DNA of 64,000 bases from Chryseobacterium gleum (GCA_945883565.1 CAMCXO010000011.1:1-64000), one strand, 5' to 3'. Shown: positions 1-64,000, counted from the first letter of the stretch. Notes: generated from the letters alone by a model not told the origin. Made by a program: numbers and translations.

Positions 1-52
1 AAACGCCCACAGCCCTTCCTTTAAAAGCTCTATAATTATGGCGAATAAGGCA

Positions 53-1063
53 TTAAGCAATAGTCCACGAATTGGTGCCGGAGAGAAGTTGGTTAATTTG
101 CCCAGAACCTTTTTTGGCTACCGCGGTGTGAAATTGTTCTTCGAGCACATCCTCGTAACAAGGGCGCTGGGTTTGGTACAATACCCCAAACGGACGGGGT
201 AGAGCAGACGGACCGTGGTGTTCGAATAGGCGACTAAGCAAATGGGCTTTGGTGAGGTTATGTGGGTCGTGTATCCAAAGCTCTTGAGGCTCACACTCTT
301 CGAGAGGCTTGGCATAAACTTGCAAATCGCGAATAACCAAAGCGATTCTTTGGCTTTCAGGTCCGTAAATAAGAGGCTGCCCAGCTTCGAGCTGTAAGGT
401 ACTTAATTCACGTTCACTTTTATGGCTGTAGGCGTCGAAAGCCCCATCGTTAAACACATTGCAATTTTGGTATATTTCTACAAATGCACTGCCCTGATGT
501 TGATGAGCGGCCAATAGCACTTCGCGCAAGCCTTTTGGATCGCGATCTAAAGCCCTCGCTACAAAAGTGGCATCGGCCCCTAAGGCCAATGCGGCAGGGT
601 TAAATGGGTGGTCTATGGCGCCCCAAGGGCTGCTCTTGGTGTGTTTGCCTGTTTCGGAAGTTGGGCTGTATTGGCCTTTGGTAAGACCATAAATCTCGTT
701 GTTAAACAGTAAGATGTTAACATTTAAATTTCGGCGCAAAAGATGAATAAGGTGATTTCCGCCAATCGACAAACTGTCGCCATCTCCGGTTATTATCCAT
801 ACGCTTAATTCTTTGCGCATCATTTTTAGGCCCGAGGCCACAGCAGTAGCCCTACCGTGAATGCTGTGCATGCCATATGTATTCATGTAATACGGGAAGC
901 GAGAAGAACAGCCAATGCCCGAAATGAAAACGATGTTTTCGCGGGGTATTCCAAGATCGGGCATAATGGTTTGCACCTGTTTAAGGATGCTGTAATCGCC
1001 GCAGCCTGGGCACCAACGCACATCTTGATCCGAGGCGAAATCTTTGGAAGTTAGGGTATGCAT
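53..1063 (-). CDS. korB: 2-oxoacid:ferredoxin oxidoreductase, beta subunit (KorB-like)
   Basis: Thiamine-diphosphate subunit of a 2-oxoglutarate (or related 2-oxoacid) ferredoxin oxidoreductase, 336 aa, the usual size. The N-terminal WCPGCGDYS motif (residues 17-25), Cys52 and Cys201 (in YQNCNVF) are the four positions expected to hold the single [4Fe-4S] cluster. The TPP motif runs from GDGDSLSIGGNH (93-104) to the NN pair at 121-122. It starts one base after the stop of the alpha-subunit gene, so the two are co-transcribed. Substrate cannot be fixed from sequence; 2-oxoglutarate is the best guess because of the two-subunit layout without a separate ferredoxin-like subunit. Downstream bases 1-52 hold nothing I recognise. 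Confidence 0.9.
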   Translation of the reverse strand: MHTLTSKDFASDQDVRWCPGCGDYSILKQVQTIMPDLGIPRENIVFISGIGCSSRFPYYMNTYGMHSIHGRATAVASGLKMMRKELSVWIITGDGDSLSIGGNHLIHLLRRNLNVNILLFNNEIYGLTKGQYSPTSETGKHTKSSPWGAIDHPFNPAALALGADATFVARALDRDPKGLREVLLAAHQHQGSAFVEIYQNCNVFNDGAFDAYSHKSERELSTLQLEAGQPLIYGPESQRIALVIRDLQVYAKPLEECEPQELWIHDPHNLTKAHLLSRLFEHHGPSALPRPFGVLYQTQRPCYEDVLEEQFHTAVAKKGSGQINQLLSGTNSWTIA

Positions 1064-1064
1064 T

Positions 1065-2912
1065 TTAGAGTGCTTGGTCGGTTTGAGGTTGAAGAAATTC
1101 GAGCGCTTTTGATTCTATTTCGCTGCTAAGAAAGGGTAGGCCTTTTATTTTGGGAAGACTGTGGGCATTAACCAAAAAGGCATCGCGTACCAGATGAACG
1201 AGTTGGCCGTTGTTTAATTCAGGAATCAGTATATGGTTAAAGCCATTCAATAAACTGCCCAAATTAGCCGGGAAGGGAAAAATATGGCGTAGATGGGCAT
1301 GGGCCACCGAGTGGCCTTGTTTCAGAAGGTTTTGCACGGCAGTGCGTATGGCACCATAAGTGCTGCCCCAGCCCAGGATTAACAACTCCCCTTGTTCGGG
1401 CCCGCATTCAATATGTACCGGATCGAAAACATGGGCCAAAGAATTCACCTTTTCGGCCCGCAACTGCACCATCAGTTGGTGGTTATCGGGTTCATAGCTT
1501 ACCTCGCCGTCGGGGTGTTTTTTTTCCAGGCCGCCTAAACGGTGTTCGTGACCTGCAGTACCGGGAATGGCCCAGGGCCTTACATACTGTCCATTTCGCT
1601 CGTATGGCACATATGGTTCAGCTATGTTGGCGTAATAAGGTTGAATGCTCGGTAAATCGTCGCTTAGTGGAAACAGCCACGGTTCAGAGCCATTGGCAAT
1701 ATAGCCATCCGAAAGCAACATAACCGGGGTCATATGCTCGATGGCAATTTTGCAGGCTTCGTAGGCGGTAGCGAAACAATCTTTGGGCGAACGGGCAGCA
1801 AGAACCGGAATGGGAGCCTCGCCATTTCGGCCATGAACGGCCTGAAACAAATCTGATTGTTCGGTTTTAGTAGGCAACCCTGTAGAAGGGCCACCCCGTT
1901 GAACATTAACAACCACCAGTGGCAATTCGAGCATAAAGGCCAGTCCTAAACCTTCGGTTTTGAGCGCAATACCGGGTCCCGATGAAGCCGTAGCTGCCAA
2001 AGCCCCTCCAAACGAGGCACCAATGGCAGCCGTAATGGCTGCTATTTCGTCTTCTGCCTGAAAAGTGCGAACACCGAAATTTTTATGCTGAGCAAGTTCA
2101 TGTAAAATATCGCTGGCCGGGGTAATGGGATAGCCGGCATAGTAAAGGTTTAAACCGGCTTTTTGAGAGGCAGCTACCAAGCCAATTGACAGGGCTTCGT
2201 TGCCCATGATGTTGCGGTATTGTCCGGGTGGGAGGTTAGCCGGGGCTACTTCGTACCGGTGCGAAAAAATTTCGGCGGTTTCTCCATAATGGTAGCCAGC
2301 TTTTAGCACACTGAGGTTGGCTTCCCCCACCACTTGGTCTTGGGCAAATCGTTTGCTAATAAAATCGATACTGGGCTGAAGGTTTCGGTTGTAAAGCCAA
2401 TACACCAACCCCAGGGTGAACATATTTTTAGAGCGTTCTTGATCGCGGGTGCTAAGACCGCTGTCTTTGAGCGCTTCTTTGGTTAGGCGCGAAATTTCGA
2501 CTTGAATCACTTCAAACCCTGCTTCTTTGGCTTCGCTTAAAAGGTCGCGGGTTTCATCCACTTTGGCCAGTCGAAGGTTTTTTTTATCGAAGCCGTTCAC
2601 ATTGGCCAATACAATACCTCTTGGTTTTAATTCGCTTTGGAATTTAATAAGGGCCGCCGCGTTCATGGCCACCAAAGTATCGGCTTTTCCGCCCGGAGTA
2701 TAAATGTTTACGCTTCCGAAATTAATCTTAAAGCCAGAAACCCCCGAAACCGTGCCGGCCGGGGCTCTTATTTCGGCAGGGAAATCGGGGAAAGTGCTGA
2801 GGTCGTTTCCGTGAAGTGCCGAAGTATTGGAGAATTGAAATCCGGTAAGTTGCATACCATCGCCCGAATCGCCGGCAAACAAAACGGTGGCTTTTTCTAC
2901 AGAGCTTGTCAT
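1065..2912 (-). CDS. korA: 2-oxoacid:ferredoxin oxidoreductase, fused gamma-alpha subunit (KorA-like)
   Basis: Partner of the preceding beta subunit, 615 aa. The N-terminal ~190 residues are the gamma domain (FAGDSGDGMQLTG near residue 12). The rest is the pyrimidine/TPP-partner alpha domain, with YPITPASDILHEL, QAEDEIAAI and TASSGPG motifs typical of the family, and a C-terminal domain II. The gamma-alpha fusion is the standard architecture of two-subunit KorAB enzymes. Its ATG overlaps the stop of the NifU-domain gene by 4 nt, which indicates translational coupling. The enzyme would link 2-oxoacid oxidation to ferredoxin reduction in the cytoplasm. Confidence 0.9.
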   Translation of the reverse strand: MTSSVEKATVLFAGDSGDGMQLTGFQFSNTSALHGNDLSTFPDFPAEIRAPAGTVSGVSGFKINFGSVNIYTPGGKADTLVAMNAAALIKFQSELKPRGIVLANVNGFDKKNLRLAKVDETRDLLSEAKEAGFEVIQVEISRLTKEALKDSGLSTRDQERSKNMFTLGLVYWLYNRNLQPSIDFISKRFAQDQVVGEANLSVLKAGYHYGETAEIFSHRYEVAPANLPPGQYRNIMGNEALSIGLVAASQKAGLNLYYAGYPITPASDILHELAQHKNFGVRTFQAEDEIAAITAAIGASFGGALAATASSGPGIALKTEGLGLAFMLELPLVVVNVQRGGPSTGLPTKTEQSDLFQAVHGRNGEAPIPVLAARSPKDCFATAYEACKIAIEHMTPVMLLSDGYIANGSEPWLFPLSDDLPSIQPYYANIAEPYVPYERNGQYVRPWAIPGTAGHEHRLGGLEKKHPDGEVSYEPDNHQLMVQLRAEKVNSLAHVFDPVHIECGPEQGELLILGWGSTYGAIRTAVQNLLKQGHSVAHAHLRHIFPFPANLGSLLNGFNHILIPELNNGQLVHLVRDAFLVNAHSLPKIKGLPFLSSEIESKALEFLQPQTDQAL

Positions 2913-3169
2913 GCGTTTAATCGTGATTGGGTACTTAATTCAACCACTTCCTGAATTTCGGGCGCGTGTTTGCGAATGGTCATGGCCACCCCATTTTTAA
3001 GCGTCATGAGATTTACACTGCAGCCAATGCAGGTGCCGTGCAGCTGAACGTTTACGGTGCTTCCTTCTATGCTCACCAACGAAATGTCGCCTCCGTCCGA
3101 TTGAAGGAAAGGGCGTATTTCGTCGAGGGCGTTTTGAATTCGGGTTTTTAGATTGGCAGCTTTGCTCAT
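2909..3169 (-). CDS. NifU C-terminal-domain iron-sulfur scaffold protein
   Basis: An 86-residue protein made only of the NifU C-terminal (Nfu-type) domain. It has IRPFLQSDGGDISLV near the N-terminus and the cluster-binding motif GTCIGCS (CxxC) in the middle. An ATG lies 27 bases upstream, but the one at 3169 is preferred because it overlaps the TGA of mrp as ATGA and begins at the conserved helix. Family knowledge: such domains transiently carry [4Fe-4S] clusters to client enzymes. Its place between the Mrp carrier and the iron-sulfur enzyme KorAB suggests it helps mature that enzyme; this is inference. Confidence 0.88.
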   Translation of the reverse strand: MSKAANLKTRIQNALDEIRPFLQSDGGDISLVSIEGSTVNVQLHGTCIGCSVNLMTLKNGVAMTIRKHAPEIQEVVELSTQSRLNA

Positions 3170-4311
3170 GTGTGTTTTGGTTTTACGGCGGCACATCCGG
3201 CCATATTGGTAATTCTAACCGCCTCAGTGGGTGGCATGGTTTCGTGACGAAGAACGAGTTCTTCAACCATGCGCTTGGTCATTTGTATGAATGCTTCGGC
3301 CACTGGGGTATCGCCTTGTAAAACAGCAGGACGTCCTACATCGCCGGCTTCTCGTATGCTCTGTACCAAGGGCAATTCGCCTAAGAAGGGTACATCGAGT
3401 TCAGCCGCTAAATGTCTGGCTCCGTCTTGCCCAAAAATGTAATAGCGCTTGTCGGGTACATCAGGAGGAGAGAAGTACGACATATTCTCCACAATACCCA
3501 AAACAGGCACTTGGATGCTGTCCATTTTAAACATGCCTACCCCTTTTCGGGCATCGGCCAAAGCCACAGCCTGAGGGGTGCTTACCACTACGGCCCCTGT
3601 AACCGGAACCGCTTGAACAAGCGACAAGTGAATATCGCCAGTGCCGGGAGGGAGGTCGATAAGCAGAAAATCGAGTTCACCCCAATGCGAATCGCGAATC
3701 AATTGGTTGAGGGCTTTGGTGGCCATAGGGCCCCGCCAAACCACCGCTTGATTAGCACCGGCAAAAAAGCCAATGGAAAGCAGCCTTACCCCATAATTTT
3801 GAACAGGATCCATTTTTCGAACCCCGTCTACTTCTATACTGCCCGGTTTTTCGGTGGCCACGTCGAACATCATGGGCATGCTGGGGCCGTAAATATCGGC
3901 ATCAACCAAGCCTACCTGAAAGCCCATTTCGGCCAATGCCACCGCCAAATTGGCGGTTACGGTCGATTTACCCACACCGCCTTTACCGCTGGCTATGGCA
4001 ATGATGTTTTTTACCCCGGGCAATTCCGGTCCTTTTAACTGGGCATTGGGCGGGGTTTCAGGTTCGGCCACCCGAATGTTAACCTTGATTTTGGCCTTGG
4101 CATACACTTTTTCGTGTATGACTTTTAAAACGTCAACTTCCAGTTTTTTCTTAACGGCTAAGGCTGCGCTCTTGCTAAGAACGTCAATCTCCACTTCATC
4201 GCCAAAAATCTGGATGTTTTGAACGTGTCCGGCTTCTACAATGTTTTGATTACTGCCATGAACTGCAATGTGTTGCAGGGCTTCGAGAACTTCGTTTTTA
4301 TGAATTCGCAT
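3166..4311 (-). CDS. Mrp/NBP35-family P-loop ATPase, iron-sulfur carrier (ApbC-like)
   Basis: 381 aa. An N-terminal MIP18/DUF59-like domain (about residues 1-90) is followed by a ParA/MinD-type ATPase. The deviant Walker A is SGKGGVGKST, a VDADIYGPS motif follows, and IDLPPGTGD is the Walker B region. Orthologues from many phyla carry a CPxC pair just after ENMSYF; here that segment reads ENMSYFSPPDVPDK and has no cysteine, so cluster ligation must use other residues. I recall the same loss in other Bacteroidota. First gene of the mrp-nifU-korA-korB unit. A TAnnTTTG box ends only five bases before the ATG, so the transcript may be leaderless. Confidence 0.88.
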   Translation of the reverse strand: MRIHKNEVLEALQHIAVHGSNQNIVEAGHVQNIQIFGDEVEIDVLSKSAALAVKKKLEVDVLKVIHEKVYAKAKIKVNIRVAEPETPPNAQLKGPELPGVKNIIAIASGKGGVGKSTVTANLAVALAEMGFQVGLVDADIYGPSMPMMFDVATEKPGSIEVDGVRKMDPVQNYGVRLLSIGFFAGANQAVVWRGPMATKALNQLIRDSHWGELDFLLIDLPPGTGDIHLSLVQAVPVTGAVVVSTPQAVALADARKGVGMFKMDSIQVPVLGIVENMSYFSPPDVPDKRYYIFGQDGARHLAAELDVPFLGELPLVQSIREAGDVGRPAVLQGDTPVAEAFIQMTKRMVEELVLRHETMPPTEAVRITNMAGCAAVKPKHT

Positions 4312-4316
4312 AAAGG

Positions 4317-4324
4317 CAAATTTA
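4317..4324 (-). promoter_or_regulatory. Putative -7 box (TAnnTTTG) of the mrp-nifU-korAB unit
   Basis: On the minus strand the sequence reads TAAATTTG, an exact match to the Bacteroidota -7 consensus TAnnTTTG. Only five bases (CCTTT) separate it from the mrp ATG. No clear TTG element is seen at -33. If the box is used, the mRNA would start at or within a few bases of the ATG. Confidence 0.5.
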
Positions 4325-4401
4325 TCGGTTGTTAAGGGTGTTTACCATGATAAACTTCAGGCTATAACGAAGGTTCGATTTGGGCCACACACAACGTTTG
4401 A

Positions 4402-4549
4402 GTTGGAAAAGGGATGAAAGGTTGAAGTAGTTAAGTTGGATGAATTGAATTTTGTTAATCCATACCGTTTTCTTTTCGTTGGAAAGGAGATTATATTCCA
4501 ACTTGAATGAGTTAAATGTGAAAATTAATATTAAAGTAAGTGAGTTGGA
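4402..4549. repeat. Cluster of five GTTGGA motifs in the mrp-speA intergenic region
   Basis: The 271-base AT-rich gap between divergent mrp and speA contains GTTGGA on the plus strand at 4402, 4435, 4478 and 4544, and its complement TCCAAC at 4497. The copies at 4478 and 4497 form the inverted repeat GTTGGAA-N11-TTCCAAC (4478-4484 / 4496-4502). Three of the plus copies are preceded by A (AGTTGGA). A minus-strand open frame across this stretch looks fortuitous. Could be operator sites for either divergent unit; function unknown. Confidence 0.35.
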
Positions 4550-4552
4550 TGC

Positions 4553-4560
4553 TAATTTTG
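4553..4560 (+). promoter_or_regulatory. Putative -7 box (TAnnTTTG) upstream of speA
   Basis: TAATTTTG matches TAnnTTTG exactly and lies 22 bases before the speA ATG, giving a predicted leader of roughly 15-20 nt. No convincing TTG element at the -33 distance. It directly follows the last GTTGGA motif of the upstream cluster. Confidence 0.5.
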
Positions 4561-4582
4561 CCTCCGATTTATAATTCACCAA

Positions 4583-5977
4583 ATGCGCAACAAATACATA
4601 GACCTGATTAACCAAACCTTTGATTGGCCTCAGGAAGATTTTGAACTGGATGGGGATACGCTCACCTGGAATGGCATTTACTTGATGGATATCATCAAGC
4701 AGTATGGTACGCCTTTGAAATTGAGTTATTTACCTAGAATATCGCAGCAAATTCAAAAGGCCAAAATGCTGTTTAATGTGGCAATGGCTAAGGCCGACTA
4801 CAAAGGGAAGTACAATTATTGCTACTGCACCAAGAGTTCGCATTTTCGTTTTGTAATGGAAGAAGCGCTTAAAAACGACATCCACATCGAAACTTCAAGT
4901 GCATTCGACATCAACATTATCGAAACGCTTGTTGAAGAAGGAAGGATTGGGAAGAAGCATTACATTGTGTGCAATGGCTTTAAAAAACCACAGTACATAG
5001 AAAACATCGCCCGTTTGGTAAACGATGGTTACGATAATGTAATCCCGGTTTTAGACAATAAGGCCGAGTTTGAGGCCTACGATGAATTAATACCGGGCAA
5101 ACTTAAACTGGGCATTAGAATAGCAGCTGAAGAAGAACCTAAGTTTGAATTTTACACCAGCCGATTGGGCATTGGTTACAAAGACATTGTGCCATTTTAT
5201 GAAAGCAACATTCGTCATCACGAACGTTTCGAGCTTAAAATGCTCCACTTTTTCATTAATACAGGCATAAACGACACCGCTTATTACTGGAGTGAGCTTT
5301 TAAAGTGCGTAAACGTGTACTGCGACTTGAAGAAAATCTGTCCAAGCCTTGACTCCTTAAACATTGGTGGAGGGTTTCCAATCAAGAATTCATTGTCGTT
5401 TCAGTACGATTATGCCTATATGGCCGAAGAAATTATTGCCCAAATTAAAGGGCATTGCAACGAAAAAGGCGTGAAAGAACCTCATATTTTTACCGAATTC
5501 GGCAGCTATACTGTAGGCGAAAGCGGAGCGATGTTGTTTAGCATCATGGACCAAAAAAAGCAGAACGACCGCGAAAATTGGAATATGATTGATGGTTCTT
5601 TTATGACCACTTTGCCCGATGCCTGGGCCATAAACAAACGTTTCATCCTATTGGCCATTAACAATTGGGAGAAAGAATACGAAAGGGTTTTACTGGGTGG
5701 ATTAACCTGCGACAGCGACGATTACTACAACTCGGAGCAGCATTCAAACGCCATTTATTTACCTAAAATGTCCGATAATGGTGGCAATCAGTACATAGGC
5801 TTTTTTAATACCGGCGCTTATCAAGATTCCTTGGCAGGTTATGGTGGTATACAACACTGTTTGTTGCCTGCCCCTAAACATGTGGTAATTGAGGAAGATG
5901 AAGATGGCGAAATTCGCACCCGTCTTTTTGCTAAAGAGCAGAGCTACAAGAGTATGTTGAAAATATTGGGATATTAA
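4583..5977 (+). CDS. speA: Arginine decarboxylase, short Bacteroidota type (fold III PLP enzyme)
   Basis: 464-aa alanine-racemase-fold decarboxylase. Lys84 in NYCYCTKSSHF is the expected PLP-binding lysine. NIGGGFP provides the phosphate-binding glycines, and GGLTCDSDD near the C-terminus carries the active-site Cys-Asp seen across the family. The length and motifs match the compact arginine decarboxylases of Bacteroidetes rather than the ~630-aa E. coli SpeA. It would make agmatine from arginine, the first step to putrescine or spermidine. Followed after 11 bases by a deoxyhypusine-synthase homologue, so a polyamine role is well supported. Arginine versus another basic amino acid as substrate rests on family resemblance. 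Confidence 0.85.
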   Translation: MRNKYIDLINQTFDWPQEDFELDGDTLTWNGIYLMDIIKQYGTPLKLSYLPRISQQIQKAKMLFNVAMAKADYKGKYNYCYCTKSSHFRFVMEEALKNDIHIETSSAFDINIIETLVEEGRIGKKHYIVCNGFKKPQYIENIARLVNDGYDNVIPVLDNKAEFEAYDELIPGKLKLGIRIAAEEEPKFEFYTSRLGIGYKDIVPFYESNIRHHERFELKMLHFFINTGINDTAYYWSELLKCVNVYCDLKKICPSLDSLNIGGGFPIKNSLSFQYDYAYMAEEIIAQIKGHCNEKGVKEPHIFTEFGSYTVGESGAMLFSIMDQKKQNDRENWNMIDGSFMTTLPDAWAINKRFILLAINNWEKEYERVLLGGLTCDSDDYYNSEQHSNAIYLPKMSDNGGNQYIGFFNTGAYQDSLAGYGGIQHCLLPAPKHVVIEEDEDGEIRTRLFAKEQSYKSMLKILGY

Positions 5978-5988
5978 TTTTTTAGAAC

Positions 5989-6972
5989 ATGTTGGAATCT
6001 ATGAAAGGACCGGTTTCGAATTTTATTCAGCACCACTACAGGCATTTTAATGCAGCCGCTTTGGTAGATGCGGCCAAAGGCTATGAAACCCATTTGGCCG
6101 AAGGGGGTAAAATGATGGTAACCCTTGCAGGCGCTATGAGCACCGCCGAATTGGGCATTAGTTTGGCCGAAATGATTCGTCAAGGGAAAGTGGACATTAT
6201 AAGCTGCACAGGGGCCAATTTAGAAGAAGATTTAATGAACTTGGTGGCCCACAACAGCTACAAAAGGGTACCCCACTACCGCGATTTAAGTCCAGCCGAT
6301 GAACGGGCTTTGCTCGATGAAGGGTTTAACCGAGTAACCGATACCTGCATTCCGGAGGAAGAAGCCTTTCGCCGTTTACAAAAGCACATCCACCAATTGT
6401 GGTTACAAGCCCAAAACAAAGGCGAACGGTATTTTCCGCACGAGTATATGTATCAAATGCTCTTGTCGGGAGTATTGGGACAGTATTACGAAATAGATCC
6501 AAAAAACAGCTGGATGTTGGCAGCTGCCGAACGCAATTTACCCATCGTGGTACCCGGATGGGAAGATTCGACCATGGGCAACATATTTGCGTCGTATTGC
6601 ATAAAAGGCCAATTACAGCCATCGGTAATGAAAAGTGGTATCGAATATATGGTATGGTTAGCCAATTGGTATGTGCAAAACAGCGCCGGAAAAGGGGTGG
6701 GGTTTTTCCAGATTGGAGGGGGTATTGCAGGCGATTTCCCTATTTGTGTGGTGCCTATGTTGTATCAAGACATGGAAATGGAGGACATTCCATTTTGGAG
6801 TTATTTTTGCCAAATTAGCGACAGCACAACGAGTTACGGTTCATATTCAGGGGCTGTACCCAACGAAAAAATCACCTGGGGGAAGCTCGATATCGACACA
6901 CCGAAATTTGTGATAGAAAGCGATGCAACCATAGTGGCTCCGCTTATTTTTGCGTGGATACTCGGTTGGTAA
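5989..6972 (+). CDS. Deoxyhypusine synthase-family protein
   Basis: 327 aa, homologous over its length to eukaryotic/archaeal deoxyhypusine synthase. Recognisable segments are TLAGAMSTAELG, SCTGANLEED, VPGWEDSTMGN, GGGIAGDFP and WGKL. Lys299 in TWGKL sits where the human catalytic Lys329 (SWGKI) forms the imine with the butylamine group of spermidine. Bacteria have no eIF5A, so the acceptor is unknown; a polyamine-modifying role such as homospermidine-type synthesis is plausible. The gene is tightly linked to arginine decarboxylase upstream (11 bases) and the acidic-tailed protein downstream (11 bases). Start ATG chosen as first in frame; a second Met at codon 5 is possible. Confidence 0.82.
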   Translation: MLESMKGPVSNFIQHHYRHFNAAALVDAAKGYETHLAEGGKMMVTLAGAMSTAELGISLAEMIRQGKVDIISCTGANLEEDLMNLVAHNSYKRVPHYRDLSPADERALLDEGFNRVTDTCIPEEEAFRRLQKHIHQLWLQAQNKGERYFPHEYMYQMLLSGVLGQYYEIDPKNSWMLAAAERNLPIVVPGWEDSTMGNIFASYCIKGQLQPSVMKSGIEYMVWLANWYVQNSAGKGVGFFQIGGGIAGDFPICVVPMLYQDMEMEDIPFWSYFCQISDSTTSYGSYSGAVPNEKITWGKLDIDTPKFVIESDATIVAPLIFAWILGW

Positions 6973-6983
6973 AATCGCATTAC

Positions 6984-7346
6984 ATGGAGAAGAAACGTGT
7001 TATAGTTGATTACAAAAACATCACTCAGGAACTCCTGCAGTTGTTTACTTCAACTTACCCCTATGGCTACGACGATTTCGTGGTTCGTTTTAAAAATGCA
7101 AAAGGCGAATTGGTGAGCTCAGTTCCTTTAGAAACGGAAGACACTAAGTACTTGGTGAAAGTGGGTGTAGAGCTCGATAGGGTGGTAGAAGCGTATTTAG
7201 ATGACGATGATAATGAAGATGCCAGCGGTCCGGACTTAAGCAACTTACCCGATGGTTTGGACGATGACAATGCCGACGATGACGATGATAAAGACGTGGA
7301 TGAAGCAGACAATGCCGACGATGATGAAGAGGAGGATGACGAATAA
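6984..7346 (+). CDS. Small protein with globular N-terminus and Asp/Glu-rich tail
   Basis: 120 aa, starting at MEKKRVIVDY; an earlier in-frame ATG at 6954 overlaps the upstream gene and adds unrelated residues. The first ~75 residues look folded (LLQLFTSTYPYGYDDFV, then a beta-rich segment). The last ~45 are almost all Asp, Glu, Asn and Ala, encoded by near-repetitive GATGAC codons. I recall proteins of this shape in Flavobacteriia being mislabelled DNA primase; no primase motif is present. Placement 11 bases after the deoxyhypusine-synthase homologue, before a terminator, puts it in the polyamine operon. Function unknown; an acidic tail could bind polyamines or basic proteins, which is speculation. 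Confidence 0.75.
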   Translation: MEKKRVIVDYKNITQELLQLFTSTYPYGYDDFVVRFKNAKGELVSSVPLETEDTKYLVKVGVELDRVVEAYLDDDDNEDASGPDLSNLPDGLDDDNADDDDDKDVDEADNADDDEEEDDE

Positions 7347-7369
7347 ACCGCTTATTATCAAGTTATTTT

Positions 7370-7396
7370 AAACCGGGCTTTGGTCCGGTTTTTTTT
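7370..7396 (+). terminator. Rho-independent terminator of the speA operon
   Basis: AAACCGG (7370-7376) pairs with CCGGTTT (7385-7391) across an 8-base loop and runs straight into a T tract. It lies 23 bases after the stop of the acidic-tailed protein. Confidence 0.8.
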
Positions 7397-7469
7397 GGGG
7401 TTTGCCTTTCTTAATGGCTTTAGCTCAATGCTGGAAATAATTTGCACATTTGAGGCAAAGCCAATAGGT

Positions 7470-10400
7470 ATGAAGCAGCTATTTTCAGTTTTTAAGTACG
7501 GTTTGTTGATTTTTGTTTTAGGGATCTCGAACGAAGCCGAAGCTCAAAAGAAAAAGCCCTTAAAAGTTCCCGAAAAAACCTCAAATGCCGATGTGTTTGG
7601 GGGTTTTAAGTTTAGAAGTCTGGGTCCGGCATTTATGTCGGGTCGAATTGCCGATATTGCCATTCATCCCGAAAACCAGCATATTTGGTATGTGGCGGTG
7701 GGTTCGGGTGGCTTATGGAAAACCGAAAACTCAGGCACCACCTGGCGGCCCATATTCGAAAATCAGGCGGTATACTCAACCGGCTGTGTGGGTTTGGATC
7801 CCAAACAACCTGAAGTGATTTGGCTAGGAACCGGCGAAAATGTTGGCGGACGGCATGTGGGCTACGGAGATGGAGTTTATAAAAGCGAAGATGGCGGCAA
7901 CAGTTGGAAAAATATGGGCCTGAAGGCTTCTGAACATATTTCCAAAATCTGTGTACATCCGGAAAATTCCAATAAAATTTGGGTTGCCGCACAAGGCTCA
8001 TTGTGGAAGGAAGGTGGTGATAGGGGGGTGTTTTTAAGCGAAGATGGTGGGCTTAGTTGGCAAAAAGTTCTTGGAGACGACAGCTGGATTGGGGCTACAG
8101 ATTTGGTAATAGATCCAAAAAACCCCGATGTATTGTATGCAGCCACCTGGCAACGTCAAAGAACGGTTGCGGCTTATTTGGGTGGAGGCAAAGGCAGTGG
8201 CATTTATAAAAGCACCAATGGTGGTAAGCAATGGACAAAATTAGAAAACGGATTACCCACGGGCCATTTGGGGAAAATTGGACTGGCCATTTCGCCACAA
8301 AAAAGCGAGGTAATTTATGCGGCTATTGAAACTGACCGAAGAAATGGAAGTGTTTACAGAAGCGAAAATGGGGGCAGTTCCTGGACAAAAATGTCGGATG
8401 CTGTTTCAGGGGCCACCGGCCCACACTATTATCAGGAACTTTATGCGTCTCCCCATCAATTTGATCGCATTTATTTGGTAGACTACATGATGCAGATTTC
8501 AGATGATGGTGGAAAATCATTTCGATTGATGAATGAGAAAAACAAGCACGTTGATAACCACGCCATAGCATTTAGACCGAACGACCCCAACTATTTATTG
8601 GTAGGCACAGATGGCGGGCTTTACGAAACTTTCGATCAAACCGCACATTGGCGATTTGTAGCGAATTTGCCGGTCACTCAATTTTATAAATTGGCGGTTG
8701 ACGATGCCCAACCTTTTTATAATATTTACGGAGGCACACAAGACAATAACACCCAGGGAGGGCCTTCTAGAACCACCAACAGCCATGGTATTTCCAACAG
8801 CAATTGGTTTGTGATATTAGGCGGCGACGGGCATCAACCGGCCACAGAACCAGGTAATCCCAATATTGTATATGCCCAATGGCAGCAAGGTAACCTTAAC
8901 CGACACGACAGAACTACAGGTGAGAATGTTTATATAAAACCTCTTGCCAAGCCCGATGAACCTGCCGAGCGCTACAACTGGGATGCTCCTGTTTTGGTTA
9001 GCCCTCATAATCCGAAAAGGCTGTATTTCGCCTCACAGCGTGTTTGGAAATCAGAGGATAGAGGCGATAGCTGGACCACTGTTTCGGGCGATTTGACCCA
9101 AAACATTGACAGAATAACCACCCCTATGTTTGGCGGGCCACAGAGTTGGGACAATGCCTGGGATCTATATGCGATGAGCAGTTTTAGCACAATTACGTCT
9201 ATTTCAGAATCGCCTGTAAAAGAAGGATTGCTTTACGTAGGAACCGACGATGGCAAAATGCATTGCAGCGAAAATGCTGGTTTAAGTTGGCGCGAAATAC
9301 CTTTTGGCGTTTTTCCCGGACTGCCTGCTTCGGCCTTTGTTAACGACATTAAAGCGGATAAATTCGACGAAAAAACGGTTTACGCTGCATTCGATCACCA
9401 CAAAGCCGGCGATTTTTCGCCCTATTTATACAAGAGCGTCAATGCAGGGATTTCATGGGTGCGTTTGAAAGACGGATTGCCTGATAAAACCTTGTGCTGG
9501 AGATTGGTTCAAGACCATATTCAAAAAGACCTATGGTTTTTGGGTACAGAATTCGGAGTATTTGTCAGTCAGAATGCTGGGCTTAAATGGCAGCCCCTGA
9601 AAGGGCAATTGCCTTGCATTCCGGTAAGAGATTTAACCATTCAAAAAGGTGAAAACGATTTGGTATTGGCCACATTTGGAAGAGGTATTTTTATTTTAGA
9701 CGATATAAGCGCTTTACGGCAACCTCACGATAAGGTAGAATTGGCCAAAGTGGTTCTGTTTGAACCCCGCAAAGCCTGGTTGTACGAGCCGGAACATGAC
9801 CTGGGGCATGGTAAAAAAGCATCTCAAGGCGATTCATATTTTATGGCTGATAATCCGCCTTTTGGAGCTGAATTTACCTATTACCTGCAAGAGGTTCAAA
9901 AAACCAAAAAAACCATAAGGCAGGAAGCAGAGAAAGAAAAACAAGCAGCTGCTTTTCCGGGTTGGGATTCGGTAGAAATAGAAATTCGGGAACAAGCACC
10001 TAAACTATACCTTACCATATTCGACAAACAAGGCGTTATGGTTAACCGCATAGAAGCACCTTACTCAAAAGGCTATCAGCGTGTGGTGTGGGATTTAAAT
10101 GCTCAGTCAGCCGATTTTATTCATCAGTCCAATATGGGCTCAAAAGGCATGCGGTTTAAAGTTGAACCAGGTTCGTATGTAGCGGTACTTCAGATTTATA
10201 AAAATGGTCATTATGAGAATTTAGGAAATACAACCGAGCTGCAGGTCGAGAGGCTTCGTTCAGGAAGTTTATTGCCAAGTAAAGAAAGTTTGGTTCTGTT
10301 TAAAGATGATTTGGGCAAAACAATGGCAGAATCGGAAGCCTTGGAACATAAGCTGAACGATGCGAATAAATCGCTGCAATTATTGGCTAAAGTGTACGAA

Positions 10401-10730
10401 CGTGCTAAACACCAAAGCGCAGATTGGGAAAAAGACTATGAAAAGGCTTTGGAATTGTATCAAGGCTTAGACTTGAATTTTAGAGGATCAAAAGCGCGTG
10501 CGGAGGTGGGGGAAGAACCTTCTAAACACAATGTGAATGATTATTTGAGTCATGCTTATCAGTCTGGCACTTCTACCTATGGACCAAGTCAACTTTCCAT
10601 TGAAATGCTGTCTTATGCGAAGGCATTGATTATGAAGTACCAGCCCGAAGTAGAGCGCTTAAGTTACATTATAGAAGAATTGGAGCGCTCTTTAGAAAGT
10701 CTTGGAGTTCCGAAATTCGAAAAGCATTAA
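7470..10730 (+). CDS. Secreted Asp-box (BNR/sortilin-like) beta-propeller protein
   Basis: 1086 aa from MKQLFSVFK, which begins a signal peptide cut near NEAEAQ; the longer frame from 7380 includes terminator sequence. At least ten Asp boxes of the S-x-D/N-x-G-x-x-W type (for example SEDGGNSW, STNGGKQW, SENAGLSW) are spread over about residues 80-740, as in VPS10/sortilin-like or oligoxyloglucanase propellers. The last ~340 residues hold a beta-sandwich-like part and a helical segment rich in Lys/Glu. No T9SS C-terminal domain is visible. Often annotated glycosyl hydrolase, but no catalytic pair can be assigned; a binding or protein-processing role is equally likely. Monocistronic, bracketed by terminators. 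Confidence 0.8.
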   Translation: MKQLFSVFKYGLLIFVLGISNEAEAQKKKPLKVPEKTSNADVFGGFKFRSLGPAFMSGRIADIAIHPENQHIWYVAVGSGGLWKTENSGTTWRPIFENQAVYSTGCVGLDPKQPEVIWLGTGENVGGRHVGYGDGVYKSEDGGNSWKNMGLKASEHISKICVHPENSNKIWVAAQGSLWKEGGDRGVFLSEDGGLSWQKVLGDDSWIGATDLVIDPKNPDVLYAATWQRQRTVAAYLGGGKGSGIYKSTNGGKQWTKLENGLPTGHLGKIGLAISPQKSEVIYAAIETDRRNGSVYRSENGGSSWTKMSDAVSGATGPHYYQELYASPHQFDRIYLVDYMMQISDDGGKSFRLMNEKNKHVDNHAIAFRPNDPNYLLVGTDGGLYETFDQTAHWRFVANLPVTQFYKLAVDDAQPFYNIYGGTQDNNTQGGPSRTTNSHGISNSNWFVILGGDGHQPATEPGNPNIVYAQWQQGNLNRHDRTTGENVYIKPLAKPDEPAERYNWDAPVLVSPHNPKRLYFASQRVWKSEDRGDSWTTVSGDLTQNIDRITTPMFGGPQSWDNAWDLYAMSSFSTITSISESPVKEGLLYVGTDDGKMHCSENAGLSWREIPFGVFPGLPASAFVNDIKADKFDEKTVYAAFDHHKAGDFSPYLYKSVNAGISWVRLKDGLPDKTLCWRLVQDHIQKDLWFLGTEFGVFVSQNAGLKWQPLKGQLPCIPVRDLTIQKGENDLVLATFGRGIFILDDISALRQPHDKVELAKVVLFEPRKAWLYEPEHDLGHGKKASQGDSYFMADNPPFGAEFTYYLQEVQKTKKTIRQEAEKEKQAAAFPGWDSVEIEIREQAPKLYLTIFDKQGVMVNRIEAPYSKGYQRVVWDLNAQSADFIHQSNMGSKGMRFKVEPGSYVAVLQIYKNGHYENLGNTTELQVERLRSGSLLPSKESLVLFKDDLGKTMAESEALEHKLNDANKSLQLLAKVYERAKHQSADWEKDYEKALELYQGLDLNFRGSKARAEVGEEPSKHNVNDYLSHAYQSGTSTYGPSQLSIEMLSYAKALIMKYQPEVERLSYIIEELERSLESLGVPKFEKH

Positions 10731-10736
10731 AAAAAC

Positions 10737-10771
10737 ATGCGGGTATTCCGGTTTAACCGAAATACCCGCAT
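10737..10771. terminator. Bidirectional hairpin between convergent propeller gene and accC
   Basis: ATGCGGGTATT (10737-10747) pairs with AATACCCGCAT (10761-10771), and an inner CGGTT/AACCG pairing extends the stem. A and T tracts flank both sides (AAAAAA before, TCTAATTTTAAA after). It lies in the 61-base gap between two converging genes, so it can stop both transcripts. Confidence 0.8.
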
Positions 10772-10791
10772 CTAATTTTAAATTCGATCGT

Positions 10792-12129
10792 TTATTTGAG
10801 TTTGAAACCTTCCATAAACTTAGTGGTATAATTTCCACTTAAGTAATCCGGATGGTCCATGAGCTGTCGGTGAAAAGGAATGGTGGTTTGAATGCCTTCA
10901 ATAACAAACTCATCCAAGGCCCTTCTCATTTTATCGATTGCTTCTTCACGTGTTTGAGCTGTGGTAATGAGTTTGGCAATCATGCTGTCGTAATTGGGCG
11001 GAATGGCATAGCCTGCATAAACATGCGTATCCAGCCTTACCCCATGCCCACCAGGAGCATGAAATGTAGTAATTCGTCCGGGCGACGGTCTAAAATCGTT
11101 ATAGGGGTCTTCAGCATTTATTCTGCATTCTATAGAATGCAGTTGAGGTTCGTAGTTTTTTCCGGAGATGGGTACCCCGGCAGCGACTTTAATTTGCTCT
11201 CTAATTAGGTCGTAGTCTATAACTTGTTCAGTTATGGGGTGTTCTACCTGAATTCGGGTATTCATTTCCATGAAGTAGAAATTCCGGTCCTTGTCTACCA
11301 AAAATTCAACGGTACCGGCCCCTTCGTAATTAATGCTTTTGGCCGCTTTGATGGCCGCAGCGCCCATGGCTTGCCGCAATTCGGCAGTCATAAAAGGGCT
11401 AGGCGTTTCTTCAGTTAGCTTTTGGTGGCGTCGCTGAACAGAGCAGTCGCGTTCGCTGAGGTGGCAAACCTTCCCATATTGATCGCCAACTATTTGGATT
11501 TCGATATGACGAGGTTCTAGAATAAGTTTTTCCATGTACATGCCGTCGTTTCCGAAAGCTGCACCGGCTTCTGTTTTGGCTGTTTCGAACGCTTTTTGAA
11601 GCTCTTCGGGTTTAAAAACAGCGCGCATTCCCTTCCCGCCGCCCCCGGCAGTGGCCTTTAGCATTACGGGATAGCCCATTTCATGAGCGAGTATAGAGGC
11701 CTGCTCGAGACTTTCCAACAAACCTTCGCTGCCCGGAATACAAGGAACTCCAGCCAACTTCATGGTTTCTTTGGCTGTGCTTTTGTCTCCCATTTTCTCA
11801 ATTTGCTCGGGAGTAGCTCCTATAAACTTAATGCCATTTTCTTGACAAATTCGAGAAAACCTGGCGTTTTCGCTTAAAAAACCATAGCCTGGATGGATGG
11901 CATCGGCATTGGTAATTTCGGCGGCCGCTATAATGTTTGGAATATTTAAATAAGAATCTTTAGATGGAGGCGGTCCAACACAAACGGCCTCGTCGGCAAA
12001 ACGAACATGAAGGCTTTCGCGGTCTGCTGTTGAATAAATCGCTACGGTTTTGATGCCCATTTCGCGACAGGTTCGAATAACCCTAAGGGCTATTTCTCCC
12101 CGATTGGCGATTAGTATTTTTTTAAACAT
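10792..12129 (-). CDS. accC: Acetyl-CoA carboxylase, biotin carboxylase subunit
   Basis: 445-aa ATP-grasp enzyme that carboxylates biotin on AccB, the first committed step of fatty-acid synthesis. N-terminal [11 protein letters not shown], glycine-rich ATP loop [10 protein letters not shown], and [14 protein letters not shown] are the diagnostic biotin carboxylase motifs; length is standard. Last gene of the DUF177-rpmF-fabH-accB-accC cluster, 29 bases after accB and ended by the bidirectional hairpin. Cytoplasmic. Confidence 0.96.
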
Positions 12130-12158
12130 AAGGATTTGCTTTTGGGCTATTAAGAGGC

Positions 12159-12647
12159 TTAAGCCGGGTCCACCAAGAAGAGAGGCTGGTCGTATTCAAC
12201 CGGGGTTTGATCGTCGACCAAGATTTTTACGATTTTACCACTTACTTCAGACTCTATTTCGTTGAAAAGCTTCATGGCTTCAATAACACAAACCACATCT
12301 CCAGTCTTCACCATTGAACCAACGCTTACAAAAGGTTCTTTATCGGGTGAAGGGCGGCGGTACATGGTACCAATCATAGGCGATTTTATGGTAACGTAGC
12401 GGCTGTGGTCTTCCTCGTTCTTCGGTTTTTCTGTTTCTAATGTTGCTTGGGGAGCGGCAGTAGTTAAAACAGCTGCATTTGTAGCTTGAACGGGTGGAAG
12501 TTGTGCTTGCGCAGGAGCTTCTGCATAAACCATTTGACCGGAAGTCTTAATGGTGATTTTAAATTCTTCGGTTTCGAGATTAACTTCTGTGGCTCCGGAA
12601 CGTGCCACGAATTTTATTAGACTTTGAATCTCTTTTAGGTCCATCAT
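12159..12647 (-). CDS. accB: Biotin carboxyl carrier protein of acetyl-CoA carboxylase
   Basis: 162 aa. An N-terminal helix-rich segment, an Ala/Pro/Gln-rich linker (about residues 42-76) and a C-terminal biotinyl domain ending in VDPA. Lys126 in [11 protein letters not shown] is the biotinylated residue. The gene starts MM; either Met could be used. It lies between fabH (37 bases upstream) and accC (29 bases downstream), so all three are expected on one transcript. The stop codon sits in a 10-base palindrome GGCTTAAGCC (12156-12165), probably coincidental. Confidence 0.95.
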
Positions 12648-12684
12648 AGCTTAATGGTAGGTTAGGTTAAAGCAAATCTACAGA

Positions 12685-13683
12685 TCAATTTGGATTATAG
12701 GCCCAAGTGAGGTAAGCTGAACCCCAAGTAAAGCCTCCGCCAAAAGCAGCGAATATAAGCTTATCGCCCTTTTTAAGTTGTTTTTCGTAATCCCATAAAC
12801 AAAGTGGTAAAGTTCCATTGGTGGTATTCCCATAACGTTGAATATTAACCATCACTTTGTTTTCGTCTAAACCCATTCTTTGGGCTGTGGCATCTATAAT
12901 GCGTTTATTGGCTTGATGGGGCACCAACCAATTTACATCATCGCCGCTTAAACCATTGCGCTTCATGATGTCTTCGCTTACTTGGGCCATATTTGTTACC
13001 GCGAATTTGAAGACTGGTTGTCCATCTTGATGAACATAATGTTCTTTGGCATCTACACTTCTTTGAGTTGGCGGGTACATAGAGCCACCTCCTTTTATGT
13101 AGAGATATTGCCTGCCTGACCCATCGCTTTTTAGAATGGCATCTTGCAAACCGAAGCCTTCCTCGTTAGGTTCAATAATAACCGCACCGGCCCCATCGCC
13201 AAAAATCACGCAGGTGGTACGGTCGGAATAATCGAGAATGCTCGACATTTTATCGCCGGCTACAATGAGTACTTTTTTGTACATGCCGGCTTTAACAAAT
13301 TGAGAAGCTGTTACCAAGCCATATATAAAGCCAGTGCAAGCCGCCTGAAGGTCGAAGGCAGCCGCTTTTTTAGTGCCCAGAATATCGGACACTTTAGCAG
13401 CGGTGGAAGCCACTAAAATATCTGGAGTAACGGTACAGGCAATTACAAGATCAATGTCTTCAGCGCTTATACCGCGTTTTTCAAGAGCTTCTTTGGCGGC
13501 ATAAACCATCATTTCGGAAGTACCGCGACCTTCTCCCTTTAGAATTCTGCGCTCTTTTATGCCGGTTCGGCTTGTAATCCACTCGTCAGAGGTTTCAACT
13601 ATGCCCTCTAAAACGGCATTTGATAGAACATAATCGGGTACATAGCCACCTAAGGCGGTTATGGCAGGTGTAATTTGATTCAT
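12685..13683 (-). CDS. fabH: Beta-ketoacyl-ACP synthase III
   Basis: 332-aa thiolase-fold initiating condensing enzyme for type II fatty-acid synthesis. Catalytic Cys116 lies in AACTGFIYG, the His in VPHQANKRI and the Asn in YGNTTNGT complete the Cys-His-Asn triad. It would join acetyl- or branched acyl-CoA to malonyl-ACP. No plsX lies between rpmF and fabH, unlike the E. coli order. The 91-base upstream gap holds a strong hairpin in the sense strand; the gene's own expression may depend on it. Confidence 0.95.
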   Translation of the reverse strand: MNQITPAITALGGYVPDYVLSNAVLEGIVETSDEWITSRTGIKERRILKGEGRGTSEMMVYAAKEALEKRGISAEDIDLVIACTVTPDILVASTAAKVSDILGTKKAAAFDLQAACTGFIYGLVTASQFVKAGMYKKVLIVAGDKMSSILDYSDRTTCVIFGDGAGAVIIEPNEEGFGLQDAILKSDGSGRQYLYIKGGGSMYPPTQRSVDAKEHYVHQDGQPVFKFAVTNMAQVSEDIMKRNGLSGDDVNWLVPHQANKRIIDATAQRMGLDENKVMVNIQRYGNTTNGTLPLCLWDYEKQLKKGDKLIFAAFGGGFTWGSAYLTWAYNPN

Positions 13684-13712
13684 AGGCCATTAAGGAGGGG
13701 TTAAAGTACAGC

Positions 13713-13749
13713 GTTTCTATGTAAATGGGCAAGCCATTCACACAGAAAC
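13713..13749 (-). ncRNA. 16-bp RNA hairpin between rpmF and fabH
   Basis: Plus-strand arms 13713-13728 and 13734-13749 flank a 5-base loop. In the minus-strand transcript all 16 positions pair, 14 Watson-Crick and two G-U. In plus-strand RNA the same two positions would be A-C mismatches, so pairing is intact only in the direction of the operon. The 3' side is followed by GCTGTACTTTAAC, not a U tract, so it is not a classic terminator. It begins 26 nt after the rpmF stop and ends 29 nt before the fabH ATG. Candidate RNase processing site, mRNA stabiliser or attenuator. Confidence 0.65.
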
Positions 13750-13774
13750 ACTTCTTTATATACCTTCCTTTTGG

Positions 13775-13972
13775 TTAATTTTCGTCAGCTCCGGCTTTTT
13801 CCATTACCACGCGGCCTTTGTAATAAAGTTTGCCTTCATACCAATAGGCTCTGTGGTACAAATGGGCTTCGCCAGTGGTAGGGCAGGTGGCAATGGTTGG
13901 CATTGTGGCCTTGTAATGGGTGCGACGCTTGTCGCGGCGGGTCGACGATTGCCGTCTCTTAGGATGTGCCAT
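13775..13972 (-). CDS. rpmF: 50S ribosomal protein L32
   Basis: 65-aa basic protein with the L32 N-terminus [17 protein letters not shown] and a central [13 protein letters not shown] segment. Only one cysteine remains, so this is a zinc-free form of the L32 fold. It sits 12 bases after the DUF177 gene, the widespread yceD-rpmF pairing, and upstream of fabH, linking ribosome and membrane-lipid synthesis. Confidence 0.95.
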
Positions 13973-13984
13973 TTTAGATGTGCT

Positions 13985-14521
13985 TCAGTTGCGGTTGTTA
14001 AATAGTTTTTTGAGTTCGTTCCAGCGAGGATCCGGCTCTTTGTTTTCTTGAGGTTCAGGCTCGGGGCCAGAACTTAATAATAAGGCGTCTTCTGCTTCTA
14101 CAATTTTCTGCCATTCTGGGTGAATGCGCCTCAAAGGAATAGCCAAAGCAGAGGTTTCGTATAGTATTTGGGCAATATTTAAGCTGTGGGCGTTGTGTTC
14201 AAGAAACAGGATTTCGTCGTCGTCGTTGTTGTATTCATCGGCGAACTTAACCAGCAATTTTCTTTCGGCTTCTATTGGCATTCTGAAGCTTTGAAGACTA
14301 CGGTCACAATCTACTTCAACACTTCCGAAAAACCGGAAATCGAGTTCCATGCTCAAATTGGCCTTTTTATCTAAAGTTAAATCAACCTGAATAGCAGGAT
14401 TTCTAAAATCTTGTTCCGGAAAGTCGGCAAAAAAGACTTCTCCCAATTCAAAATGGTAAGTGTGCATACCTACCGATAACCCATAAAAAGGTAAAACATA
14501 TTCGGTATTGCGGATTGCCAA
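13985..14521 (-). CDS. DUF177 (YceD-family) protein
   Basis: 178 aa. The family signature is present: a beta-rich N-terminus, a central CDRSLQSFRMPIE segment with the conserved Cys-Asp-Arg, and the acidic DEILFLEHNAHSLNIAQILYE stretch. In plants and bacteria the family (YceD/DUF177) is linked to 23S rRNA accumulation; the neighbour rpmF supports a ribosome-assembly role here. The C-terminal ~30 residues are charged and probably disordered. First gene of the rpmF-fabH-accBC transcript, with a good promoter upstream. Confidence 0.85.
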   Translation of the reverse strand: MAIRNTEYVLPFYGLSVGMHTYHFELGEVFFADFPEQDFRNPAIQVDLTLDKKANLSMELDFRFFGSVEVDCDRSLQSFRMPIEAERKLLVKFADEYNNDDDEILFLEHNAHSLNIAQILYETSALAIPLRRIHPEWQKIVEAEDALLLSSGPEPEPQENKEPDPRWNELKKLFNNRN

Positions 14522-14551
14522 AACGTTCTCGAGATTTTTTTAGAGGGCCGC

Positions 14552-14582
14552 AAATATAGTTAATAACCTTATAGTTGCGAAC
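14552..14582 (-). promoter_or_regulatory. Promoter of the DUF177-rpmF-fabH-accBC cluster
   Basis: Minus-strand TATATTTG (14559-14552) matches the -7 box TAnnTTTG. TTCG (14582-14579), one base off the -33 TTTG, lies exactly 19 bases upstream. Predicted leader is about 25 nt. The -33 element touches the stop codon of the DUF6427 gene. Confidence 0.65.
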
Positions 14583-15535
14583 TACAACCAAATGATTTCA
14601 ATAATGGCAATAAACAATATGTACAATAAGATTAGCCGTTTACTCCATTTTTTTTTGTACCTTTCTATTCGTCCGCTTAATAAAATACCTGAACTCAAAG
14701 CCAGAAAAGTTACCCAGGTTTGGCCATTTTGAGGAAGAAAAAGCCATAATAGCAAAAAGTAAAGTAACCCTGCCATCAAAGCGTTTAGAATTTTTCTTCG
14801 CCAAGCGGTACTTCCTCGTGCAGCTCTCTCCAAATAGTCGCGAACAATGGGTGGTAAAAGGGGAACAAACAGAATAAGTCTAATCAAACTGGTTTGATTA
14901 TTAAAAAAAATATTCTTGTTTATGTACGGCTTTTCAAATGCCAAAATCCATTTATCGAGGCTGGTGGTGCCCCAAAACTGACCAACAGCCAATTGTACCC
15001 AAAAAACAAAAATCAAACCCAAAAAAGGAATGCTTAAATGCCGCCAATGTGTATTTCCTAAAAAAATACTCACAGCCATTATCCAGGGAAATACCCATAA
15101 ATAATGCAGGCTAATTAAAGCCGCTAATCCCAATAAAAGTCCCGCATCGAATAGCCGATAAAAGTTTCGGCTGTTGTCTATAGACTGGAAGACGCTTCTT
15201 ACCGCAAACAATGCTGGTATAATGGCAAGCTGTGAAGGCATCAATAAGAAGGGGGGCGATAACGCAAAAATGAGCGCAATAGACAAAAAACTCGGCATGA
15301 AATTTCTGAAACGCTCATCTTTTTGTCCAAAGCCTTCGGCCCACAATAACGCCAGTAAAAGGGCGTAAAAGGCCAATACCAAAGCCATCCAAACCGGATA
15401 AGTTAATTGTGCATCCGGCCCAAAGACCATAGTGTTTTTCGAGTTCTTCCACCATTCAACAAGGGCTAAACAAAAAGCCAGTAAAATAGAGGCAACTAAT
15501 GAACCCAGACTCTTGCTTAAAATGCGTTCTAACAT
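14582..15535 (-). CDS. DUF6427-family polytopic membrane protein
   Basis: 317 aa with roughly eight hydrophobic segments, a short charged N-terminus and a YKKKWSKR patch before the last helix. It resembles the Flavobacteriia family DUF6427, which I associate with the neighbouring DUF6341/purD locus; no enzymatic motif can be assigned. Divergent from the DUF6341 gene with only 35 bases between starts, so the two small-family genes probably share a control region. Confidence 0.65.
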   Translation of the reverse strand: MLERILSKSLGSLVASILLAFCLALVEWWKNSKNTMVFGPDAQLTYPVWMALVLAFYALLLALLWAEGFGQKDERFRNFMPSFLSIALIFALSPPFLLMPSQLAIIPALFAVRSVFQSIDNSRNFYRLFDAGLLLGLAALISLHYLWVFPWIMAVSIFLGNTHWRHLSIPFLGLIFVFWVQLAVGQFWGTTSLDKWILAFEKPYINKNIFFNNQTSLIRLILFVPLLPPIVRDYLERAARGSTAWRRKILNALMAGLLYFLLLWLFLPQNGQTWVTFLALSSGILLSGRIERYKKKWSKRLILLYILFIAIIEIIWL

Positions 15536-15546
15536 AAACTGTGTAC

Positions 15547-15554
15547 TACCTTTG
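15547..15554 (+). promoter_or_regulatory. Putative -7 box (TAnnTTTG) of the DUF6341 gene
   Basis: TACCTTTG is an exact match and lies 16 bases before the ATG at 15571, predicting a leader of about a dozen bases. The apparent upstream GTG start at 15541 overlaps this box and is unlikely to be used. Confidence 0.5.
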
Positions 15555-15570
15555 GCAAAATTTTGAGCAC

Positions 15571-15735
15571 ATGACCGAGTTCATTTATCAGTTAGGTGAG
15601 TTTTTTACCTGGACTTTTGGCCTTCTGCCCACCCTTGGCAATTTGCCTAATTTATTTTTTGGCCTAATCATAAGTGGATATTTTGTGTACTGGTTGGGTC
15701 AAATGTTCAAACACCATCGCGCCGGCGAACTTTAA
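15571..15735 (+). CDS. Small membrane protein, DUF6341 family
   Basis: 54 aa from MTEFIYQLGEFF, with one strong membrane span (FFGLIISGYFVYWLG) and a basic C-terminus (FKHHRAGEL). Resembles DUF6341, a short Flavobacteriia-restricted family commonly near purD. The start was moved from GTG 15541 to the ATG because a promoter box covers the longer version. Its TAA overlaps the purD stop on the opposite strand within TTAA. Function unknown. Confidence 0.65.
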   Translation: MTEFIYQLGEFFTWTFGLLPTLGNLPNLFFGLIISGYFVYWLGQMFKHHRAGEL

Positions 15736-17012
15736 GCTTTAGATATCACATCTAATCCAATGTCTTGTCGGCAGTATTTGCCTTCATATTGTATTTTATT
15801 GACCTGTTGATATGCTACTTCAAGGGCTGATTTTAAGTCAGGTCCTATACCACATGCCGACATAACCCGGCCTCCGGCAGTTAGCAATTCTCCTTTTTCA
15901 TTTTTAATCGTTCCTGCCTGAAATACCATGGCATTTTCAATGTTTTCCCAAGTTTCAATTAGCTTTCCTTTTTCATAATGGTTCGGATAACCTTGTGAAG
16001 CCAGAACAACATTTACCACAGTTTGTGATGAAAAGTTGTAAGGGGGAAGGGGTTTATTGTCTGTAAGGGCTAAAAGGATTTCCAATAAATCGCCATCAAG
16101 GCGCATTAATACAGATTGGGTTTCAGGATCTCCCATACGCACATTGTATTCAATTACCTGGGCTTTTTCGTCTTTTACCATGAGACCAAAGAACACAAAT
16201 CCTGTATATTGAATGCCTTCATTTTGAAGACCGGTTATGGTGGGTTGTACAATGCGTTCTTCAACAAAGCGCGCCAATGCTGGAGTATAAAAAGGAAGAG
16301 GAGAAACGCTGCCCATGCCGCCTGTATTGAGGCCGGTATCTTCTTCTCCTATTCGTTTATAGTCTTTGGCTTCGGGCAATAAAACATAACGGTTGTCTTT
16401 TACCAAGGCAAAAACGCTCATTTCAATGCCCTCCAAAAATGCTTCAATAACTACGTTATCTGAGGCATGACCAAACTTTCCTCCAAACAACTCCATCAAT
16501 TCATCTTGAGCTTCTTTTTTGGTGGAACAAATTAACACGCCCTTGCCTGCTGCTAGTCCATCGGCTTTGAGCACAAAGGGGGGGTCAAGCTCATCTAAAT
16601 AAGCTATGGCCTCTTGGGCTTGGTTGGCATGAAACGCCTTATAAGCTGCCGTTGGAATTTGATGTTTTAGCATGAAGGCTTTGGCAAACGATTTACTGCC
16701 TTCTAATCGGGCGCCATTGGCTCCTGGCCCAAAAAATCTGCAATTTTGTAAGTACCCTCCTTGTAACAATTGGTCGTAAAGGCCATCTACCAAAGGTTGC
16801 TCTGGGCCAACTACCACCAAACCAATTTTATTTTGCTCAATAAAGCTTCCTATTTGAAAGGCTTGAGTTACATCTAAGGACACATTGGTACCGCAAAGTG
16901 CTGTACCCGGATTGCCGGGTGCTGTATAAAGTTGTTCGCATAAAGCACTTGAGCTTATTTTATTGGCCATCGCGTGTTCGCGACCACCGTTTCCAATTAA
17001 CAATACACGCAT
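15732..17012 (-). CDS. purD: Phosphoribosylamine-glycine ligase
   Basis: 426-aa ATP-grasp ligase that makes glycinamide ribonucleotide, step two of purine synthesis. MRVLLIGNGGREHA is the canonical N-terminus and fixes the start at 17012 rather than the ATG 60 bases earlier. Other motifs: GPEQPLVDG, LKADGLAAGKGV, NTGGMGS and EYNVRMGDPETQ. A partial -7 box (TTCCTTTG, minus strand 17033-17026) precedes it and lies beside the divergent uvrC promoter. Confidence 0.95.
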   Translation of the reverse strand: MRVLLIGNGGREHAMANKISSSALCEQLYTAPGNPGTALCGTNVSLDVTQAFQIGSFIEQNKIGLVVVGPEQPLVDGLYDQLLQGGYLQNCRFFGPGANGARLEGSKSFAKAFMLKHQIPTAAYKAFHANQAQEAIAYLDELDPPFVLKADGLAAGKGVLICSTKKEAQDELMELFGGKFGHASDNVVIEAFLEGIEMSVFALVKDNRYVLLPEAKDYKRIGEEDTGLNTGGMGSVSPLPFYTPALARFVEERIVQPTITGLQNEGIQYTGFVFFGLMVKDEKAQVIEYNVRMGDPETQSVLMRLDGDLLEILLALTDNKPLPPYNFSSQTVVNVVLASQGYPNHYEKGKLIETWENIENAMVFQAGTIKNEKGELLTAGGRVMSACGIGPDLKSALEVAYQQVNKIQYEGKYCRQDIGLDVISKA

Positions 17013-17056
17013 ACAGGATTTTTGGCAAAGGAAAGCATCACGCGCTATATGCCCTT

Positions 17057-17064
17057 TACCTTTG
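17057..17064 (+). promoter_or_regulatory. Putative -7 box (TAnnTTTG) of uvrC
   Basis: TACCTTTG matches exactly and ends six bases before the uvrC ATG, so transcription would begin at or near the start codon. It lies only about 25 bases from the likely purD -7 box on the other strand, so the two promoters overlap. Confidence 0.5.
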
Positions 17065-17070
17065 TTTGCC

Positions 17071-18876
17071 ATGACAAACGAGCATATTTCTCAACTATTG
17101 AAATCGCTTCCCGAAAAACCGGGTGTTTATCAGCATTTAGATAAAGACGGCCGTATTTTATACATTGGGAAAGCTAAAAATTTAAAAAAAAGGGTATCAT
17201 CATACTTTACTAAAAACCAAACCAACGGGCGTTTGTACACCTTGGTAAAGAAGGTGGTTGACATTCGAACCATCATTACCGAAACCGAGTTAGACGCCTT
17301 GCTCCTCGAAAATAGCCTAATTAAAGAGCATCAGCCGCGATATAATGTAAGTCTCAAAGACGACAAAACCTATCCATGGATTGTGATAAAAAAGGAAACT
17401 TTTCCCCGAATATTTTATACCCGGCGCAAAATTGAAGACGGATCGGAATATTTCGGTCCTTACCCTTCCGTAAAAGTGATGAAAGCTGTTTTGGAATTGG
17501 TAAGACAAATTCATCCTTTGAGAACCTGCAAGCTCAGTATGAAAGCTGAATTAATTGCGGCCGGAAAATTTCAAAAGTGCCTCGAGTATCACATGGGAAA
17601 TTGTTTAGGGCCTTGTGAAGGCCTTCAAACAGAAGCCGAGTACTTGCAGGAAGTTCATTTAGCGCGAGAGCTTATTACCGGGAAATTGAGCAAAGTGAAG
17701 CGCATGTTAATGGATAAAATGCGTGAAGCTGCGGAAGAATTGCGATTCGAAGAAGCCCAAAAGATAAAAGAAAAGGTTGAACTGATAGAGAAATACCGAA
17801 GTAAAAGCACTGTTGTAAGCGAAAGCATAACTGAAGTAGATGTATTTAGCGCAGTAATAGATGCACAATTCGGTTACGTAAACTACTTTCAAATTATTGA
17901 TGGGGCCATACTTTATGCGCATACTCTTGAAATGAAGCGCAAGTTGGATGAAGATGAAGCCGAACTTTTACGTCTTGCCATTCCTGAAATCAGGCTTAGA
18001 TTTAACAGCCAGTCAAAAGAAATACTATTGAGCCATCCTTGTGAATTAGAAATTCAAGGTATTCAAATTCAAGTGCCGCAAAGGGGCGATAAAAAGCGTT
18101 TGGTAGAGCTTAGCGAAAAGAATGCCCGCTATTTCCGCCTTGAAAAACTTAAAAACATTCAAATTGCCGATCCGGAACGCCATACTCAGCGGATCATGGA
18201 ACAAATGAAGCAGGACCTGCGCTTAAACGAATGGCCAGTGCATATGGAATGTTTCGACAACTCCAATTTTCAGGGCGATGAAGCGGTTTCGGCTTGTGTG
18301 GTTTTTAAAAATGGCAAACCATCAAAAAGCGATTATCGACACTTTAACGTAAAAACGGTTCAAGGGCCCGATGATTTTGCCACAATGGAAGAAGTGGTTT
18401 ACAGACGTTATAAAAGATTGATAGAAGAACAATTGCCTCTTCCTCAATTGGTGCTAATCGACGGTGGGAAAGGCCAGCTTTCGGCTGCAATGAAAAGCAT
18501 TGAAAAGCTTGGACTTCGAAATAAAATTGCGGTTTTGGGTATTGCCAAAAGGTTGGAAGAACTGTTTTTCCCGGGAGATCCTTTGCCTTTATATCTCGAT
18601 AAACGTTCGGAGACCTTAAAAGTACTTCAGCAAATGCGAAATGAGGCCCACCGATTCGGTATATCCCACCATCGAAACAAGCGTTCAAAGTCGAGTTTGA
18701 GCAGTAGCTTGGAAAAAATACCTGGAGTAGGAGACGCAACTGTTGAAAGACTATTGACTACTTTTAAAAGCATTCAACAGCTAAAATTGGCCAGTCTAAG
18801 CGAAATTGGCAATTGTATTGGACCTGCTAAAGCCGGAATTGTTTATAACCATTTGCACCAAGATGCAGAGGTATAA
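17071..18876 (+). CDS. uvrC: Excinuclease ABC subunit C
   Basis: 601-aa nucleotide-excision-repair nuclease that cuts on both sides of a lesion bound by UvrAB. GIY-YIG domain at the N-terminus (KPGVYQHL...LYIGKAKNLKKR), UVR motif around residues 200-235 (MREAAEELRFEEAQKIKEKVE), RNase-H-like endonuclease domain (MECFDNSNFQG, LIDGGKGQL) and C-terminal helix-hairpin-helix (IPGVGDATVERLL). Start at MTNEHISQLL; upstream in-frame codons lie inside purD and past the promoter. Its end overlaps the patatin gene by 14 bases, so both are likely co-transcribed. Confidence 0.95.
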   Translation: MTNEHISQLLKSLPEKPGVYQHLDKDGRILYIGKAKNLKKRVSSYFTKNQTNGRLYTLVKKVVDIRTIITETELDALLLENSLIKEHQPRYNVSLKDDKTYPWIVIKKETFPRIFYTRRKIEDGSEYFGPYPSVKVMKAVLELVRQIHPLRTCKLSMKAELIAAGKFQKCLEYHMGNCLGPCEGLQTEAEYLQEVHLARELITGKLSKVKRMLMDKMREAAEELRFEEAQKIKEKVELIEKYRSKSTVVSESITEVDVFSAVIDAQFGYVNYFQIIDGAILYAHTLEMKRKLDEDEAELLRLAIPEIRLRFNSQSKEILLSHPCELEIQGIQIQVPQRGDKKRLVELSEKNARYFRLEKLKNIQIADPERHTQRIMEQMKQDLRLNEWPVHMECFDNSNFQGDEAVSACVVFKNGKPSKSDYRHFNVKTVQGPDDFATMEEVVYRRYKRLIEEQLPLPQLVLIDGGKGQLSAAMKSIEKLGLRNKIAVLGIAKRLEELFFPGDPLPLYLDKRSETLKVLQQMRNEAHRFGISHHRNKRSKSSLSSSLEKIPGVGDATVERLLTTFKSIQQLKLASLSEIGNCIGPAKAGIVYNHLHQDAEV

Positions 18877-21049
18877 ATTTAATTTTTTTCTTATAGCGTG
18901 TTTCCTATTGCGTTCAATACTATGGGCACAAAGTCACGACAATGATTTAAAAATCGGATTGGTGTTAAGTGGTGGAGGTGCCAAAGCATTGGCGCATGTT
19001 GGACTTCTTGAGGTAATGGATGAAGAAGGTTTAAGGCCCGATTTTATTTCAGGAACCAGCATGGGGGCTGTGGTAGGGGCATTATATGCCATGGGCTATT
19101 CCGGTAAAGCCATTCGGAAGGAAATGTATAAAGTGCATTGGGATGCGATTTTAACCAATGACAGACCGCGTTTGAGTTTGCCTTTCTCTGATCGAAGTAC
19201 GGAGCAGCGGTACATATTGAGCTTTGAAATTCAAAACAAACGCTTACAAATTCCGGATGGCATTAATTATGGACAACAAATTTTAAATGAACTCGACCGT
19301 TTAACCATAGGTGCCCATCATATTCGCGATTTTAGTCAATTGCCAATACCATTTGCTTGCATAGCTACCGATTTAGAAACAGGGGCAAGGACGGTTTTAG
19401 ATACTGGTTATTTGCCCGATGCCATGAGGGCCACGAGCTCGTTTCCTACTTTATATAGCCCTTATGAATTTGGCGAGGCGCTTTTGGTAGATGGTGGTAT
19501 TATAGAGAATTTGCCCATTCAGTTGGCTTTAGATAAGGGTATGAATGTTATTATTGGAAGCGATGTCCAAAATATTTTAAGGAAAAAAGAAGATTTGGGT
19601 TCCGTTTTTCGTGTTTTAGAGCAAATAAGCAGCTTTACAAACGCTGCCAATTTTATACGCGATTCTTGTCAGGCGCTTTTTTTAGTTGAGCCAAATATTC
19701 CTGGGGCGGGTGTTACTACCTTTGATATGCTTGATTCTATTTTTAGAAGTGGCTATAGAGAAGCAGCCAAATACCGCGAAACCATTCGGGAGTTAGCCAA
19801 AAGCAATAGGCAGGGGGGGCAAAAAAAGCAACTCACAGCTTTTCAGGATAGCGTTTTTATTGAGTCTATTTTATTACCCAATTTAGAAGTTTCGAATAAC
19901 AGTTACATTCTAAGTAAACTTGGACTTAGAAGCTCTATGAAATTGTCGACCAGACAGATTGTTGAAGGAACCAATCGGATATGGGGAAGCCAATTGTTTA
20001 AAACAGCCGATTTCAAATTATGGCCAGTGCCGGATAAGTCTTCTTACGATCTTAAATTGAGATTAAAACCGGTAAAATCTCTTTCAAAGATTCGCTTGGG
20101 CTTACACTACGACGACGATTTTCAAACGGCTGTTTTGCTCAATTATACTCAGCGAAATTTCATTTTCCAGGGTTCACGGCTTTCTACCGATTTGGCTCTA
20201 GGTACCAATCCCAGACTTTGGGTCGATTATACCCTCGATAGACAGTATATTCCAAGTATTAGGCTCAATCTGCGCTCACACCGTTTTGGAAGTGCTATTT
20301 ATGCCGATAGAGAGCTGGCACAGGCTTTTACATATCTGGATGTTTCGTTTACTTCTACAATTCAATCGATATTATTTGATAGAATGCTGCTAGGGTTTGG
20401 AGCCCAAGCCGAGAATTTAATTGTATCGGCAAATAGAGGTGAGTTTTTGCCTAAAGATTACAACGAGTTTTACATTAATTATTTGGCAACTTTACAATTG
20501 GACTTGCTTGAAAATGAATATTTTCCTAAGAAGGGATTTAAACTTGACGCCCTTTATAGAATTCATACCAAACCCGAAAACTATTCTCAACAATTTGAAC
20601 CAAGTTCTGTGTTACAAGCGCGTTTTTTAGAGGTTTTGGCTTTGAATAGAAAAGGCAGTCTACATTTTAAAGGTAGTTTAATCACTACATTAGGGCCAAG
20701 CCTAGATTATCCGTATTCGATATTTTTAGGTGGATTGGGTCAAAATTACATTCAATATATGAACCCTTTTGTGGGTTATAGATTTATGGAATTGTCAGGA
20801 CGAAATGCCGTTACCGCTGGTGTTGATTATCAATACAATTTAACTGGAAATCACTATATTATTGCCAAGGCCAATTGGGGGGCAATAGAAAGCGAATTTA
20901 ATAACCTATTTAACTCAGAGGTTTTGTTGGATGGCTATGGATTTTCTTACGCCTACAACAGTCCGTTGGGCCCATTACAATTTACCATAATGGGAAGCAG
21001 CAACCATACCAATATTTATACTTACGTTAATTTGGGCTTTTGGTTTTAA
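18863..21049 (+). CDS. Patatin-like phospholipase fused to outer-membrane beta-barrel
   Basis: 728 aa starting MQRYKFNFF, with a signal peptide ending near LWAQ. Patatin domain: oxyanion loop SGGGAKALAHVG (36-47), nucleophile Ser66 in GTSMG, and the Asp of VDGGIIENLP around residue 210. After a POTRA-like stretch, the last ~330 residues alternate hydrophobic strands and end in GFWF, a typical barrel C-terminal signature. This is the PlpD/type Vd-like plan: a lipase carried by a barrel in the outer membrane. Overlaps uvrC by 14 bases but function looks unrelated. Confidence 0.87.
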   Translation: MQRYKFNFFLIACFLLRSILWAQSHDNDLKIGLVLSGGGAKALAHVGLLEVMDEEGLRPDFISGTSMGAVVGALYAMGYSGKAIRKEMYKVHWDAILTNDRPRLSLPFSDRSTEQRYILSFEIQNKRLQIPDGINYGQQILNELDRLTIGAHHIRDFSQLPIPFACIATDLETGARTVLDTGYLPDAMRATSSFPTLYSPYEFGEALLVDGGIIENLPIQLALDKGMNVIIGSDVQNILRKKEDLGSVFRVLEQISSFTNAANFIRDSCQALFLVEPNIPGAGVTTFDMLDSIFRSGYREAAKYRETIRELAKSNRQGGQKKQLTAFQDSVFIESILLPNLEVSNNSYILSKLGLRSSMKLSTRQIVEGTNRIWGSQLFKTADFKLWPVPDKSSYDLKLRLKPVKSLSKIRLGLHYDDDFQTAVLLNYTQRNFIFQGSRLSTDLALGTNPRLWVDYTLDRQYIPSIRLNLRSHRFGSAIYADRELAQAFTYLDVSFTSTIQSILFDRMLLGFGAQAENLIVSANRGEFLPKDYNEFYINYLATLQLDLLENEYFPKKGFKLDALYRIHTKPENYSQQFEPSSVLQARFLEVLALNRKGSLHFKGSLITTLGPSLDYPYSIFLGGLGQNYIQYMNPFVGYRFMELSGRNAVTAGVDYQYNLTGNHYIIAKANWGAIESEFNNLFNSEVLLDGYGFSYAYNSPLGPLQFTIMGSSNHTNIYTYVNLGFWF

Positions 21050-22935
21050 GCTTTGCCTCCGTCAACATAATAATCGGCCCAAATAGCATCTTGTTCAATT
21101 ATTGTGTATTCGTTGTGTTGGCGATTATTATAAATGGTTTCGATTTCTTCTTCGCTTAAACCTTTCCACAAAAACAAATTTTTTATTCTCAATTTTCGCA
21201 ACGATTCTTCGCAATAAACAAAAACCTTGTGCTGTAGGAAGTTCCGGATCTTTTCACTGCTTAAAGTCACGACGCCTTCTATTACCACCACATCGGCATT
21301 TAATGTGTGATAAGTTTTGGAGCTAAGAGCACGATTGGGGTGGGCTGAATAGGCCATTAGGCTTACAGACTCCCCATTCAAAATGCGTTCAATGTCGTCT
21401 TCCAATTCGTGAATTCTAAAGTTCTCCATAACGCCAAAATGGGGAAGTCGTTGGTTTTTTGGAACAATCCAATCGTCTAAGTCTATTCTGAATACATTCA
21501 AACCGTCGCTTTGCAATTCTTTTATCAATCTGGAAGTAAAAACCGACTTCCCGCTTCTGCTGTTTCCGGCTATACCTATTACTGAGGGTTTTTGTATAAG
21601 GTTGGCCAAATGAATGGCATCTGATTGAAAGGGGTCGTTTAAAACATATTCAACAGCTTCTAAAACATTTTCGAAAAAATAATCGGGTTGTAAGAAGCTA
21701 TTTTTTAATCCATGCCCAGTTCTAACACCTATTGTGGTTAACCCGGCAGCTTGGCCCGCGCCAATATCTCGTTCTGAATCGCCAATAATGAAGGACGAAG
21801 ATAGTTTTATGTTGAAGGTTTTAGCTGCATCCAGAATCATTCCCGGTTTGGGTTTACGGCACTCGCAATCAACTTTGAACGCCGCATTCTCGCCCGCAAA
21901 TCCGCCATGAGGATGATGTGGGCAAAAATAAACGGCATCTAACCAAGCCCCTTGTTTACCTAAATCGGCGTGCATTTTAGCATGAATACGTTCTAACCCT
22001 TCTAAAGTGGTGAGGTTTCGGGCCACCACACTTTGGTTTGTAACCACAATGCTTAAATACTCTGAACGGTTTAATAGTTTTAAAGCTGCAGCAGTAAATG
22101 GAAAGAGTTCGAGGTCTTCAGGCTTGTGAATGAGATCGGTATCAAAATTCAAAACCCCATCCCTATCTAAGAAAATGGCTTTTTGGGCGGTGTTTAGGTT
22201 TCTTCGAGCTACTTTTCCGCTCAACACGTCTTGCTCTACTTGAATTCTGCGCTCTGGCGTGCCCATGTCTTTCAAATATTCAGGGCTTGAATAGGCAAAA
22301 ATTCGATGTTTTTTTGCCCAGCTTGGAAACAGGTCTCTGCCAAAATCGCAATAGGTCGGCGATATGTTTTGACATATGTTTCGGTCTAGTATATAGAGTG
22401 CGGCGTTGACACTGTTAGGTAAATCTATTTCATTAGAATGAGGCTTCGATAAAAATTCCAGAATTCTTCCGGAAGCATCGGCTTTTACCAAGTCGCTATC
22501 GTAAGGATGATCATTCGGGTGAACCACCAAAGTGGCCTCAGCCTGATGCCTCAAGTGAAAGTTAAACATACGGTTTAAATCGATATTGAAAATGACATCG
22601 CCATAAATTAATAAAAAGTGAGGGTGTAATTTGCTGATTATAAGAGGTAAAATTCCGGCAGTACCTAGGCTTTCAGGTTCTGAAATACATTCAATATGAA
22701 GTTCACTAAAATGTTTCTGGTTTTGACTAACAAATGTTTCGATCAAAGAACCTAAGTGTCCAACCACAATGATAACTTCATGAATGCCATTGGCTTCACA
22801 CCATTCGAGTTGATGATAAAGCACGGGTTTACCGGCAACTTCAATCATGGGTTTAGGCATCCGCTCACTTAAAGAACCCATTCGGGTTCCTTTGCCACCT
22901 GCTTGAATAACGGCTTGAGAAAGCATTGTGGTCAT
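21046..22935 (-). CDS. Three-domain fusion: sugar nucleotidyltransferase, HAD phosphatase, P-loop kinase
   Basis: 629 aa in three parts. Residues 1-240 are a nucleotidyltransferase (QAGGKGTRMG 11-20, YGDVIFNID 111-119). Residues 250-430 are a HAD-IIIA phosphatase of GmhB type: DRDG (257-260), TNQ (299-301), GDSERD (385-390), plus the zinc-loop residues Cys338, His340, His342, Cys357, Cys359. Residues 450-629 are a uridine-kinase-like P-loop domain (GIAGNSRSGKS 454-464, DLDDW 485-489). Together these could phosphorylate, dephosphorylate and nucleotidylate a sugar such as heptose. Followed on the same strand side by no sugar-transfer genes; upstream neighbour is a transporter, 9 bases away. Confidence 0.85.
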   Translation of the reverse strand: MTTMLSQAVIQAGGKGTRMGSLSERMPKPMIEVAGKPVLYHQLEWCEANGIHEVIIVVGHLGSLIETFVSQNQKHFSELHIECISEPESLGTAGILPLIISKLHPHFLLIYGDVIFNIDLNRMFNFHLRHQAEATLVVHPNDHPYDSDLVKADASGRILEFLSKPHSNEIDLPNSVNAALYILDRNICQNISPTYCDFGRDLFPSWAKKHRIFAYSSPEYLKDMGTPERRIQVEQDVLSGKVARRNLNTAQKAIFLDRDGVLNFDTDLIHKPEDLELFPFTAAALKLLNRSEYLSIVVTNQSVVARNLTTLEGLERIHAKMHADLGKQGAWLDAVYFCPHHPHGGFAGENAAFKVDCECRKPKPGMILDAAKTFNIKLSSSFIIGDSERDIGAGQAAGLTTIGVRTGHGLKNSFLQPDYFFENVLEAVEYVLNDPFQSDAIHLANLIQKPSVIGIAGNSRSGKSVFTSRLIKELQSDGLNVFRIDLDDWIVPKNQRLPHFGVMENFRIHELEDDIERILNGESVSLMAYSAHPNRALSSKTYHTLNADVVVIEGVVTLSSEKIRNFLQHKVFVYCEESLRKLRIKNLFLWKGLSEEEIETIYNNRQHNEYTIIEQDAIWADYYVDGGKA

Positions 22936-22944
22936 TTTTATTTA

Positions 22945-24231
22945 TTAAACAGGACGCCAAACAGCTTTTCGGCGTAAACTCAATAATATGAAAATGCCTA
23001 AAACGAAGAATACGCTAAGAGCCAATGCACCTAAGCGCATATTTCCCATTTGGGTTACCAATCCAAACAAGGAGGTTCCTATAACTATAGAAAGCTTTTC
23101 GGTAACGTCCATAAATGAGAAATAGGCCGTGTGTTCGGGTTCATCTTCTGGCAAAAGCTTTGAAAATGTTGAGCGGCTTAGTGATTGTGTTCCGCCTAAA
23201 ACCAATCCCACCAAAGCAGCGGTTATAAAAAACTTAATATACACTTGAGGGTCATTGGGGCTTAACAAGTACGCCATTAAACACACAACAACCCAAACGA
23301 GCAGCGAAAGCATTAACGCTTGAATGTTACCTAGCTTCCGGCTTAAAAAACTGAAAATTTGGGCACCTGCTATGGCCACAAATTGAATAATTAATATAGT
23401 AAATATGAGTTGAGTTCGCTCTAGTTTGAGCTCACTGGCGCCATATAATCCGGCAATTAAAATGATGGTTTGAACCCCTATACTGAAAAAGAAATACGAA
23501 AGAAGAAAGCGCAAAGAGCCGTCTAGTTTTTGCAATTGCTTATAAGTTTGCTGAAGACGTTCAAATCCTAGTTTCCAAAGGTGGGCATAATTAAATTTGA
23601 CTTTCGCAGAATCGGAAGGCAGCTTTTTCAGGGTTATCTGAGCAAATCCAAACCACCAAACCGCTACCAAGGCAAAACTTATTCTAAAGGCCATTTGTTT
23701 GGCTTCATCTGTAGCCTGAAGTTGGATGAAAATGAGGCAGATAATGAGTAAAATAGACGACCCTAAATAGCCAAGCGAATACCCATAGGCACTTACAGCA
23801 TCTTGCTTTTCTCGTTCGGCAATTTCAGGTAAGTATGCATTATAAAAAACAAGACTTCCCCAAAATCCTACACTGGCCATATAGCTCATGAGCAGTCCCC
23901 ATGCTGTATTGTTAGTGGTAAAAAAGAATAGTCCTGTACAACTTAATGTGCCCAAAATTAAAAAGGCTTGCATAAATACCTTTTTGTTTTGCATTTTATC
24001 GGCAATGCCGCCCAGTATAGGCAAAAGGAAGGCCACGGTTAAAAATGAGGCCGAAAGAACATAGCTGTACACCACAGTTGAACTCAGAGGCTTGCTGTTA
24101 TCACCAAATATTTTAAGGGTTTCGGGTGCCACCCACTCAAAATATAAAGGAAAAACCGCAGTTGAAATTACTAGCGGATAGGCCGAGTTTGCCCAGTCGT
24201 AAAAGGCCCAGGCGCGTTGTTGTTTATTCAC
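22945..24231 (-). CDS. UMF1-family MFS transporter
   Basis: 428 aa, 12 predicted membrane spans. The N-terminus (RAWAFYDWANSAYPLVIST) and the GGTQSLSRSTFSKLLPEDE loop are characteristic of the UMF1/Atg22-like branch of the major facilitator superfamily; substrates of bacterial members are mostly unknown. Ends 9 bases before the sugar-activation fusion gene, so the pair is probably one transcript and might handle a related metabolite. A near-match -7 box (TACTTTTC) precedes it. Confidence 0.85.
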   Translation of the reverse strand: MNKQQRAWAFYDWANSAYPLVISTAVFPLYFEWVAPETLKIFGDNSKPLSSTVVYSYVLSASFLTVAFLLPILGGIADKMQNKKVFMQAFLILGTLSCTGLFFFTTNNTAWGLLMSYMASVGFWGSLVFYNAYLPEIAEREKQDAVSAYGYSLGYLGSSILLIICLIFIQLQATDEAKQMAFRISFALVAVWWFGFAQITLKKLPSDSAKVKFNYAHLWKLGFERLQQTYKQLQKLDGSLRFLLSYFFFSIGVQTIILIAGLYGASELKLERTQLIFTILIIQFVAIAGAQIFSFLSRKLGNIQALMLSLLVWVVVCLMAYLLSPNDPQVYIKFFITAALVGLVLGGTQSLSRSTFSKLLPEDEPEHTAYFSFMDVTEKLSIVIGTSLFGLVTQMGNMRLGALALSVFFVLGIFILLSLRRKAVWRPV

Positions 24232-24304
24232 CGTCGAAAAGTAATGTAAATCAGGTTTGGCGTACCAATTAGATACGTATTTTGCCGAAACTTTAGAGAA
24301 AGGG

Positions 24305-26332
24305 TTGAAAACGCATTTAGTTGTAAAAATTTTGATGCTTTTTACGTTTTTAAACGTTCAAGCTCAAAATATTATTAAATCAAAGCCTAAGAATTTAGGC
24401 GTTGAAGCTGAGTGGGATTGGTATAAAAATACCAGTCGGGAACTGCTTTTTACCGACAGTTCTGCCGCATTTAATCTGCTTAGGCACTATATTGACTCCA
24501 ATTCCAATTCCAATTCATTAACTATTGCCCATGCTTGGGCACATTGGGGAAGTTTGCTGGCACAGAAGGCAAACTACAGCCTGTCTATGCCTAAATTTCG
24601 ACGCGCTCTAAATCTCTATAAACCCACAAATGACAGTTTATTATTGGGTTATACCTATAGAAATTTAGGTTATGCACATTTTCAAAATAATGCCTTGGAT
24701 TCGGCATTAGACCATTTTTATCCTAGTTTATTGTATTTAGACAGCAATAGGTTTGCTTTTTTCTACGCTTTAACCGCGCGCGATTTGGGCAAGGCCCTTT
24801 TTGTTTTGCACAACTACAATTTTAGTCAACGCTATTTGCAATCGGCTTTAAAACATTTTTTGCAAGATGGCCGAATGAATGAAGCGGCCGCGGCGTTAAA
24901 TGACTTAGGTTATGTTTTAGCAGTTCAAGGGTCTGATAAGTACAATCAAGTATTTGAACAGGGAATCAGGCTCTCTGTACAGTTAGGTGATTCGGCCTTA
25001 ATTGGTCGAATTTGTGGTATTAAAGCCTGGCAATTGTTGAGCGAATGGCAAACCGATGCTGCCTGGAAATACCTTAACAGAGCTCAGAATATTTACCGAA
25101 ATAAAATAGGCGATGATTTTTTATTGGTTTTAGACCAGTTAATGGCCGAATACTATCTCCAAAATAAACAATTGGAATTAGCGGAATTTAGAGCCACTGA
25201 AGCCTTAAAGGCACTCAATGCTAAATCCTTTAATGCCTTCGACTTCGGCCACTTAAGAGAGCGATTGTACAATACTTTATATTCTGTTTATTATGAAATA
25301 GGCGATTATAAAAAAGCCATTTTCTACGCCGATTTGTACAAAAGAAATGCACAACAATTGTTAGAGGAAAGCTATAACAATAAGGTTCGGTTTATTGACC
25401 GCGAAATGCAAAATGCCTTGAAGTCGCAACAACTAGACAGAGAGCGCATTCAAAATTTGTTTAATCAAGAGCGTATTGCTTACGAAGAAAAGCGGAATAG
25501 ATTGTTTTTAATGGCCACAGCGGGATTAAGTGTCTTTTTGTTACTGGTATTATGGTTGTTTAGCCGTGTTCAGCGTTCCAGAAAGCAATTGCGATTGCAA
25601 AATGAATTTATACACAAACAGCGGGAAGAATTAAAACTACTCAATCAAAACAAAGATCGTTTATTCAGTATTATTGGTCATGATTTGCGGGGACCGATTG
25701 GCAATTTGAGTAATCTATTAAGCTTTATTCCAAATGAAGGCGATGTTATAGGCGATGAAAGTAGAGAAATCTTGGATTTGACCCATCAAGGTCTATTAGA
25801 AAGCTTAAATCTTTTGGAAAATTTATTAATTTGGGCAAAGGAGCAGAAAGACGAAATAAAACTCACGCCTAAGTACCAAACTTTAGAGCCTTTGGTTACC
25901 CATATTCGTCAATTGTATTCGCCTTTGATTACTCAGAAAGGCATAAACCTTCAAAATCATTTATCGCCTGATTTTCACGCTTTCTTTGATGCCAATACCA
26001 TTGAAACCGTATTGAGAAACATTATATCTAATGCCATTAAGTATTGCCCTAATGGAAGTATGATTAGGGTAGTTGCCCATTCAGAAGATGAAATGGTGGT
26101 ATTAAAAGTGGAAGATAATGGGCCAGGAGTGCCTGCACACGTATTGAAACAGTTAAATGTAGATCGAGAAAGAGGGCAAGGTTTGAAAGAACGCCTGGAA
26201 GGCAATTTAGGTCTGGGTCTTCGTATGAGCCGAGATTTTGTTGAGGCGAATGGAGGCTCGTTTACTATTGAGGCAGAACTTGGAAAAGGTTCCAAGTTTA
26301 TTATTACCCTTCCTGCCAAGAAAACACTTTGA
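24305..26332 (+). CDS. TPR-containing sensor histidine kinase
   Basis: About 675 aa. A signal sequence (KTHLVVKILMLFTFLNVQAQ) leads to a periplasmic TPR region (~residues 60-360), a coiled segment, one membrane span (LFLMATAGLSVFLLLVLWLF) and a kinase core. H-box His459 is in GHDLRGPIG; N-box NIISNAIKY, G1 VEDNGPGVP and G2 GLGLRMS follow. Start taken as TTG 24305, which gives a normal basic n-region; the first ATG (24335) would remove it. No response regulator is adjacent, so its partner is elsewhere. Divergent from the UMF1 gene. Confidence 0.85.
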   Translation: MKTHLVVKILMLFTFLNVQAQNIIKSKPKNLGVEAEWDWYKNTSRELLFTDSSAAFNLLRHYIDSNSNSNSLTIAHAWAHWGSLLAQKANYSLSMPKFRRALNLYKPTNDSLLLGYTYRNLGYAHFQNNALDSALDHFYPSLLYLDSNRFAFFYALTARDLGKALFVLHNYNFSQRYLQSALKHFLQDGRMNEAAAALNDLGYVLAVQGSDKYNQVFEQGIRLSVQLGDSALIGRICGIKAWQLLSEWQTDAAWKYLNRAQNIYRNKIGDDFLLVLDQLMAEYYLQNKQLELAEFRATEALKALNAKSFNAFDFGHLRERLYNTLYSVYYEIGDYKKAIFYADLYKRNAQQLLEESYNNKVRFIDREMQNALKSQQLDRERIQNLFNQERIAYEEKRNRLFLMATAGLSVFLLLVLWLFSRVQRSRKQLRLQNEFIHKQREELKLLNQNKDRLFSIIGHDLRGPIGNLSNLLSFIPNEGDVIGDESREILDLTHQGLLESLNLLENLLIWAKEQKDEIKLTPKYQTLEPLVTHIRQLYSPLITQKGINLQNHLSPDFHAFFDANTIETVLRNIISNAIKYCPNGSMIRVVAHSEDEMVVLKVEDNGPGVPAHVLKQLNVDRERGQGLKERLEGNLGLGLRMSRDFVEANGGSFTIEAELGKGSKFIITLPAKKTL

Positions 26333-26372
26333 GTATTATAGAAAAACCTAATCTATTTTTTATTTTTACAAT

Positions 26373-28154
26373 TTATTTATACTTAGAAATTTCTTCTAAA
26401 ACACGTAAAACATAATCATCCTGATTAAGCCAATAGTTTTCGTAGGATTCTTCAACTATTAGGTCAGGCTCAATTCCCATATTTGGTTTTCCTTCATTAA
26501 TTGAACAAATTATGGGAATGTCGATTTCAATTCTGGAATTAGGAAGTCTTAAGAACATCATAATACCGCCATTCATACTTTGTTGACTTCCACCGGTTCT
26601 TTTTCCTACTAATGTGGCCAGTTTATTAAACTTGACCAGTTCTGCCAAATAAAAAGTAGCAGAACTATTTGCCCCATTTATTAAAATATACACATCACCT
26701 TGGAAAGCCGTTTTAGATTTTGAAATTGAGGTCACATCATCATCAATGTAACGATACAAACCATTTTCTTTGGTTTTGACTTTTTTACTTAGGTCGTAGA
26801 AGGTAGTATCCCAAGTGTAAACATAAGGTCGTAACGATTTTTCAATGGTTTTGTATGAAACATAGTTTTTTCTACTAACGGTTTTTATATCTGATTTAGC
26901 TAAAAAATAAGCCAAATAGCTTAGTACTTCATCTTGCCCTCCTTCATTCCAACGAATATCAACAATTAGATTTTTGCATTTATTTTTTTTAATCTCTTTA
27001 AAAGCGTTTTTAAGAAACCCTCTCCAATCCATTTCCAACTGGAATACGTCGAAAGTTCCCAGTTTTAAGTAGGCTGTTTGCTCGTTAATTAATTTAAACG
27101 ACCAAAGTTCATCTGCATTTCGTATCTGATCTATGTATAGGGCTTGAAGCCTTCGGGTTCTTGTGCTGAGGCTCATGCCCTTTACTTCAAGAATATCCTT
27201 TGCAGAATTTGGTTTCTGTACTTCTAGTTTTAATGATTGATTTTGAGGTGGAAACAACAAGTGAAACAGGGCATCAAAATATTCAAAATGACCATATCCA
27301 AATACATTGAGTTCAGCATCTTTTTTGCCATCAAAAAAAGCATCAGCTCTTATATATTTTTTTAGCTCGTTTAAAATATTGTCTATAGGTTGGCCATTAA
27401 TAGAAAGTATTTCCGTTCCTTGAGGCAAAAAGCTCGAAGTATCTGCCGATTTATTTATAAAGAGTCTTCCCTCAAAATGCCTAAAAGTGTAGGGTAGCAA
27501 ATGGTTTTGTTCAAAAAGTATCTGTTTTATCAGTCCGTCTTGATTGTAAAAGTTAGGAAACGTATGCCCACAACCGAATGCAGCCGTAAGATTGGAGTAG
27601 TTTAAAAAAACTTCACCGTACGACATGTCTTTTGAAAAAATACTTTTATATAAGGTCCAAATTGAGTCGAGTTTTTCTTTGCTTAAGTTATTGAGCAATC
27701 CAGGGTGTAAGCTTTCCAAAGCCTCTTTGGCGATTTTAAAATCCTCTAACAACAACACAGAGCTAAGCACTGGCAAGTCAGTTAAATTGTGATTTTCATT
27801 CATATTCCAATTAAAACTTATCGTTGTTTCGGGTTCATTTAAGACAACGATTCTGTTCTGTCCGGGCAGTTCATATACCAACTTTTTTTGCCCATAAACA
27901 CATTTAAATTCCAGAACCGAATGGGGAGTAGTGTTGAATTCTAAACTGGTTTCATAAATACCATCACCATCGGGATCTTGAAGGATTAGTGTTTCATTCC
28001 AACTCAAAGGTGAAATGCTGCCTCTTAACCCAAAATCTTGACGGTTTTGAAAAGCTCTAGCATCTATTTTTAAATGTAGTTTATAAAACTGCTGAGCGAA
28101 CGCATACTGAAAACATAGACCTATAAAGCAGATGACAAGGCAGATTTTCTTCAT
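26373..28154 (-). CDS. S41-family (tail-specific-like) peptidase with starch-binding-like N-domain
   Basis: 593 aa with signal peptide MKKICLVICFIGLCFQYAFA. About residues 25-120 resemble a CBM20-like beta sandwich (QDPDGDGIYETSL). The remainder carries an S41 core: LIVDIRWNEGGQ, the Ser motif ILINGANSSATFYLAE and LVGKRTGGSQQ. A short PDZ-like insert (GTEILSINGQPIDNIL) is recognisable. Family members cleave peptides from unstructured C-termini; substrate unknown, location periplasm or cell surface. Noticeably more AT-rich than the flanking genes. Converges on the histidine kinase gene with no clear terminator between. Confidence 0.82.
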   Translation of the reverse strand: MKKICLVICFIGLCFQYAFAQQFYKLHLKIDARAFQNRQDFGLRGSISPLSWNETLILQDPDGDGIYETSLEFNTTPHSVLEFKCVYGQKKLVYELPGQNRIVVLNEPETTISFNWNMNENHNLTDLPVLSSVLLLEDFKIAKEALESLHPGLLNNLSKEKLDSIWTLYKSIFSKDMSYGEVFLNYSNLTAAFGCGHTFPNFYNQDGLIKQILFEQNHLLPYTFRHFEGRLFINKSADTSSFLPQGTEILSINGQPIDNILNELKKYIRADAFFDGKKDAELNVFGYGHFEYFDALFHLLFPPQNQSLKLEVQKPNSAKDILEVKGMSLSTRTRRLQALYIDQIRNADELWSFKLINEQTAYLKLGTFDVFQLEMDWRGFLKNAFKEIKKNKCKNLIVDIRWNEGGQDEVLSYLAYFLAKSDIKTVSRKNYVSYKTIEKSLRPYVYTWDTTFYDLSKKVKTKENGLYRYIDDDVTSISKSKTAFQGDVYILINGANSSATFYLAELVKFNKLATLVGKRTGGSQQSMNGGIMMFLRLPNSRIEIDIPIICSINEGKPNMGIEPDLIVEESYENYWLNQDDYVLRVLEEISKYK

Positions 28155-28307
28155 GGCTGAATAAATTATTTTGATGCAACAGTTGCCAAAGTTCAGATTT
28201 CACAAAATAAAGAAGACAATAAAAAGATTTACTTCAAAAGTCTCGGCATAAGAAATTATTTTTCCGACATCCATTTGGTTTAACGTGTTTCTGAAATTCA
28301 AAATTGG

Positions 28308-28325
28308 TTAGAATCTCAATTCTAA
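28308..28325. repeat. Inverted repeat upstream of fbp
   Basis: TTAGAAT-CTCA-ATTCTAA: two perfect 7-base arms around 4 bases, 64 bases before the fbp ATG in the 234-base divergent gap between the S41 peptidase and fbp genes. Could be an operator; the rest of the gap shows nothing I can name, and no clear TAnnTTTG box. Confidence 0.35.
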
Positions 28326-28388
28326 TAAAGGTCAGTAAAAAATATGTGCCTGTGTATTAGATTAGCGGCAACCAAACCCCTGCCAATT

Positions 28389-29405
28389 ATGAGTCTTCCA
28401 CAAACCTTAGGAGAATTTATTATAGAAAATCAACGCGATTTTCCTTATGCTTCCGGCGAGCTTTCTCAGCTTTTGAGTTCTATTCGAATAGCCGCAAAAG
28501 TGGTAAATCACCAAATTAATAAAGCAGGGCTGGTTGATATTTCGGGTGTTGCAGGTGGCCAGAATGTTCAAGGCGAAGCCCAGATGAAACTCGATGTTTT
28601 TGCAGATGAGGTTTTTATTAGGGCCTTGCGGGCTAGAGGAGAGGTTTGTGGTGTGGCTTCGGAAGAGAACGAAGAATTCATAGCTTTTAACGATAGCATT
28701 CACAGTACATCCAAATATGTGGTGTTAATCGATCCTCTTGACGGCTCATCGAACATTGATGTAAACGTGTCGGTAGGCACCATTTTTAGTATTTACCGTC
28801 GAGTTACTGATCCAGGTAGTCCAGTTACATTGGCGGATTTCCTTCAACCTGGGCAACGACAAGTGGCAGCTGGTTATGTGGTTTATGGTTCCAGTACTAT
28901 GTTGGTTTATACCACAGGTAGAGGTGTAAATGGTTTTACCTACGATCCGGGTATCGGAAGTTTTTATTTATCTCATCCTAATTTACGAATACCCGAAAGT
29001 GGTAAGATTTATTCGGTAAATGAAGGTAATTATTGGCTTTTTCCGGATGGTGTAAAAAAATACATAAAATACTGCCAAGAAGAAGATGCCGCCAGCAGCA
29101 GGCCTTATAGTTCGCGCTACATTGGTTCATTGGTGAGCGATTTTCACCGAAATATGCTCAAAGGCGGTATTTATATTTACCCAAGAGGTACAAAATCGCC
29201 AAACGGCAAATTGCGTTTGCTTTATGAATGCAATCCACTGGCTTTTATAGCCGAACAAGCAGGAGGTAAGGCCAGTGATGGGTACAAACGAATCTTAGAT
29301 ATTCAGCCAGAAACCTTGCATCAGAGGGTACCATATTTTATTGGCTCAAAAGAAATGGTAGAAGTGGCCGAAAGATTTATGAGCGAATACCCAGATAGGG
29401 CCTGA
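28389..29405 (+). CDS. fbp: Class 1 fructose-1,6-bisphosphatase
   Basis: 338 aa. [15 protein letters not shown] is the standard Bacteroidota N-terminus, so the ATG at 28389 is preferred over one 45 bases upstream. The metal-binding motif [19 protein letters not shown] and the AGGKASDG motif near the C-terminus define class 1. It converts fructose-1,6-bisphosphate to fructose-6-phosphate in gluconeogenesis, in the cytoplasm. The following pyrG has its own promoter box in the 53-base gap. Confidence 0.95.
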
Positions 29406-29433
29406 TTTCGGACAAAAGGCCGTTAAAATGAAT

Positions 29434-29441
29434 TAGCTTTG
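29434..29441 (+). promoter_or_regulatory. Putative -7 box (TAnnTTTG) of pyrG
   Basis: TAGCTTTG, an exact match, 17 bases before the pyrG ATG. A nearby inverted pair AAAAGGCC/GGCCTTTT was not found, so readthrough from fbp is also possible. Confidence 0.45.
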
Positions 29442-29455
29442 CGGCTGTTTTTTAG

Positions 29456-31072
<1,617 letters not shown>

Positions 31073-31083
31073 AACTATTTTAA

Positions 31084-32889
31084 GTGAAGAAAGCAGATCT
31101 TAACACCATTATAGGCTTTACGCTTATTGGCCTTATTCTCATTTATTTCAGCTATACCAGTCAACAAGAGTTAAGTAAACTGCCAAGTACTGATTCTAAA
31201 GTTGTTGATACAGTATCGGCGAAAGTGCCCGAAATGGTCAAAAATACGCCGGTTATGGTAGCCGACTCATTACTTAGCGACTCTATTGTTTTAAGCGCTG
31301 CTGCCCAAAAGTTTGGTGTATTTGGTACAAAGCTTCAAGCCAATGCCAAATCAGAAGTTTTTGTCTTAGAAAATTCTGATCTACTAATAGAAGTAGATGC
31401 TTTAGGTGCTCAAATAGTGAAGGTTGAGTTAAAAGATTATAAGTCCTACGATTCGTTGCCTCTTCAATTGGTGAATGGCAAAAATCAAGTTTGGAGTCTC
31501 ATTATGGAAGGCAAGCAAGAGTATTTGAGCAGTGGCCTTATGTTTGAAGGGCAACTCAATGGAAGAGAGCTGAAGCTATCGGCACCTACCACTTCTGGTG
31601 AAGTTCTTTCGATAAGCTACAATTTGGCCAAAGAAGGCTTTTTATTGGATATGGATGTTCAGTTTCCGGGTATCGAAATTAAGCCCAAAGCAATTCAATG
31701 GCAGCAAGATGCCATAAGGCACGAATTGAACCGCGAACTCGAAGATCAGCAAACCACTTTAAGTTATATGTTGGCAGAAAAGCAAAAAGTAAAAAGCCTT
31801 TCGGCCGGAAAAAGCGATGAGAAGGAAAAACCGCAAGTCGTCTGGGTGGCATCTAAACAACAGTTTTTTTCGAGTGTTTTAAGAAATAGTGAGCCATTCA
31901 GCCAATCTAAATTGGCCTCATATGCTTTAGAAGATGAGGCGCATACCAAACGTTTTGCTTTTAAAGGAGATTTAAATCCTGACGACAAAAACCTGAAATT
32001 ACAGTGGTTTTTTGTTCCTAATCATTACAAAACCTTAAAGGATTATGGCCACGAATTAGATGAACTCATACCAATGGGTTGGGGCATTTTTGGATGGATT
32101 AACAGAGGGGTCGTGGTGAATCTATTTCATTGGCTAGAAAGCTACCATTTAAACTATGGCATCATAATTTTAATTATGGCCATTTTAATTAAACTGGTTT
32201 TATTTCCGCTTACTTACCGGTCTTACCTTTCTATGGCCAAAATGCGGGTTTTGAAGCCTGAAATGGACGAATTGAACGAACAATTCAAAGACAAAGATCC
32301 AATGAAAAAACAGCAGGCTTTATTGGATTTATACAAAAAAGCCGGGGTGAATCCCTTGGGCGGTTGTGTACCGGTTTTGCTGCAGTTCCCTATTTTGATT
32401 GCCATTTTCCGTTTTTTTCCAGCTTCTATCGAACTTCGTCATCAACCTTTTTTGTGGGCCAATGACTTAAGCACCTATGATAGTATTTACACTTTGCCTT
32501 TTAATATCCCTTTTTACGGAGAACATGTGAGCTTGTTTACACTTTTGATGACGGTATCGACTTTGCTTTACACTTATTTTAATAACCAGTTGACGCAGCA
32601 AAACAATCAATACCCGCAATTGAAGTATATGATGTATTTGATGCCGATAGTTTTCCTCGGGGTATTTAATAATTATTCTGCTGGATTGAGTTATTATTAT
32701 TTTGTGGCTAATATGTTAACTTTCGGGCAACAGTTTGCGATCAGAAGTTTTGTGGATGACAATGCTATCCATGCAAAAATTCAAGAAAACAAAAAGAAGC
32801 CAAAGAAAGAGAGTGGTTTTCAGAAAAAAATAGAAGAAATGGCAAAGCAACAACAACTGGGCAGTAACCGCAGAATGCGTAGATCATGA
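31084..32889 (+). CDS. yidC: Membrane protein insertase YidC
   Basis: 601 aa, starting with GTG. First span FTLIGLILIYFSY, then a large periplasmic domain (~residues 60-340), then the conserved five-helix insertase core beginning near HWLESYHLNYGIIILIMAILIKL and containing the PLGGCVPVLLQFPI loop. C-terminus is basic (KKPKKES, SNRRMRRS), as expected for ribosome contact. Inserts inner-membrane proteins with or without SecYEG. The ATG of the next gene overlaps its TGA. Confidence 0.96.
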   Translation: MKKADLNTIIGFTLIGLILIYFSYTSQQELSKLPSTDSKVVDTVSAKVPEMVKNTPVMVADSLLSDSIVLSAAAQKFGVFGTKLQANAKSEVFVLENSDLLIEVDALGAQIVKVELKDYKSYDSLPLQLVNGKNQVWSLIMEGKQEYLSSGLMFEGQLNGRELKLSAPTTSGEVLSISYNLAKEGFLLDMDVQFPGIEIKPKAIQWQQDAIRHELNRELEDQQTTLSYMLAEKQKVKSLSAGKSDEKEKPQVVWVASKQQFFSSVLRNSEPFSQSKLASYALEDEAHTKRFAFKGDLNPDDKNLKLQWFFVPNHYKTLKDYGHELDELIPMGWGIFGWINRGVVVNLFHWLESYHLNYGIIILIMAILIKLVLFPLTYRSYLSMAKMRVLKPEMDELNEQFKDKDPMKKQQALLDLYKKAGVNPLGGCVPVLLQFPILIAIFRFFPASIELRHQPFLWANDLSTYDSIYTLPFNIPFYGEHVSLFTLLMTVSTLLYTYFNNQLTQQNNQYPQLKYMMYLMPIVFLGVFNNYSAGLSYYYFVANMLTFGQQFAIRSFVDDNAIHAKIQENKKKPKKESGFQKKIEEMAKQQQLGSNRRMRRS

Positions 32890-33353
32890 AAAAGTGGACC
32901 ATAGCTATTTGTTTTGTGGCCTTGATACCTATGGCTTGTGGACCTAATGTTTATAAAGAGTTATTGAAGCCTGGTTTCATGAATTCTATAAGCTGGGAAA
33001 GAACCGCATGTTTTGGTACATGTCCTATGTACTTTGCCGACATCGATTTGGTAAGTGGTGCGGGTACATTTATTGGCAAACGGTTTACGGAATTGGAAGG
33101 AAAACACACCTTTGTTTTAAGTGCCGAAGAGTGTATGGCTATTAGAAGCAAACTAAAAGATATTGGCTACCTCGATTTGGAGAATGAATACGATAGTCCA
33201 ATAACCGATTTGCCATCTTGTATTACCACACTCAAGCACAAAGGAGTAGTGGTTAAAACCGTTCGAAATCGAGTTAACGGACCAAATGAATTGATTGAAT
33301 TAGAATTGATTTTAGACGGCTATTTGAAGAAGTATTTAGGAATAGTTTTTTAA
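32886..33353 (+). CDS. DUF6438-domain lipoprotein
   Basis: 155 aa. Signal peptide with lipobox-like PMAC (Cys18), then a domain containing RTACFGTCPMYFADI, the Cys-rich signature I associate with DUF6438, and a GTFIGKRF strand. Coupled to yidC by a 4-nt ATGA overlap. Probably anchored in the outer membrane or periplasm; function unknown. It converges on a glycosyltransferase gene with no clear terminator in the 62-base gap. Confidence 0.72.
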   Translation: MKKWTIAICFVALIPMACGPNVYKELLKPGFMNSISWERTACFGTCPMYFADIDLVSGAGTFIGKRFTELEGKHTFVLSAEECMAIRSKLKDIGYLDLENEYDSPITDLPSCITTLKHKGVVVKTVRNRVNGPNELIELELILDGYLKKYLGIVF

Positions 33354-33415
33354 AAGCTTCTTTGTATTATAACGCTTATTTAGTTTCAGAAGGTTTTTTT
33401 ATTTCCCGATTAAAA

Positions 33416-34435
33416 TTATACTGGCCAGTTCAGCCAAATAGGCTTTGAATCCAAAGCTTGTTGTAGATCTTTTTCTAATTTTAGGTTTTTCTGACATATA
33501 ACTTTGGCTTGGTATTGCCAACGCATTCGATTACCAATGTATTCTTGTTCAGGTTGTCCTGGGGTAGGAACCCAAAGCACACGTTTCCGCATTTTTATCA
33601 AATCCATAACCGAAGTATAACCACATCTACTTAAAACTAGTTTAGCTCCTGCAATCAGTACTTCTAATTCAGTGCTTCCCACCATTTCAAGAACCGAAAT
33701 GTTAGATGCTGATGGCAAAGAATTTTGGGTATTTGTGCCTCTTACCCAAATAAATTGCCAATCGGGCATATTTTTAGCTGCACTCCAAAGTTCTTTTTCC
33801 CACAAACTGCGCATAGGTTCCGGACCAGAAAGAAGTACCAACACATAATTTCCGTCTAAAGAGTGTGTTGAGTTTTTCGAGAAACGACTGATTAAACCGA
33901 GGTAACTGACTTTGGAAATCAAGTTTTTTGATACTTTTCCCATTTTACCGCTTAATTGTAAATCAGAGAAATCAGGAATCAGGATGTGGGTAAATCTTTT
34001 GTAAAACCGTTCGTGAACAAAAGAAGCCAATGCCCCAAGAAAATTAAGTGGAAGACGTAATTGATGACTGATATAATAGCTTTCAATTTTAGAGTGCCAG
34101 AAAGCAAGTCGATTATCTGAATAAATTTGATGGTAATGGTGAGTTTTCAGATGTTTTTTAACCCAAATAGCTTCTTTCCAAATGGCTATCCCCATAACGG
34201 GTAAACGTAAAAGTAAATTGAATAGTAAGAATTTGGCCTTGTAAACCACTTGATATGAGGGGAGTTCGTAAAACCGACATTCTGGGAAGCGGTTTTTTAA
34301 ATAGGCTAAGGCTGCACCATCCGATGCAATATCAACGGTATGACCCTCGTTTAAAAGGTTTTGTATTAAATATTCACTACGGGTAGCATGACCAAGCCCC
34401 CAGTTTAGAATCCCAAACAAAATCTGCTTCGACAT
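33416..34435 (-). CDS. GT28/MurG-like glycosyltransferase
   Basis: 339 aa, GT-B fold. N-terminal ILFGILNWGLGHATRSEYL is the glycine-rich motif of MurG-like proteins. The C-terminal half has VLLSGPEPMR, VLEMVGSTELEVLIAGAKLVLSRCGYTS and PTPGQPEQEYIGNRM, the UDP-sugar-binding region. Likely transfers a hexose or GlcNAc to a lipid or envelope acceptor; donor and acceptor cannot be told. Divergent from the HmuY-like operon with a 123-base shared upstream region. Confidence 0.8.
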   Translation of the reverse strand: MSKQILFGILNWGLGHATRSEYLIQNLLNEGHTVDIASDGAALAYLKNRFPECRFYELPSYQVVYKAKFLLFNLLLRLPVMGIAIWKEAIWVKKHLKTHHYHQIYSDNRLAFWHSKIESYYISHQLRLPLNFLGALASFVHERFYKRFTHILIPDFSDLQLSGKMGKVSKNLISKVSYLGLISRFSKNSTHSLDGNYVLVLLSGPEPMRSLWEKELWSAAKNMPDWQFIWVRGTNTQNSLPSASNISVLEMVGSTELEVLIAGAKLVLSRCGYTSVMDLIKMRKRVLWVPTPGQPEQEYIGNRMRWQYQAKVICQKNLKLEKDLQQALDSKPIWLNWPV

Positions 34436-34483
34436 TCTAAAACCTGATTTGAATCATAATTCACTTTAAAGCCAAAAACCATA

Positions 34484-34513
34484 TTTGCACGAACAAAAGG
34501 GGCTATATATTTG
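34484..34513 (+). promoter_or_regulatory. Promoter of the HmuY-TonB receptor operon
   Basis: TTTG (34484-34487), 18-base spacer, TATATTTG (34506-34513): the best full match to the Bacteroidota TTTG/TAnnTTTG promoter seen in this window. Predicted leader is about 40 nt to the ATG at 34559. No Fur-like palindrome was recognised. Confidence 0.65.
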
Positions 34514-34558
34514 TCCATACTTAGAATTAGTCTAATTAAAAACAAAAAATACCAACTC

Positions 34559-35791
34559 ATGAAGCGGTTTCTACTGTCTAATGTCTTACTGTTATTAACC
34601 TGGACATCTAACGCCCAACAACAGGTCAATGTTTCCATGGGAGCAAGCTACGGTAACGAAGTGTACTATTCATTCCAAAATGGCTTAGCCAAAATTGAGC
34701 CTATTAATAATTGGGATTTAGCCTTTACGGTTCGTGCTTTGGACGCTAGTATTCGAATAAATGATATGCGAGGTATAAGGGCTTTCTTGGCTTCAAACAA
34801 CTCAAACGATTGGAATAACTTGGATACTAACGGCATGAGGGCTTTTGAATTAAACAACAGCACTGAAAGCTGGGAATTCGGTGCTTTGGCAAATTTAGGC
34901 ACGAATCATCCTGATTATGGTTGGGGTGTTTACAACATGGTTACCCATGACGTAAATGGAAGTCGAATTTTTGTTCTCCAACTCGCAGATGGCTCTTTTA
35001 AAAAGTTCTTTGTGGAAAGTATGACGGCCAACCAGATTTTTACCTTTCGTTTGGCCAATCTTGATGGTTCTAATGTAGTAACCAAAACGGTTAACAAAAC
35101 AGATTATACCGGTAAGAACTTTTTCTACTACGATATCGCCACGGATTCTTTTTTGGATAGAGAGCCTGTTTCGTCTAATTGGGACATGGTTTTCAAAAGG
35201 TATTTAAGTCCAATACAGGCTGGTCCTGCTGTGGTTTGGTACCCGGTTATGGGCGTTCAAACCAATATTGATGTTTCTAGTGCGCGCGTAGAGGGTATGG
35301 TGCCTAATGTGGTCGACAGCGCAACTTACGTTCGCAATACCAATGACATTTCAAGAATTGGTTCAAATTGGAAGAGCTTCAACAACGCCACTTTTCAATG
35401 GACTGTGTATGATACGTTATCGTATTTTGTAAGCAGCCGTTTAGGTGGTGTTTATCAGTTGGTGTTTAATGGTTTTGGTGGAAGTTCTAATGGGGATATT
35501 GCTTTCATTCAAAGCCCAAACAATGGGGTTGGTTTAGATGAATCAAAGCGCTTTTGGATGAACATATTCCCAAATCCGGCAGAAGATTACTTATACATAA
35601 GTTTTAGACAAGATTTAACTTATGGAACAGTAGAGCTGGTTGATATTCAAGGAAAAGTTATGTTGAAAGAGATTGTTCATCAAGGTGAAATGCGTCGATT
35701 TGACCTCACTCAGCTAAAAAATGGGATGTACGTTTTACGACTTAGCAGCGAAGGCGATACCCATATTCAGAAGATTGTTGTTCAAAATTAA
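34559..35791 (+). CDS. Secreted HmuY-like protein with T9SS type A sorting domain
   Basis: 410 aa from MKRFLLSNVLLL, a signal peptide cut near SNAQ; the frame opens 48 bases earlier without function. Two WD-x-x-F units (NNWDLAF near residue 45, SNWDMVF near 205) and the pattern IGSNWKSF...GVYQLVFNGFG resemble HmuY-family heme-binding proteins. The last ~75 residues (NIFPNPAEDYLYI...GMYVLRL) form a T9SS type A domain, so the protein is exported across the outer membrane. Clearly homologous to the lipoprotein two genes downstream. Proposed role: surface capture of heme or a similar ligand for the adjacent receptor. Confidence 0.78.
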   Translation: MKRFLLSNVLLLLTWTSNAQQQVNVSMGASYGNEVYYSFQNGLAKIEPINNWDLAFTVRALDASIRINDMRGIRAFLASNNSNDWNNLDTNGMRAFELNNSTESWEFGALANLGTNHPDYGWGVYNMVTHDVNGSRIFVLQLADGSFKKFFVESMTANQIFTFRLANLDGSNVVTKTVNKTDYTGKNFFYYDIATDSFLDREPVSSNWDMVFKRYLSPIQAGPAVVWYPVMGVQTNIDVSSARVEGMVPNVVDSATYVRNTNDISRIGSNWKSFNNATFQWTVYDTLSYFVSSRLGGVYQLVFNGFGGSSNGDIAFIQSPNNGVGLDESKRFWMNIFPNPAEDYLYISFRQDLTYGTVELVDIQGKVMLKEIVHQGEMRRFDLTQLKNGMYVLRLSSEGDTHIQKIVVQN

Positions 35792-35803
35792 AACCGGTTT
35801 TCA

Positions 35804-38002
35804 ATGGCCAAAAAATGGCTGTTCTGCGCATTAATTATTGTAAGCGGGTTGTCTCTTTGGGGACAAACCGCTTCGCTTGAAATTTTAGATTCTGATAATG
35901 CTGAGCCCATTGAGTTTGCGCATGTTTTGGTCAATAGTCTGAAAGGCAAAAAATTATTCGTAGCCGATGTAAATGGACGGGTCTTAATCCAAGAATCGCA
36001 AGCTGTGAAGGTTTTAGTGACTTTTGTTGGCTACGAAAGCCTGCAAGACAGTTTGCTTCCGGGTCAAAACAAAACAGTTCGATTAAAGCGAGGTGATTAT
36101 AAGTTAAACGATGTGGTGGTAACAGCTCAGTATATGCCTACCACTGTCGGTGAATCGGTATTAAAGGTTGACGTTATTCAACGCGAACGTATTGAGGCCA
36201 AAGGCGCTTTTACTTTGAGTCAACTGCTTAACGATAGGCCAAATTTACGTCTTCAGACTGATGGGGTTTTAGGCACGAGTTTGCGAATGCAAGGTATTTC
36301 TGGTGAAAATGTCAAAGTATTAATTGATGGAGTACCTGTTATTGGTAGATTGAATGGTAATCTCGATTTGAATCAGCTCAATTTAAACGATGTCGAGCGA
36401 ATTGAAGTGGTTGAAGGGCCGGTATCGGTCAATTACGGATCGAACGCTTTGGCAGGAGCCATTCAAATAATAACCAAAAAACCAGATCAGGATAAAATTC
36501 AAACAGCTGCCCAATTGTTTTATGAATCTGTTGGGGTGTACAATACCGATGCTTGGCTTAGTTTGCCAATTTCTAGAAAACAAGCATTGAAGCTTCAAGC
36601 TGGTCGAAATTTTTTTGATGGCTGGAGCGCTGTTGATACTGGGCAACGAAGACAGGAATGGAACCAAAAAGAACAGATTTTTGGCACTGCTAATTATTTT
36701 TGGAATGGCCTTAAATGGCAAAACGATTTGTACGTCAGGGGTTTTCAGGAAATTATAAAAGATAAAGGCGACAGAAGAAGTATTTTTTCAGATTTTGCTT
36801 TCGATAATTGGTTTACCACATATCGTTTGGATGCTAGGCATACAGCCAGTTATAAATGGAATGAAGAGAAGCGTTTCGATGTGGTAAACGCTTACAACCT
36901 TTTTAGGCGCGATAATGTGCAGTATAATCGAAACCTCGTAAATCGAACCCAGGAAATTAATCCAGATAAGGGAGCCCATGATACCACTTTGGCCACAACT
37001 GTTTTATCGCGCGGTACATACAGCGTTTCTCCGAAGTCGAAGAAAATTGGATACCAAATAGGGTATGAGTTTTTATACGAGACAGGAAGTGGGGGACGAA
37101 TTGCCGGGAACTATCAAAGCCTTGGCGATTATGCGGTTTTTGGCAGCCTAAAGTATAAACCTTTTTCTCATTGGGTAATTCAACCGGCTTTAAGGGTAAC
37201 ATACAATACCGCTTTCGTGGCACAACCGGTTCCAAGCTTTCACTTCAATTACCATCCTGGTAATAGGTTCAACTTGAGGGGTTCATATGCTCGTGGTTTT
37301 AGAGCACCAAGTATAAAGGAATTATATCTCGAGTTTATTGATGCTAATCACAATATTGTTGGTAATCAAAGCCTTCAACCAGAATATGCCCATCACGCCG
37401 ATTTAAGTCTGAAATACAAACTCATTCAAAACAAAAAAATGCATGAGTTAAGTTTAGAACCCTCTCTATTTTTTAATCGGCTGAATAATTTGATCGACTT
37501 AGCCATGGTAAGTGGTACTCAATTTAGCTATGTAAATGTTAACCAAATGCAATCGGCTGGAGGGAGGTTGGATTTAATTTATTCTATTCATCCCGATTTT
37601 AATTTCAGACTGGGTTATTCGGCCCTTCATCAAGTTTTTCAAACTGAAAATGCAGAAGCCGATTTTTTCAGTCCTGAATACACTTTTGGATTCGATTATT
37701 GGCGTCCAAGTAAACGATTTGGATTTATGGCCAGCTATAAATTTACAGGTGCCAGTCCTCAGGTTCAATTAAATAATGAGGAAGTTCGTATTGCTGAACT
37801 TGAATCATACCATTGGCTTGATGTTTCGTTTTCTCAAAAGCTTTGGAAGAATAGAATTATCTTGACAGCAGGTGCACGCAATTTATTTGACGTTACCCAA
37901 TTATTAGGTTCGGGAAGTGGGGGTGTACATGGTGGGGGAGGTAGTATGCCACTTTCTTGGGGAAGAAGCTTTTTTACAGGTATTAAAATACAATGGCCAT
38001 GA
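35804..38002 (+). CDS. TonB-dependent outer-membrane receptor
   Basis: 732 aa. Signal peptide (ends LSLWGQ), carboxypeptidase-regulatory-like beta sandwich (~residues 24-100), then plug domain (DVVVTAQYMP, LIDGVPVIGR, IEVVEGPVSVNYGSNALAGAI) and a 22-strand barrel region containing GFRAPSIKELY and ending GIKIQWP. The TonB-box-like position is around residues 103-110. The gene lies 12 bases after the T9SS HmuY-like gene and its end overlaps the HmuY lipoprotein gene by 10 bases, so ligand is probably heme or a related compound. Energised by TonB-ExbBD; a tonB gene lies at 57212. Confidence 0.9.
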   Translation: MAKKWLFCALIIVSGLSLWGQTASLEILDSDNAEPIEFAHVLVNSLKGKKLFVADVNGRVLIQESQAVKVLVTFVGYESLQDSLLPGQNKTVRLKRGDYKLNDVVVTAQYMPTTVGESVLKVDVIQRERIEAKGAFTLSQLLNDRPNLRLQTDGVLGTSLRMQGISGENVKVLIDGVPVIGRLNGNLDLNQLNLNDVERIEVVEGPVSVNYGSNALAGAIQIITKKPDQDKIQTAAQLFYESVGVYNTDAWLSLPISRKQALKLQAGRNFFDGWSAVDTGQRRQEWNQKEQIFGTANYFWNGLKWQNDLYVRGFQEIIKDKGDRRSIFSDFAFDNWFTTYRLDARHTASYKWNEEKRFDVVNAYNLFRRDNVQYNRNLVNRTQEINPDKGAHDTTLATTVLSRGTYSVSPKSKKIGYQIGYEFLYETGSGGRIAGNYQSLGDYAVFGSLKYKPFSHWVIQPALRVTYNTAFVAQPVPSFHFNYHPGNRFNLRGSYARGFRAPSIKELYLEFIDANHNIVGNQSLQPEYAHHADLSLKYKLIQNKKMHELSLEPSLFFNRLNNLIDLAMVSGTQFSYVNVNQMQSAGGRLDLIYSIHPDFNFRLGYSALHQVFQTENAEADFFSPEYTFGFDYWRPSKRFGFMASYKFTGASPQVQLNNEEVRIAELESYHWLDVSFSQKLWKNRIILTAGARNLFDVTQLLGSGSGGVHGGGGSMPLSWGRSFFTGIKIQWP

Positions 38003-38976
38003 GGGTATTTTTTGGTTTTGTCATGTTTTGTGTTTTGTTGTCATGCGAAAAAGAAGAGCCGTTTTATTCACCGGCTAAAAAAGGTCAGGTTGTAGCCGGA
38101 ATGGGCAAAGATTACAGATCCAGCTTGTATTATAATATTGAAAATGGCATTTTTGTTAGAACCCATGATTACGATATTTACTCATTGTCTTTCAGCTCAG
38201 AATCAAATGACTCAGCCATTTATTTGAATGGAGCCAATTTTATGTTCGTTAAATCCACTCTTGATACCAATTTTGCTGAGGTTAAAGACACCGTTTATCC
38301 TGGGAAATGGTTATACGATTATCCTTCGGGCGTAAGCCATAGAACTGCGCTAAAAGATTGTTTAACAAAAGAAGGCGTGCCAAGTAGGTTGGTTTATGTA
38401 GTGGATTTGGGTTTTGATGTACAAAAGCAAAAGCTGCCTTTTGTTAAGTTTCAATTGATTGATATTACAGAGAATTCGTATCTAATAAAATACGCCGAAT
38501 TACCCAATGGGCCGGTTCATGTGGCGGTTATCAACCGAACGCCGTCCTATAGACGTGTGATGTATGACATGAGAACGCATCAACAACATTTGGTTGAACC
38601 ACCAAGCAGTGAGTGGGATTTTCATTTTACTCAGTATACTGATTATGATATTATGGACAATGGCGATACTTTGGCGTATTTAGTGCGAGGGGTTTTGATG
38701 GATGGTAATAAATGGTCGGTTGCTAGAAGCAACGAGTTGGATTGGAATAGATTAGAATCAGACGATCTCGTAAATCTGCATTATTCTTCTAACCAAAATG
38801 CCATTGGTTACGATTGGAAGTATTACAGTTTTGAAACTGCTACATATCAAATAACCGCTGGTCGTATTTATTCATTGTATTCACCGCAATTTGGGTATTA
38901 CGCTATTAGATTTGTAGATTATTACAATAGTTTAGGAGAAAGAGGTTATGCCGCTTTTGAAGTAAAGGGATTTTAA
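37993..38976 (+). CDS. HmuY-family lipoprotein
   Basis: 327 aa, signal with lipobox VLLSC (Cys18 counting from the ATG at 37993; a second ATG at 37999 is equally good). The C-terminal half fits the HmuY family: SSEWDFHFTQYTDY, LVRGVLMDG, NAIGYDWKYYSF and YYAIRFVDYYNSLGERGY. Family members bind heme at the surface and pass it to a TonB receptor. The N-terminal half (YYNIENG...LSFSS...AIYLNG) repeats the pattern seen in the T9SS homologue upstream. Translationally coupled to the receptor. The heme-ligand residues cannot be assigned by eye. Confidence 0.82.
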   Translation: MAMRVFFGFVMFCVLLSCEKEEPFYSPAKKGQVVAGMGKDYRSSLYYNIENGIFVRTHDYDIYSLSFSSESNDSAIYLNGANFMFVKSTLDTNFAEVKDTVYPGKWLYDYPSGVSHRTALKDCLTKEGVPSRLVYVVDLGFDVQKQKLPFVKFQLIDITENSYLIKYAELPNGPVHVAVINRTPSYRRVMYDMRTHQQHLVEPPSSEWDFHFTQYTDYDIMDNGDTLAYLVRGVLMDGNKWSVARSNELDWNRLESDDLVNLHYSSNQNAIGYDWKYYSFETATYQITAGRIYSLYSPQFGYYAIRFVDYYNSLGERGYAAFEVKGF

Positions 38977-38988
38977 AAGTGAATTGAA

Positions 38989-39669
38989 TTGGGGAAAAAT
39001 AAACTCAAAAGGTTTGCAGAAAATCAAAGGTTTGAACACGTTGTTGAGCCCAAAAGGGAAGAATTACAATCTGATTTTGATTTAAAAGGGCATTGGAACG
39101 ACAAGGTATTTAAGAACCCAAATCCTATAACACTGGAATTAGGTTGTGGAAACGGGGAATACACAGTTGGGTTGGCCCAACAATATCCTGAAAGAAATTT
39201 CATAGGAGTAGATATAAAAGGCGCTCGAATTTGGCGTGGAGCAAAAACCGTTGAAGAAAATGAAATAGGCAACGCAGCCTTTTTGAGATGCCAAATAGAG
39301 ATGCTTCCGCAGGCTTTTGCGCCAAATGAAGTGAGTGAAATTTGGATTACTTTTCCAGACCCACAAATTAAGTTCCGAAGGCAAAAGCATCGGCTTACTC
39401 ATCCGCATTTTTTACGCATTTACCAAAGTGTGCTCGGAAAAGAAGGATTGGTGCACCTTAAAACCGACAGTGAGTTTTTACACGGCTACACCCAAGGAAT
39501 ATTATATGCGTACGAACAGGAGATTTTAGAAGCTTATTTTGATATTGATTTTCAAGTTCAGCACGAAAATTCTCCGCTTAAAACCATACAAACCCACTAC
39601 GAAAAACTATTCAGGAAGGAAGGCAAAGCCATTACATATATAAAGTTTAAACTTCCAAATGCCTTCTGA
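38989..39669 (+). CDS. trmB: tRNA (guanine-N7-)-methyltransferase
   Basis: 226 aa. Start is TTG at 38989: the encoded MGKNKLKRFAEN is the conserved Bacteroidota TrmB N-terminus and no ATG lies nearby. SAM-binding motif LELGCGNGEYTVGLA, then NFIGVDIKGARIWRGA and the signature ITFPDPQIKFRRQKHRLTHP. Methylates G46 of tRNAs to m7G. Twelve bases after the HmuY lipoprotein gene and overlapping the alkyltransferase-like gene by 11 bases, so it may be read through from the receptor operon. Confidence 0.93.
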   Translation: MGKNKLKRFAENQRFEHVVEPKREELQSDFDLKGHWNDKVFKNPNPITLELGCGNGEYTVGLAQQYPERNFIGVDIKGARIWRGAKTVEENEIGNAAFLRCQIEMLPQAFAPNEVSEIWITFPDPQIKFRRQKHRLTHPHFLRIYQSVLGKEGLVHLKTDSEFLHGYTQGILYAYEQEILEAYFDIDFQVQHENSPLKTIQTHYEKLFRKEGKAITYIKFKLPNAF

Positions 39670-40000
39670 TTTATACCGACGTATTTACGATGTGGTTAGG
39701 TGTATTCCGGCAGGTCGAGTGTGCACCTATGGGGCAATTGCCGAGTTTTTAGGGAGCAAGGGCGCTGCCAGAGTGGTTGGCTATGCCATGAATGCGGCCC
39801 ATCAATATCGAGATGTTCCTGCACATCGGGTGGTAAATAGAAACGGAATTTTAACAGGTAAGCATCACTTTCAAGATGCATTCGCCATGCAGAGATATTT
39901 AGAAGAAGAAGGAATAGAAGTGCTTAACGATCGGGTGGTTGATTTTGAAAAGCACTTCTGGAACCCTTGTGAGTATTTGCGACGATCTGATTTTCTTTAA
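39659..40000 (+). CDS. Alkyltransferase-like protein (ATL), Cys-less MGMT homologue
   Basis: 113 aa, the DNA-binding domain of O6-alkylguanine alkyltransferases: helix-turn-helix with RVCTYGAIAEFLG and arginine-finger region GAARVVGYAM. The acceptor motif PCHRV reads VPAHRVV, with Ala55 in place of the alkyl-accepting Cys. Family knowledge: ATL proteins bind O6-alkylguanine and hand it to nucleotide-excision repair instead of repairing it directly. uvrC lies in the same window at 17071. Overlaps trmB by 11 bases. Confidence 0.88.
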   Translation: MPSDLYRRIYDVVRCIPAGRVCTYGAIAEFLGSKGAARVVGYAMNAAHQYRDVPAHRVVNRNGILTGKHHFQDAFAMQRYLEEEGIEVLNDRVVDFEKHFWNPCEYLRRSDFL

Positions 40001-40055
40001 TTTGAAAGGAGTTGGCTAAAAGAGATTGATGTTGTAAATGTTGTTCAGTCAAGTG

Positions 40056-41327
40056 CTAAATACCGTAATATTCATGCGCTTGACGTTGTAATTCTTCTCG
40101 GTTATTGGGATGTGAAATTCCAATAAGGGCTTGAATGCGTTGCCGAATGTTTTTGCCGTAAAGATCTACAATACCATATTCGGTACAGATGTAATGCACG
40201 TGGGCTCTGGTGGTAACAACGCCTGCACCGGGTTTCAAAACAGGAACAATTTTACTGAGTCCATTTTTGGTTGAAGAGGGCAAGGCTATTATGGGTTTAC
40301 CGCCTTCGCTTAATGAGGCACCGCGAATAAAGTCCATTTGTCCACCTACTCCCGAATAAAAGCGTGTTCCAATTGAATCAGCACAAACCTGGCCTGTAAG
40401 GTCAACTTCGATAGCGCTGTTAATGGAAACGGCTTTGGGATTTCGGCGAATAACTGATATGTCGTTAACGTATGCAATATCGAGCATTGCAACTTGCGGA
40501 TTATCGTCTACGAAATCGTATAGTTTTTTAGAGCCCATTAAAAAGCCAGAAACAAGTTTTCCAGGGTGAACGCGTTTATTTTCGCCTGTAATTATGCCTT
40601 TTTCTACCAATGGAATAACCCCATCAGAAAACATTTCGGTGTGAACTCCGAGTTTGCTGTGGTTGGTTAAACAACTTAAAACGGCATTTGGAATGGTACC
40701 AATACCCATTTGCAAAGTGCTACCGTTTTCGATTATCCCGGCTATGTGGTTGCCAATCAGCATTTCTACCTCGTCGGGTTCCGGCAAGATGTGTTCGTGA
40801 AGAGGGTAATTCACCTCAACCATTTCAGTAATTTCACTTACATGAATTAATCCATCGCCATGTGTTCTTGGCATATTGGGGTTTACTTCTGCCAAAATAA
40901 TTTCGGCGCATTCAACGGCTGCTCTTGTTGCATCGACAGAAATACCCAAAGAACAAAAACCATGTTTATCGGGCGGAGACACCTGAATGAGCGCCATGTC
41001 GAGCCTCAGTTTTTTTCGGCGAAACAAAAGTGGAATTTCGCTCAAGAAAATTGGGATGAAGTTTACACGGCCTTCTTGTACGCCTTTTCGAACATTTGCC
41101 CCTATAAACAGGCTATTAACCTCAAAAATATCTTTATACTCGGCAGATGCATAAGGCGCTGCTCCTTCTGTATGCAAGTGATAAATAGACACGTCACGAA
41201 CATCATTTGCCCTTTGGGTTAAGGCTTTAACCAATTCCTGAGGGGCTGCGGCGGCAGTGTGTATGTACACATGCATACCAGAGCGTAAGTGTTTCAAAGC
41301 CGATTCGGCTGAGGTAAAATGGTGCAT
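40056..41327 (-). CDS. Acetyl-CoA hydrolase/transferase-family CoA-transferase
   Basis: 423 aa, class I CoA-transferase fold of the 4-hydroxybutyrate/acetate CoA-transferase group. Motifs: ENGSTLQMGIGTIPNAV, HTEMFSDGVIPLV (probable catalytic Glu), GVGGQMDFIRGA and EYGIVDLYGKNIRQR. Moves CoA between acetyl-CoA and small organic acids; the actual acid is not decided. Two bases downstream of a small membrane protein gene and near a Crp/Fnr regulator, so redox- or energy-linked control is possible. Convergent with the ATL gene. Confidence 0.87.
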   Translation of the reverse strand: MHHFTSAESALKHLRSGMHVYIHTAAAAPQELVKALTQRANDVRDVSIYHLHTEGAAPYASAEYKDIFEVNSLFIGANVRKGVQEGRVNFIPIFLSEIPLLFRRKKLRLDMALIQVSPPDKHGFCSLGISVDATRAAVECAEIILAEVNPNMPRTHGDGLIHVSEITEMVEVNYPLHEHILPEPDEVEMLIGNHIAGIIENGSTLQMGIGTIPNAVLSCLTNHSKLGVHTEMFSDGVIPLVEKGIITGENKRVHPGKLVSGFLMGSKKLYDFVDDNPQVAMLDIAYVNDISVIRRNPKAVSINSAIEVDLTGQVCADSIGTRFYSGVGGQMDFIRGASLSEGGKPIIALPSSTKNGLSKIVPVLKPGAGVVTTRAHVHYICTEYGIVDLYGKNIRQRIQALIGISHPNNREELQRQAHEYYGI

Positions 41328-41329
41328 TT

Positions 41330-41518
41330 TTAGAGTAAACGTTTAAATATGAACAGCAGAAAGAAAATGAGGAGCATGACCAAAAACACAATTGAGCTTC
41401 CTTGATAGTATATTTTGTGCATGTTGAGGTCCTTCAGGTAACTCCAAACTAAAAAGCCAATAAATGTTAGCGCAAAAACGCCTGCAAAAACCCAGTGTCC
41501 GGTGGTAATATTCTCCAT
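41330..41518 (-). CDS. Small two-span membrane protein
   Basis: 62 aa with two hydrophobic helices (HWVFAGVFALTFIGFLVWSYL and VFLVMLLIFFLLFIF) separated by a basic, aromatic loop, and ending KRLL. The ATG is well placed and the stop is 2 bases before the CoA-transferase ATG, so the two are co-expressed. An overlapping longer frame in another phase is rejected because it lacks such a pattern. No family recognised. Confidence 0.65.
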   Translation of the reverse strand: MENITTGHWVFAGVFALTFIGFLVWSYLKDLNMHKIYYQGSSIVFLVMLLIFFLLFIFKRLL

Positions 41519-41601
41519 ACTGCAAAAGTAGGCTGTATAAGAGATTGAATTTTTTAGAACAAAATATTGGAGTTAATAAGGTAAATAATAAAAAAATCAT
41601 G

Positions 41602-42282
41602 TTATTCAGAATAAGAAGGTTCGAGTAGGCGCATTTTATGGTTGTTTATATCTAAAATTCCGGATTCTTCCATTTTCTTGAGTGAACGGTAAACAGTGGT
41701 TCGCGTAGCTCCTATCATTTTGGAAATGAATATAGGGCTCAGCTCAAGGTTTATGTATCCGGCTTCATCCAGTCCGAATTTTTTAAGCAGAACTTTCAAC
41801 ATGGTTTCAATGCGCACGCTTACTTTTTGGGCACTTATGGCGGCGGCCCTGGTTTCGATGGCGGTGGCATCGCGGTCGAGTTGCTTCACAATTCGCATGC
41901 TCAATTTTGGGTGGCTTCCGATTATGCTTCTAAGATGCTGTGCATCAACAGAAAAAAGATCGGCCCAATCGCTATGCACAAAGGCTGTAAATCGATGAGG
42001 CGAATTTTTAATTACGCCAGTTAAGCCGAGCATATCGCCCGGTCTTAAAAACTGTACAATAACTTCCTGAGTACTGTTTCTACCTGGATTGTGCAACCGA
42101 ATAACGCCCGAAAGAATAAAAAATAAACGATTAGAAGGTTCAAATGATCGAAAAACGACCTCGCCTCTTTGTATGCTAAGCCATTCTGACTTAGGTAACA
42201 AGTCGTGCAGCAAATCGAATGAGTCCTCTCCGAAAATTTCGAGGAATAAGGCCTTTTTTGGGTGAGAACTTTGCGGCGACAT
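41602..42282 (-). CDS. Crp/Fnr-family transcriptional regulator
   Basis: 226 aa. N-terminal cyclic-nucleotide-binding-like beta roll (SIQRGEVVFRSFEPSNRLF, FLRPGDMLGL) and C-terminal winged helix (SPIFISKMIGATRTTVYRSLKKMEESG). No N-terminal Fnr-type Cys cluster, so an iron-sulfur oxygen sensor is unlikely; effector unknown. The recognition helix contains TRTTVYRS. Sits 83 bases upstream of the small membrane protein and CoA-transferase genes on the same strand and may control them. Confidence 0.88.
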   Translation of the reverse strand: MSPQSSHPKKALFLEIFGEDSFDLLHDLLPKSEWLSIQRGEVVFRSFEPSNRLFFILSGVIRLHNPGRNSTQEVIVQFLRPGDMLGLTGVIKNSPHRFTAFVHSDWADLFSVDAQHLRSIIGSHPKLSMRIVKQLDRDATAIETRAAAISAQKVSVRIETMLKVLLKKFGLDEAGYINLELSPIFISKMIGATRTTVYRSLKKMEESGILDINNHKMRLLEPSYSE

Positions 42283-42442
42283 GGTTTTTAAATATGGCTC
42301 TAATGTATTTCAAGGCATTTTGGCTCAAAATGATATTAGTCAGCCCCAAAGATGACTTAGTAGTATGATACAAGTTTGGAAAAAAGTGAAATTCAAATGA
42401 GTAAATGAAAAATATGGTTTGATGTAGCTCATTAAAAAATAA

Positions 42443-42478
42443 AAACGGAGATGTGGTTTAATTGCCACAACTCCGTTT
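42443..42478 (-). terminator. Terminator of lpd
   Basis: AAACGGAG (42443-42450) pairs with CTCCGTTT (42471-42478), and TGTGG/CCACA (42452-42456/42465-42469) extends the stem. On the minus strand the stem is followed by a U-rich run. It lies 12 bases after the lpd stop. Confidence 0.8.
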
Positions 42479-42490
42479 AACATTTGCCAG

Positions 42491-43879
42491 TTATAGATGG
42501 ATTACTTCGCCGTAAGCATCGGCTGCGGCTTCCATTATGGCTTCACTCATAGTAGGGTGTGGATGGACTGATTTTACAATTTCCATTCCGGTAGTTTCCA
42601 GTTTTCGGGCCACAACGGCTTCTGCAATCATTTCGGTTACATTGGCACCAATCATGTGGCAGCCTAAGAATTCGCCATATTTGGCATCAAAAATCACTTT
42701 AACGAATCCATCTTTGTGTCCGGCTGCCGATGCTTTGCCTGATGCAGAGAAAGGGAATTTTCCAATTTTAATATCATAGCCAGCCTCTTTAGCCGCTTTT
42801 TCGGTCATTCCAACGGAAGCAATTTCAGGTGAGCAATAGGTACAACCAGGAATATTGCCGTAGTTTAAAGGTTCGGGGTGATGGCCAGCAATTTTTTCGA
42901 CACAAATTATGCCTTCAGCGCTAGCCACATGCGCCAATGCAGGACCAGGCACACAATCGCCAATGGCATAGTAGCCTTTAACGTTTGTAGCGTAAAACGC
43001 ATCTACCACTATTTTACCCTTATCAGTCTTAATTCCAACAGATTCTAGCCCAATGTTTTCAATATTGGCCTGAACCCCAACGGCAGACAATACAATGTCG
43101 CATTCTACCTTTTCTTCGCCTTTTTTGGTTTTAATGAGCACTTCACAGCCGGTTCCTTGCGTATTAACCGACACCACTTCGCTGGAAGTGAGTACCCGCA
43201 TACCCATTTTTTTAAATGAGCGTTCTAATTGCTTGCCGATTTCTTCGTCTTCGACCGGTACAATTTGGGGTAGATATTCAACCAAGGTAACCTCAGTTCC
43301 CATTGCTGAGTAGAAATAGGCGAATTCTACACCTATAGCACCAGAACCCACGATTACCATTTTTTGTGGTTGGCTGGGCAAAGTCATGGCTTCGCGGTAG
43401 CCAATTATTTTTTTACCATCTTGAGGTAAATTTGGGAGAATACGAGAGCGTGCGCCAGTTGCCACAATGATATGATCGGCACTGATTTCGGAGTTCTTGC
43501 CATCGGCTGTTTGTACTGCGATGCGTTTTCCGGGCAAAAGTTTGCCTTCGCCCATTATCACCTCAATTTTGTTTTTCTTCATAAGGAAGCTTACGCCATT
43601 GCTCATGCCCGCTGCCACATCTCGGCTGCGCTTCACCACTTTTTCGAAATTTTTATCGGCGCTGCCCACTTCAATTCCGTAATCGGAAGCATGGTTCACG
43701 TATTCAAATACATTAGCACTTTTTAGAAGTGCTTTCGTGGGAATACATCCCCAATTCAAACAAACTCCTCCCAAGCTTTCTTTCTCAACAATAGCGGTTT
43801 TAAGCCCCAGTTGAGAAGCGCGAATGGCGGTAACATACCCTCCTGGGCCACTTCCCAGAACAATTAAATCGAATTTCAT
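42491..43879 (-). CDS. lpd: Dihydrolipoyl dehydrogenase
   Basis: 462-aa flavoprotein, E3 of 2-oxoacid dehydrogenase complexes and L-protein of glycine cleavage. FAD motif LGSGPGGYVTAIRA, redox disulfide Cys40/Cys45 in GGVCLNWGCIPTK, NAD motif IVGSGAIGVEFA and active-site HPHPT near the C-terminus. Monocistronic with its own terminator. Near-match -7 box TAAATTCG on the minus strand at 43908-43901. gcvH at 58358 is a possible partner. Confidence 0.96.
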   Translation of the reverse strand: MKFDLIVLGSGPGGYVTAIRASQLGLKTAIVEKESLGGVCLNWGCIPTKALLKSANVFEYVNHASDYGIEVGSADKNFEKVVKRSRDVAAGMSNGVSFLMKKNKIEVIMGEGKLLPGKRIAVQTADGKNSEISADHIIVATGARSRILPNLPQDGKKIIGYREAMTLPSQPQKMVIVGSGAIGVEFAYFYSAMGTEVTLVEYLPQIVPVEDEEIGKQLERSFKKMGMRVLTSSEVVSVNTQGTGCEVLIKTKKGEEKVECDIVLSAVGVQANIENIGLESVGIKTDKGKIVVDAFYATNVKGYYAIGDCVPGPALAHVASAEGIICVEKIAGHHPEPLNYGNIPGCTYCSPEIASVGMTEKAAKEAGYDIKIGKFPFSASGKASAAGHKDGFVKVIFDAKYGEFLGCHMIGANVTEMIAEAVVARKLETTGMEIVKSVHPHPTMSEAIMEAAADAYGEVIHL

Positions 43880-43982
43880 TAGGCTGCGAATTAAGTTGCG
43901 CGAATTTACCCCAAATGAAACAATACAGCCTTTAAAGCTTTAATTGTTTCGCCCAATTGAATTTAATTTCAATAGTGATACG

Positions 43983-45335
43983 CTAAGCAGCCCAATTTGG
44001 AGGCAGCTGACCGGAATTTATACCTTCATTGTCTGTAACTTTAGAAGCCTCCATTTCATCTTCTTGAAATTTTGGATCCTCGGATATAACTCCAGGGGCT
44101 TGTTCTTCCTTATCTGTTTGAAATAGGAAGTCTTTGCTAATTGGTGGTTTGTAATTGCTGCTTCCAAATAAAACCAAAAAGCGAGCTTTTACACTCTTAT
44201 TAAACCATAGTTCGTAGCCCAATTGTAAAAATCCGCTAAACAGAATTCGGAGAGGATTCAGTTTAATGGGTTTAGAATTGGTTAGGCCAATTGGTGGCAT
44301 TTCAGGCCCGGGTTTACGGTAGGTACCAAAAAGCCTATCCCATATTTGAAAAGGCCCTTCACTTAAATTAACCAATGTATCGTTAGGCCGTGAAGAGTGA
44401 TGTAAAATATGATAAACACCTTTATCGCCATAAAGCCTTGACATATTTCGAATAAACCAATTTTTATAGGCTAATTGGTAGTGCACACCAGAATGGTTAA
44501 ACACTTCTAAGCCATAACCGGTTATAATCCATAAACTTACTTCTAGAAACAAAGGCTCGGTGTAAATGATTTTTGATACAATGGCACTGAAAAGTGTCAT
44601 GGGCACCATTATCAAAAATTCAAGAACATTTCCCGGTGTAATGGCCAATGGGTATAAAATGTTGGGCATATGATGAGGCCTATGAACTGTGAGCCAAAAA
44701 AAACGAGATACATGGCATAGCCTATGAATGAAGTAGCCCGGTAGTCCGATGGAAAGAATGGTAATGAGGAGGGCTAAATAGTAATTTTGAATGTTAAAAA
44801 AGGTTGGGACAAAACGGAAAATATAAGATTCAAGACCTTCTTTTATGCCAGTAATGATATGGTTGGAATGGGAGAGGGCATAACCACTTTTTACAGCAAC
44901 TAACCCCAAAAAAGCAAAAATCGCTACACGGCTAATGGTGGACAAAATGGAGGCCCCAAAGAAGCCAAACAAATGATTTACAAACAGAGAATCTCCATGA
45001 AGCCTTTTGGTTTTAAAAAAACCATCAAAAAAAACAAACAAGCGAATGGACATGGCAAACAAGGCCGTAGCGGTCCAAAGACTTATGAAATGCTTATGAA
45101 TGAACTTTGCTAAGGGATTATCTACTGATTGATTTGTTGCAACCTCGAACAGGCTATTGAAACCTACTTTATCTTGTCCAAAGATATTATCGGTAACAAA
45201 TACATCAAAGTATAATTGGTAAACAGAAAATATTATTACCAAAGCCGAAAAAGCCCAGAAAAGCAGATTTTTGTGAGGAAAGTCCAAGTTGGCCAGATAT
45301 TTCAAACCTTGCCTGATTTTGTATAAAATCGTCAT
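43983..45335 (-). CDS. Sterol desaturase/fatty acid hydroxylase-family membrane enzyme
   Basis: 450 aa with several membrane spans and the family's histidine clusters HRLCH, HRPHH, HSGVHY and HILHHSS, which bind a di-iron centre. The C-terminal ~90 residues beyond the enzyme core are hydrophilic and acidic (SEDPKFQEDEMEASK), an extension of unknown role. An oxygen-dependent hydroxylase or desaturase of a membrane lipid is expected; substrate unknown. Stands alone, with an AT-rich 280-base upstream region and a promoter at 45356. Confidence 0.82.
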   Translation of the reverse strand: MTILYKIRQGLKYLANLDFPHKNLLFWAFSALVIIFSVYQLYFDVFVTDNIFGQDKVGFNSLFEVATNQSVDNPLAKFIHKHFISLWTATALFAMSIRLFVFFDGFFKTKRLHGDSLFVNHLFGFFGASILSTISRVAIFAFLGLVAVKSGYALSHSNHIITGIKEGLESYIFRFVPTFFNIQNYYLALLITILSIGLPGYFIHRLCHVSRFFWLTVHRPHHMPNILYPLAITPGNVLEFLIMVPMTLFSAIVSKIIYTEPLFLEVSLWIITGYGLEVFNHSGVHYQLAYKNWFIRNMSRLYGDKGVYHILHHSSRPNDTLVNLSEGPFQIWDRLFGTYRKPGPEMPPIGLTNSKPIKLNPLRILFSGFLQLGYELWFNKSVKARFLVLFGSSNYKPPISKDFLFQTDKEEQAPGVISEDPKFQEDEMEASKVTDNEGINSGQLPPNWAA

Positions 45336-45355
45336 ACTTTAATCTGCTTATGGCT

Positions 45356-45390
45356 CAAAAGTAAAATAATCTATGAATAGAACTACAAAA
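45356..45390 (-). promoter_or_regulatory. Promoter of the fatty acid hydroxylase-family gene
   Basis: On the minus strand TTTTG (45390-45386), 22-base spacer, TACTTTTG (45363-45356). Leader of about 15-20 nt to the ATG at 45335. Confidence 0.5.
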
Positions 45391-45423
45391 TCGAGGTTAA
45401 ATTATAAATAAGTTCATTTGACT

Positions 45424-45437
45424 TTTATAATTATAAA
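45424..45437. repeat. 14-bp perfect palindrome upstream of the hydroxylase-family promoter
   Basis: TTTATAATTATAAA is fully self-complementary and lies 34 bases upstream of the -33 element. The surrounding 45336-45557 stretch is very AT-rich, so chance is a serious alternative; otherwise an operator. Confidence 0.3.
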
Positions 45438-45557
45438 GAGGAAAAAGTATTTGTTTTAAATAATTAAATCAAGATATTGAATTGAAATAACGATTTGGAT
45501 TTAAAAATCATATTCCAATTGTTTGTAAATAAAATTACTACCATTTAACATGGAATA

Positions 45558-45589
45558 AAAAAAGCGCTCCGATTCAGGAGCGCTTTTTT
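45558..45589 (-). terminator. Terminator of ppiD-like gene
   Basis: AAAAAAGCGCTCC (45558-45570) and GGAGCGCTTTTTT (45577-45589) form a perfect 13-bp stem with loop GATTCA. The A tract becomes the U tract for minus-strand transcription; 26 bases after the ppiD-like stop. Confidence 0.88.
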
Positions 45590-45615
45590 ATTAAAAACAA
45601 AAGCGTTGTTAATTT

Positions 45616-47802
45616 TTAGTAGAACCGATATCGTTCGTCTGCAACCTTTGCACTTTTTTCGAGCGCATCGAATAAGGCACTTGGAACACGAGTTCGCATG
45701 GGTTTTATGTTCCGGTCAACGAACTCGTCGTAAACCCCTTCACCGAGTTGAACTTTTTCTTCTACAACGGCAAGGAAAACGGCATTCTCACCGGTAAATG
45801 GTTTGGTCATTTTACCTATAGTCATTCCGCTTAATGTGGCAACAAACTCAGGTTCGGCTCCAAAACCTGAAACGTTGGCTTGGAAATAACCCAAGCGCTG
45901 ATCGAACACCTGACTGCCAATAGCAGCCCCAATGTCTTCAAGCGACTTTCCTCCTTTAGCAGCTTCATCGAGTTTGGCGATAAGCATTTTTCTCTTTTTC
46001 TCGCGAATTACCAAGGGTTTAAGTGCTACTTCCAGCTCTTCTACCTTGGGTAAGCCAGCTGGACTAATAGCATCTAATTGGGCTACAACAAAATTACTCA
46101 TACCGTTGGTAAATAGTTGTATGTCACCGCTTTTTCTTTGCTCTTCGAAGGCCCACTTTACCATTTGACGGTTATTGCCAACGCCAGAGATGTTTTCGTC
46201 GAAGATTTTCAAACCGGTAACAGGACGCGGGCTAAGCCCTTCTTTTTCGGCCATTTCGGCCAAATTGCCTTCGCTTACTTTGGAAGCGAATAAAGTGGCT
46301 TTGTTGTAAAGCTCATCAAACGTTTTTTCTGAGGTAAGTGCTTTACGTCCTATACGAGCCACTTGAATGGATGTTTGTCCCTTGCTTTGGCCTGTGATTT
46401 CGATGATATGGAAGCCGAAATTGGTTATAACCAATCCAACATCGCCTGTTTTATTTTGGAAGCAGAAGTCGCTGAATGGTTTGGCCATGGATTTGTCGTT
46501 AAACCAACCTAAATCACCTCCTTTAGATTTGGCCACAAAATCGTCGGAATACATGGAACTTAGTGATTCGAATTGCTTAGAATCATTTTTAACCAGAGTA
46601 AGCAAACTATCAGCCAGTTTCTTCGCTTCTTGCGGAGCGCGGGTAACGTTTTCACCGGCTCTTTCGGCGCCTTGAAATGCTATTAGGATATGTTTTGCTT
46701 TAACACTATCGGGTAATTCTTTTCGAGCTGTGAGTTTTGTGAGCTGCCAAAAGCCATCTTCCTCATAGGGGCCAAAAACAAATCCAACTGAGGCGTTCCA
46801 TAAATTGGAGTCGAGTAAAGGTGATAAATTATCACGTTTGTAAAAAGCCTTATCGTAAGGAATTTCACTGTATCGGGCCACAAATGCCGAATCTTCTTTT
46901 GTAGTTTCAAATCCTTCTAAAGTATCCGTAGTACCGTTTTGGTTGGTTTCTAACCGAATGCTTTTTATAGCTTTTAACTCATTTACAATCTCATCTATGT
47001 CATCTTTGGAAGGTGCGATGGGAAAGCTTACATAGGTTAATGAACGGGTTTCTTCATCTCGGTTGTAAATCGATTTGTTTTTGCGCATATAGTCCATCAT
47101 TTCGGCGGCGCTGGCATCTAGGGTGCTATCAGAAATTCCATCGTAGCGAAGGGCCACAAATCGGGTTCGGTAGCTGTCGTTTTGGAGAAGATAATCTACT
47201 TTACCCAAAGCTTTTGGATAAAAAATTCCTTTTTGCACGGCGGCATGAAGTTTATCTATTTCTGCCTGGCTTTTAGAACCTTCTTCAAAACGCAACCATT
47301 GGTTCCACATTTCATCAACTTGAGGGTCGGTGCCAAGATTTTCCCTCAAATTGGCTAATGCTTCGCGCAAACGGTCAGGATCGAATTGACCGGTATTGGG
47401 ATTTTTAAACGAGGCATTGTCGCGAATTCCAGGGTTTTTGATGATGCGCTGAAAGAGTTCTTCGGCTGATACCATCAATCCATTTTTGGTTTGAATTTGG
47501 CCATATAATTTTTCACGTAGAATAATGTTCCAAACCTGGTCGGCAAATTGCTTTTCGGTTACATTGTTCATAGCGGCATCGCCAGTATTAATGAGGTAGT
47601 TTTCGCGCGCATCTTCCATGCGGCGGCTAAATTCGCGGAGATCAATTTTCTCTCCATCAATTTTGCCCACGCGGTCAGCATTTCCTCTAAGCAACGAATC
47701 GCCTGATGAAAACAGGTCGGTTAAAATAAAAGCGAACATTGCCAGACCTATAATTATTAACAATAGACTGGAACGTTTTCGGATTCTCTCCAAGTAAGCC
47801 AT
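45616..47802 (-). CDS. PpiD/SurA-like peptidyl-prolyl isomerase chaperone
   Basis: 728 aa. Begins MAYLERIRKRSSLLLIIIGLAMFAF, a short cytoplasmic basic segment and a single membrane anchor, as in PpiD. A SurA-type N-domain (VGKIDGEKIDLREFSRRM, QVWNIILREKL) is followed by a central parvulin domain (KAKHILIAFQGA, FGFHIIEITG near residues 365-475) and a long C-terminal region. Periplasmic folding factor for outer-membrane and secreted proteins. Single gene with strong terminator. Confidence 0.88.
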   Translation of the reverse strand: MAYLERIRKRSSLLLIIIGLAMFAFILTDLFSSGDSLLRGNADRVGKIDGEKIDLREFSRRMEDARENYLINTGDAAMNNVTEKQFADQVWNIILREKLYGQIQTKNGLMVSAEELFQRIIKNPGIRDNASFKNPNTGQFDPDRLREALANLRENLGTDPQVDEMWNQWLRFEEGSKSQAEIDKLHAAVQKGIFYPKALGKVDYLLQNDSYRTRFVALRYDGISDSTLDASAAEMMDYMRKNKSIYNRDEETRSLTYVSFPIAPSKDDIDEIVNELKAIKSIRLETNQNGTTDTLEGFETTKEDSAFVARYSEIPYDKAFYKRDNLSPLLDSNLWNASVGFVFGPYEEDGFWQLTKLTARKELPDSVKAKHILIAFQGAERAGENVTRAPQEAKKLADSLLTLVKNDSKQFESLSSMYSDDFVAKSKGGDLGWFNDKSMAKPFSDFCFQNKTGDVGLVITNFGFHIIEITGQSKGQTSIQVARIGRKALTSEKTFDELYNKATLFASKVSEGNLAEMAEKEGLSPRPVTGLKIFDENISGVGNNRQMVKWAFEEQRKSGDIQLFTNGMSNFVVAQLDAISPAGLPKVEELEVALKPLVIREKKRKMLIAKLDEAAKGGKSLEDIGAAIGSQVFDQRLGYFQANVSGFGAEPEFVATLSGMTIGKMTKPFTGENAVFLAVVEEKVQLGEGVYDEFVDRNIKPMRTRVPSALFDALEKSAKVADERYRFY

Positions 47803-47923
47803 CGGTTTTTAGCTTTTTACAAACAGGCGGCGAATATACAACTTGCCAAATTGGGCGAAGGCCATTTGAACAGTAAATCGAATAAATTTTATTGTTGAGA
47901 AATAAAAAATAAGCAATTAAGTT

Positions 47924-48580
47924 TTATATGAGACCTACACGGATATCCCGAATGTCCGTTGGCACAGAATGAGATCCTAAATATTTGCCTTTGTAATTGA
48001 GTTTAATGCCAGTTAAACATCGGTTTAGCCACGCCCCTGTATCGATGTACCATGCCATTTCGGCCGTTTTGTAAAGAGGTTTTGCTTCATCAAGTATCAT
48101 ATGCCCCAATACTTGTACTTTGCCCAGATTTTTTAGAGCATTTCGATTGAAAAGTACACCATTTTGGTTTTCCTCTTCATATGGGTTGGTGGTATTTTTT
48201 GATACCCCTGCATGCGAAATGTGAACATAGGGTGTTTCCCATTTTATTGGTCTTTGCATGAGCCAATTGGCCATTTCGGCCACAGGAATATGGCTTTGTC
48301 TTAGCTGACTTCTGATTTCCAGAAGTTCAGGTTTTCCACTCGGTTGTTTGTAATACTTGAGAAAGAGAAATTCGTGGTTTCCTTTTAGAAAGTAAGTTTG
48401 ATATGGGTATTCTTTTTTTAATTCCCAAACAAACTTCAGGCATTTAACCGAGTGAGGACCTTTGTGAATTAAGTCGCCCAGTTGAACCAGAATTTCTTTC
48501 TCTGGATTCCAGTGCTCTTCAATAAGGCGCCTAAAGGTGTAAAAACAGCCATGTACATCGCCCACCACAAATACATCCAC
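47924..48580 (-). CDS. Metallophosphoesterase (PPP-type phosphatase)
   Basis: 218 aa. Metal-binding motifs in order: GDVHG (7-11), LGDLIHKGP and KGNHEFL, then IDTGAWLN and a final LNYKGK. This is the pattern of bacterial PPP serine/threonine phosphatases and diadenosine tetraphosphatase-like enzymes; substrate undecided. Begins 17 bases after dnaN and is probably on the same transcript. Cytoplasmic, no signal peptide. Confidence 0.87.
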   Translation of the reverse strand: MDVFVVGDVHGCFYTFRRLIEEHWNPEKEILVQLGDLIHKGPHSVKCLKFVWELKKEYPYQTYFLKGNHEFLFLKYYKQPSGKPELLEIRSQLRQSHIPVAEMANWLMQRPIKWETPYVHISHAGVSKNTTNPYEEENQNGVLFNRNALKNLGKVQVLGHMILDEAKPLYKTAEMAWYIDTGAWLNRCLTGIKLNYKGKYLGSHSVPTDIRDIRVGLI

Positions 48581-48597
48581 AACTAAAAAGAGGGCTT

Positions 48598-49731
48598 TTA
48601 ATAAGCAACCATAACCGGCATTACCAGCATTAAAACACTTTCACCTTCGTCTAGGGCTTCGGTTTGGTGAAGTAAGCCTGCGTGATTTGGTGAAGAAAGC
48701 ATCATGGTAATGTTTTCGCCCTCTAAGTTGCTGAGCATTTCGGCCAGAAATTTAGAGCTGAAGCCAATTTCCATATCGCTTCCATCGTAATCGCAACTAA
48801 GGCGTTCAGAAGCGCTGTTGGCGAAGTCTAAATCTTCTGCCGACAGGTGCACTTCTGCACCGGCTAAGCTCATTTTTACTTGGGCTGTGGTTTTATTGGC
48901 AAACAAACCCACTCTTCGTAGCGACTGCATGAACAGTTCTCTTGATATCACCAATTTGGCTTTGTTGTTTTGAGGAATTACCGCCATGTAGTTTGGATAT
49001 CGTCCATCTATCATGCGGCAAATTAAGGTAACGCCCTCAAAATCAAATTGACAATTTTTAGTGTTGTAGCTCACTTTTATTTCTTCAACCGAATTGGCCA
49101 GGATATTTTTTAGAATATTTAGAGGCTTTTTAGGTAGAATGAATTCGGCAGTTTCGGCACTGGTGATTTCGTTGTGTTTGTATTGCACCAATTTGTGGGC
49201 ATCGGTTGCCACCACTGTAAGTCCATCGGATGTAAGTTGAAAGAACACCCCCGTCATGGTTGGGCGCATGTCGTCGACACCGGCAGCAAACAAGGTTTTT
49301 TGGATGGCAGTGGTAAGAATACCGGCCGGGATTAAAGTGTGGCTTTCGTCTGTAAGAGGTTCAATTTTTGGATATTCATCTGCCGATAGGAAAGAAAGTT
49401 CGTACCGACCATAGTCAGACACAATTTCGAGTTGGCCATCAGCTCCTGAAAAATCATCTCCAAAGTTTAGCGTAATGGGGTGGTCGGGCAAGGTTTTTAG
49501 AATATCCATTAACAAGCGCGAAGGCACACAGGCTTTTCCAAGGCCTTCGGCTTCAATGTTTAACTCTGAAATGAGCGTTGTTTCCATGTCGGTACCAGTA
49601 ATAACCAGTTTACCTTCTTGAATGTCGAAATGGAAATTAACCACTATAGGTATCGCGTTGCTGGAACCAATAACAGAGCCTACCATTTGAAGTTGCTTCA
49701 ATAATGCAGCGCTCGAAACTATAAATCGCAT
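48598..49731 (-). CDS. dnaN: DNA polymerase III beta subunit (sliding clamp)
   Basis: 377 aa, three repeats of the clamp fold. MRFIVSSAALLKQLQMVGSVI is the usual N-terminus and LMLVMPVMVAY the usual C-terminus. Forms the dimeric ring that holds polymerase III on DNA. No dnaA, recF or gyrB neighbours, and no DnaA-box cluster seen, so this is not the replication origin; Bacteroidota often keep dnaN apart. Own promoter at 49763. Confidence 0.96.
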   Translation of the reverse strand: MRFIVSSAALLKQLQMVGSVIGSSNAIPIVVNFHFDIQEGKLVITGTDMETTLISELNIEAEGLGKACVPSRLLMDILKTLPDHPITLNFGDDFSGADGQLEIVSDYGRYELSFLSADEYPKIEPLTDESHTLIPAGILTTAIQKTLFAAGVDDMRPTMTGVFFQLTSDGLTVVATDAHKLVQYKHNEITSAETAEFILPKKPLNILKNILANSVEEIKVSYNTKNCQFDFEGVTLICRMIDGRYPNYMAVIPQNNKAKLVISRELFMQSLRRVGLFANKTTAQVKMSLAGAEVHLSAEDLDFANSASERLSCDYDGSDMEIGFSSKFLAEMLSNLEGENITMMLSSPNHAGLLHQTEALDEGESVLMLVMPVMVAY

Positions 49732-49762
49732 GGCCTAAGGTGTTTTAATTTTTGTGGGACGT

Positions 49763-49795
49763 CAAATATAAGCCGAGGGTTTTAGCGGTTAGCAA
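49763..49795 (-). promoter_or_regulatory. Promoter of dnaN
   Basis: Minus-strand TTG (49795-49793), 22-base spacer, TATATTTG (49770-49763); -7 box is an exact TAnnTTTG. Leader about 25 nt. Confidence 0.55.
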
Positions 49796-49813
49796 GCCAC
49801 TCATGTTTTGGGC

Positions 49814-50827
49814 TTAGTTGTTCATAAAAAAACCGGGTTCAACCAGAACGGCTTGTAAGCCATAATACTGTAAAAGTACCATTTGGTTATGGTCTAAAAT
49901 GCCATGTAAACGATCGGGGTCATATTTAAGAAGTTTACCTTGAGCATCCAGATGTTCATCGCCTGGTTTAATATGGTAAGCTTTTAAGCTTCTCGACACG
50001 CCTTTAGCTGTTTTTAGTTGTAAATGGAAGAAAGGAGTTGACGCCAACAAGCTGTCTTTGCGAAAGAAAATTTGGTCTTCGTCGGTTATGGCGCCCTCGT
50101 AATTCAAGGTTTTAAAAAGATTGGTATATAGTTTAATGGCTTCAGATTGCGCAGGTAATTCTCGCCAATCATCGCCTTCTTGTTTAAAGAATTTCCATGA
50201 AAGGTCATTTGATTTTTCGAGTTTGAAGCCCATGTTATTTCCTTCGTAAACCATTTTTATTTCCTGCAAATCAGATTCTTCATAGCCAAATAAAGTACGG
50301 TCGTGCCAAAGCACTTCTCGGGTTATAAACCTCCCACTTAAGTACCCATTAAAGCCGGGAATATGAACCGCATAAGGCAATTTACCTCCCATGAGCATCA
50401 TATAGGTTCCAAGTTGTTCGGGGGTATCGGTACCCACCAAGAAGTGCTTCACTAAAGTGCCGTTGCTGTATACTTCAACTTCTTTACCGTATGTAGCCAT
50501 TCGCCTAAGTACCGACTCCAAACTTTCGTTTGGAACAAAATTCCGCATTTCCATTCTGCGCAAAGTTTCCAGTAAGACTTCGATTGCATCGGGGCGTACT
50601 TTTTTATTTCCTATAAACCATTGACCCTTAGATCGTATAAGCTCTACTTTTTTTGGTGTTTTGTCTGAAATGACAATTTTGTCGACCGAAGCCGTATCTT
50701 CAACGGTAAAATGGTAATCGGCGGCTAATTCTTCTATGCTGCCGGTTTCTGAATTTTGATTCCACAACCATAAGCCCAGGGCAATAAATACAAGAGCGCT
50801 TAGGCCATAAATAAGGCTTTTGTTCAT
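49814..50827 (-). CDS. DUF4340-domain protein of the gliding ABC locus
   Basis: 337 aa. N-terminal anchor IYGLSALVFIALGLWLW, then repeated DUF4340-type segments (SVDKIVISDKTPKKVELIRSK, LQEIKMVYEGNNMGF) that end in a hydrophobic strand-rich tail. DUF4340 proteins commonly follow GldG-like genes and are thought to be periplasmic partners of that ABC system. ATG overlaps the gldG stop as ATGA. Last gene of the five-gene chain. Confidence 0.8.
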   Translation of the reverse strand: MNKSLIYGLSALVFIALGLWLWNQNSETGSIEELAADYHFTVEDTASVDKIVISDKTPKKVELIRSKGQWFIGNKKVRPDAIEVLLETLRRMEMRNFVPNESLESVLRRMATYGKEVEVYSNGTLVKHFLVGTDTPEQLGTYMMLMGGKLPYAVHIPGFNGYLSGRFITREVLWHDRTLFGYEESDLQEIKMVYEGNNMGFKLEKSNDLSWKFFKQEGDDWRELPAQSEAIKLYTNLFKTLNYEGAITDEDQIFFRKDSLLASTPFFHLQLKTAKGVSRSLKAYHIKPGDEHLDAQGKLLKYDPDRLHGILDHNQMVLLQYYGLQAVLVEPGFFMNN

Positions 50828-52551
50828 GGATTTTTGGCGTATTTATGCCTTCTCATTAAGGCAGTTAGGCTGCTTAAAAGCAAAATGGAAACCAGGGGCA
50901 AAGCCGTGTTTAAACCAACCCAAAACTGACGTTCGGTTTGAATTCTTTGCATGTCTAACAATCTTATTTTTAGCTCTCTCGATCTTAAAGCCATCATGCC
51001 TGATTTATCTAAAAGAAAATCGAATACATTGAGCATAAAGTCTTTGTTGCCGTATTGGGTATCGGTAAATTGGTCGTAACCGGTGGTTAAAGGAAGGCCT
51101 TTAGGCAGATTGGGGTTTACAATATTGAGTTGGTTTCGGGCCAAATCGCCATCGCCTATTACCACCATTTGGGTTGTTTTCCCTTTTTCGACCATTGGCA
51201 GTTCTTCACCATTCGTTGATCTGGGTTTTACCCGATTGGCAAAGGCTGAAGTAAAAGATCCTTCCATCAAAACGCCCAGAGTAATAGGGCCTTTTTGAAA
51301 ATTTGCTGGATTGTGTTTTTCGTACAGCCGCGCTAAACTTACAACATGAGGTGTGCCGGCTGTGCGAGAATAAGGTGAGGTTTGAAGCAGAATGGTTTTT
51401 TTAATTCCGGGTGCTAAAATGGTGTCGATTGAAGAAGCGAAGTCGAGTCGTATTCCATTTAGGTCTTTGGTGATTGGGTGTTCGATGTAAGGCATCACCA
51501 TGGGGGCATAAATCCATGGTTTGATGCTTCGCGAGTCGTTAAGGCCTGTGGCCATAATGTCTTGAACCAAATCGGTATTCACTCTTACGCCATATTTATA
51601 TAGCATGTCGCGAAGGTTGAGTTTCTCGTCTAATGGAATGGCTAAAAACTCTGAACGCCTGCTCAAACTGTCCATTTCGGCAAGCACCATATCGACCAAC
51701 CAAACTACTTTACCTCCTTGCATGATGTATTGGTCAATTAAGTACCTATCGAGGTCGGCAAAACCTTGTGTGGGTTTGGCAATTAATAGGGCATTGTAAC
51801 TGTTTAAACGCCTCATTTGGGCGCTAATGGAGATGTTTTCGCTTGAATCTTGGGTGTCGAATTGACGAAGGTTAAAGCGTTCAACGCGATAGTATTCGCT
51901 TAGTGTTCGGCCTAAATCGGCCAAATAATTGGGTTTCAGCTGACCATGGCCTTCCAAAAAAGCTATGGTAGGCCTTGTTTTGGTGGTGATGCGTTTGATG
52001 GCATTGGCTAAATTGTACTCTAGTTTTTCTACAGAAGCATTCATTTGGCTCTCGGCCGATTGTCCCATAAGGCCTTGAAGAATTTGCACGCTTATTTCTT
52101 GTTCTCCTAGCGCTACAATGGCGCCGGGAAAAACCTGGATACTTCGGGAGCCCCCTTTCTCATTTACATCTATTTGATAAGAAATCAAGCCTTTGCTACG
52201 TAATTGTTGATAGAGTTCGTTTCGCGATTTTTCATCGGGTTGGTTAGAGGGATCAATGAAACGGTATTCTAAATAGGGCGAATAAGCCCTGAATTCGTTG
52301 AGCATTTGGCGTGTTTCGCGTTGTAGTTTTCTGAAACCACTTGGAAAATCGCCTTCAAGGTAAACAGTAACCAAAACACGTTCGTCTAGCGATTTGAGCA
52401 GTTCACGTGTACTTTCTGCTAAACTGTATCGTTTTTCTTCGGTTAAATCGAGTCGTGCTAGAACCCGATTAGAGGCCAAATTAAGAAGCCAAAGGGCTGC
52501 AAAAAAGGCCAAGAATCCCAGAATCTGATTTCTTTTATTCTGTTTTTTCAC
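50824..52551 (-). CDS. gldG: Gliding-motility ABC transporter auxiliary protein GldG
   Basis: 575 aa from GTG 52551 (MKKQNKRNQILGFLAFF), which overlaps the gldF TGA by 4 nt; a longer open frame upstream lies inside gldF and is not coding. N-terminal anchor, then LDLTEEKRYSLAESTRELLKSLDERV, the GldG/IFT52-like domain (FLEGHGQL, LIAKPTQGFADLDRY, DGDLARN) and a C-terminal span ending LTALMRRHKYAKNP. In Flavobacterium, GldA/F/G form an ABC complex needed for gliding. No gldA ATPase lies in this window. Confidence 0.9.
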   Translation of the reverse strand: MKKQNKRNQILGFLAFFAALWLLNLASNRVLARLDLTEEKRYSLAESTRELLKSLDERVLVTVYLEGDFPSGFRKLQRETRQMLNEFRAYSPYLEYRFIDPSNQPDEKSRNELYQQLRSKGLISYQIDVNEKGGSRSIQVFPGAIVALGEQEISVQILQGLMGQSAESQMNASVEKLEYNLANAIKRITTKTRPTIAFLEGHGQLKPNYLADLGRTLSEYYRVERFNLRQFDTQDSSENISISAQMRRLNSYNALLIAKPTQGFADLDRYLIDQYIMQGGKVVWLVDMVLAEMDSLSRRSEFLAIPLDEKLNLRDMLYKYGVRVNTDLVQDIMATGLNDSRSIKPWIYAPMVMPYIEHPITKDLNGIRLDFASSIDTILAPGIKKTILLQTSPYSRTAGTPHVVSLARLYEKHNPANFQKGPITLGVLMEGSFTSAFANRVKPRSTNGEELPMVEKGKTTQMVVIGDGDLARNQLNIVNPNLPKGLPLTTGYDQFTDTQYGNKDFMLNVFDFLLDKSGMMALRSRELKIRLLDMQRIQTERQFWVGLNTALPLVSILLLSSLTALMRRHKYAKNP

Positions 52552-53279
52552 CAATTGCGGCTTTGAAGTTTTAAACGGGTTGCCGATAGAAAAATCAAAC
52601 CAACCGACAAGAAGTAAAGCACATCTCTTAAATCTATAACTCCACGGCTTAAGCCTGTATAATGTTCGCTTATGCCTAAACTGCTTAACGTACTGCCTAA
52701 TTGGCCGAGTATGGCTGATTGAGCCATTTGGTCGATTCCATAGAACATTAAAAAGCAAATTCCGGCTCCCAGCAGTAAAGAAACAATGGGGTTTTCGGTT
52801 AAAGATGAAGCAAATAATCCAATGCTTGCGTAGGTGCCACCTAATAGAAACAAACCAATGAAAGAGCCCCATGTGCCACCAATATCCAGACTGCCTTTAG
52901 GGGCTCCAAGTTCGTATAAAGTATAGAAATACAATAGGGTTGGCAGAAGAGAAAGCAGGACCAAGACCCAAGCAGCCAAGAACTTAGCGCTAACTATAGA
53001 CCATTCGTTAATGGGTTTGGTGTATAACAGTTCGAGTGTACCGAAGCGCTTTTCGTCTGAAAACATACGCATGGTAATGGCTGGTAAAAGGAACATAAAA
53101 ACCCAAGGTGATAGAATAAAAAGCCCATCCAGATTGGCCCAACCAGAGTCTAGAAGATTTAAATCACCGGGAAAAATCCAAAGGAAAGCACTGTTTATTA
53201 ATAGGAAAATGGCGATAACCAAGGCCCCGGTAAAGGTGTTGAGAAAGGCTTTAATTTCCTTAAAAAATAGCGCCCTCAT
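52548..53279 (-). CDS. gldF: Gliding-motility ABC transporter permease GldF
   Basis: 243 aa with six membrane spans, ABC-2 type: MRALFFKEIKAFLNTFTGAL at the N-terminus, FSDEKRFGTLELLYTKPINEW loop and a C-terminal LYFLSVGLIFLSATRLKL. Start chosen at 53279 because it overlaps the stop of the monooxygenase-like gene as ATGA; an ATG 30 bases earlier is possible. Works with GldG and an ATPase encoded elsewhere. Confidence 0.9.
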   Translation of the reverse strand: MRALFFKEIKAFLNTFTGALVIAIFLLINSAFLWIFPGDLNLLDSGWANLDGLFILSPWVFMFLLPAITMRMFSDEKRFGTLELLYTKPINEWSIVSAKFLAAWVLVLLSLLPTLLYFYTLYELGAPKGSLDIGGTWGSFIGLFLLGGTYASIGLFASSLTENPIVSLLLGAGICFLMFYGIDQMAQSAILGQLGSTLSSLGISEHYTGLSRGVIDLRDVLYFLSVGLIFLSATRLKLQSRNW

Positions 53280-53572
53280 GGGTGTTGAACTTCCATGTTT
53301 ACGCTCCAAGCTTCGGCTTTTTGGGCAAAGAGGGGTTTGGTTTTGGCCCAGGTTGAAACAAACAATTGGCTATTGCGGTAGGCATCAAGGTTGGAGGTTG
53401 AATTCCATAAACTGTAGGTAAAAAACACCTGAGGCTGCTGAATATCACGCCAAAGTTCGAGATGTAGGCAGCCTTCCATTTTCCGGATAAGAGGGCCACT
53501 TTCGGCGAAAATGGCTTCAAAAGACTGAACTTCTTCGGGTTTGAAGGTCATCTTTACAATGCGTTTAATCAT
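53276..53572 (-). CDS. Antibiotic biosynthesis monooxygenase-like (ABM) protein
   Basis: 98 aa, dimeric ferredoxin-like fold of ABM type: IKRIVKMTFKPEEVQSFEAIF, GCLHLELWRDIQQP, FFTYSLWNSTSNLDAYRNS. Members include heme-degrading and quinol-type monooxygenases but many have no known activity. Overlaps both the DUF62 gene before it and gldF after it by 4 nt. Its place in a gliding operon looks incidental or regulatory; function unknown. Confidence 0.78.
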   Translation of the reverse strand: MIKRIVKMTFKPEEVQSFEAIFAESGPLIRKMEGCLHLELWRDIQQPQVFFTYSLWNSTSNLDAYRNSQLFVSTWAKTKPLFAQKAEAWSVNMEVQHP

Positions 53573-54372
53573 GAGAAGTTTATATACAAAGGCGTCTCGT
53601 GCAAAGATATACCCAGCAGTTGACTAGCGCCGTTTTTATGGCTTTCGCTGCTTCCACAGATGGCTATTTCGATTAAATCCTGGGAGTTAATGAAAGCCAA
53701 AAGATCGCCCGCTTTTTTATTTCGGTAATGGTCACTTAGTTTTTCGATAGGGGGCTGACCGGGTATTTTAATGTTTATTTTTTTTCGATCGCCCATTATT
53801 TGTTTGAGATAAGATCCTTTGATGTTCGTAATTACATTTCCATAGTTGTCTATATAGATGCATTTACCTTCTATTCCGCTTTTATCGGGTTTGACTTTGA
53901 TTTCATTTGGGTCTGTTGTAAATTCAACATGGTGAATTACTTTACCAATGGCTTCTATTGGCAAACCTTTGGCGATATGAATAGCGGCTGGAACATATAT
54001 TTCCAAAGCAGGGAAGCGCCTAATTTTTGGGCCGTAATCTAAAGAATAATAGGTTCTGGCTTCTGCCGGGCGAATTAAGGGGAAAATGCTGTTGTTCGGG
54101 CCAATGAACCAATGGCCGCTTAAAAACATACAAATTCCCGGAATTCCATGGTCGTTGTATTCGTCTACACAAATCATATGAATGCTGCCGGTGGGGAAAT
54201 GGCCAAAAGATTGATTTAGTACAAAAGCAGCTTCGGCAATATGAAATGCATTGATGACATGGTTAATGTCGACGATGTTGAGGTTAGGCAGGGCACTTAA
54301 AAGATTTCCCTTTAGCACGGCCAAGTGGTAATCGCGGGCGCCATAATCGGAGGTAAGCGTTAACAGTGGCAT
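53569..54372 (-). CDS. SAM hydroxide adenosyltransferase (DUF62)
   Basis: 267 aa, fluorinase/chlorinase superfamily. LTLTSDYGARDYHLAVLKG and IVDINHVINAFHIAEAAFVL are the N-domain SAM-binding motifs; IGPNNSIF and YIDNYGNVITNI mark the rest. Most bacterial members hydrolyse S-adenosylmethionine to adenosine and methionine, without halide. First gene of the DUF62-ABM-gldF-gldG-DUF4340 chain. Its ATG shares the CATG tetramer with the earliest phoH start on the opposite strand. Confidence 0.87.
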   Translation of the reverse strand: MPLLTLTSDYGARDYHLAVLKGNLLSALPNLNIVDINHVINAFHIAEAAFVLNQSFGHFPTGSIHMICVDEYNDHGIPGICMFLSGHWFIGPNNSIFPLIRPAEARTYYSLDYGPKIRRFPALEIYVPAAIHIAKGLPIEAIGKVIHHVEFTTDPNEIKVKPDKSGIEGKCIYIDNYGNVITNIKGSYLKQIMGDRKKINIKIPGQPPIEKLSDHYRNKKAGDLLAFINSQDLIEIAICGSSESHKNGASQLLGISLHETPLYINFS

Positions 54373-55429
54373 GGTTGAAGGATTGGCAAGTTATCGGAAG
54401 CCGACGGTATTTTGCTTTAATTTGCGTGTAAAAGTAAATCAAATCCAAGCCCATCATCCTCTGAAAACGCATTCAACCGAAGCCCTTGAAAGTCAAAGGG
54501 CTTATGAACTCGAAAATCTGTCGCCCCAAGAATTCTACGGTGCACATAACAAGTACTTTAACCTAATTAGAACCTACTTTCCCAAGCTCAAAATAAGCAG
54601 TCGGGGGCATACTATTACAGTAAATGGTGAGCAGGATCAGCTTGATTTGTTTTCTGAAAAGCTCGAGCAGCTTCTGTTGCACTTTCATAAGTTTAACAGC
54701 CTTTCGGAGCAAGCCATAGAAAGGATTATGATGGAAGGAATAGAAGGAGAGGCCAAGCATGGAGCCGATCTTTTGGTACATGGCGTAAATGGACAAAGCA
54801 TTAGGGCCAAAACCCGAAACCAAAGACGAATGGTGGAAGCCATGGACCGTTCGGATATGGTTTTTGCCATTGGTCCGGCGGGTACTGGAAAAACCTATAC
54901 AGGGGTTGCTTTAGCGGTTAGGGCCCTTAAGAATAAAGAAGTTAAGCGCATTGTTTTAACTAGGCCGGCGGTTGAAGCCGGTGAGAACCTTGGCTTTTTA
55001 CCGGGTGATTTGAAGGAAAAACTGGATCCATATTTACAACCTCTCTACGATGCATTAAGGGATATGATTCCTCCTGAACGTTTAAATGCCTATATGGAGA
55101 ACCAAACCATACAAATTGCTCCTTTGGCGTTTATGCGTGGGCGCACGCTCGACCATGCTTTTGTTATTTTAGACGAAGCTCAAAATACCACCCACAGCCA
55201 AATGAAAATGTTTTTAACCCGTATGGGTAAATCGGCCAAGTTTATGATTACAGGCGATTTAAGCCAAGTTGACCTTCCTAAAAATCAAAGCAGCGGGTTA
55301 AAAGAGGCAGTTAAACTTTTACAAGGGGTAAATGGAATTGAATTCATTGAGTTGGATGAGGTGGATGTAATTAGACACAGATTGGTAAGAGAGATAATTC
55401 GCGCTTACGACAAAGACCAAACCAAATGA
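54371..55429 (+). CDS. PhoH-family P-loop ATPase
   Basis: 352 aa if the first ATG is used. N-terminal KH-like region ([34 protein letters not shown]), then the PhoH ATPase with Walker [29 protein letters not shown] and [21 protein letters not shown]. Related to PhoL, linked to RNA/ribosome metabolism. The true start is uncertain: the ATG overlaps the divergent gene and the first ~30 residues are unlike the family, so TTG 54422 or a later codon may be used. ATGA overlap with purC. Confidence 0.85.
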
Positions 55430-56376
55430 AAACCCTTACCCATTCGGAATTTCATTTTCCGGGCCAAATTGGTCATTACAGAGGAAAGGTTCGCGATGTT
55501 TACCGATTTGAAGATGGTTTATTGGTCATGGTAGCCAGCGACCGTATATCGGCCTTTGACGTGGTTTTACCACGTGGAATACCTTTTAAAGGGCAGGTTT
55601 TAAATCAAATAGCCTCCTATTTTTTAAAAGCCACCCGGCATTTGGTGCCTAATTGGTTGCAAGACACCCCCGATCCGGTGGTTTCGGTTGGCCAACAGGC
55701 CGAGCCTTTTAAGGTAGAAATGGTGGTTAGGGGCCATTTAAGTGGTCATGCATATAGAACTTACCAAAGCGGCATAAGAACCCTTTGTGGGGTAAATATT
55801 CCGGAAGGTTTGCGAGAAAACGACCCCTTTAGTTCTCCAATAATTACCCCAACAACCAAGGCCGATTTGGGCTTACACGACGAAGACATAAGCCGGGAAG
55901 AGATTTTAAAAAGAGGCATTGTAAGTGAAAATGATTACGAAGTTCTCGAAACGTATTCACAAAGGTTGTTTAAGGCAGGTCAAGAAATGGCGAGGGAGCG
56001 TGGGTTGATATTGGTGGATACCAAGTACGAGTTTGGCAAGACCAATGCGGGTGATATTGTGTTAATTGACGAGGTTCACACCCCTGATAGCAGCCGCTAC
56101 TTTTTTGCTGATGGCTTTGAAGAAAGACAGAATAGACAAGAAAAACAAGAGCAATTAAGCAAAGAATTTGTACGAGAATGGCTTATGGCCAATGGTTTTC
56201 AGGGTAAGGCTGGTCAAAGCGTGCCTTTGATGACAGATGCGTTTGTTAATAGTGTTAGTGAACGCTATATTCAATTGTATGAACATATTACGGGCATGGT
56301 TTTTAAAGCAGCAGATGTAACCGATCCGGAAAATCGAATAATGCAAAATATGGAGCGATATTTGACCAACAGATGA
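55426..56376 (+). CDS. purC: SAICAR synthase
   Basis: 316 aa, the longer Bacteroidota/yeast-like type. Motifs: [63 protein letters not shown] and [13 protein letters not shown]. Adds aspartate to CAIR in purine synthesis. ATG overlaps the phoH TGA. purD is at 15732; the pathway is scattered. Confidence 0.95.
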
Positions 56377-56389
56377 AAACTCAAAAACC

Positions 56390-56986
56390 ATGAAGAACGT
56401 TTTTTTTGGCTTGGCTTTAGTGCTAAGCAGTACCGCATTTGCGCAGTTTGAAATAGGCGTTAGAGGCGGCTTGAATTTTACCGATATGCGGTTTAAGGAT
56501 ATCACCTTACCGAATATTGGCGATCGTATTGGCAATGAATCCGGAAGTTTGGGATACCATGCCGGTATATACGCCAAATTGTCGTTGTTAATTGTTGGCA
56601 TCCAGCCGGAGCTATTATACACCCGGTTTAATGGCAAAATTTCGGGTGAATTAGATGGACAGGCCTTTACAGAGGATGTGGGTGTAAACCGTTTGGATAT
56701 TCCGGTTTTGGGTATTACCAAATTTGGTCCATTGCGTTTGGGTGGAGGTCCAGTTTTCTCGTACCAGTTTAGTTCGGTAAACGATGTTATAGAAGAAGGG
56801 CTTAACAGTTCAACCTGGGGTATACAGCTTTTGGCGGGCCTTGAGTTTTGGAAGATTCAATTAGATACTCGTTACGAGTTCGGCTTAAGCAAAGGAACGG
56901 ATGCTGTTTTTATTGATGGAACCGAGTATGGCATTGACAACCGTCCCTCTCAGTTTATAATTGCTTTGGCTTATAAGCTTAACTAA
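56390..56986 (+). CDS. Small outer-membrane beta-barrel (porin-family) protein
   Basis: 198 aa. Signal peptide MKNVFFGLALVLSSTAFAQ, then alternating strands starting EIGVRGGLNFTDM, with YHAGIYAKLSLLIVGIQPELLY and ending SQFIIALAYKLN. Fits the PorT/outer membrane beta-barrel-like family of Bacteroidota with an eight-strand barrel. Starts 13 bases after purC; ended by a strong terminator. Function unknown. Confidence 0.8.
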   Translation: MKNVFFGLALVLSSTAFAQFEIGVRGGLNFTDMRFKDITLPNIGDRIGNESGSLGYHAGIYAKLSLLIVGIQPELLYTRFNGKISGELDGQAFTEDVGVNRLDIPVLGITKFGPLRLGGGPVFSYQFSSVNDVIEEGLNSSTWGIQLLAGLEFWKIQLDTRYEFGLSKGTDAVFIDGTEYGIDNRPSQFIIALAYKLN

Positions 56987-57005
56987 AACTTTATTTTCTT
57001 TTTTC

Positions 57006-57033
57006 AAAATGCGCCCCGAAAGGCGCATTTTTT
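57006..57033 (+). terminator. Terminator of the phoH-purC-barrel unit
   Basis: AAAATGCGCC (57006-57015) pairs with GGCGCATTTT (57022-57031) around loop CCGAAA, running into a T tract. It lies 19 bases after the barrel protein stop. The remaining 57034-57160 shows nothing I recognise. Confidence 0.88.
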
Positions 57034-57160
57034 ATTTAAGATGGGTATAAATCTTGAACTGGATTAAATCCTCATCGTTTGATATTTTCAATTCGAGAAA
57101 ACATGAGAAACCTTCGCTTTAATGATTTTCGGTGAGGGTTAAGATGTAATTGCTGAGAAT

Positions 57161-57189
57161 AAAAAAAGGCCGCTGAAAGAGCGGCCTTT
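57161..57189 (-). terminator. Terminator of the gcvH-vanZ-tonB unit
   Basis: AAAGGCCGCT (57165-57174) and AGCGGCCTTT (57180-57189) form a 10-bp stem with loop GAAAG. Minus-strand U tract comes from the A run at 57161. It lies 22 bases after the tonB stop. Confidence 0.87.
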
Positions 57190-57211
57190 GATCTTTTAAG
57201 TTGATGCGTAT

Positions 57212-57919
57212 TTATTGCAATTTGAAATTGATGGGCACCGTATAGCCCATTCGGCATGGACGACCACTTTGCTTTGCCGGCTTCATGGTTGGGAATTTTT
57301 TTACAACATCCAAGGCAGCTTTGTCAAGTGTTTGATCTACACTGCGCGCTACTTCTACGTTCGACACTTTACCGTCTTTTTCTATAACAAAGCTCACGAA
57401 TACCTTGCCTTGAAGCCCCATTTGGCGCGCCATTTCTGGATAGTTAACGTTTTTGGCAATAAATTTCATAAGGCTTAATTGAAAGCATTGAAATTTGGCA
57501 TCTTCGTTTGGTTCATTTTCACAACCTGGAAATACCGGTTTGTTTTCAACCACAGCGAAGTTTAAAACTTCATCGCTTTCTTCTGCTTCCACTTCTACCA
57601 CTTCAACCACATCGCTTTGATCGGTTTCGGCGCTTACCACTTCAAGTTCTTCATCAAGCTCTACATCGTCGGATACCATTTGAATGATTTCTTGAGGTGG
57701 AGGGGGAGGAGGGGGCGGTGGTTTTAGCTCGCGTTCAGTGATGGGTATAACCTCATCGTCTAAAGCTACATCGAGGTTGCCCAAATCGATTGGGCCTTTA
57801 GCGTAGGTTCGGTATTCTATACTGCCTATTACTATGGCTAAAGATAAAATGGCGCCTACGAGGAAGAATATGCCGCGCGACTTTTCCAAATCGGCTTTAG
57901 GACTTTTCTTCAGTTGCAT
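57212..57919 (-). CDS. TonB-family energy transducer
   Basis: 235 aa. One N-terminal span (GIFFLVGAILSLAIVIGSI), a nine-Pro run near residue 70 and an acidic Glu/Asp/Val-rich linker instead of the Pro-Lys repeats of E. coli TonB. The C-terminal TonB fold contains NYPEMARQMGLQGKVFVSF, IEKDGKVSNVEV and PCRMGYTVPINFKLQ. Would power receptors such as the one at 35804. Follows vanZ by 34 bases in a gcvH-vanZ-tonB order common in Flavobacteriia (from memory). Confidence 0.92.
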   Translation of the reverse strand: MQLKKSPKADLEKSRGIFFLVGAILSLAIVIGSIEYRTYAKGPIDLGNLDVALDDEVIPITERELKPPPPPPPPPQEIIQMVSDDVELDEELEVVSAETDQSDVVEVVEVEAEESDEVLNFAVVENKPVFPGCENEPNEDAKFQCFQLSLMKFIAKNVNYPEMARQMGLQGKVFVSFVIEKDGKVSNVEVARSVDQTLDKAALDVVKKFPTMKPAKQSGRPCRMGYTVPINFKLQ

Positions 57920-57953
57920 TCGAAATTAGTTTGGGTTAAAAGTACAAATGAAA

Positions 57954-58349
57954 TTAGGAAGTTGGACGAAGAATTTGCTTTTTTACCAATAGCCGCATGG
58001 TGCTAATGGCCAATACGCAACCTGTTGAGTTGGCGACGAAATCGCTCCATTCGCCGGCGCGGTTATGAACAGCGAATTCTTGAATGAGCTCTAACATTCC
58101 GCCTAAGGCTATGCTTACAAAGGCAAAACCCAGTTCTAAATAAACCGACAGTTTGGGAAGATTTTTATACATCATCCAGCCATAATAAAGCAGTACGTAA
58201 TTGATAAAATACATACCCGCGTGCAGCAGTAAGTCATTTATTTCCATAAGCAAACTGGGCACACTTTTACCCGGTAGAAGCGTAAAAAACAGCATGGTGA
58301 GCATCCATGCCAAAGCCGGAATGAGGTATAAAAATCTTTTGGTGTCCAC
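57954..58349 (-). CDS. VanZ-like membrane protein
   Basis: 131 aa, GTG start, four spans. PALAWMLTMLFFTLLPGKSVP and the conserved acidic/His segment LELIQEFAVHNRAGEWSDFVANSTGC match the VanZ family. Despite the name, most members have no resistance role and their function is unknown. Eight bases after gcvH. Confidence 0.85.
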   Translation of the reverse strand: MDTKRFLYLIPALAWMLTMLFFTLLPGKSVPSLLMEINDLLLHAGMYFINYVLLYYGWMMYKNLPKLSVYLELGFAFVSIALGGMLELIQEFAVHNRAGEWSDFVANSTGCVLAISTMRLLVKKQILRPTS

Positions 58350-58357
58350 GCCTTTAG

Positions 58358-58738
58358 TTAAGCGCCAATTAAAGCCTTGTAGGCATCGGCATCTAAAAGA
58401 TTGTGGTATTGTTCGGCGTTTTCAACCTTAACTTTAATAATCCATCCTTGACCGTAGGGATCTGAATTAACAAGTTCAGGATTTTGTTCGATGCCTCTGT
58501 TAAATTCTACAATTTCTCCGCTCAAAGGCATAAATAAATCCGATACCGTTTTCACGGCTTCCACCGATCCAAACACAGAATCTTGAGCCAATTGATCGCC
58601 TTCGGTTTCTACTTCAACAAAAACGATATCGCCCAATTCGCTTTGCGCGAAGTCGGTAATGCCAATTATGGCCAAATCGCCATCCATTTTAACCCATTCG
58701 TGTTCTTTGGTGTAGCGAAGTTCGTTTGGAATGTTCAT
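58358..58738 (-). CDS. gcvH: Glycine cleavage system H protein
   Basis: 126 aa starting MNIPNELRYTKEHEW, the standard N-terminus; the longer open frame adds 21 unrelated residues. Lys63 in GSVEAVKTVSDL carries lipoate. Shuttles the aminomethyl group between P, T and L proteins; lpd at 42491 could serve as L protein. First of the gcvH-vanZ-tonB unit. Confidence 0.95.
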   Translation of the reverse strand: MNIPNELRYTKEHEWVKMDGDLAIIGITDFAQSELGDIVFVEVETEGDQLAQDSVFGSVEAVKTVSDLFMPLSGEIVEFNRGIEQNPELVNSDPYGQGWIIKVKVENAEQYHNLLDADAYKALIGA

Positions 58739-58874
58739 GATTGTTTTTTTAGAGGCCCAAAGGTGTTGAATTAATTTGTAAGTAAGAGTGACAAATGACA
58801 AGAAAATTACCGAGAAGTATGTAAAGCGAAAGTTTGGTTTATGTAACGCTTTTTCAATTATTTGGAAAAAGAAT

Positions 58875-59657
58875 TCAGTTTATTCCGATGCAAATGCCCA
58901 AATTAAACCTCAACAGATTGGAGTCGGAACGTATTGGGTTGCCTGTTATTTCGATGTCTTCGCTGTTGATGTTATTGGGGTCCCAATTGTTGCCCGTAAA
59001 TTGAACTTGCCATTGGCTGTTTTGGGATGTGTTGTAAAAATCTATTCTCCCCCCGTAGAAATAGTCGGTGCTGAAGTTTACATAAATCTGATTGGCCACT
59101 TTAAAGCGAAAACCCAATCCGGCCGAGAGGGTGCCTATCCAATCGCGGTTGTGGGTAATGACTTTTAATTCTCGATTTTCGGGATCGCTAAAAACCGGTT
59201 CATCGGTTTCGTCGGTTATTTTGGTTCTGGTTTGAAAGGTTCTAAATCCGAAACCAACTTGGACATAAGGTGTAAATGCGGTGTTTTCTGCCTCAAGCCT
59301 TAGGTTCCATTGATAGTCCATCGCCGTGCTTCGGGTTCTGAGGCCCACATCGGCCTGTAATTCGCCAACCAAGAAATCGCCATTGTAAACAGGAAAAGTT
59401 CTTGAGGTTTCTTGGTATTTTGAGCCATACCAGCTGTAGCCAATGCGCGGTCCCATTTTTAAAATGGGTAGGGCGGGATGAATACGAAACAAAATTTGCC
59501 CCTGCATGCCCAAGCCCGGGAAAGTTTGATTTTGGGCGAATTCGCCTTGAGGCCAATCGCCTAGCAAACCAAATTCCATAAGCACTTTGTGCTGCGCCTT
59601 CAAAGGGCCTGCCATGCTTAACAGCAGTACTAAAGCCGGGATGTGTTTAACAAACAT
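58875..59657 (-). CDS. Outer-membrane beta-barrel protein
   Basis: 260 aa. Signal peptide MFVKHIPALVLLLSMAGPLKA, then amphipathic strands: KVLMEFGLLGDWPQGEF, MQGQILFRIHP, RIGYSWYGSKY, VQVGFGFRTF, SAGLGFRFKVAN and final LLRFNLGICIGIN. No enzymatic motif; structural barrel of unknown ligand. Own promoter whose presumed start lies in a 14-bp perfect palindrome. Confidence 0.75.
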   Translation of the reverse strand: MFVKHIPALVLLLSMAGPLKAQHKVLMEFGLLGDWPQGEFAQNQTFPGLGMQGQILFRIHPALPILKMGPRIGYSWYGSKYQETSRTFPVYNGDFLVGELQADVGLRTRSTAMDYQWNLRLEAENTAFTPYVQVGFGFRTFQTRTKITDETDEPVFSDPENRELKVITHNRDWIGTLSAGLGFRFKVANQIYVNFSTDYFYGGRIDFYNTSQNSQWQVQFTGNNWDPNNINSEDIEITGNPIRSDSNLLRFNLGICIGIN

Positions 59658-59677
59658 ATTAGGGTCTGTTTAATCAA

Positions 59678-59701
59678 AATTCCTAGGAATTGACAAAGCT
59701 A
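59678..59701 (-). promoter_or_regulatory. Promoter box with adjacent 14-bp palindrome upstream of the barrel gene
   Basis: Minus-strand TAGCTTTG (59701-59694) is an exact TAnnTTTG box. Two bases further downstream comes AATTCCTAGGAATT (59691-59678), a perfect palindrome with no loop, covering the expected transcription start. A loopless palindrome suits a dimeric DNA-binding protein better than an RNA hairpin. Leader about 30 nt. Confidence 0.5.
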
Positions 59702-59716
59702 AGGTATTGGTTTTCA

Positions 59717-62104
59717 TTATTGTTTTTCGAAACGCCCGCTCATCTCCTGTACTTCAATCCAGTAGCTTCCTTTGCCCATTTTGGAAGTATTGATATGCAG
59801 CCTATGGGCTTTTTTGTCGTAATCGTATTCCAGTATGGGTAAGCTTCTGCCTTGGGCATCGTAGAGCTTTAAGCCTTCTCCATTTTTAAATTTCATACGC
59901 TTGGGCAATTCAATATATAGACTTGATTGGGTTGGGTTTGGGTATATCAACAAACTGTCTTTAGGTTTAGAAGTGTTTTCGTTTGTTCCTAAAGTAGAGG
60001 TTCCGTTGGCAAAAGCGTAATCCCCCTGAAGAAGCTTGTTTAGCCTCATAATGCCGGTTTTATTCAAATTGCTGCCTTGCATGTCTTTAACATAATACGG
60101 GTATTCTTGCCAGACTGCCTTAGGATGGGGTCTGTAGATTAGCATTAAGCTGTCTTCTCCAAAAGCCAATAAATCGCCATCGAGCCCACCACTGTTGCTT
60201 CTTCCATCGAAAATAATATTGGCCTTTAAAACGTCGTTTACCGACCATGTGCCTTGAATTCGCCAAAAGTGGTTTTTGGACATTTTAAGGATGGTAGGGC
60301 TGGTTTGACCGGAGGCTGCTACCCAATTGTGCTCGGCTAAAATTTGAAAGGGAGCGTTTACTGCAGTGGCTTCAAATCGAATGTCGGCTTCTTTGAACTC
60401 TAAAATGCCGTTTTGGGTTACTGTTTTTCTTTCGGGACTGTGGGCCGTTAAATGCCTTCCATTTAAATCGATAACCGCAAAAGCCAGTTGTGGAAACTGA
60501 CTTACTATGAGGTAGGTGGTATCTGAGCCTGAAGCTGAGCTTTTAACCTGATGAATTTCTTCTTGTCCGTTTAAGTCGAAAAAATGGATGAATAAAGGTT
60601 GGTTTCGCCAGGGTTGAAGGTTTCCTTTTCCGCTTTGTTTAATTTCGAGAAATACAGTAGCGTTGCCGTGGTGGAGGCTGTCGATGGAGAAATTTGGATA
60701 ACCCGGCTGATTAACCCAGCCATCAAAAAAGTTTTGTAAATTGAGGCTTGAGTACTGTTCGAGAAGCTGCTGAAAGCGGTTAATGCCGGCATTTTGGAAA
60801 GCATGGTTCGCGAAAATTTGTTTTAAAGCGTAAAAAAACAGGCTATCGCCCATAAAAGCCCTCAGGTTATGGGCCACCATGGCACCTTTTTGGTAAGTGG
60901 TTTGGCCGTAGGTATAATCTTGAGGCATTTCGCTTAAGGCCCTGTGGCCTTGGTCGCGGAGGGCGGCAAAGCGCAAAACATAGTTTCGATTGTCGCGAAC
61001 GGTTTTAAGATAATCGCTAGGACTGTAAACAAATTCGCGATACAAATGGCTAAGGTATTCTGCCCAGCCTTCGTTAATCCACATATCTTCTGCACGTTCG
61101 CAGGTGAGTAAATTTCCAAACCAATGGTGGGCCAATTCGTGGGCTATAATGTCTTCGCCATTTAAGCTCCCATCAACCAAATTTACCGGAAGGTGTATGG
61201 AAGTGGCATGTTCCATTGCCCCTATGGTGGTAAGGCAATAGCCTATGCGCTGCCAAACGTAGGCACCGAAGTAGTGTTCGAAGGCCAGGGCAATGGAGTC
61301 GAGGTTTTTAAAAGAGGCACGTGCATTGGCGGTGTCGGAAGCCAGGGCATAAATGTCAACACTTTTAGGGCCATTTTGAAGTTGGGCCGTATGGGTAAGT
61401 TTTTGGTAATTGGCCAAAGCCAGAGGGAAAAGATAAGAGGGTATGGGGCTAGTTAAGTTCCAGCCGGTGTAACGGTCGTTGCCATTAAGGGTATCGAACA
61501 CCAAACTGCCGGCGCTAACAGCTCTTTTGTTGATGGCTGAGCAAATGGTTGTGGAAAAGGTTGATCGCTCCACAAAGTTGTCGAAACAGGGGAAGAGGCT
61601 TCGGCCAAATGCGTGTGGATTGGCTTGAAAGCCAACTCCCAAATTAAAGCTGTAAGACGGATTAACATGCCAACCGCCCCAACCTGAAGCGTCGACAGCG
61701 GCATTTCCACGATAAAAAATTTCAACTTGAAAAGTATCGCCAGCTTGAAAAGCCGTTTGTGGGATAATCCATAAAGCCGGATTTGCCCGGTTGTATGCTA
61801 AAAGGGGCAGCCCATGCAGTTTTACAGAGTCGATAAAGAAGTTAAGGAGTTCGAGGCGAAGACTTGGTGCGTTTTGCAAAGCCACTAAATCTAATTTGGC
61901 ACGACCAATAATGGAGTTTTGATTTCTTAAATCGAAGTATAAATCGTTATGTAGAATGTTGAAAGTGTCGCTCCTTGGGTTGTAGTCTATAGAAGGCGTG
62001 GCCGTTTGGTGGAGTAGGGGTTTCCAATCTTGGCAACGGTACTGCGCCGAGGCCGAAAATGCCATAAATACTGCCAACAGGCTTAAGTAAAGAGCATGCT
62101 TCAT
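59717..62104 (-). CDS. M1-family metallopeptidase with T9SS type A sorting domain
   Basis: 795 aa. Signal peptide (MKHALYLSLLAVFMAFSASA), beta-saddle domain, then gluzincin core: HELAHH (322-327, HExxH) and Glu345 in NEGWAEY as third zinc ligand. The exopeptidase motif GAMEN is GAMEH here (295-299), so N-terminal substrate recognition may differ from aminopeptidase N. The last ~80 residues (LLIYPNPTQSSLYIELP...GSYWIEV) are a T9SS type A domain, so the enzyme is exported to the surface. Stands alone on its transcript. Confidence 0.88.
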   Translation of the reverse strand: MKHALYLSLLAVFMAFSASAQYRCQDWKPLLHQTATPSIDYNPRSDTFNILHNDLYFDLRNQNSIIGRAKLDLVALQNAPSLRLELLNFFIDSVKLHGLPLLAYNRANPALWIIPQTAFQAGDTFQVEIFYRGNAAVDASGWGGWHVNPSYSFNLGVGFQANPHAFGRSLFPCFDNFVERSTFSTTICSAINKRAVSAGSLVFDTLNGNDRYTGWNLTSPIPSYLFPLALANYQKLTHTAQLQNGPKSVDIYALASDTANARASFKNLDSIALAFEHYFGAYVWQRIGYCLTTIGAMEHATSIHLPVNLVDGSLNGEDIIAHELAHHWFGNLLTCERAEDMWINEGWAEYLSHLYREFVYSPSDYLKTVRDNRNYVLRFAALRDQGHRALSEMPQDYTYGQTTYQKGAMVAHNLRAFMGDSLFFYALKQIFANHAFQNAGINRFQQLLEQYSSLNLQNFFDGWVNQPGYPNFSIDSLHHGNATVFLEIKQSGKGNLQPWRNQPLFIHFFDLNGQEEIHQVKSSASGSDTTYLIVSQFPQLAFAVIDLNGRHLTAHSPERKTVTQNGILEFKEADIRFEATAVNAPFQILAEHNWVAASGQTSPTILKMSKNHFWRIQGTWSVNDVLKANIIFDGRSNSGGLDGDLLAFGEDSLMLIYRPHPKAVWQEYPYYVKDMQGSNLNKTGIMRLNKLLQGDYAFANGTSTLGTNENTSKPKDSLLIYPNPTQSSLYIELPKRMKFKNGEGLKLYDAQGRSLPILEYDYDKKAHRLHINTSKMGKGSYWIEVQEMSGRFEKQ

Positions 62105-62131
62105 GAGGATGCGAGAATTAATTGGCTGAAA

Positions 62132-63157
62132 TTACTGAAGATTCAGGTCATTCTGTAGCCAAAGGGTATCTCCTTTTAAATGAAGGTGGCTTGGTAGGTT
62201 GTTGGTGTACAAAGAGCCCGTACCCAATCCCTGAGGCATTGTAGAATTTAAAGAGGCCGCGAACTGTGCTATGGCCATTAATCCAAAATTGCTTTCGAGG
62301 GCCGAGGTAACCCAGTACTTAATTTGAAAAACATTGGCTAAGTCAATCCAGTTGCTGCAAGCCATGAATCCTCCTAAGAGAGAGGGTTTTAGAACTATGT
62401 ATTGCGGCTGAACGCTTTTAAGGAGTTCTAATTTTAAATTTGATGGGCAGTAAATAAGCTCCTCGTCGAGTGCAATGGCCACCGGACTGCCTTTAACCAG
62501 CTGAGCCATTTCGGACCATTGCCCCGGTTTGATGGGTTGTTCGATGCTGTGAACATTAAAATCGCCCAAGGCTTTAAGCACTTTTTCGGCTTCCTCGGGT
62601 AAAAACGCCCCATTGGCATCGGTTCTAATTTCTACTGTGTTCGATAAATTTCGAATATATCGGAGAATATCAATTCCATTTGACCAAAAGTCGGCGCCGA
62701 TTTTGATTTTAATACATCCAAAATTTCTCTTCAACAAATCGTCGATTTGGCTTTTTTGAAATTCCAAATCCCCCATCCACACCAAGCCATTTATGGGGAT
62801 CCCGCTTTCGGTGCGGCTAAAAGGCGAATCGAACCAAATTGGGTAAGGTTGCGATTGCTTTAGTTTGGCCAATTGTTCTAAACCAAACCTTATGCTTGGC
62901 CATTCGAGGTATTCATATAATAGTTCGAGAGGCGTTTCGAAATTGTTAAGCCTATCGCATAAATGGCTCAGCTGTTGTTCGTAATCGGGCTTATCGTCGG
63001 CACTCAATCCGGGAAGTAGAGGGCATTCGGCCATTTGAGGGCCAAAATTTTCGGTTTCGGCATAAAGAAAGTAGCTGGGCTTTTGAAGCATTATGCCCCT
63101 TGAAGTGCCAGCGGGCTGTTTAAAGTGCAGCAGATATTTGTTCCAACGGGCTTTCAT
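62132..63157 (-). CDS. menC: o-Succinylbenzoate synthase
   Basis: 341 aa, enolase superfamily. Active-site set complete: Lys pair in CIKIKIGADF, metal ligands Asp in IRTDANGA, Glu in SIEQPI and Asp in IALDEEL, and Lys in YIVLKPSLLGG. Dehydrates SHCHC to o-succinylbenzoate in menaquinone synthesis. Start at 63157 overlaps the menA stop as ATGA; a longer version runs into menA. Confidence 0.9.
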   Translation of the reverse strand: MKARWNKYLLHFKQPAGTSRGIMLQKPSYFLYAETENFGPQMAECPLLPGLSADDKPDYEQQLSHLCDRLNNFETPLELLYEYLEWPSIRFGLEQLAKLKQSQPYPIWFDSPFSRTESGIPINGLVWMGDLEFQKSQIDDLLKRNFGCIKIKIGADFWSNGIDILRYIRNLSNTVEIRTDANGAFLPEEAEKVLKALGDFNVHSIEQPIKPGQWSEMAQLVKGSPVAIALDEELIYCPSNLKLELLKSVQPQYIVLKPSLLGGFMACSNWIDLANVFQIKYWVTSALESNFGLMAIAQFAASLNSTMPQGLGTGSLYTNNLPSHLHLKGDTLWLQNDLNLQ

Positions 63158-64000
63158 TGCGACAAATAAACGCCAAGTCCTAAACTTAAACAGAACCATA
63201 AGGTGGTTAAGGCCAATTTTTTGAGCATTGGGTCGAATTGTTGCGCGTGATTGGCTTTAAATACACTGTTAAGATGCAATAGTAAAAAAGGCAACGCGCT
63301 TAAATAAAGGTGACGCCAGGTATTTCCACCCCGCATGGCCACATAGAAAAAAGCCAAATCAAAGGCAGCAATCATTAAAGCGATGTGGTAGGCTTTGGCC
63401 CATGCAGGACCGATACGAACCGGAATAGATTGTTTGCCTGCCCGTTTATCGCTTTCTATGTCGCGCATGTTGTTTAAATTAAGGACCCCTACCGATAACA
63501 TTCCCACAGCTGTAGCTGGCATCCAAATGGCTGGGTTTAGGTTATGGGTTTGGATGTAATAGCTGCCCACCACACCTACCCATCCAAAAAAAACCAAAAC
63601 GAATAAATCGCCAAAGCCCGAATAGCCATAGGCTTTATTGCCAACTGTGTAAAAAATGGCGGCTAAAATGGCCAGGCAGCCAAGGGCCATAAACAGTAAA
63701 ACATAAGACCAACCCAAGCCGATAAGGGCTAAATAGCTTAGAGCCGAAGACGATAAAAAAGACAAAAGCCCGAAGAGGTAAACCGCTTTTTTCATTTGAC
63801 CTTCGCTGATATGCCCACTGTTTACCATGCGTTTTTCTCCCAATCTGTTTTTATCGGTGCCTTTAACGCCATCGCCATAATCGTTAGCAAAATTGCTCAG
63901 CACCTGAAAGAACAGTGTTGTTAGCAAGCTCAAAAGCAAAATTCCAGTATTGAAGTGACCATCGGCTGCTGCCAAAAAATTGCCTAAGAAAATACAAGCG
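63154..64000 (-). CDS. menA: 1,4-Dihydroxy-2-naphthoate polyprenyltransferase, 5' end outside window
   Basis: Partial: the frame stays open to the right edge and begins mid-helix (IFLGNFLAAADGHF), so the apparent start at 63975 is TTG and not the true one. UbiA-family membrane enzyme: first Asp motif NFANDYGDGVKGTD and second NMRDIESDKRAGKQ bind prenyl diphosphate through magnesium; about eight spans remain. Attaches the isoprenoid tail in menaquinone synthesis, in the same pathway as the coupled menC. Confidence 0.93.
   Translation of the reverse strand, partial: ACIFLGNFLAAADGHFNTGILLLSLLTTLFFQVLSNFANDYGDGVKGTDKNRLGEKRMVNSGHISEGQMKKAVYLFGLLSFLSSSALSYLALIGLGWSYVLLFMALGCLAILAAIFYTVGNKAYGYSGFGDLFVLVFFGWVGVVGSYYIQTHNLNPAIWMPATAVGMLSVGVLNLNNMRDIESDKRAGKQSIPVRIGPAWAKAYHIALMIAAFDLAFFYVAMRGGNTWRHLYLSALPFLLLHLNSVFKANHAQQFDPMLKKLALTTLWFCLSLGLGVYLSQ

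Follow-up and report, generated by a model that had tools for sequence, protein, structure and literature searches.

In Porphyromonas gingivalis, the HmuY/HmuR system couples a capture protein of the HmuY family to a TonB receptor with a FRAP-like motif; HmuY consists of one module and binds haem via His134/His166. The HmuY-like protein HfpY of Flavobacterium psychrophilum also binds haem and is encoded in one operon with the receptor HfpR, yet the locus holds a single HmuY-like protein, a DoxX gene lies between the two genes, and no T9SS partner is described (PMC9331221). In Flavobacterium columnare, C6N29_01035 is a T9SS-secreted HmuY, which combines PF14064 and a Por_Secre_tail in one chain. 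Its deletion left growth and virulence unaffected; the protein was studied alone rather than in a receptor-flanking pair, and module number and order are not discussed (PMC9618737).

The Iht system of P. gingivalis (IhtA/IhtB) comprises a chelatase-like lipoprotein that adjoins a TonB receptor, as a CbiX-type lipoprotein does in six relatives of the locus described below. However, the published description calls IhtB CbiK-like and includes no HmuY protein in the system (PMC10913741), whereas no such chelatase gene lies in the window. RhuH, a haemophore of Riemerella anatipestifer, likewise stems from the Flavobacteriales and is of similar size, yet it has a different fold (8XJC) and is exported by vesicles (PMC11967795). 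Kinship to RhuH was set aside, since neither sequence nor fold searches returned it.

The window, i.e., the whole stretch of DNA that was analysed, comprises 64,000 nucleotides from Chryseobacterium gleum. Judged by its sequence, we consider it rather probable that three adjacent genes form a cassette for the uptake of haem (iron-porphyrin), whose T9SS-exported protein and lipoprotein would capture the ligand and whose receptor would import it. Like HmuY/HmuR, the locus combines HmuY-family proteins with a TonB receptor, but here the receptor has a double-module protein on either side. A T9SS-exported HmuY and the combination of a receptor with a HmuY-like protein, known separately, are joined here in one conserved cassette, and HmuY proteins with two modules occur widely among Bacteroidota beyond the studied pathogens. 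No description of paired HmuY proteins around one receptor, of a double-module HmuY or of a permuted haemophore was found in the open-access literature.

Layout of the cassette and export of the flanking proteins

The three genes are read from the + strand: the gene for the T9SS protein is followed, after a gap of 12 nt, by the receptor gene, which overlaps the lipoprotein gene by 10 nt. The T9SS-exported double HmuY protein (34559-35791, 410 aa) starts with a signal peptide read by eye (~34559-34615), continues with HmuY module 1 (34619-35095; PF14064 alone 23.3 bits, E 7.8e-5) and module 2 (35096-35524; 19.4 bits, E 0.0012), and ends in a type A T9SS C-terminal sorting domain (35564-35782; PF18962, TIGR04183). 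The first ~67 residues of module 1 are termed the A unit. The TonB-dependent receptor (35804-38002, 732 aa) matches PF00593 and PF07715, and the lipoprotein (37993-38976, 327 aa) is again a double HmuY protein, with module 1 at 38077-38532 and module 2 at 38533-38973 (PF14064 alone 21.8 bits).

A Bacteroidota-type promoter-like site precedes the T9SS gene (34484-34513, + strand). It is read from the sequence as a consensus match only and consists of TTTG (34484-34487), 18 nt and TATATTTG (34506-34513); this promoter type has a spacing of 19-21, so that the site is one base short. Since a TTG at 34511 falls within the -7 box, the ATG at 34559 is the likelier start of the T9SS protein. A search of Rfam gave no match at the cassette. 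Upstream and divergent lies a glycosyltransferase-like gene (PF13528; 33416-34435, - strand), which also occurs upstream of the cassette in the relatives L061, L062, L063 and L066. On the other side, the lipoprotein gene is succeeded after 12 nt by trmB and an alkyltransferase-like gene (38989-40000), downstream neighbours seen in near relatives only; the cassette promoter perhaps also drives these two genes.

An earlier sequence-only reading had claimed a common set of motifs, homology of the two flanking proteins and two different export routes, all of which hold up. The coordinates given for the genes are right, and the motifs are present in both proteins and pair, in the order T9SS protein/lipoprotein, as YYSFQNG/YYNIENG, WDLAF/YSLSF, ASIRIN/AIYLN, SSNWDMVF/SSEWDFHF and IGSNWKSF/IGYDWKYY. 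A pairwise BLASTP comparison of the two proteins is better than chance (E = 7e-8), and profile-profile alignment (hhalign, local mode) matches the N-terminal halves with E = 7e-25 and the C-terminal halves with E = 6e-36. Because each half of one protein pairs best with the corresponding half of the other, the module was duplicated before the split between T9SS protein and lipoprotein, which form two clades in the tree with 100% support.

The export routes are marked by a T9SS sorting tag on one protein and a lipobox on the other. In the T9SS protein, Por_Secre_tail scores 54.1 bits against a cut-off of 27; together with the signal peptide, the sorting domain and a T9SS in the genome, where the translocon protein SprA is encoded, this is the profile of type A cargo. 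The lipobox Cys18 (38044-38046) is invariant in 57/57 lipoprotein relatives. In the window it is followed by EKEE, and among the relatives K occupies position +3 after the Cys in 45/57 and D/E position +5 in 57/57. This resembles the K-(D/E)2 type of signal by which flavobacteria export lipoproteins to the surface, and the lipoprotein is probably exposed on the cell surface.

In the proposed mechanism, the T9SS protein would be placed beyond the outer membrane, released or attached to the surface, and capture haem there. The lipoprotein would reside beside the receptor on the surface, where it might bind haem too or seat its haem-loaded partner, and the TonB receptor would take haem via its FRAP/His516/NxxL region into the periplasm. 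The fused HmuY pair could offer two pockets per chain or one composite pocket. We infer haem binding and a cooperation between the two capture proteins; a passage of haem from the T9SS protein to the lipoprotein and on to the receptor would be a guess.

A serious rival to this mechanism dispenses with a diffusing scavenger: both HmuY-like proteins might be standing surface subunits of a three-part receptor complex, forming a lid or docking pair. We regard this as a credible reading, somewhat short of probable, because of a switch in export route. In four Bacteroidales, the orthologue of the T9SS protein (L129:6171-7157, L136:6126-7181, L137:6204-7187 and L158:6192-7187) has a lipobox in place of the sorting domain, and in the tree all four group within the T9SS clade. 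Since the route switched and membership of the cassette was kept, the T9SS partner can be argued to act at or near the cell surface, and free diffusion of this partner is apparently not needed everywhere. The partners are, moreover, kept together phylum-wide, and type A sorting domains can give surface attachment, as a standing complex would have it. Yet the T9SS route is retained in nearly all lineages, and the HmuY of F. columnare is reported to be secreted by this route (PMC9618737), which both speak against a standing complex.

Conservation in Bacteroidota and a circular permutation

A single T9SS-protein sequence as query retrieved no related loci, and one genome per species in GTDB was therefore scanned with the core alignment, yielding 155 relatives. 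The best 80 were examined; a contig end truncates 7 of them, leaving 73 informative ones. Of these 73 (from the best 80 of 155), 61 have the three genes on the same strand with the T9SS gene first, then the receptor gene and then the lipoprotein gene, 4 show the order receptor, lipoprotein, T9SS protein, and in the remaining 8 the examined stretch showed no receptor or no lipoprotein gene. The association of both HmuY proteins with one TonB receptor, described in the sequence-only reading, is supported, and most relatives also show an overlap of a few bases between the receptor and lipoprotein genes. According to their record titles, the carriers belong to the Flavobacteriales, Bacteroidales, Chitinophagales and Cytophagales. 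In the host family, 20/88 genomes match the T9SS protein strongly, most with adjoining receptor and lipoprotein genes; in some other families of the order, the receptor and lipoprotein genes remain paired, and the T9SS gene either lies nearby in divergent orientation or is absent.

The latter pattern bears on the role of the T9SS protein, which might be a redundant extra copy in an ordinary Hmu-type system where receptor and lipoprotein suffice. Flavobacterium-like genomes indeed carry receptor and lipoprotein genes without an adjoining T9SS gene; with their receptor and HmuY-like protein, these loci may correspond, by gene order only, to hfpR-hfpY. The loss of the T9SS-secreted HmuY without a phenotype in F. 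columnare (PMC9618737) points in the same direction. Redundancy nevertheless seems unlikely to us, since the T9SS protein is better conserved than the lipoprotein (68% versus 47% to the nearest relative) and its gene is retained next to the receptor phylum-wide.

The neighbourhood of the cassette varies. In six genomes, the gene for a lipobox-bearing chelatase of the CbiX type (PF01903) lies between the T9SS gene and the receptor gene (L087:1743-2648, L103:3099-4058, L119:7493-8434, L122:7515-8468, L123:7549-8502 and L130:2090-3040), followed by a PepSY-like membrane protein gene in those examined. The CbiX-type lipoprotein is a possible haem or cobalt chelatase of the surface or periplasm. 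DUF6607 (PF20311), which has no assigned function, is a repeated neighbour at 17 loci (including L067:3708-4631, L072:1895-2860 and L078:5018-5962), often alongside genes for DUF2271, PepSY-flavodoxin and ankyrin-repeat proteins; these four are candidates for haem or iron handling. Near-identical cassette proteins occur in L160 and L154 (titled Azovibrio and uncultured Bacteroides) and in L144 and L124 (Chlorobiota and Bacteroidetes), pairs that probably reflect mis-binned or mis-named metagenome assemblies.

In one lineage of the host family the T9SS protein is circularly permuted. Nine distinct sequences (L068, L069, L070, L071, L072, L073, L074, L075 and L077), including one from an Owenweeksia genome, are without the 67-residue A unit at the N-terminus and carry it C-terminally, just before the sorting domain, where it matches with 43-58 bits (E 1e-14 to 3e-19). 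The permuted proteins constitute one clade with 100% support. As this clade is nested among unpermuted proteins, the permutation happened once, and the unpermuted order, as in the window, came first. No protein was seen to carry the A unit at both ends, as an intermediate would, and the lipoproteins of the permuted-clade genomes are not permuted. An assembly or fusion artefact was ruled out by the number of distinct sequences, three of which are in single-contig chromosomes, by their continuous frames and by the single clade.

Circular permutation normally needs chain ends that meet in the fold, and we predict that those of the double module do so. More tentatively, and as a possibility rather than an expectation, the cassette may represent a system of two haemophores spread over the phylum: a double HmuY secreted by the T9SS and another anchored by a lipid would pass haem serially to one receptor, and the two modules would fit together with meeting chain ends, which let one lineage permute the secreted partner with its function kept. 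The relatives offer natural experiments on how haemophores are exported (T9SS tag versus lipobox) and on protein topology (natural circular permutation).

Receptor signature, haem status of the host and the likely ligand

Haem or another iron-porphyrin is most likely the ligand of the cassette. This view is well supported but indirect, and derives from the HmuY family, the receptor signature, a host apparently unable to synthesise haem and the chelatase context in relatives. The receptor carries FRAP (FRAP499; 37298-37309, + strand), His516 (37349-37351) and GNxxL, the motif of haem receptors, and both His516 and His709 (37928-37930) are invariant (87/87). The genome yielded matches to 15 receptors, of which only the flanked one carries the FRAP/His/NxxL signature. 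The FRAP/NxxL motif has been described in haem receptors, where the results of mutagenesis vary (PMC9331221). The best NCBIfam models of the receptor are haem/haemoglobin subfamilies, at scores well below cut-off (TIGR01785 and TIGR01786, 124 and 133 bits versus 317 and 324). The receptor may thus work like a haem receptor, yet it is not filed in these two subfamilies.

Markers of haem synthesis are missing from the host. ALAD and ferrochelatase were not found in the host genome (99.4% complete), in four congeners (G033-G036) or in three other cassette-bearing genera (G024, G025, G087), and the host genome contains two haem-copper oxidase genes. The whole host genus is probably haem-auxotrophic, which suggests a life on scavenged haem. 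The idea that the cassette simply tracks the loss of haem synthesis was rejected, because several genera that lack the pathway are also without the cassette: the small-genome genera of the host family have neither ALAD nor ferrochelatase, and the cassette is mostly absent from them. Most permuted-clade genomes have both enzymes.

The residues that might hold haem differ from those of P. gingivalis HmuY. A single His is conserved in the T9SS protein, His130 in module 1 (34946-34948, + strand; His in 86/89), which in a W-anchored alignment is not on the column of HmuY His166. The lipoprotein shows no conserved His, and the His166 column is without His there. Other members of the HmuY family use Met, and a missing His does not exclude haem ligation. 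In a further difference from the Hmu system, the host genome yielded no CobN/HmuS-type gene.

These residues also feed the proposal that the cassette handles another metal complex of TonB receptors, namely a corrinoid, another porphyrin or a siderophore. The lipoprotein does not conserve the haem ligands of HmuY, the receptor matches the B12 receptor model as well (117 bits), and the CbiX family includes cobalt chelatases. That haem subfamilies are nevertheless the best models of the receptor, that the haem-receptor motif is present and that the host combines haem-dependent oxidases with a lack of haem synthesis markers make such a ligand unlikely. The reading as a haem-uptake cassette is testable in a cultured carrier, Crocinitomix catalasitica ATCC 23190 (L128).

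Membership of the HmuY family

For the assignment of the flanking proteins to the HmuY family, the sequence-only reading had proposed a profile search and structure prediction, and it had also suggested that each protein is a tandem of two domains. With PF14064 (Pfam gathering cut-off 27 bits), the T9SS protein scores 29.7 and the lipoprotein 27.4 bits, and both pass. These scores are marginal; relatives reach 35-56 bits. A PF14064 search of whole genomes missed both window proteins in their own genome and gave no match in any control, and was not counted as evidence. Profiles built from the relatives retrieve solved HmuY proteins from the PDB: 57 lipoproteins match 8b6a (4.5e-10), HmuY 3h8t (1.5e-5), 3u22 (0.0012) and 4gbs (0.003), and 59 T9SS proteins match 8b6a (1.2e-5) and HmuY (0.005) amid matches to the sorting domain.

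The tandem arrangement is borne out by halves that match PF14064 singly. Among relatives of the T9SS protein, the N-terminal half alone matches in 12/20 and the C-terminal half in 15/20; for the lipoprotein, the figures are 16/19 and 19/19. In the window lipoprotein, the C-terminal half alone matches and the N-terminal half alone does not. The two halves of the T9SS protein also align with each other in a profile alignment, at 94% probability compared to at most 1.2% in 30 column-shuffled controls.

Both proteins are modelled by AlphaFold2 with high mean pLDDT values (T9SS protein 91.6, lipoprotein 94.5), and comparison with the PDB favours the HmuY fold for the lipoprotein. The outcome that would have spoken against the sequence-only reading, two proteins without any resemblance to HmuY in fold, was not observed. 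The ten best matches of the lipoprotein model all belong to the HmuY family (Foldseek probability 0.93-1.00), at TM-scores of the target of only 0.34-0.41, as expected if a single-module HmuY target is spread over two fused modules. The T9SS-protein model yields a weak match only, with PinO at rank 15 (E = 2e-3, probability 0.91), in an output dominated by the sorting domain and long beta proteins; its HmuY assignment appears to lean more on sequence than on fold. The evidence from predicted folds is overall favourable but not complete. That the pair are merely convergent beta proteins matched by chance, as the marginal PF14064 scores in the window, the low TM-scores and the rank of PinO might suggest, is very improbable, given that four half-proteins each match PF14064 independently across relatives, that the lipoprotein model finds HmuY proteins throughout its ten best matches and that both family profiles reach solved HmuY structures.
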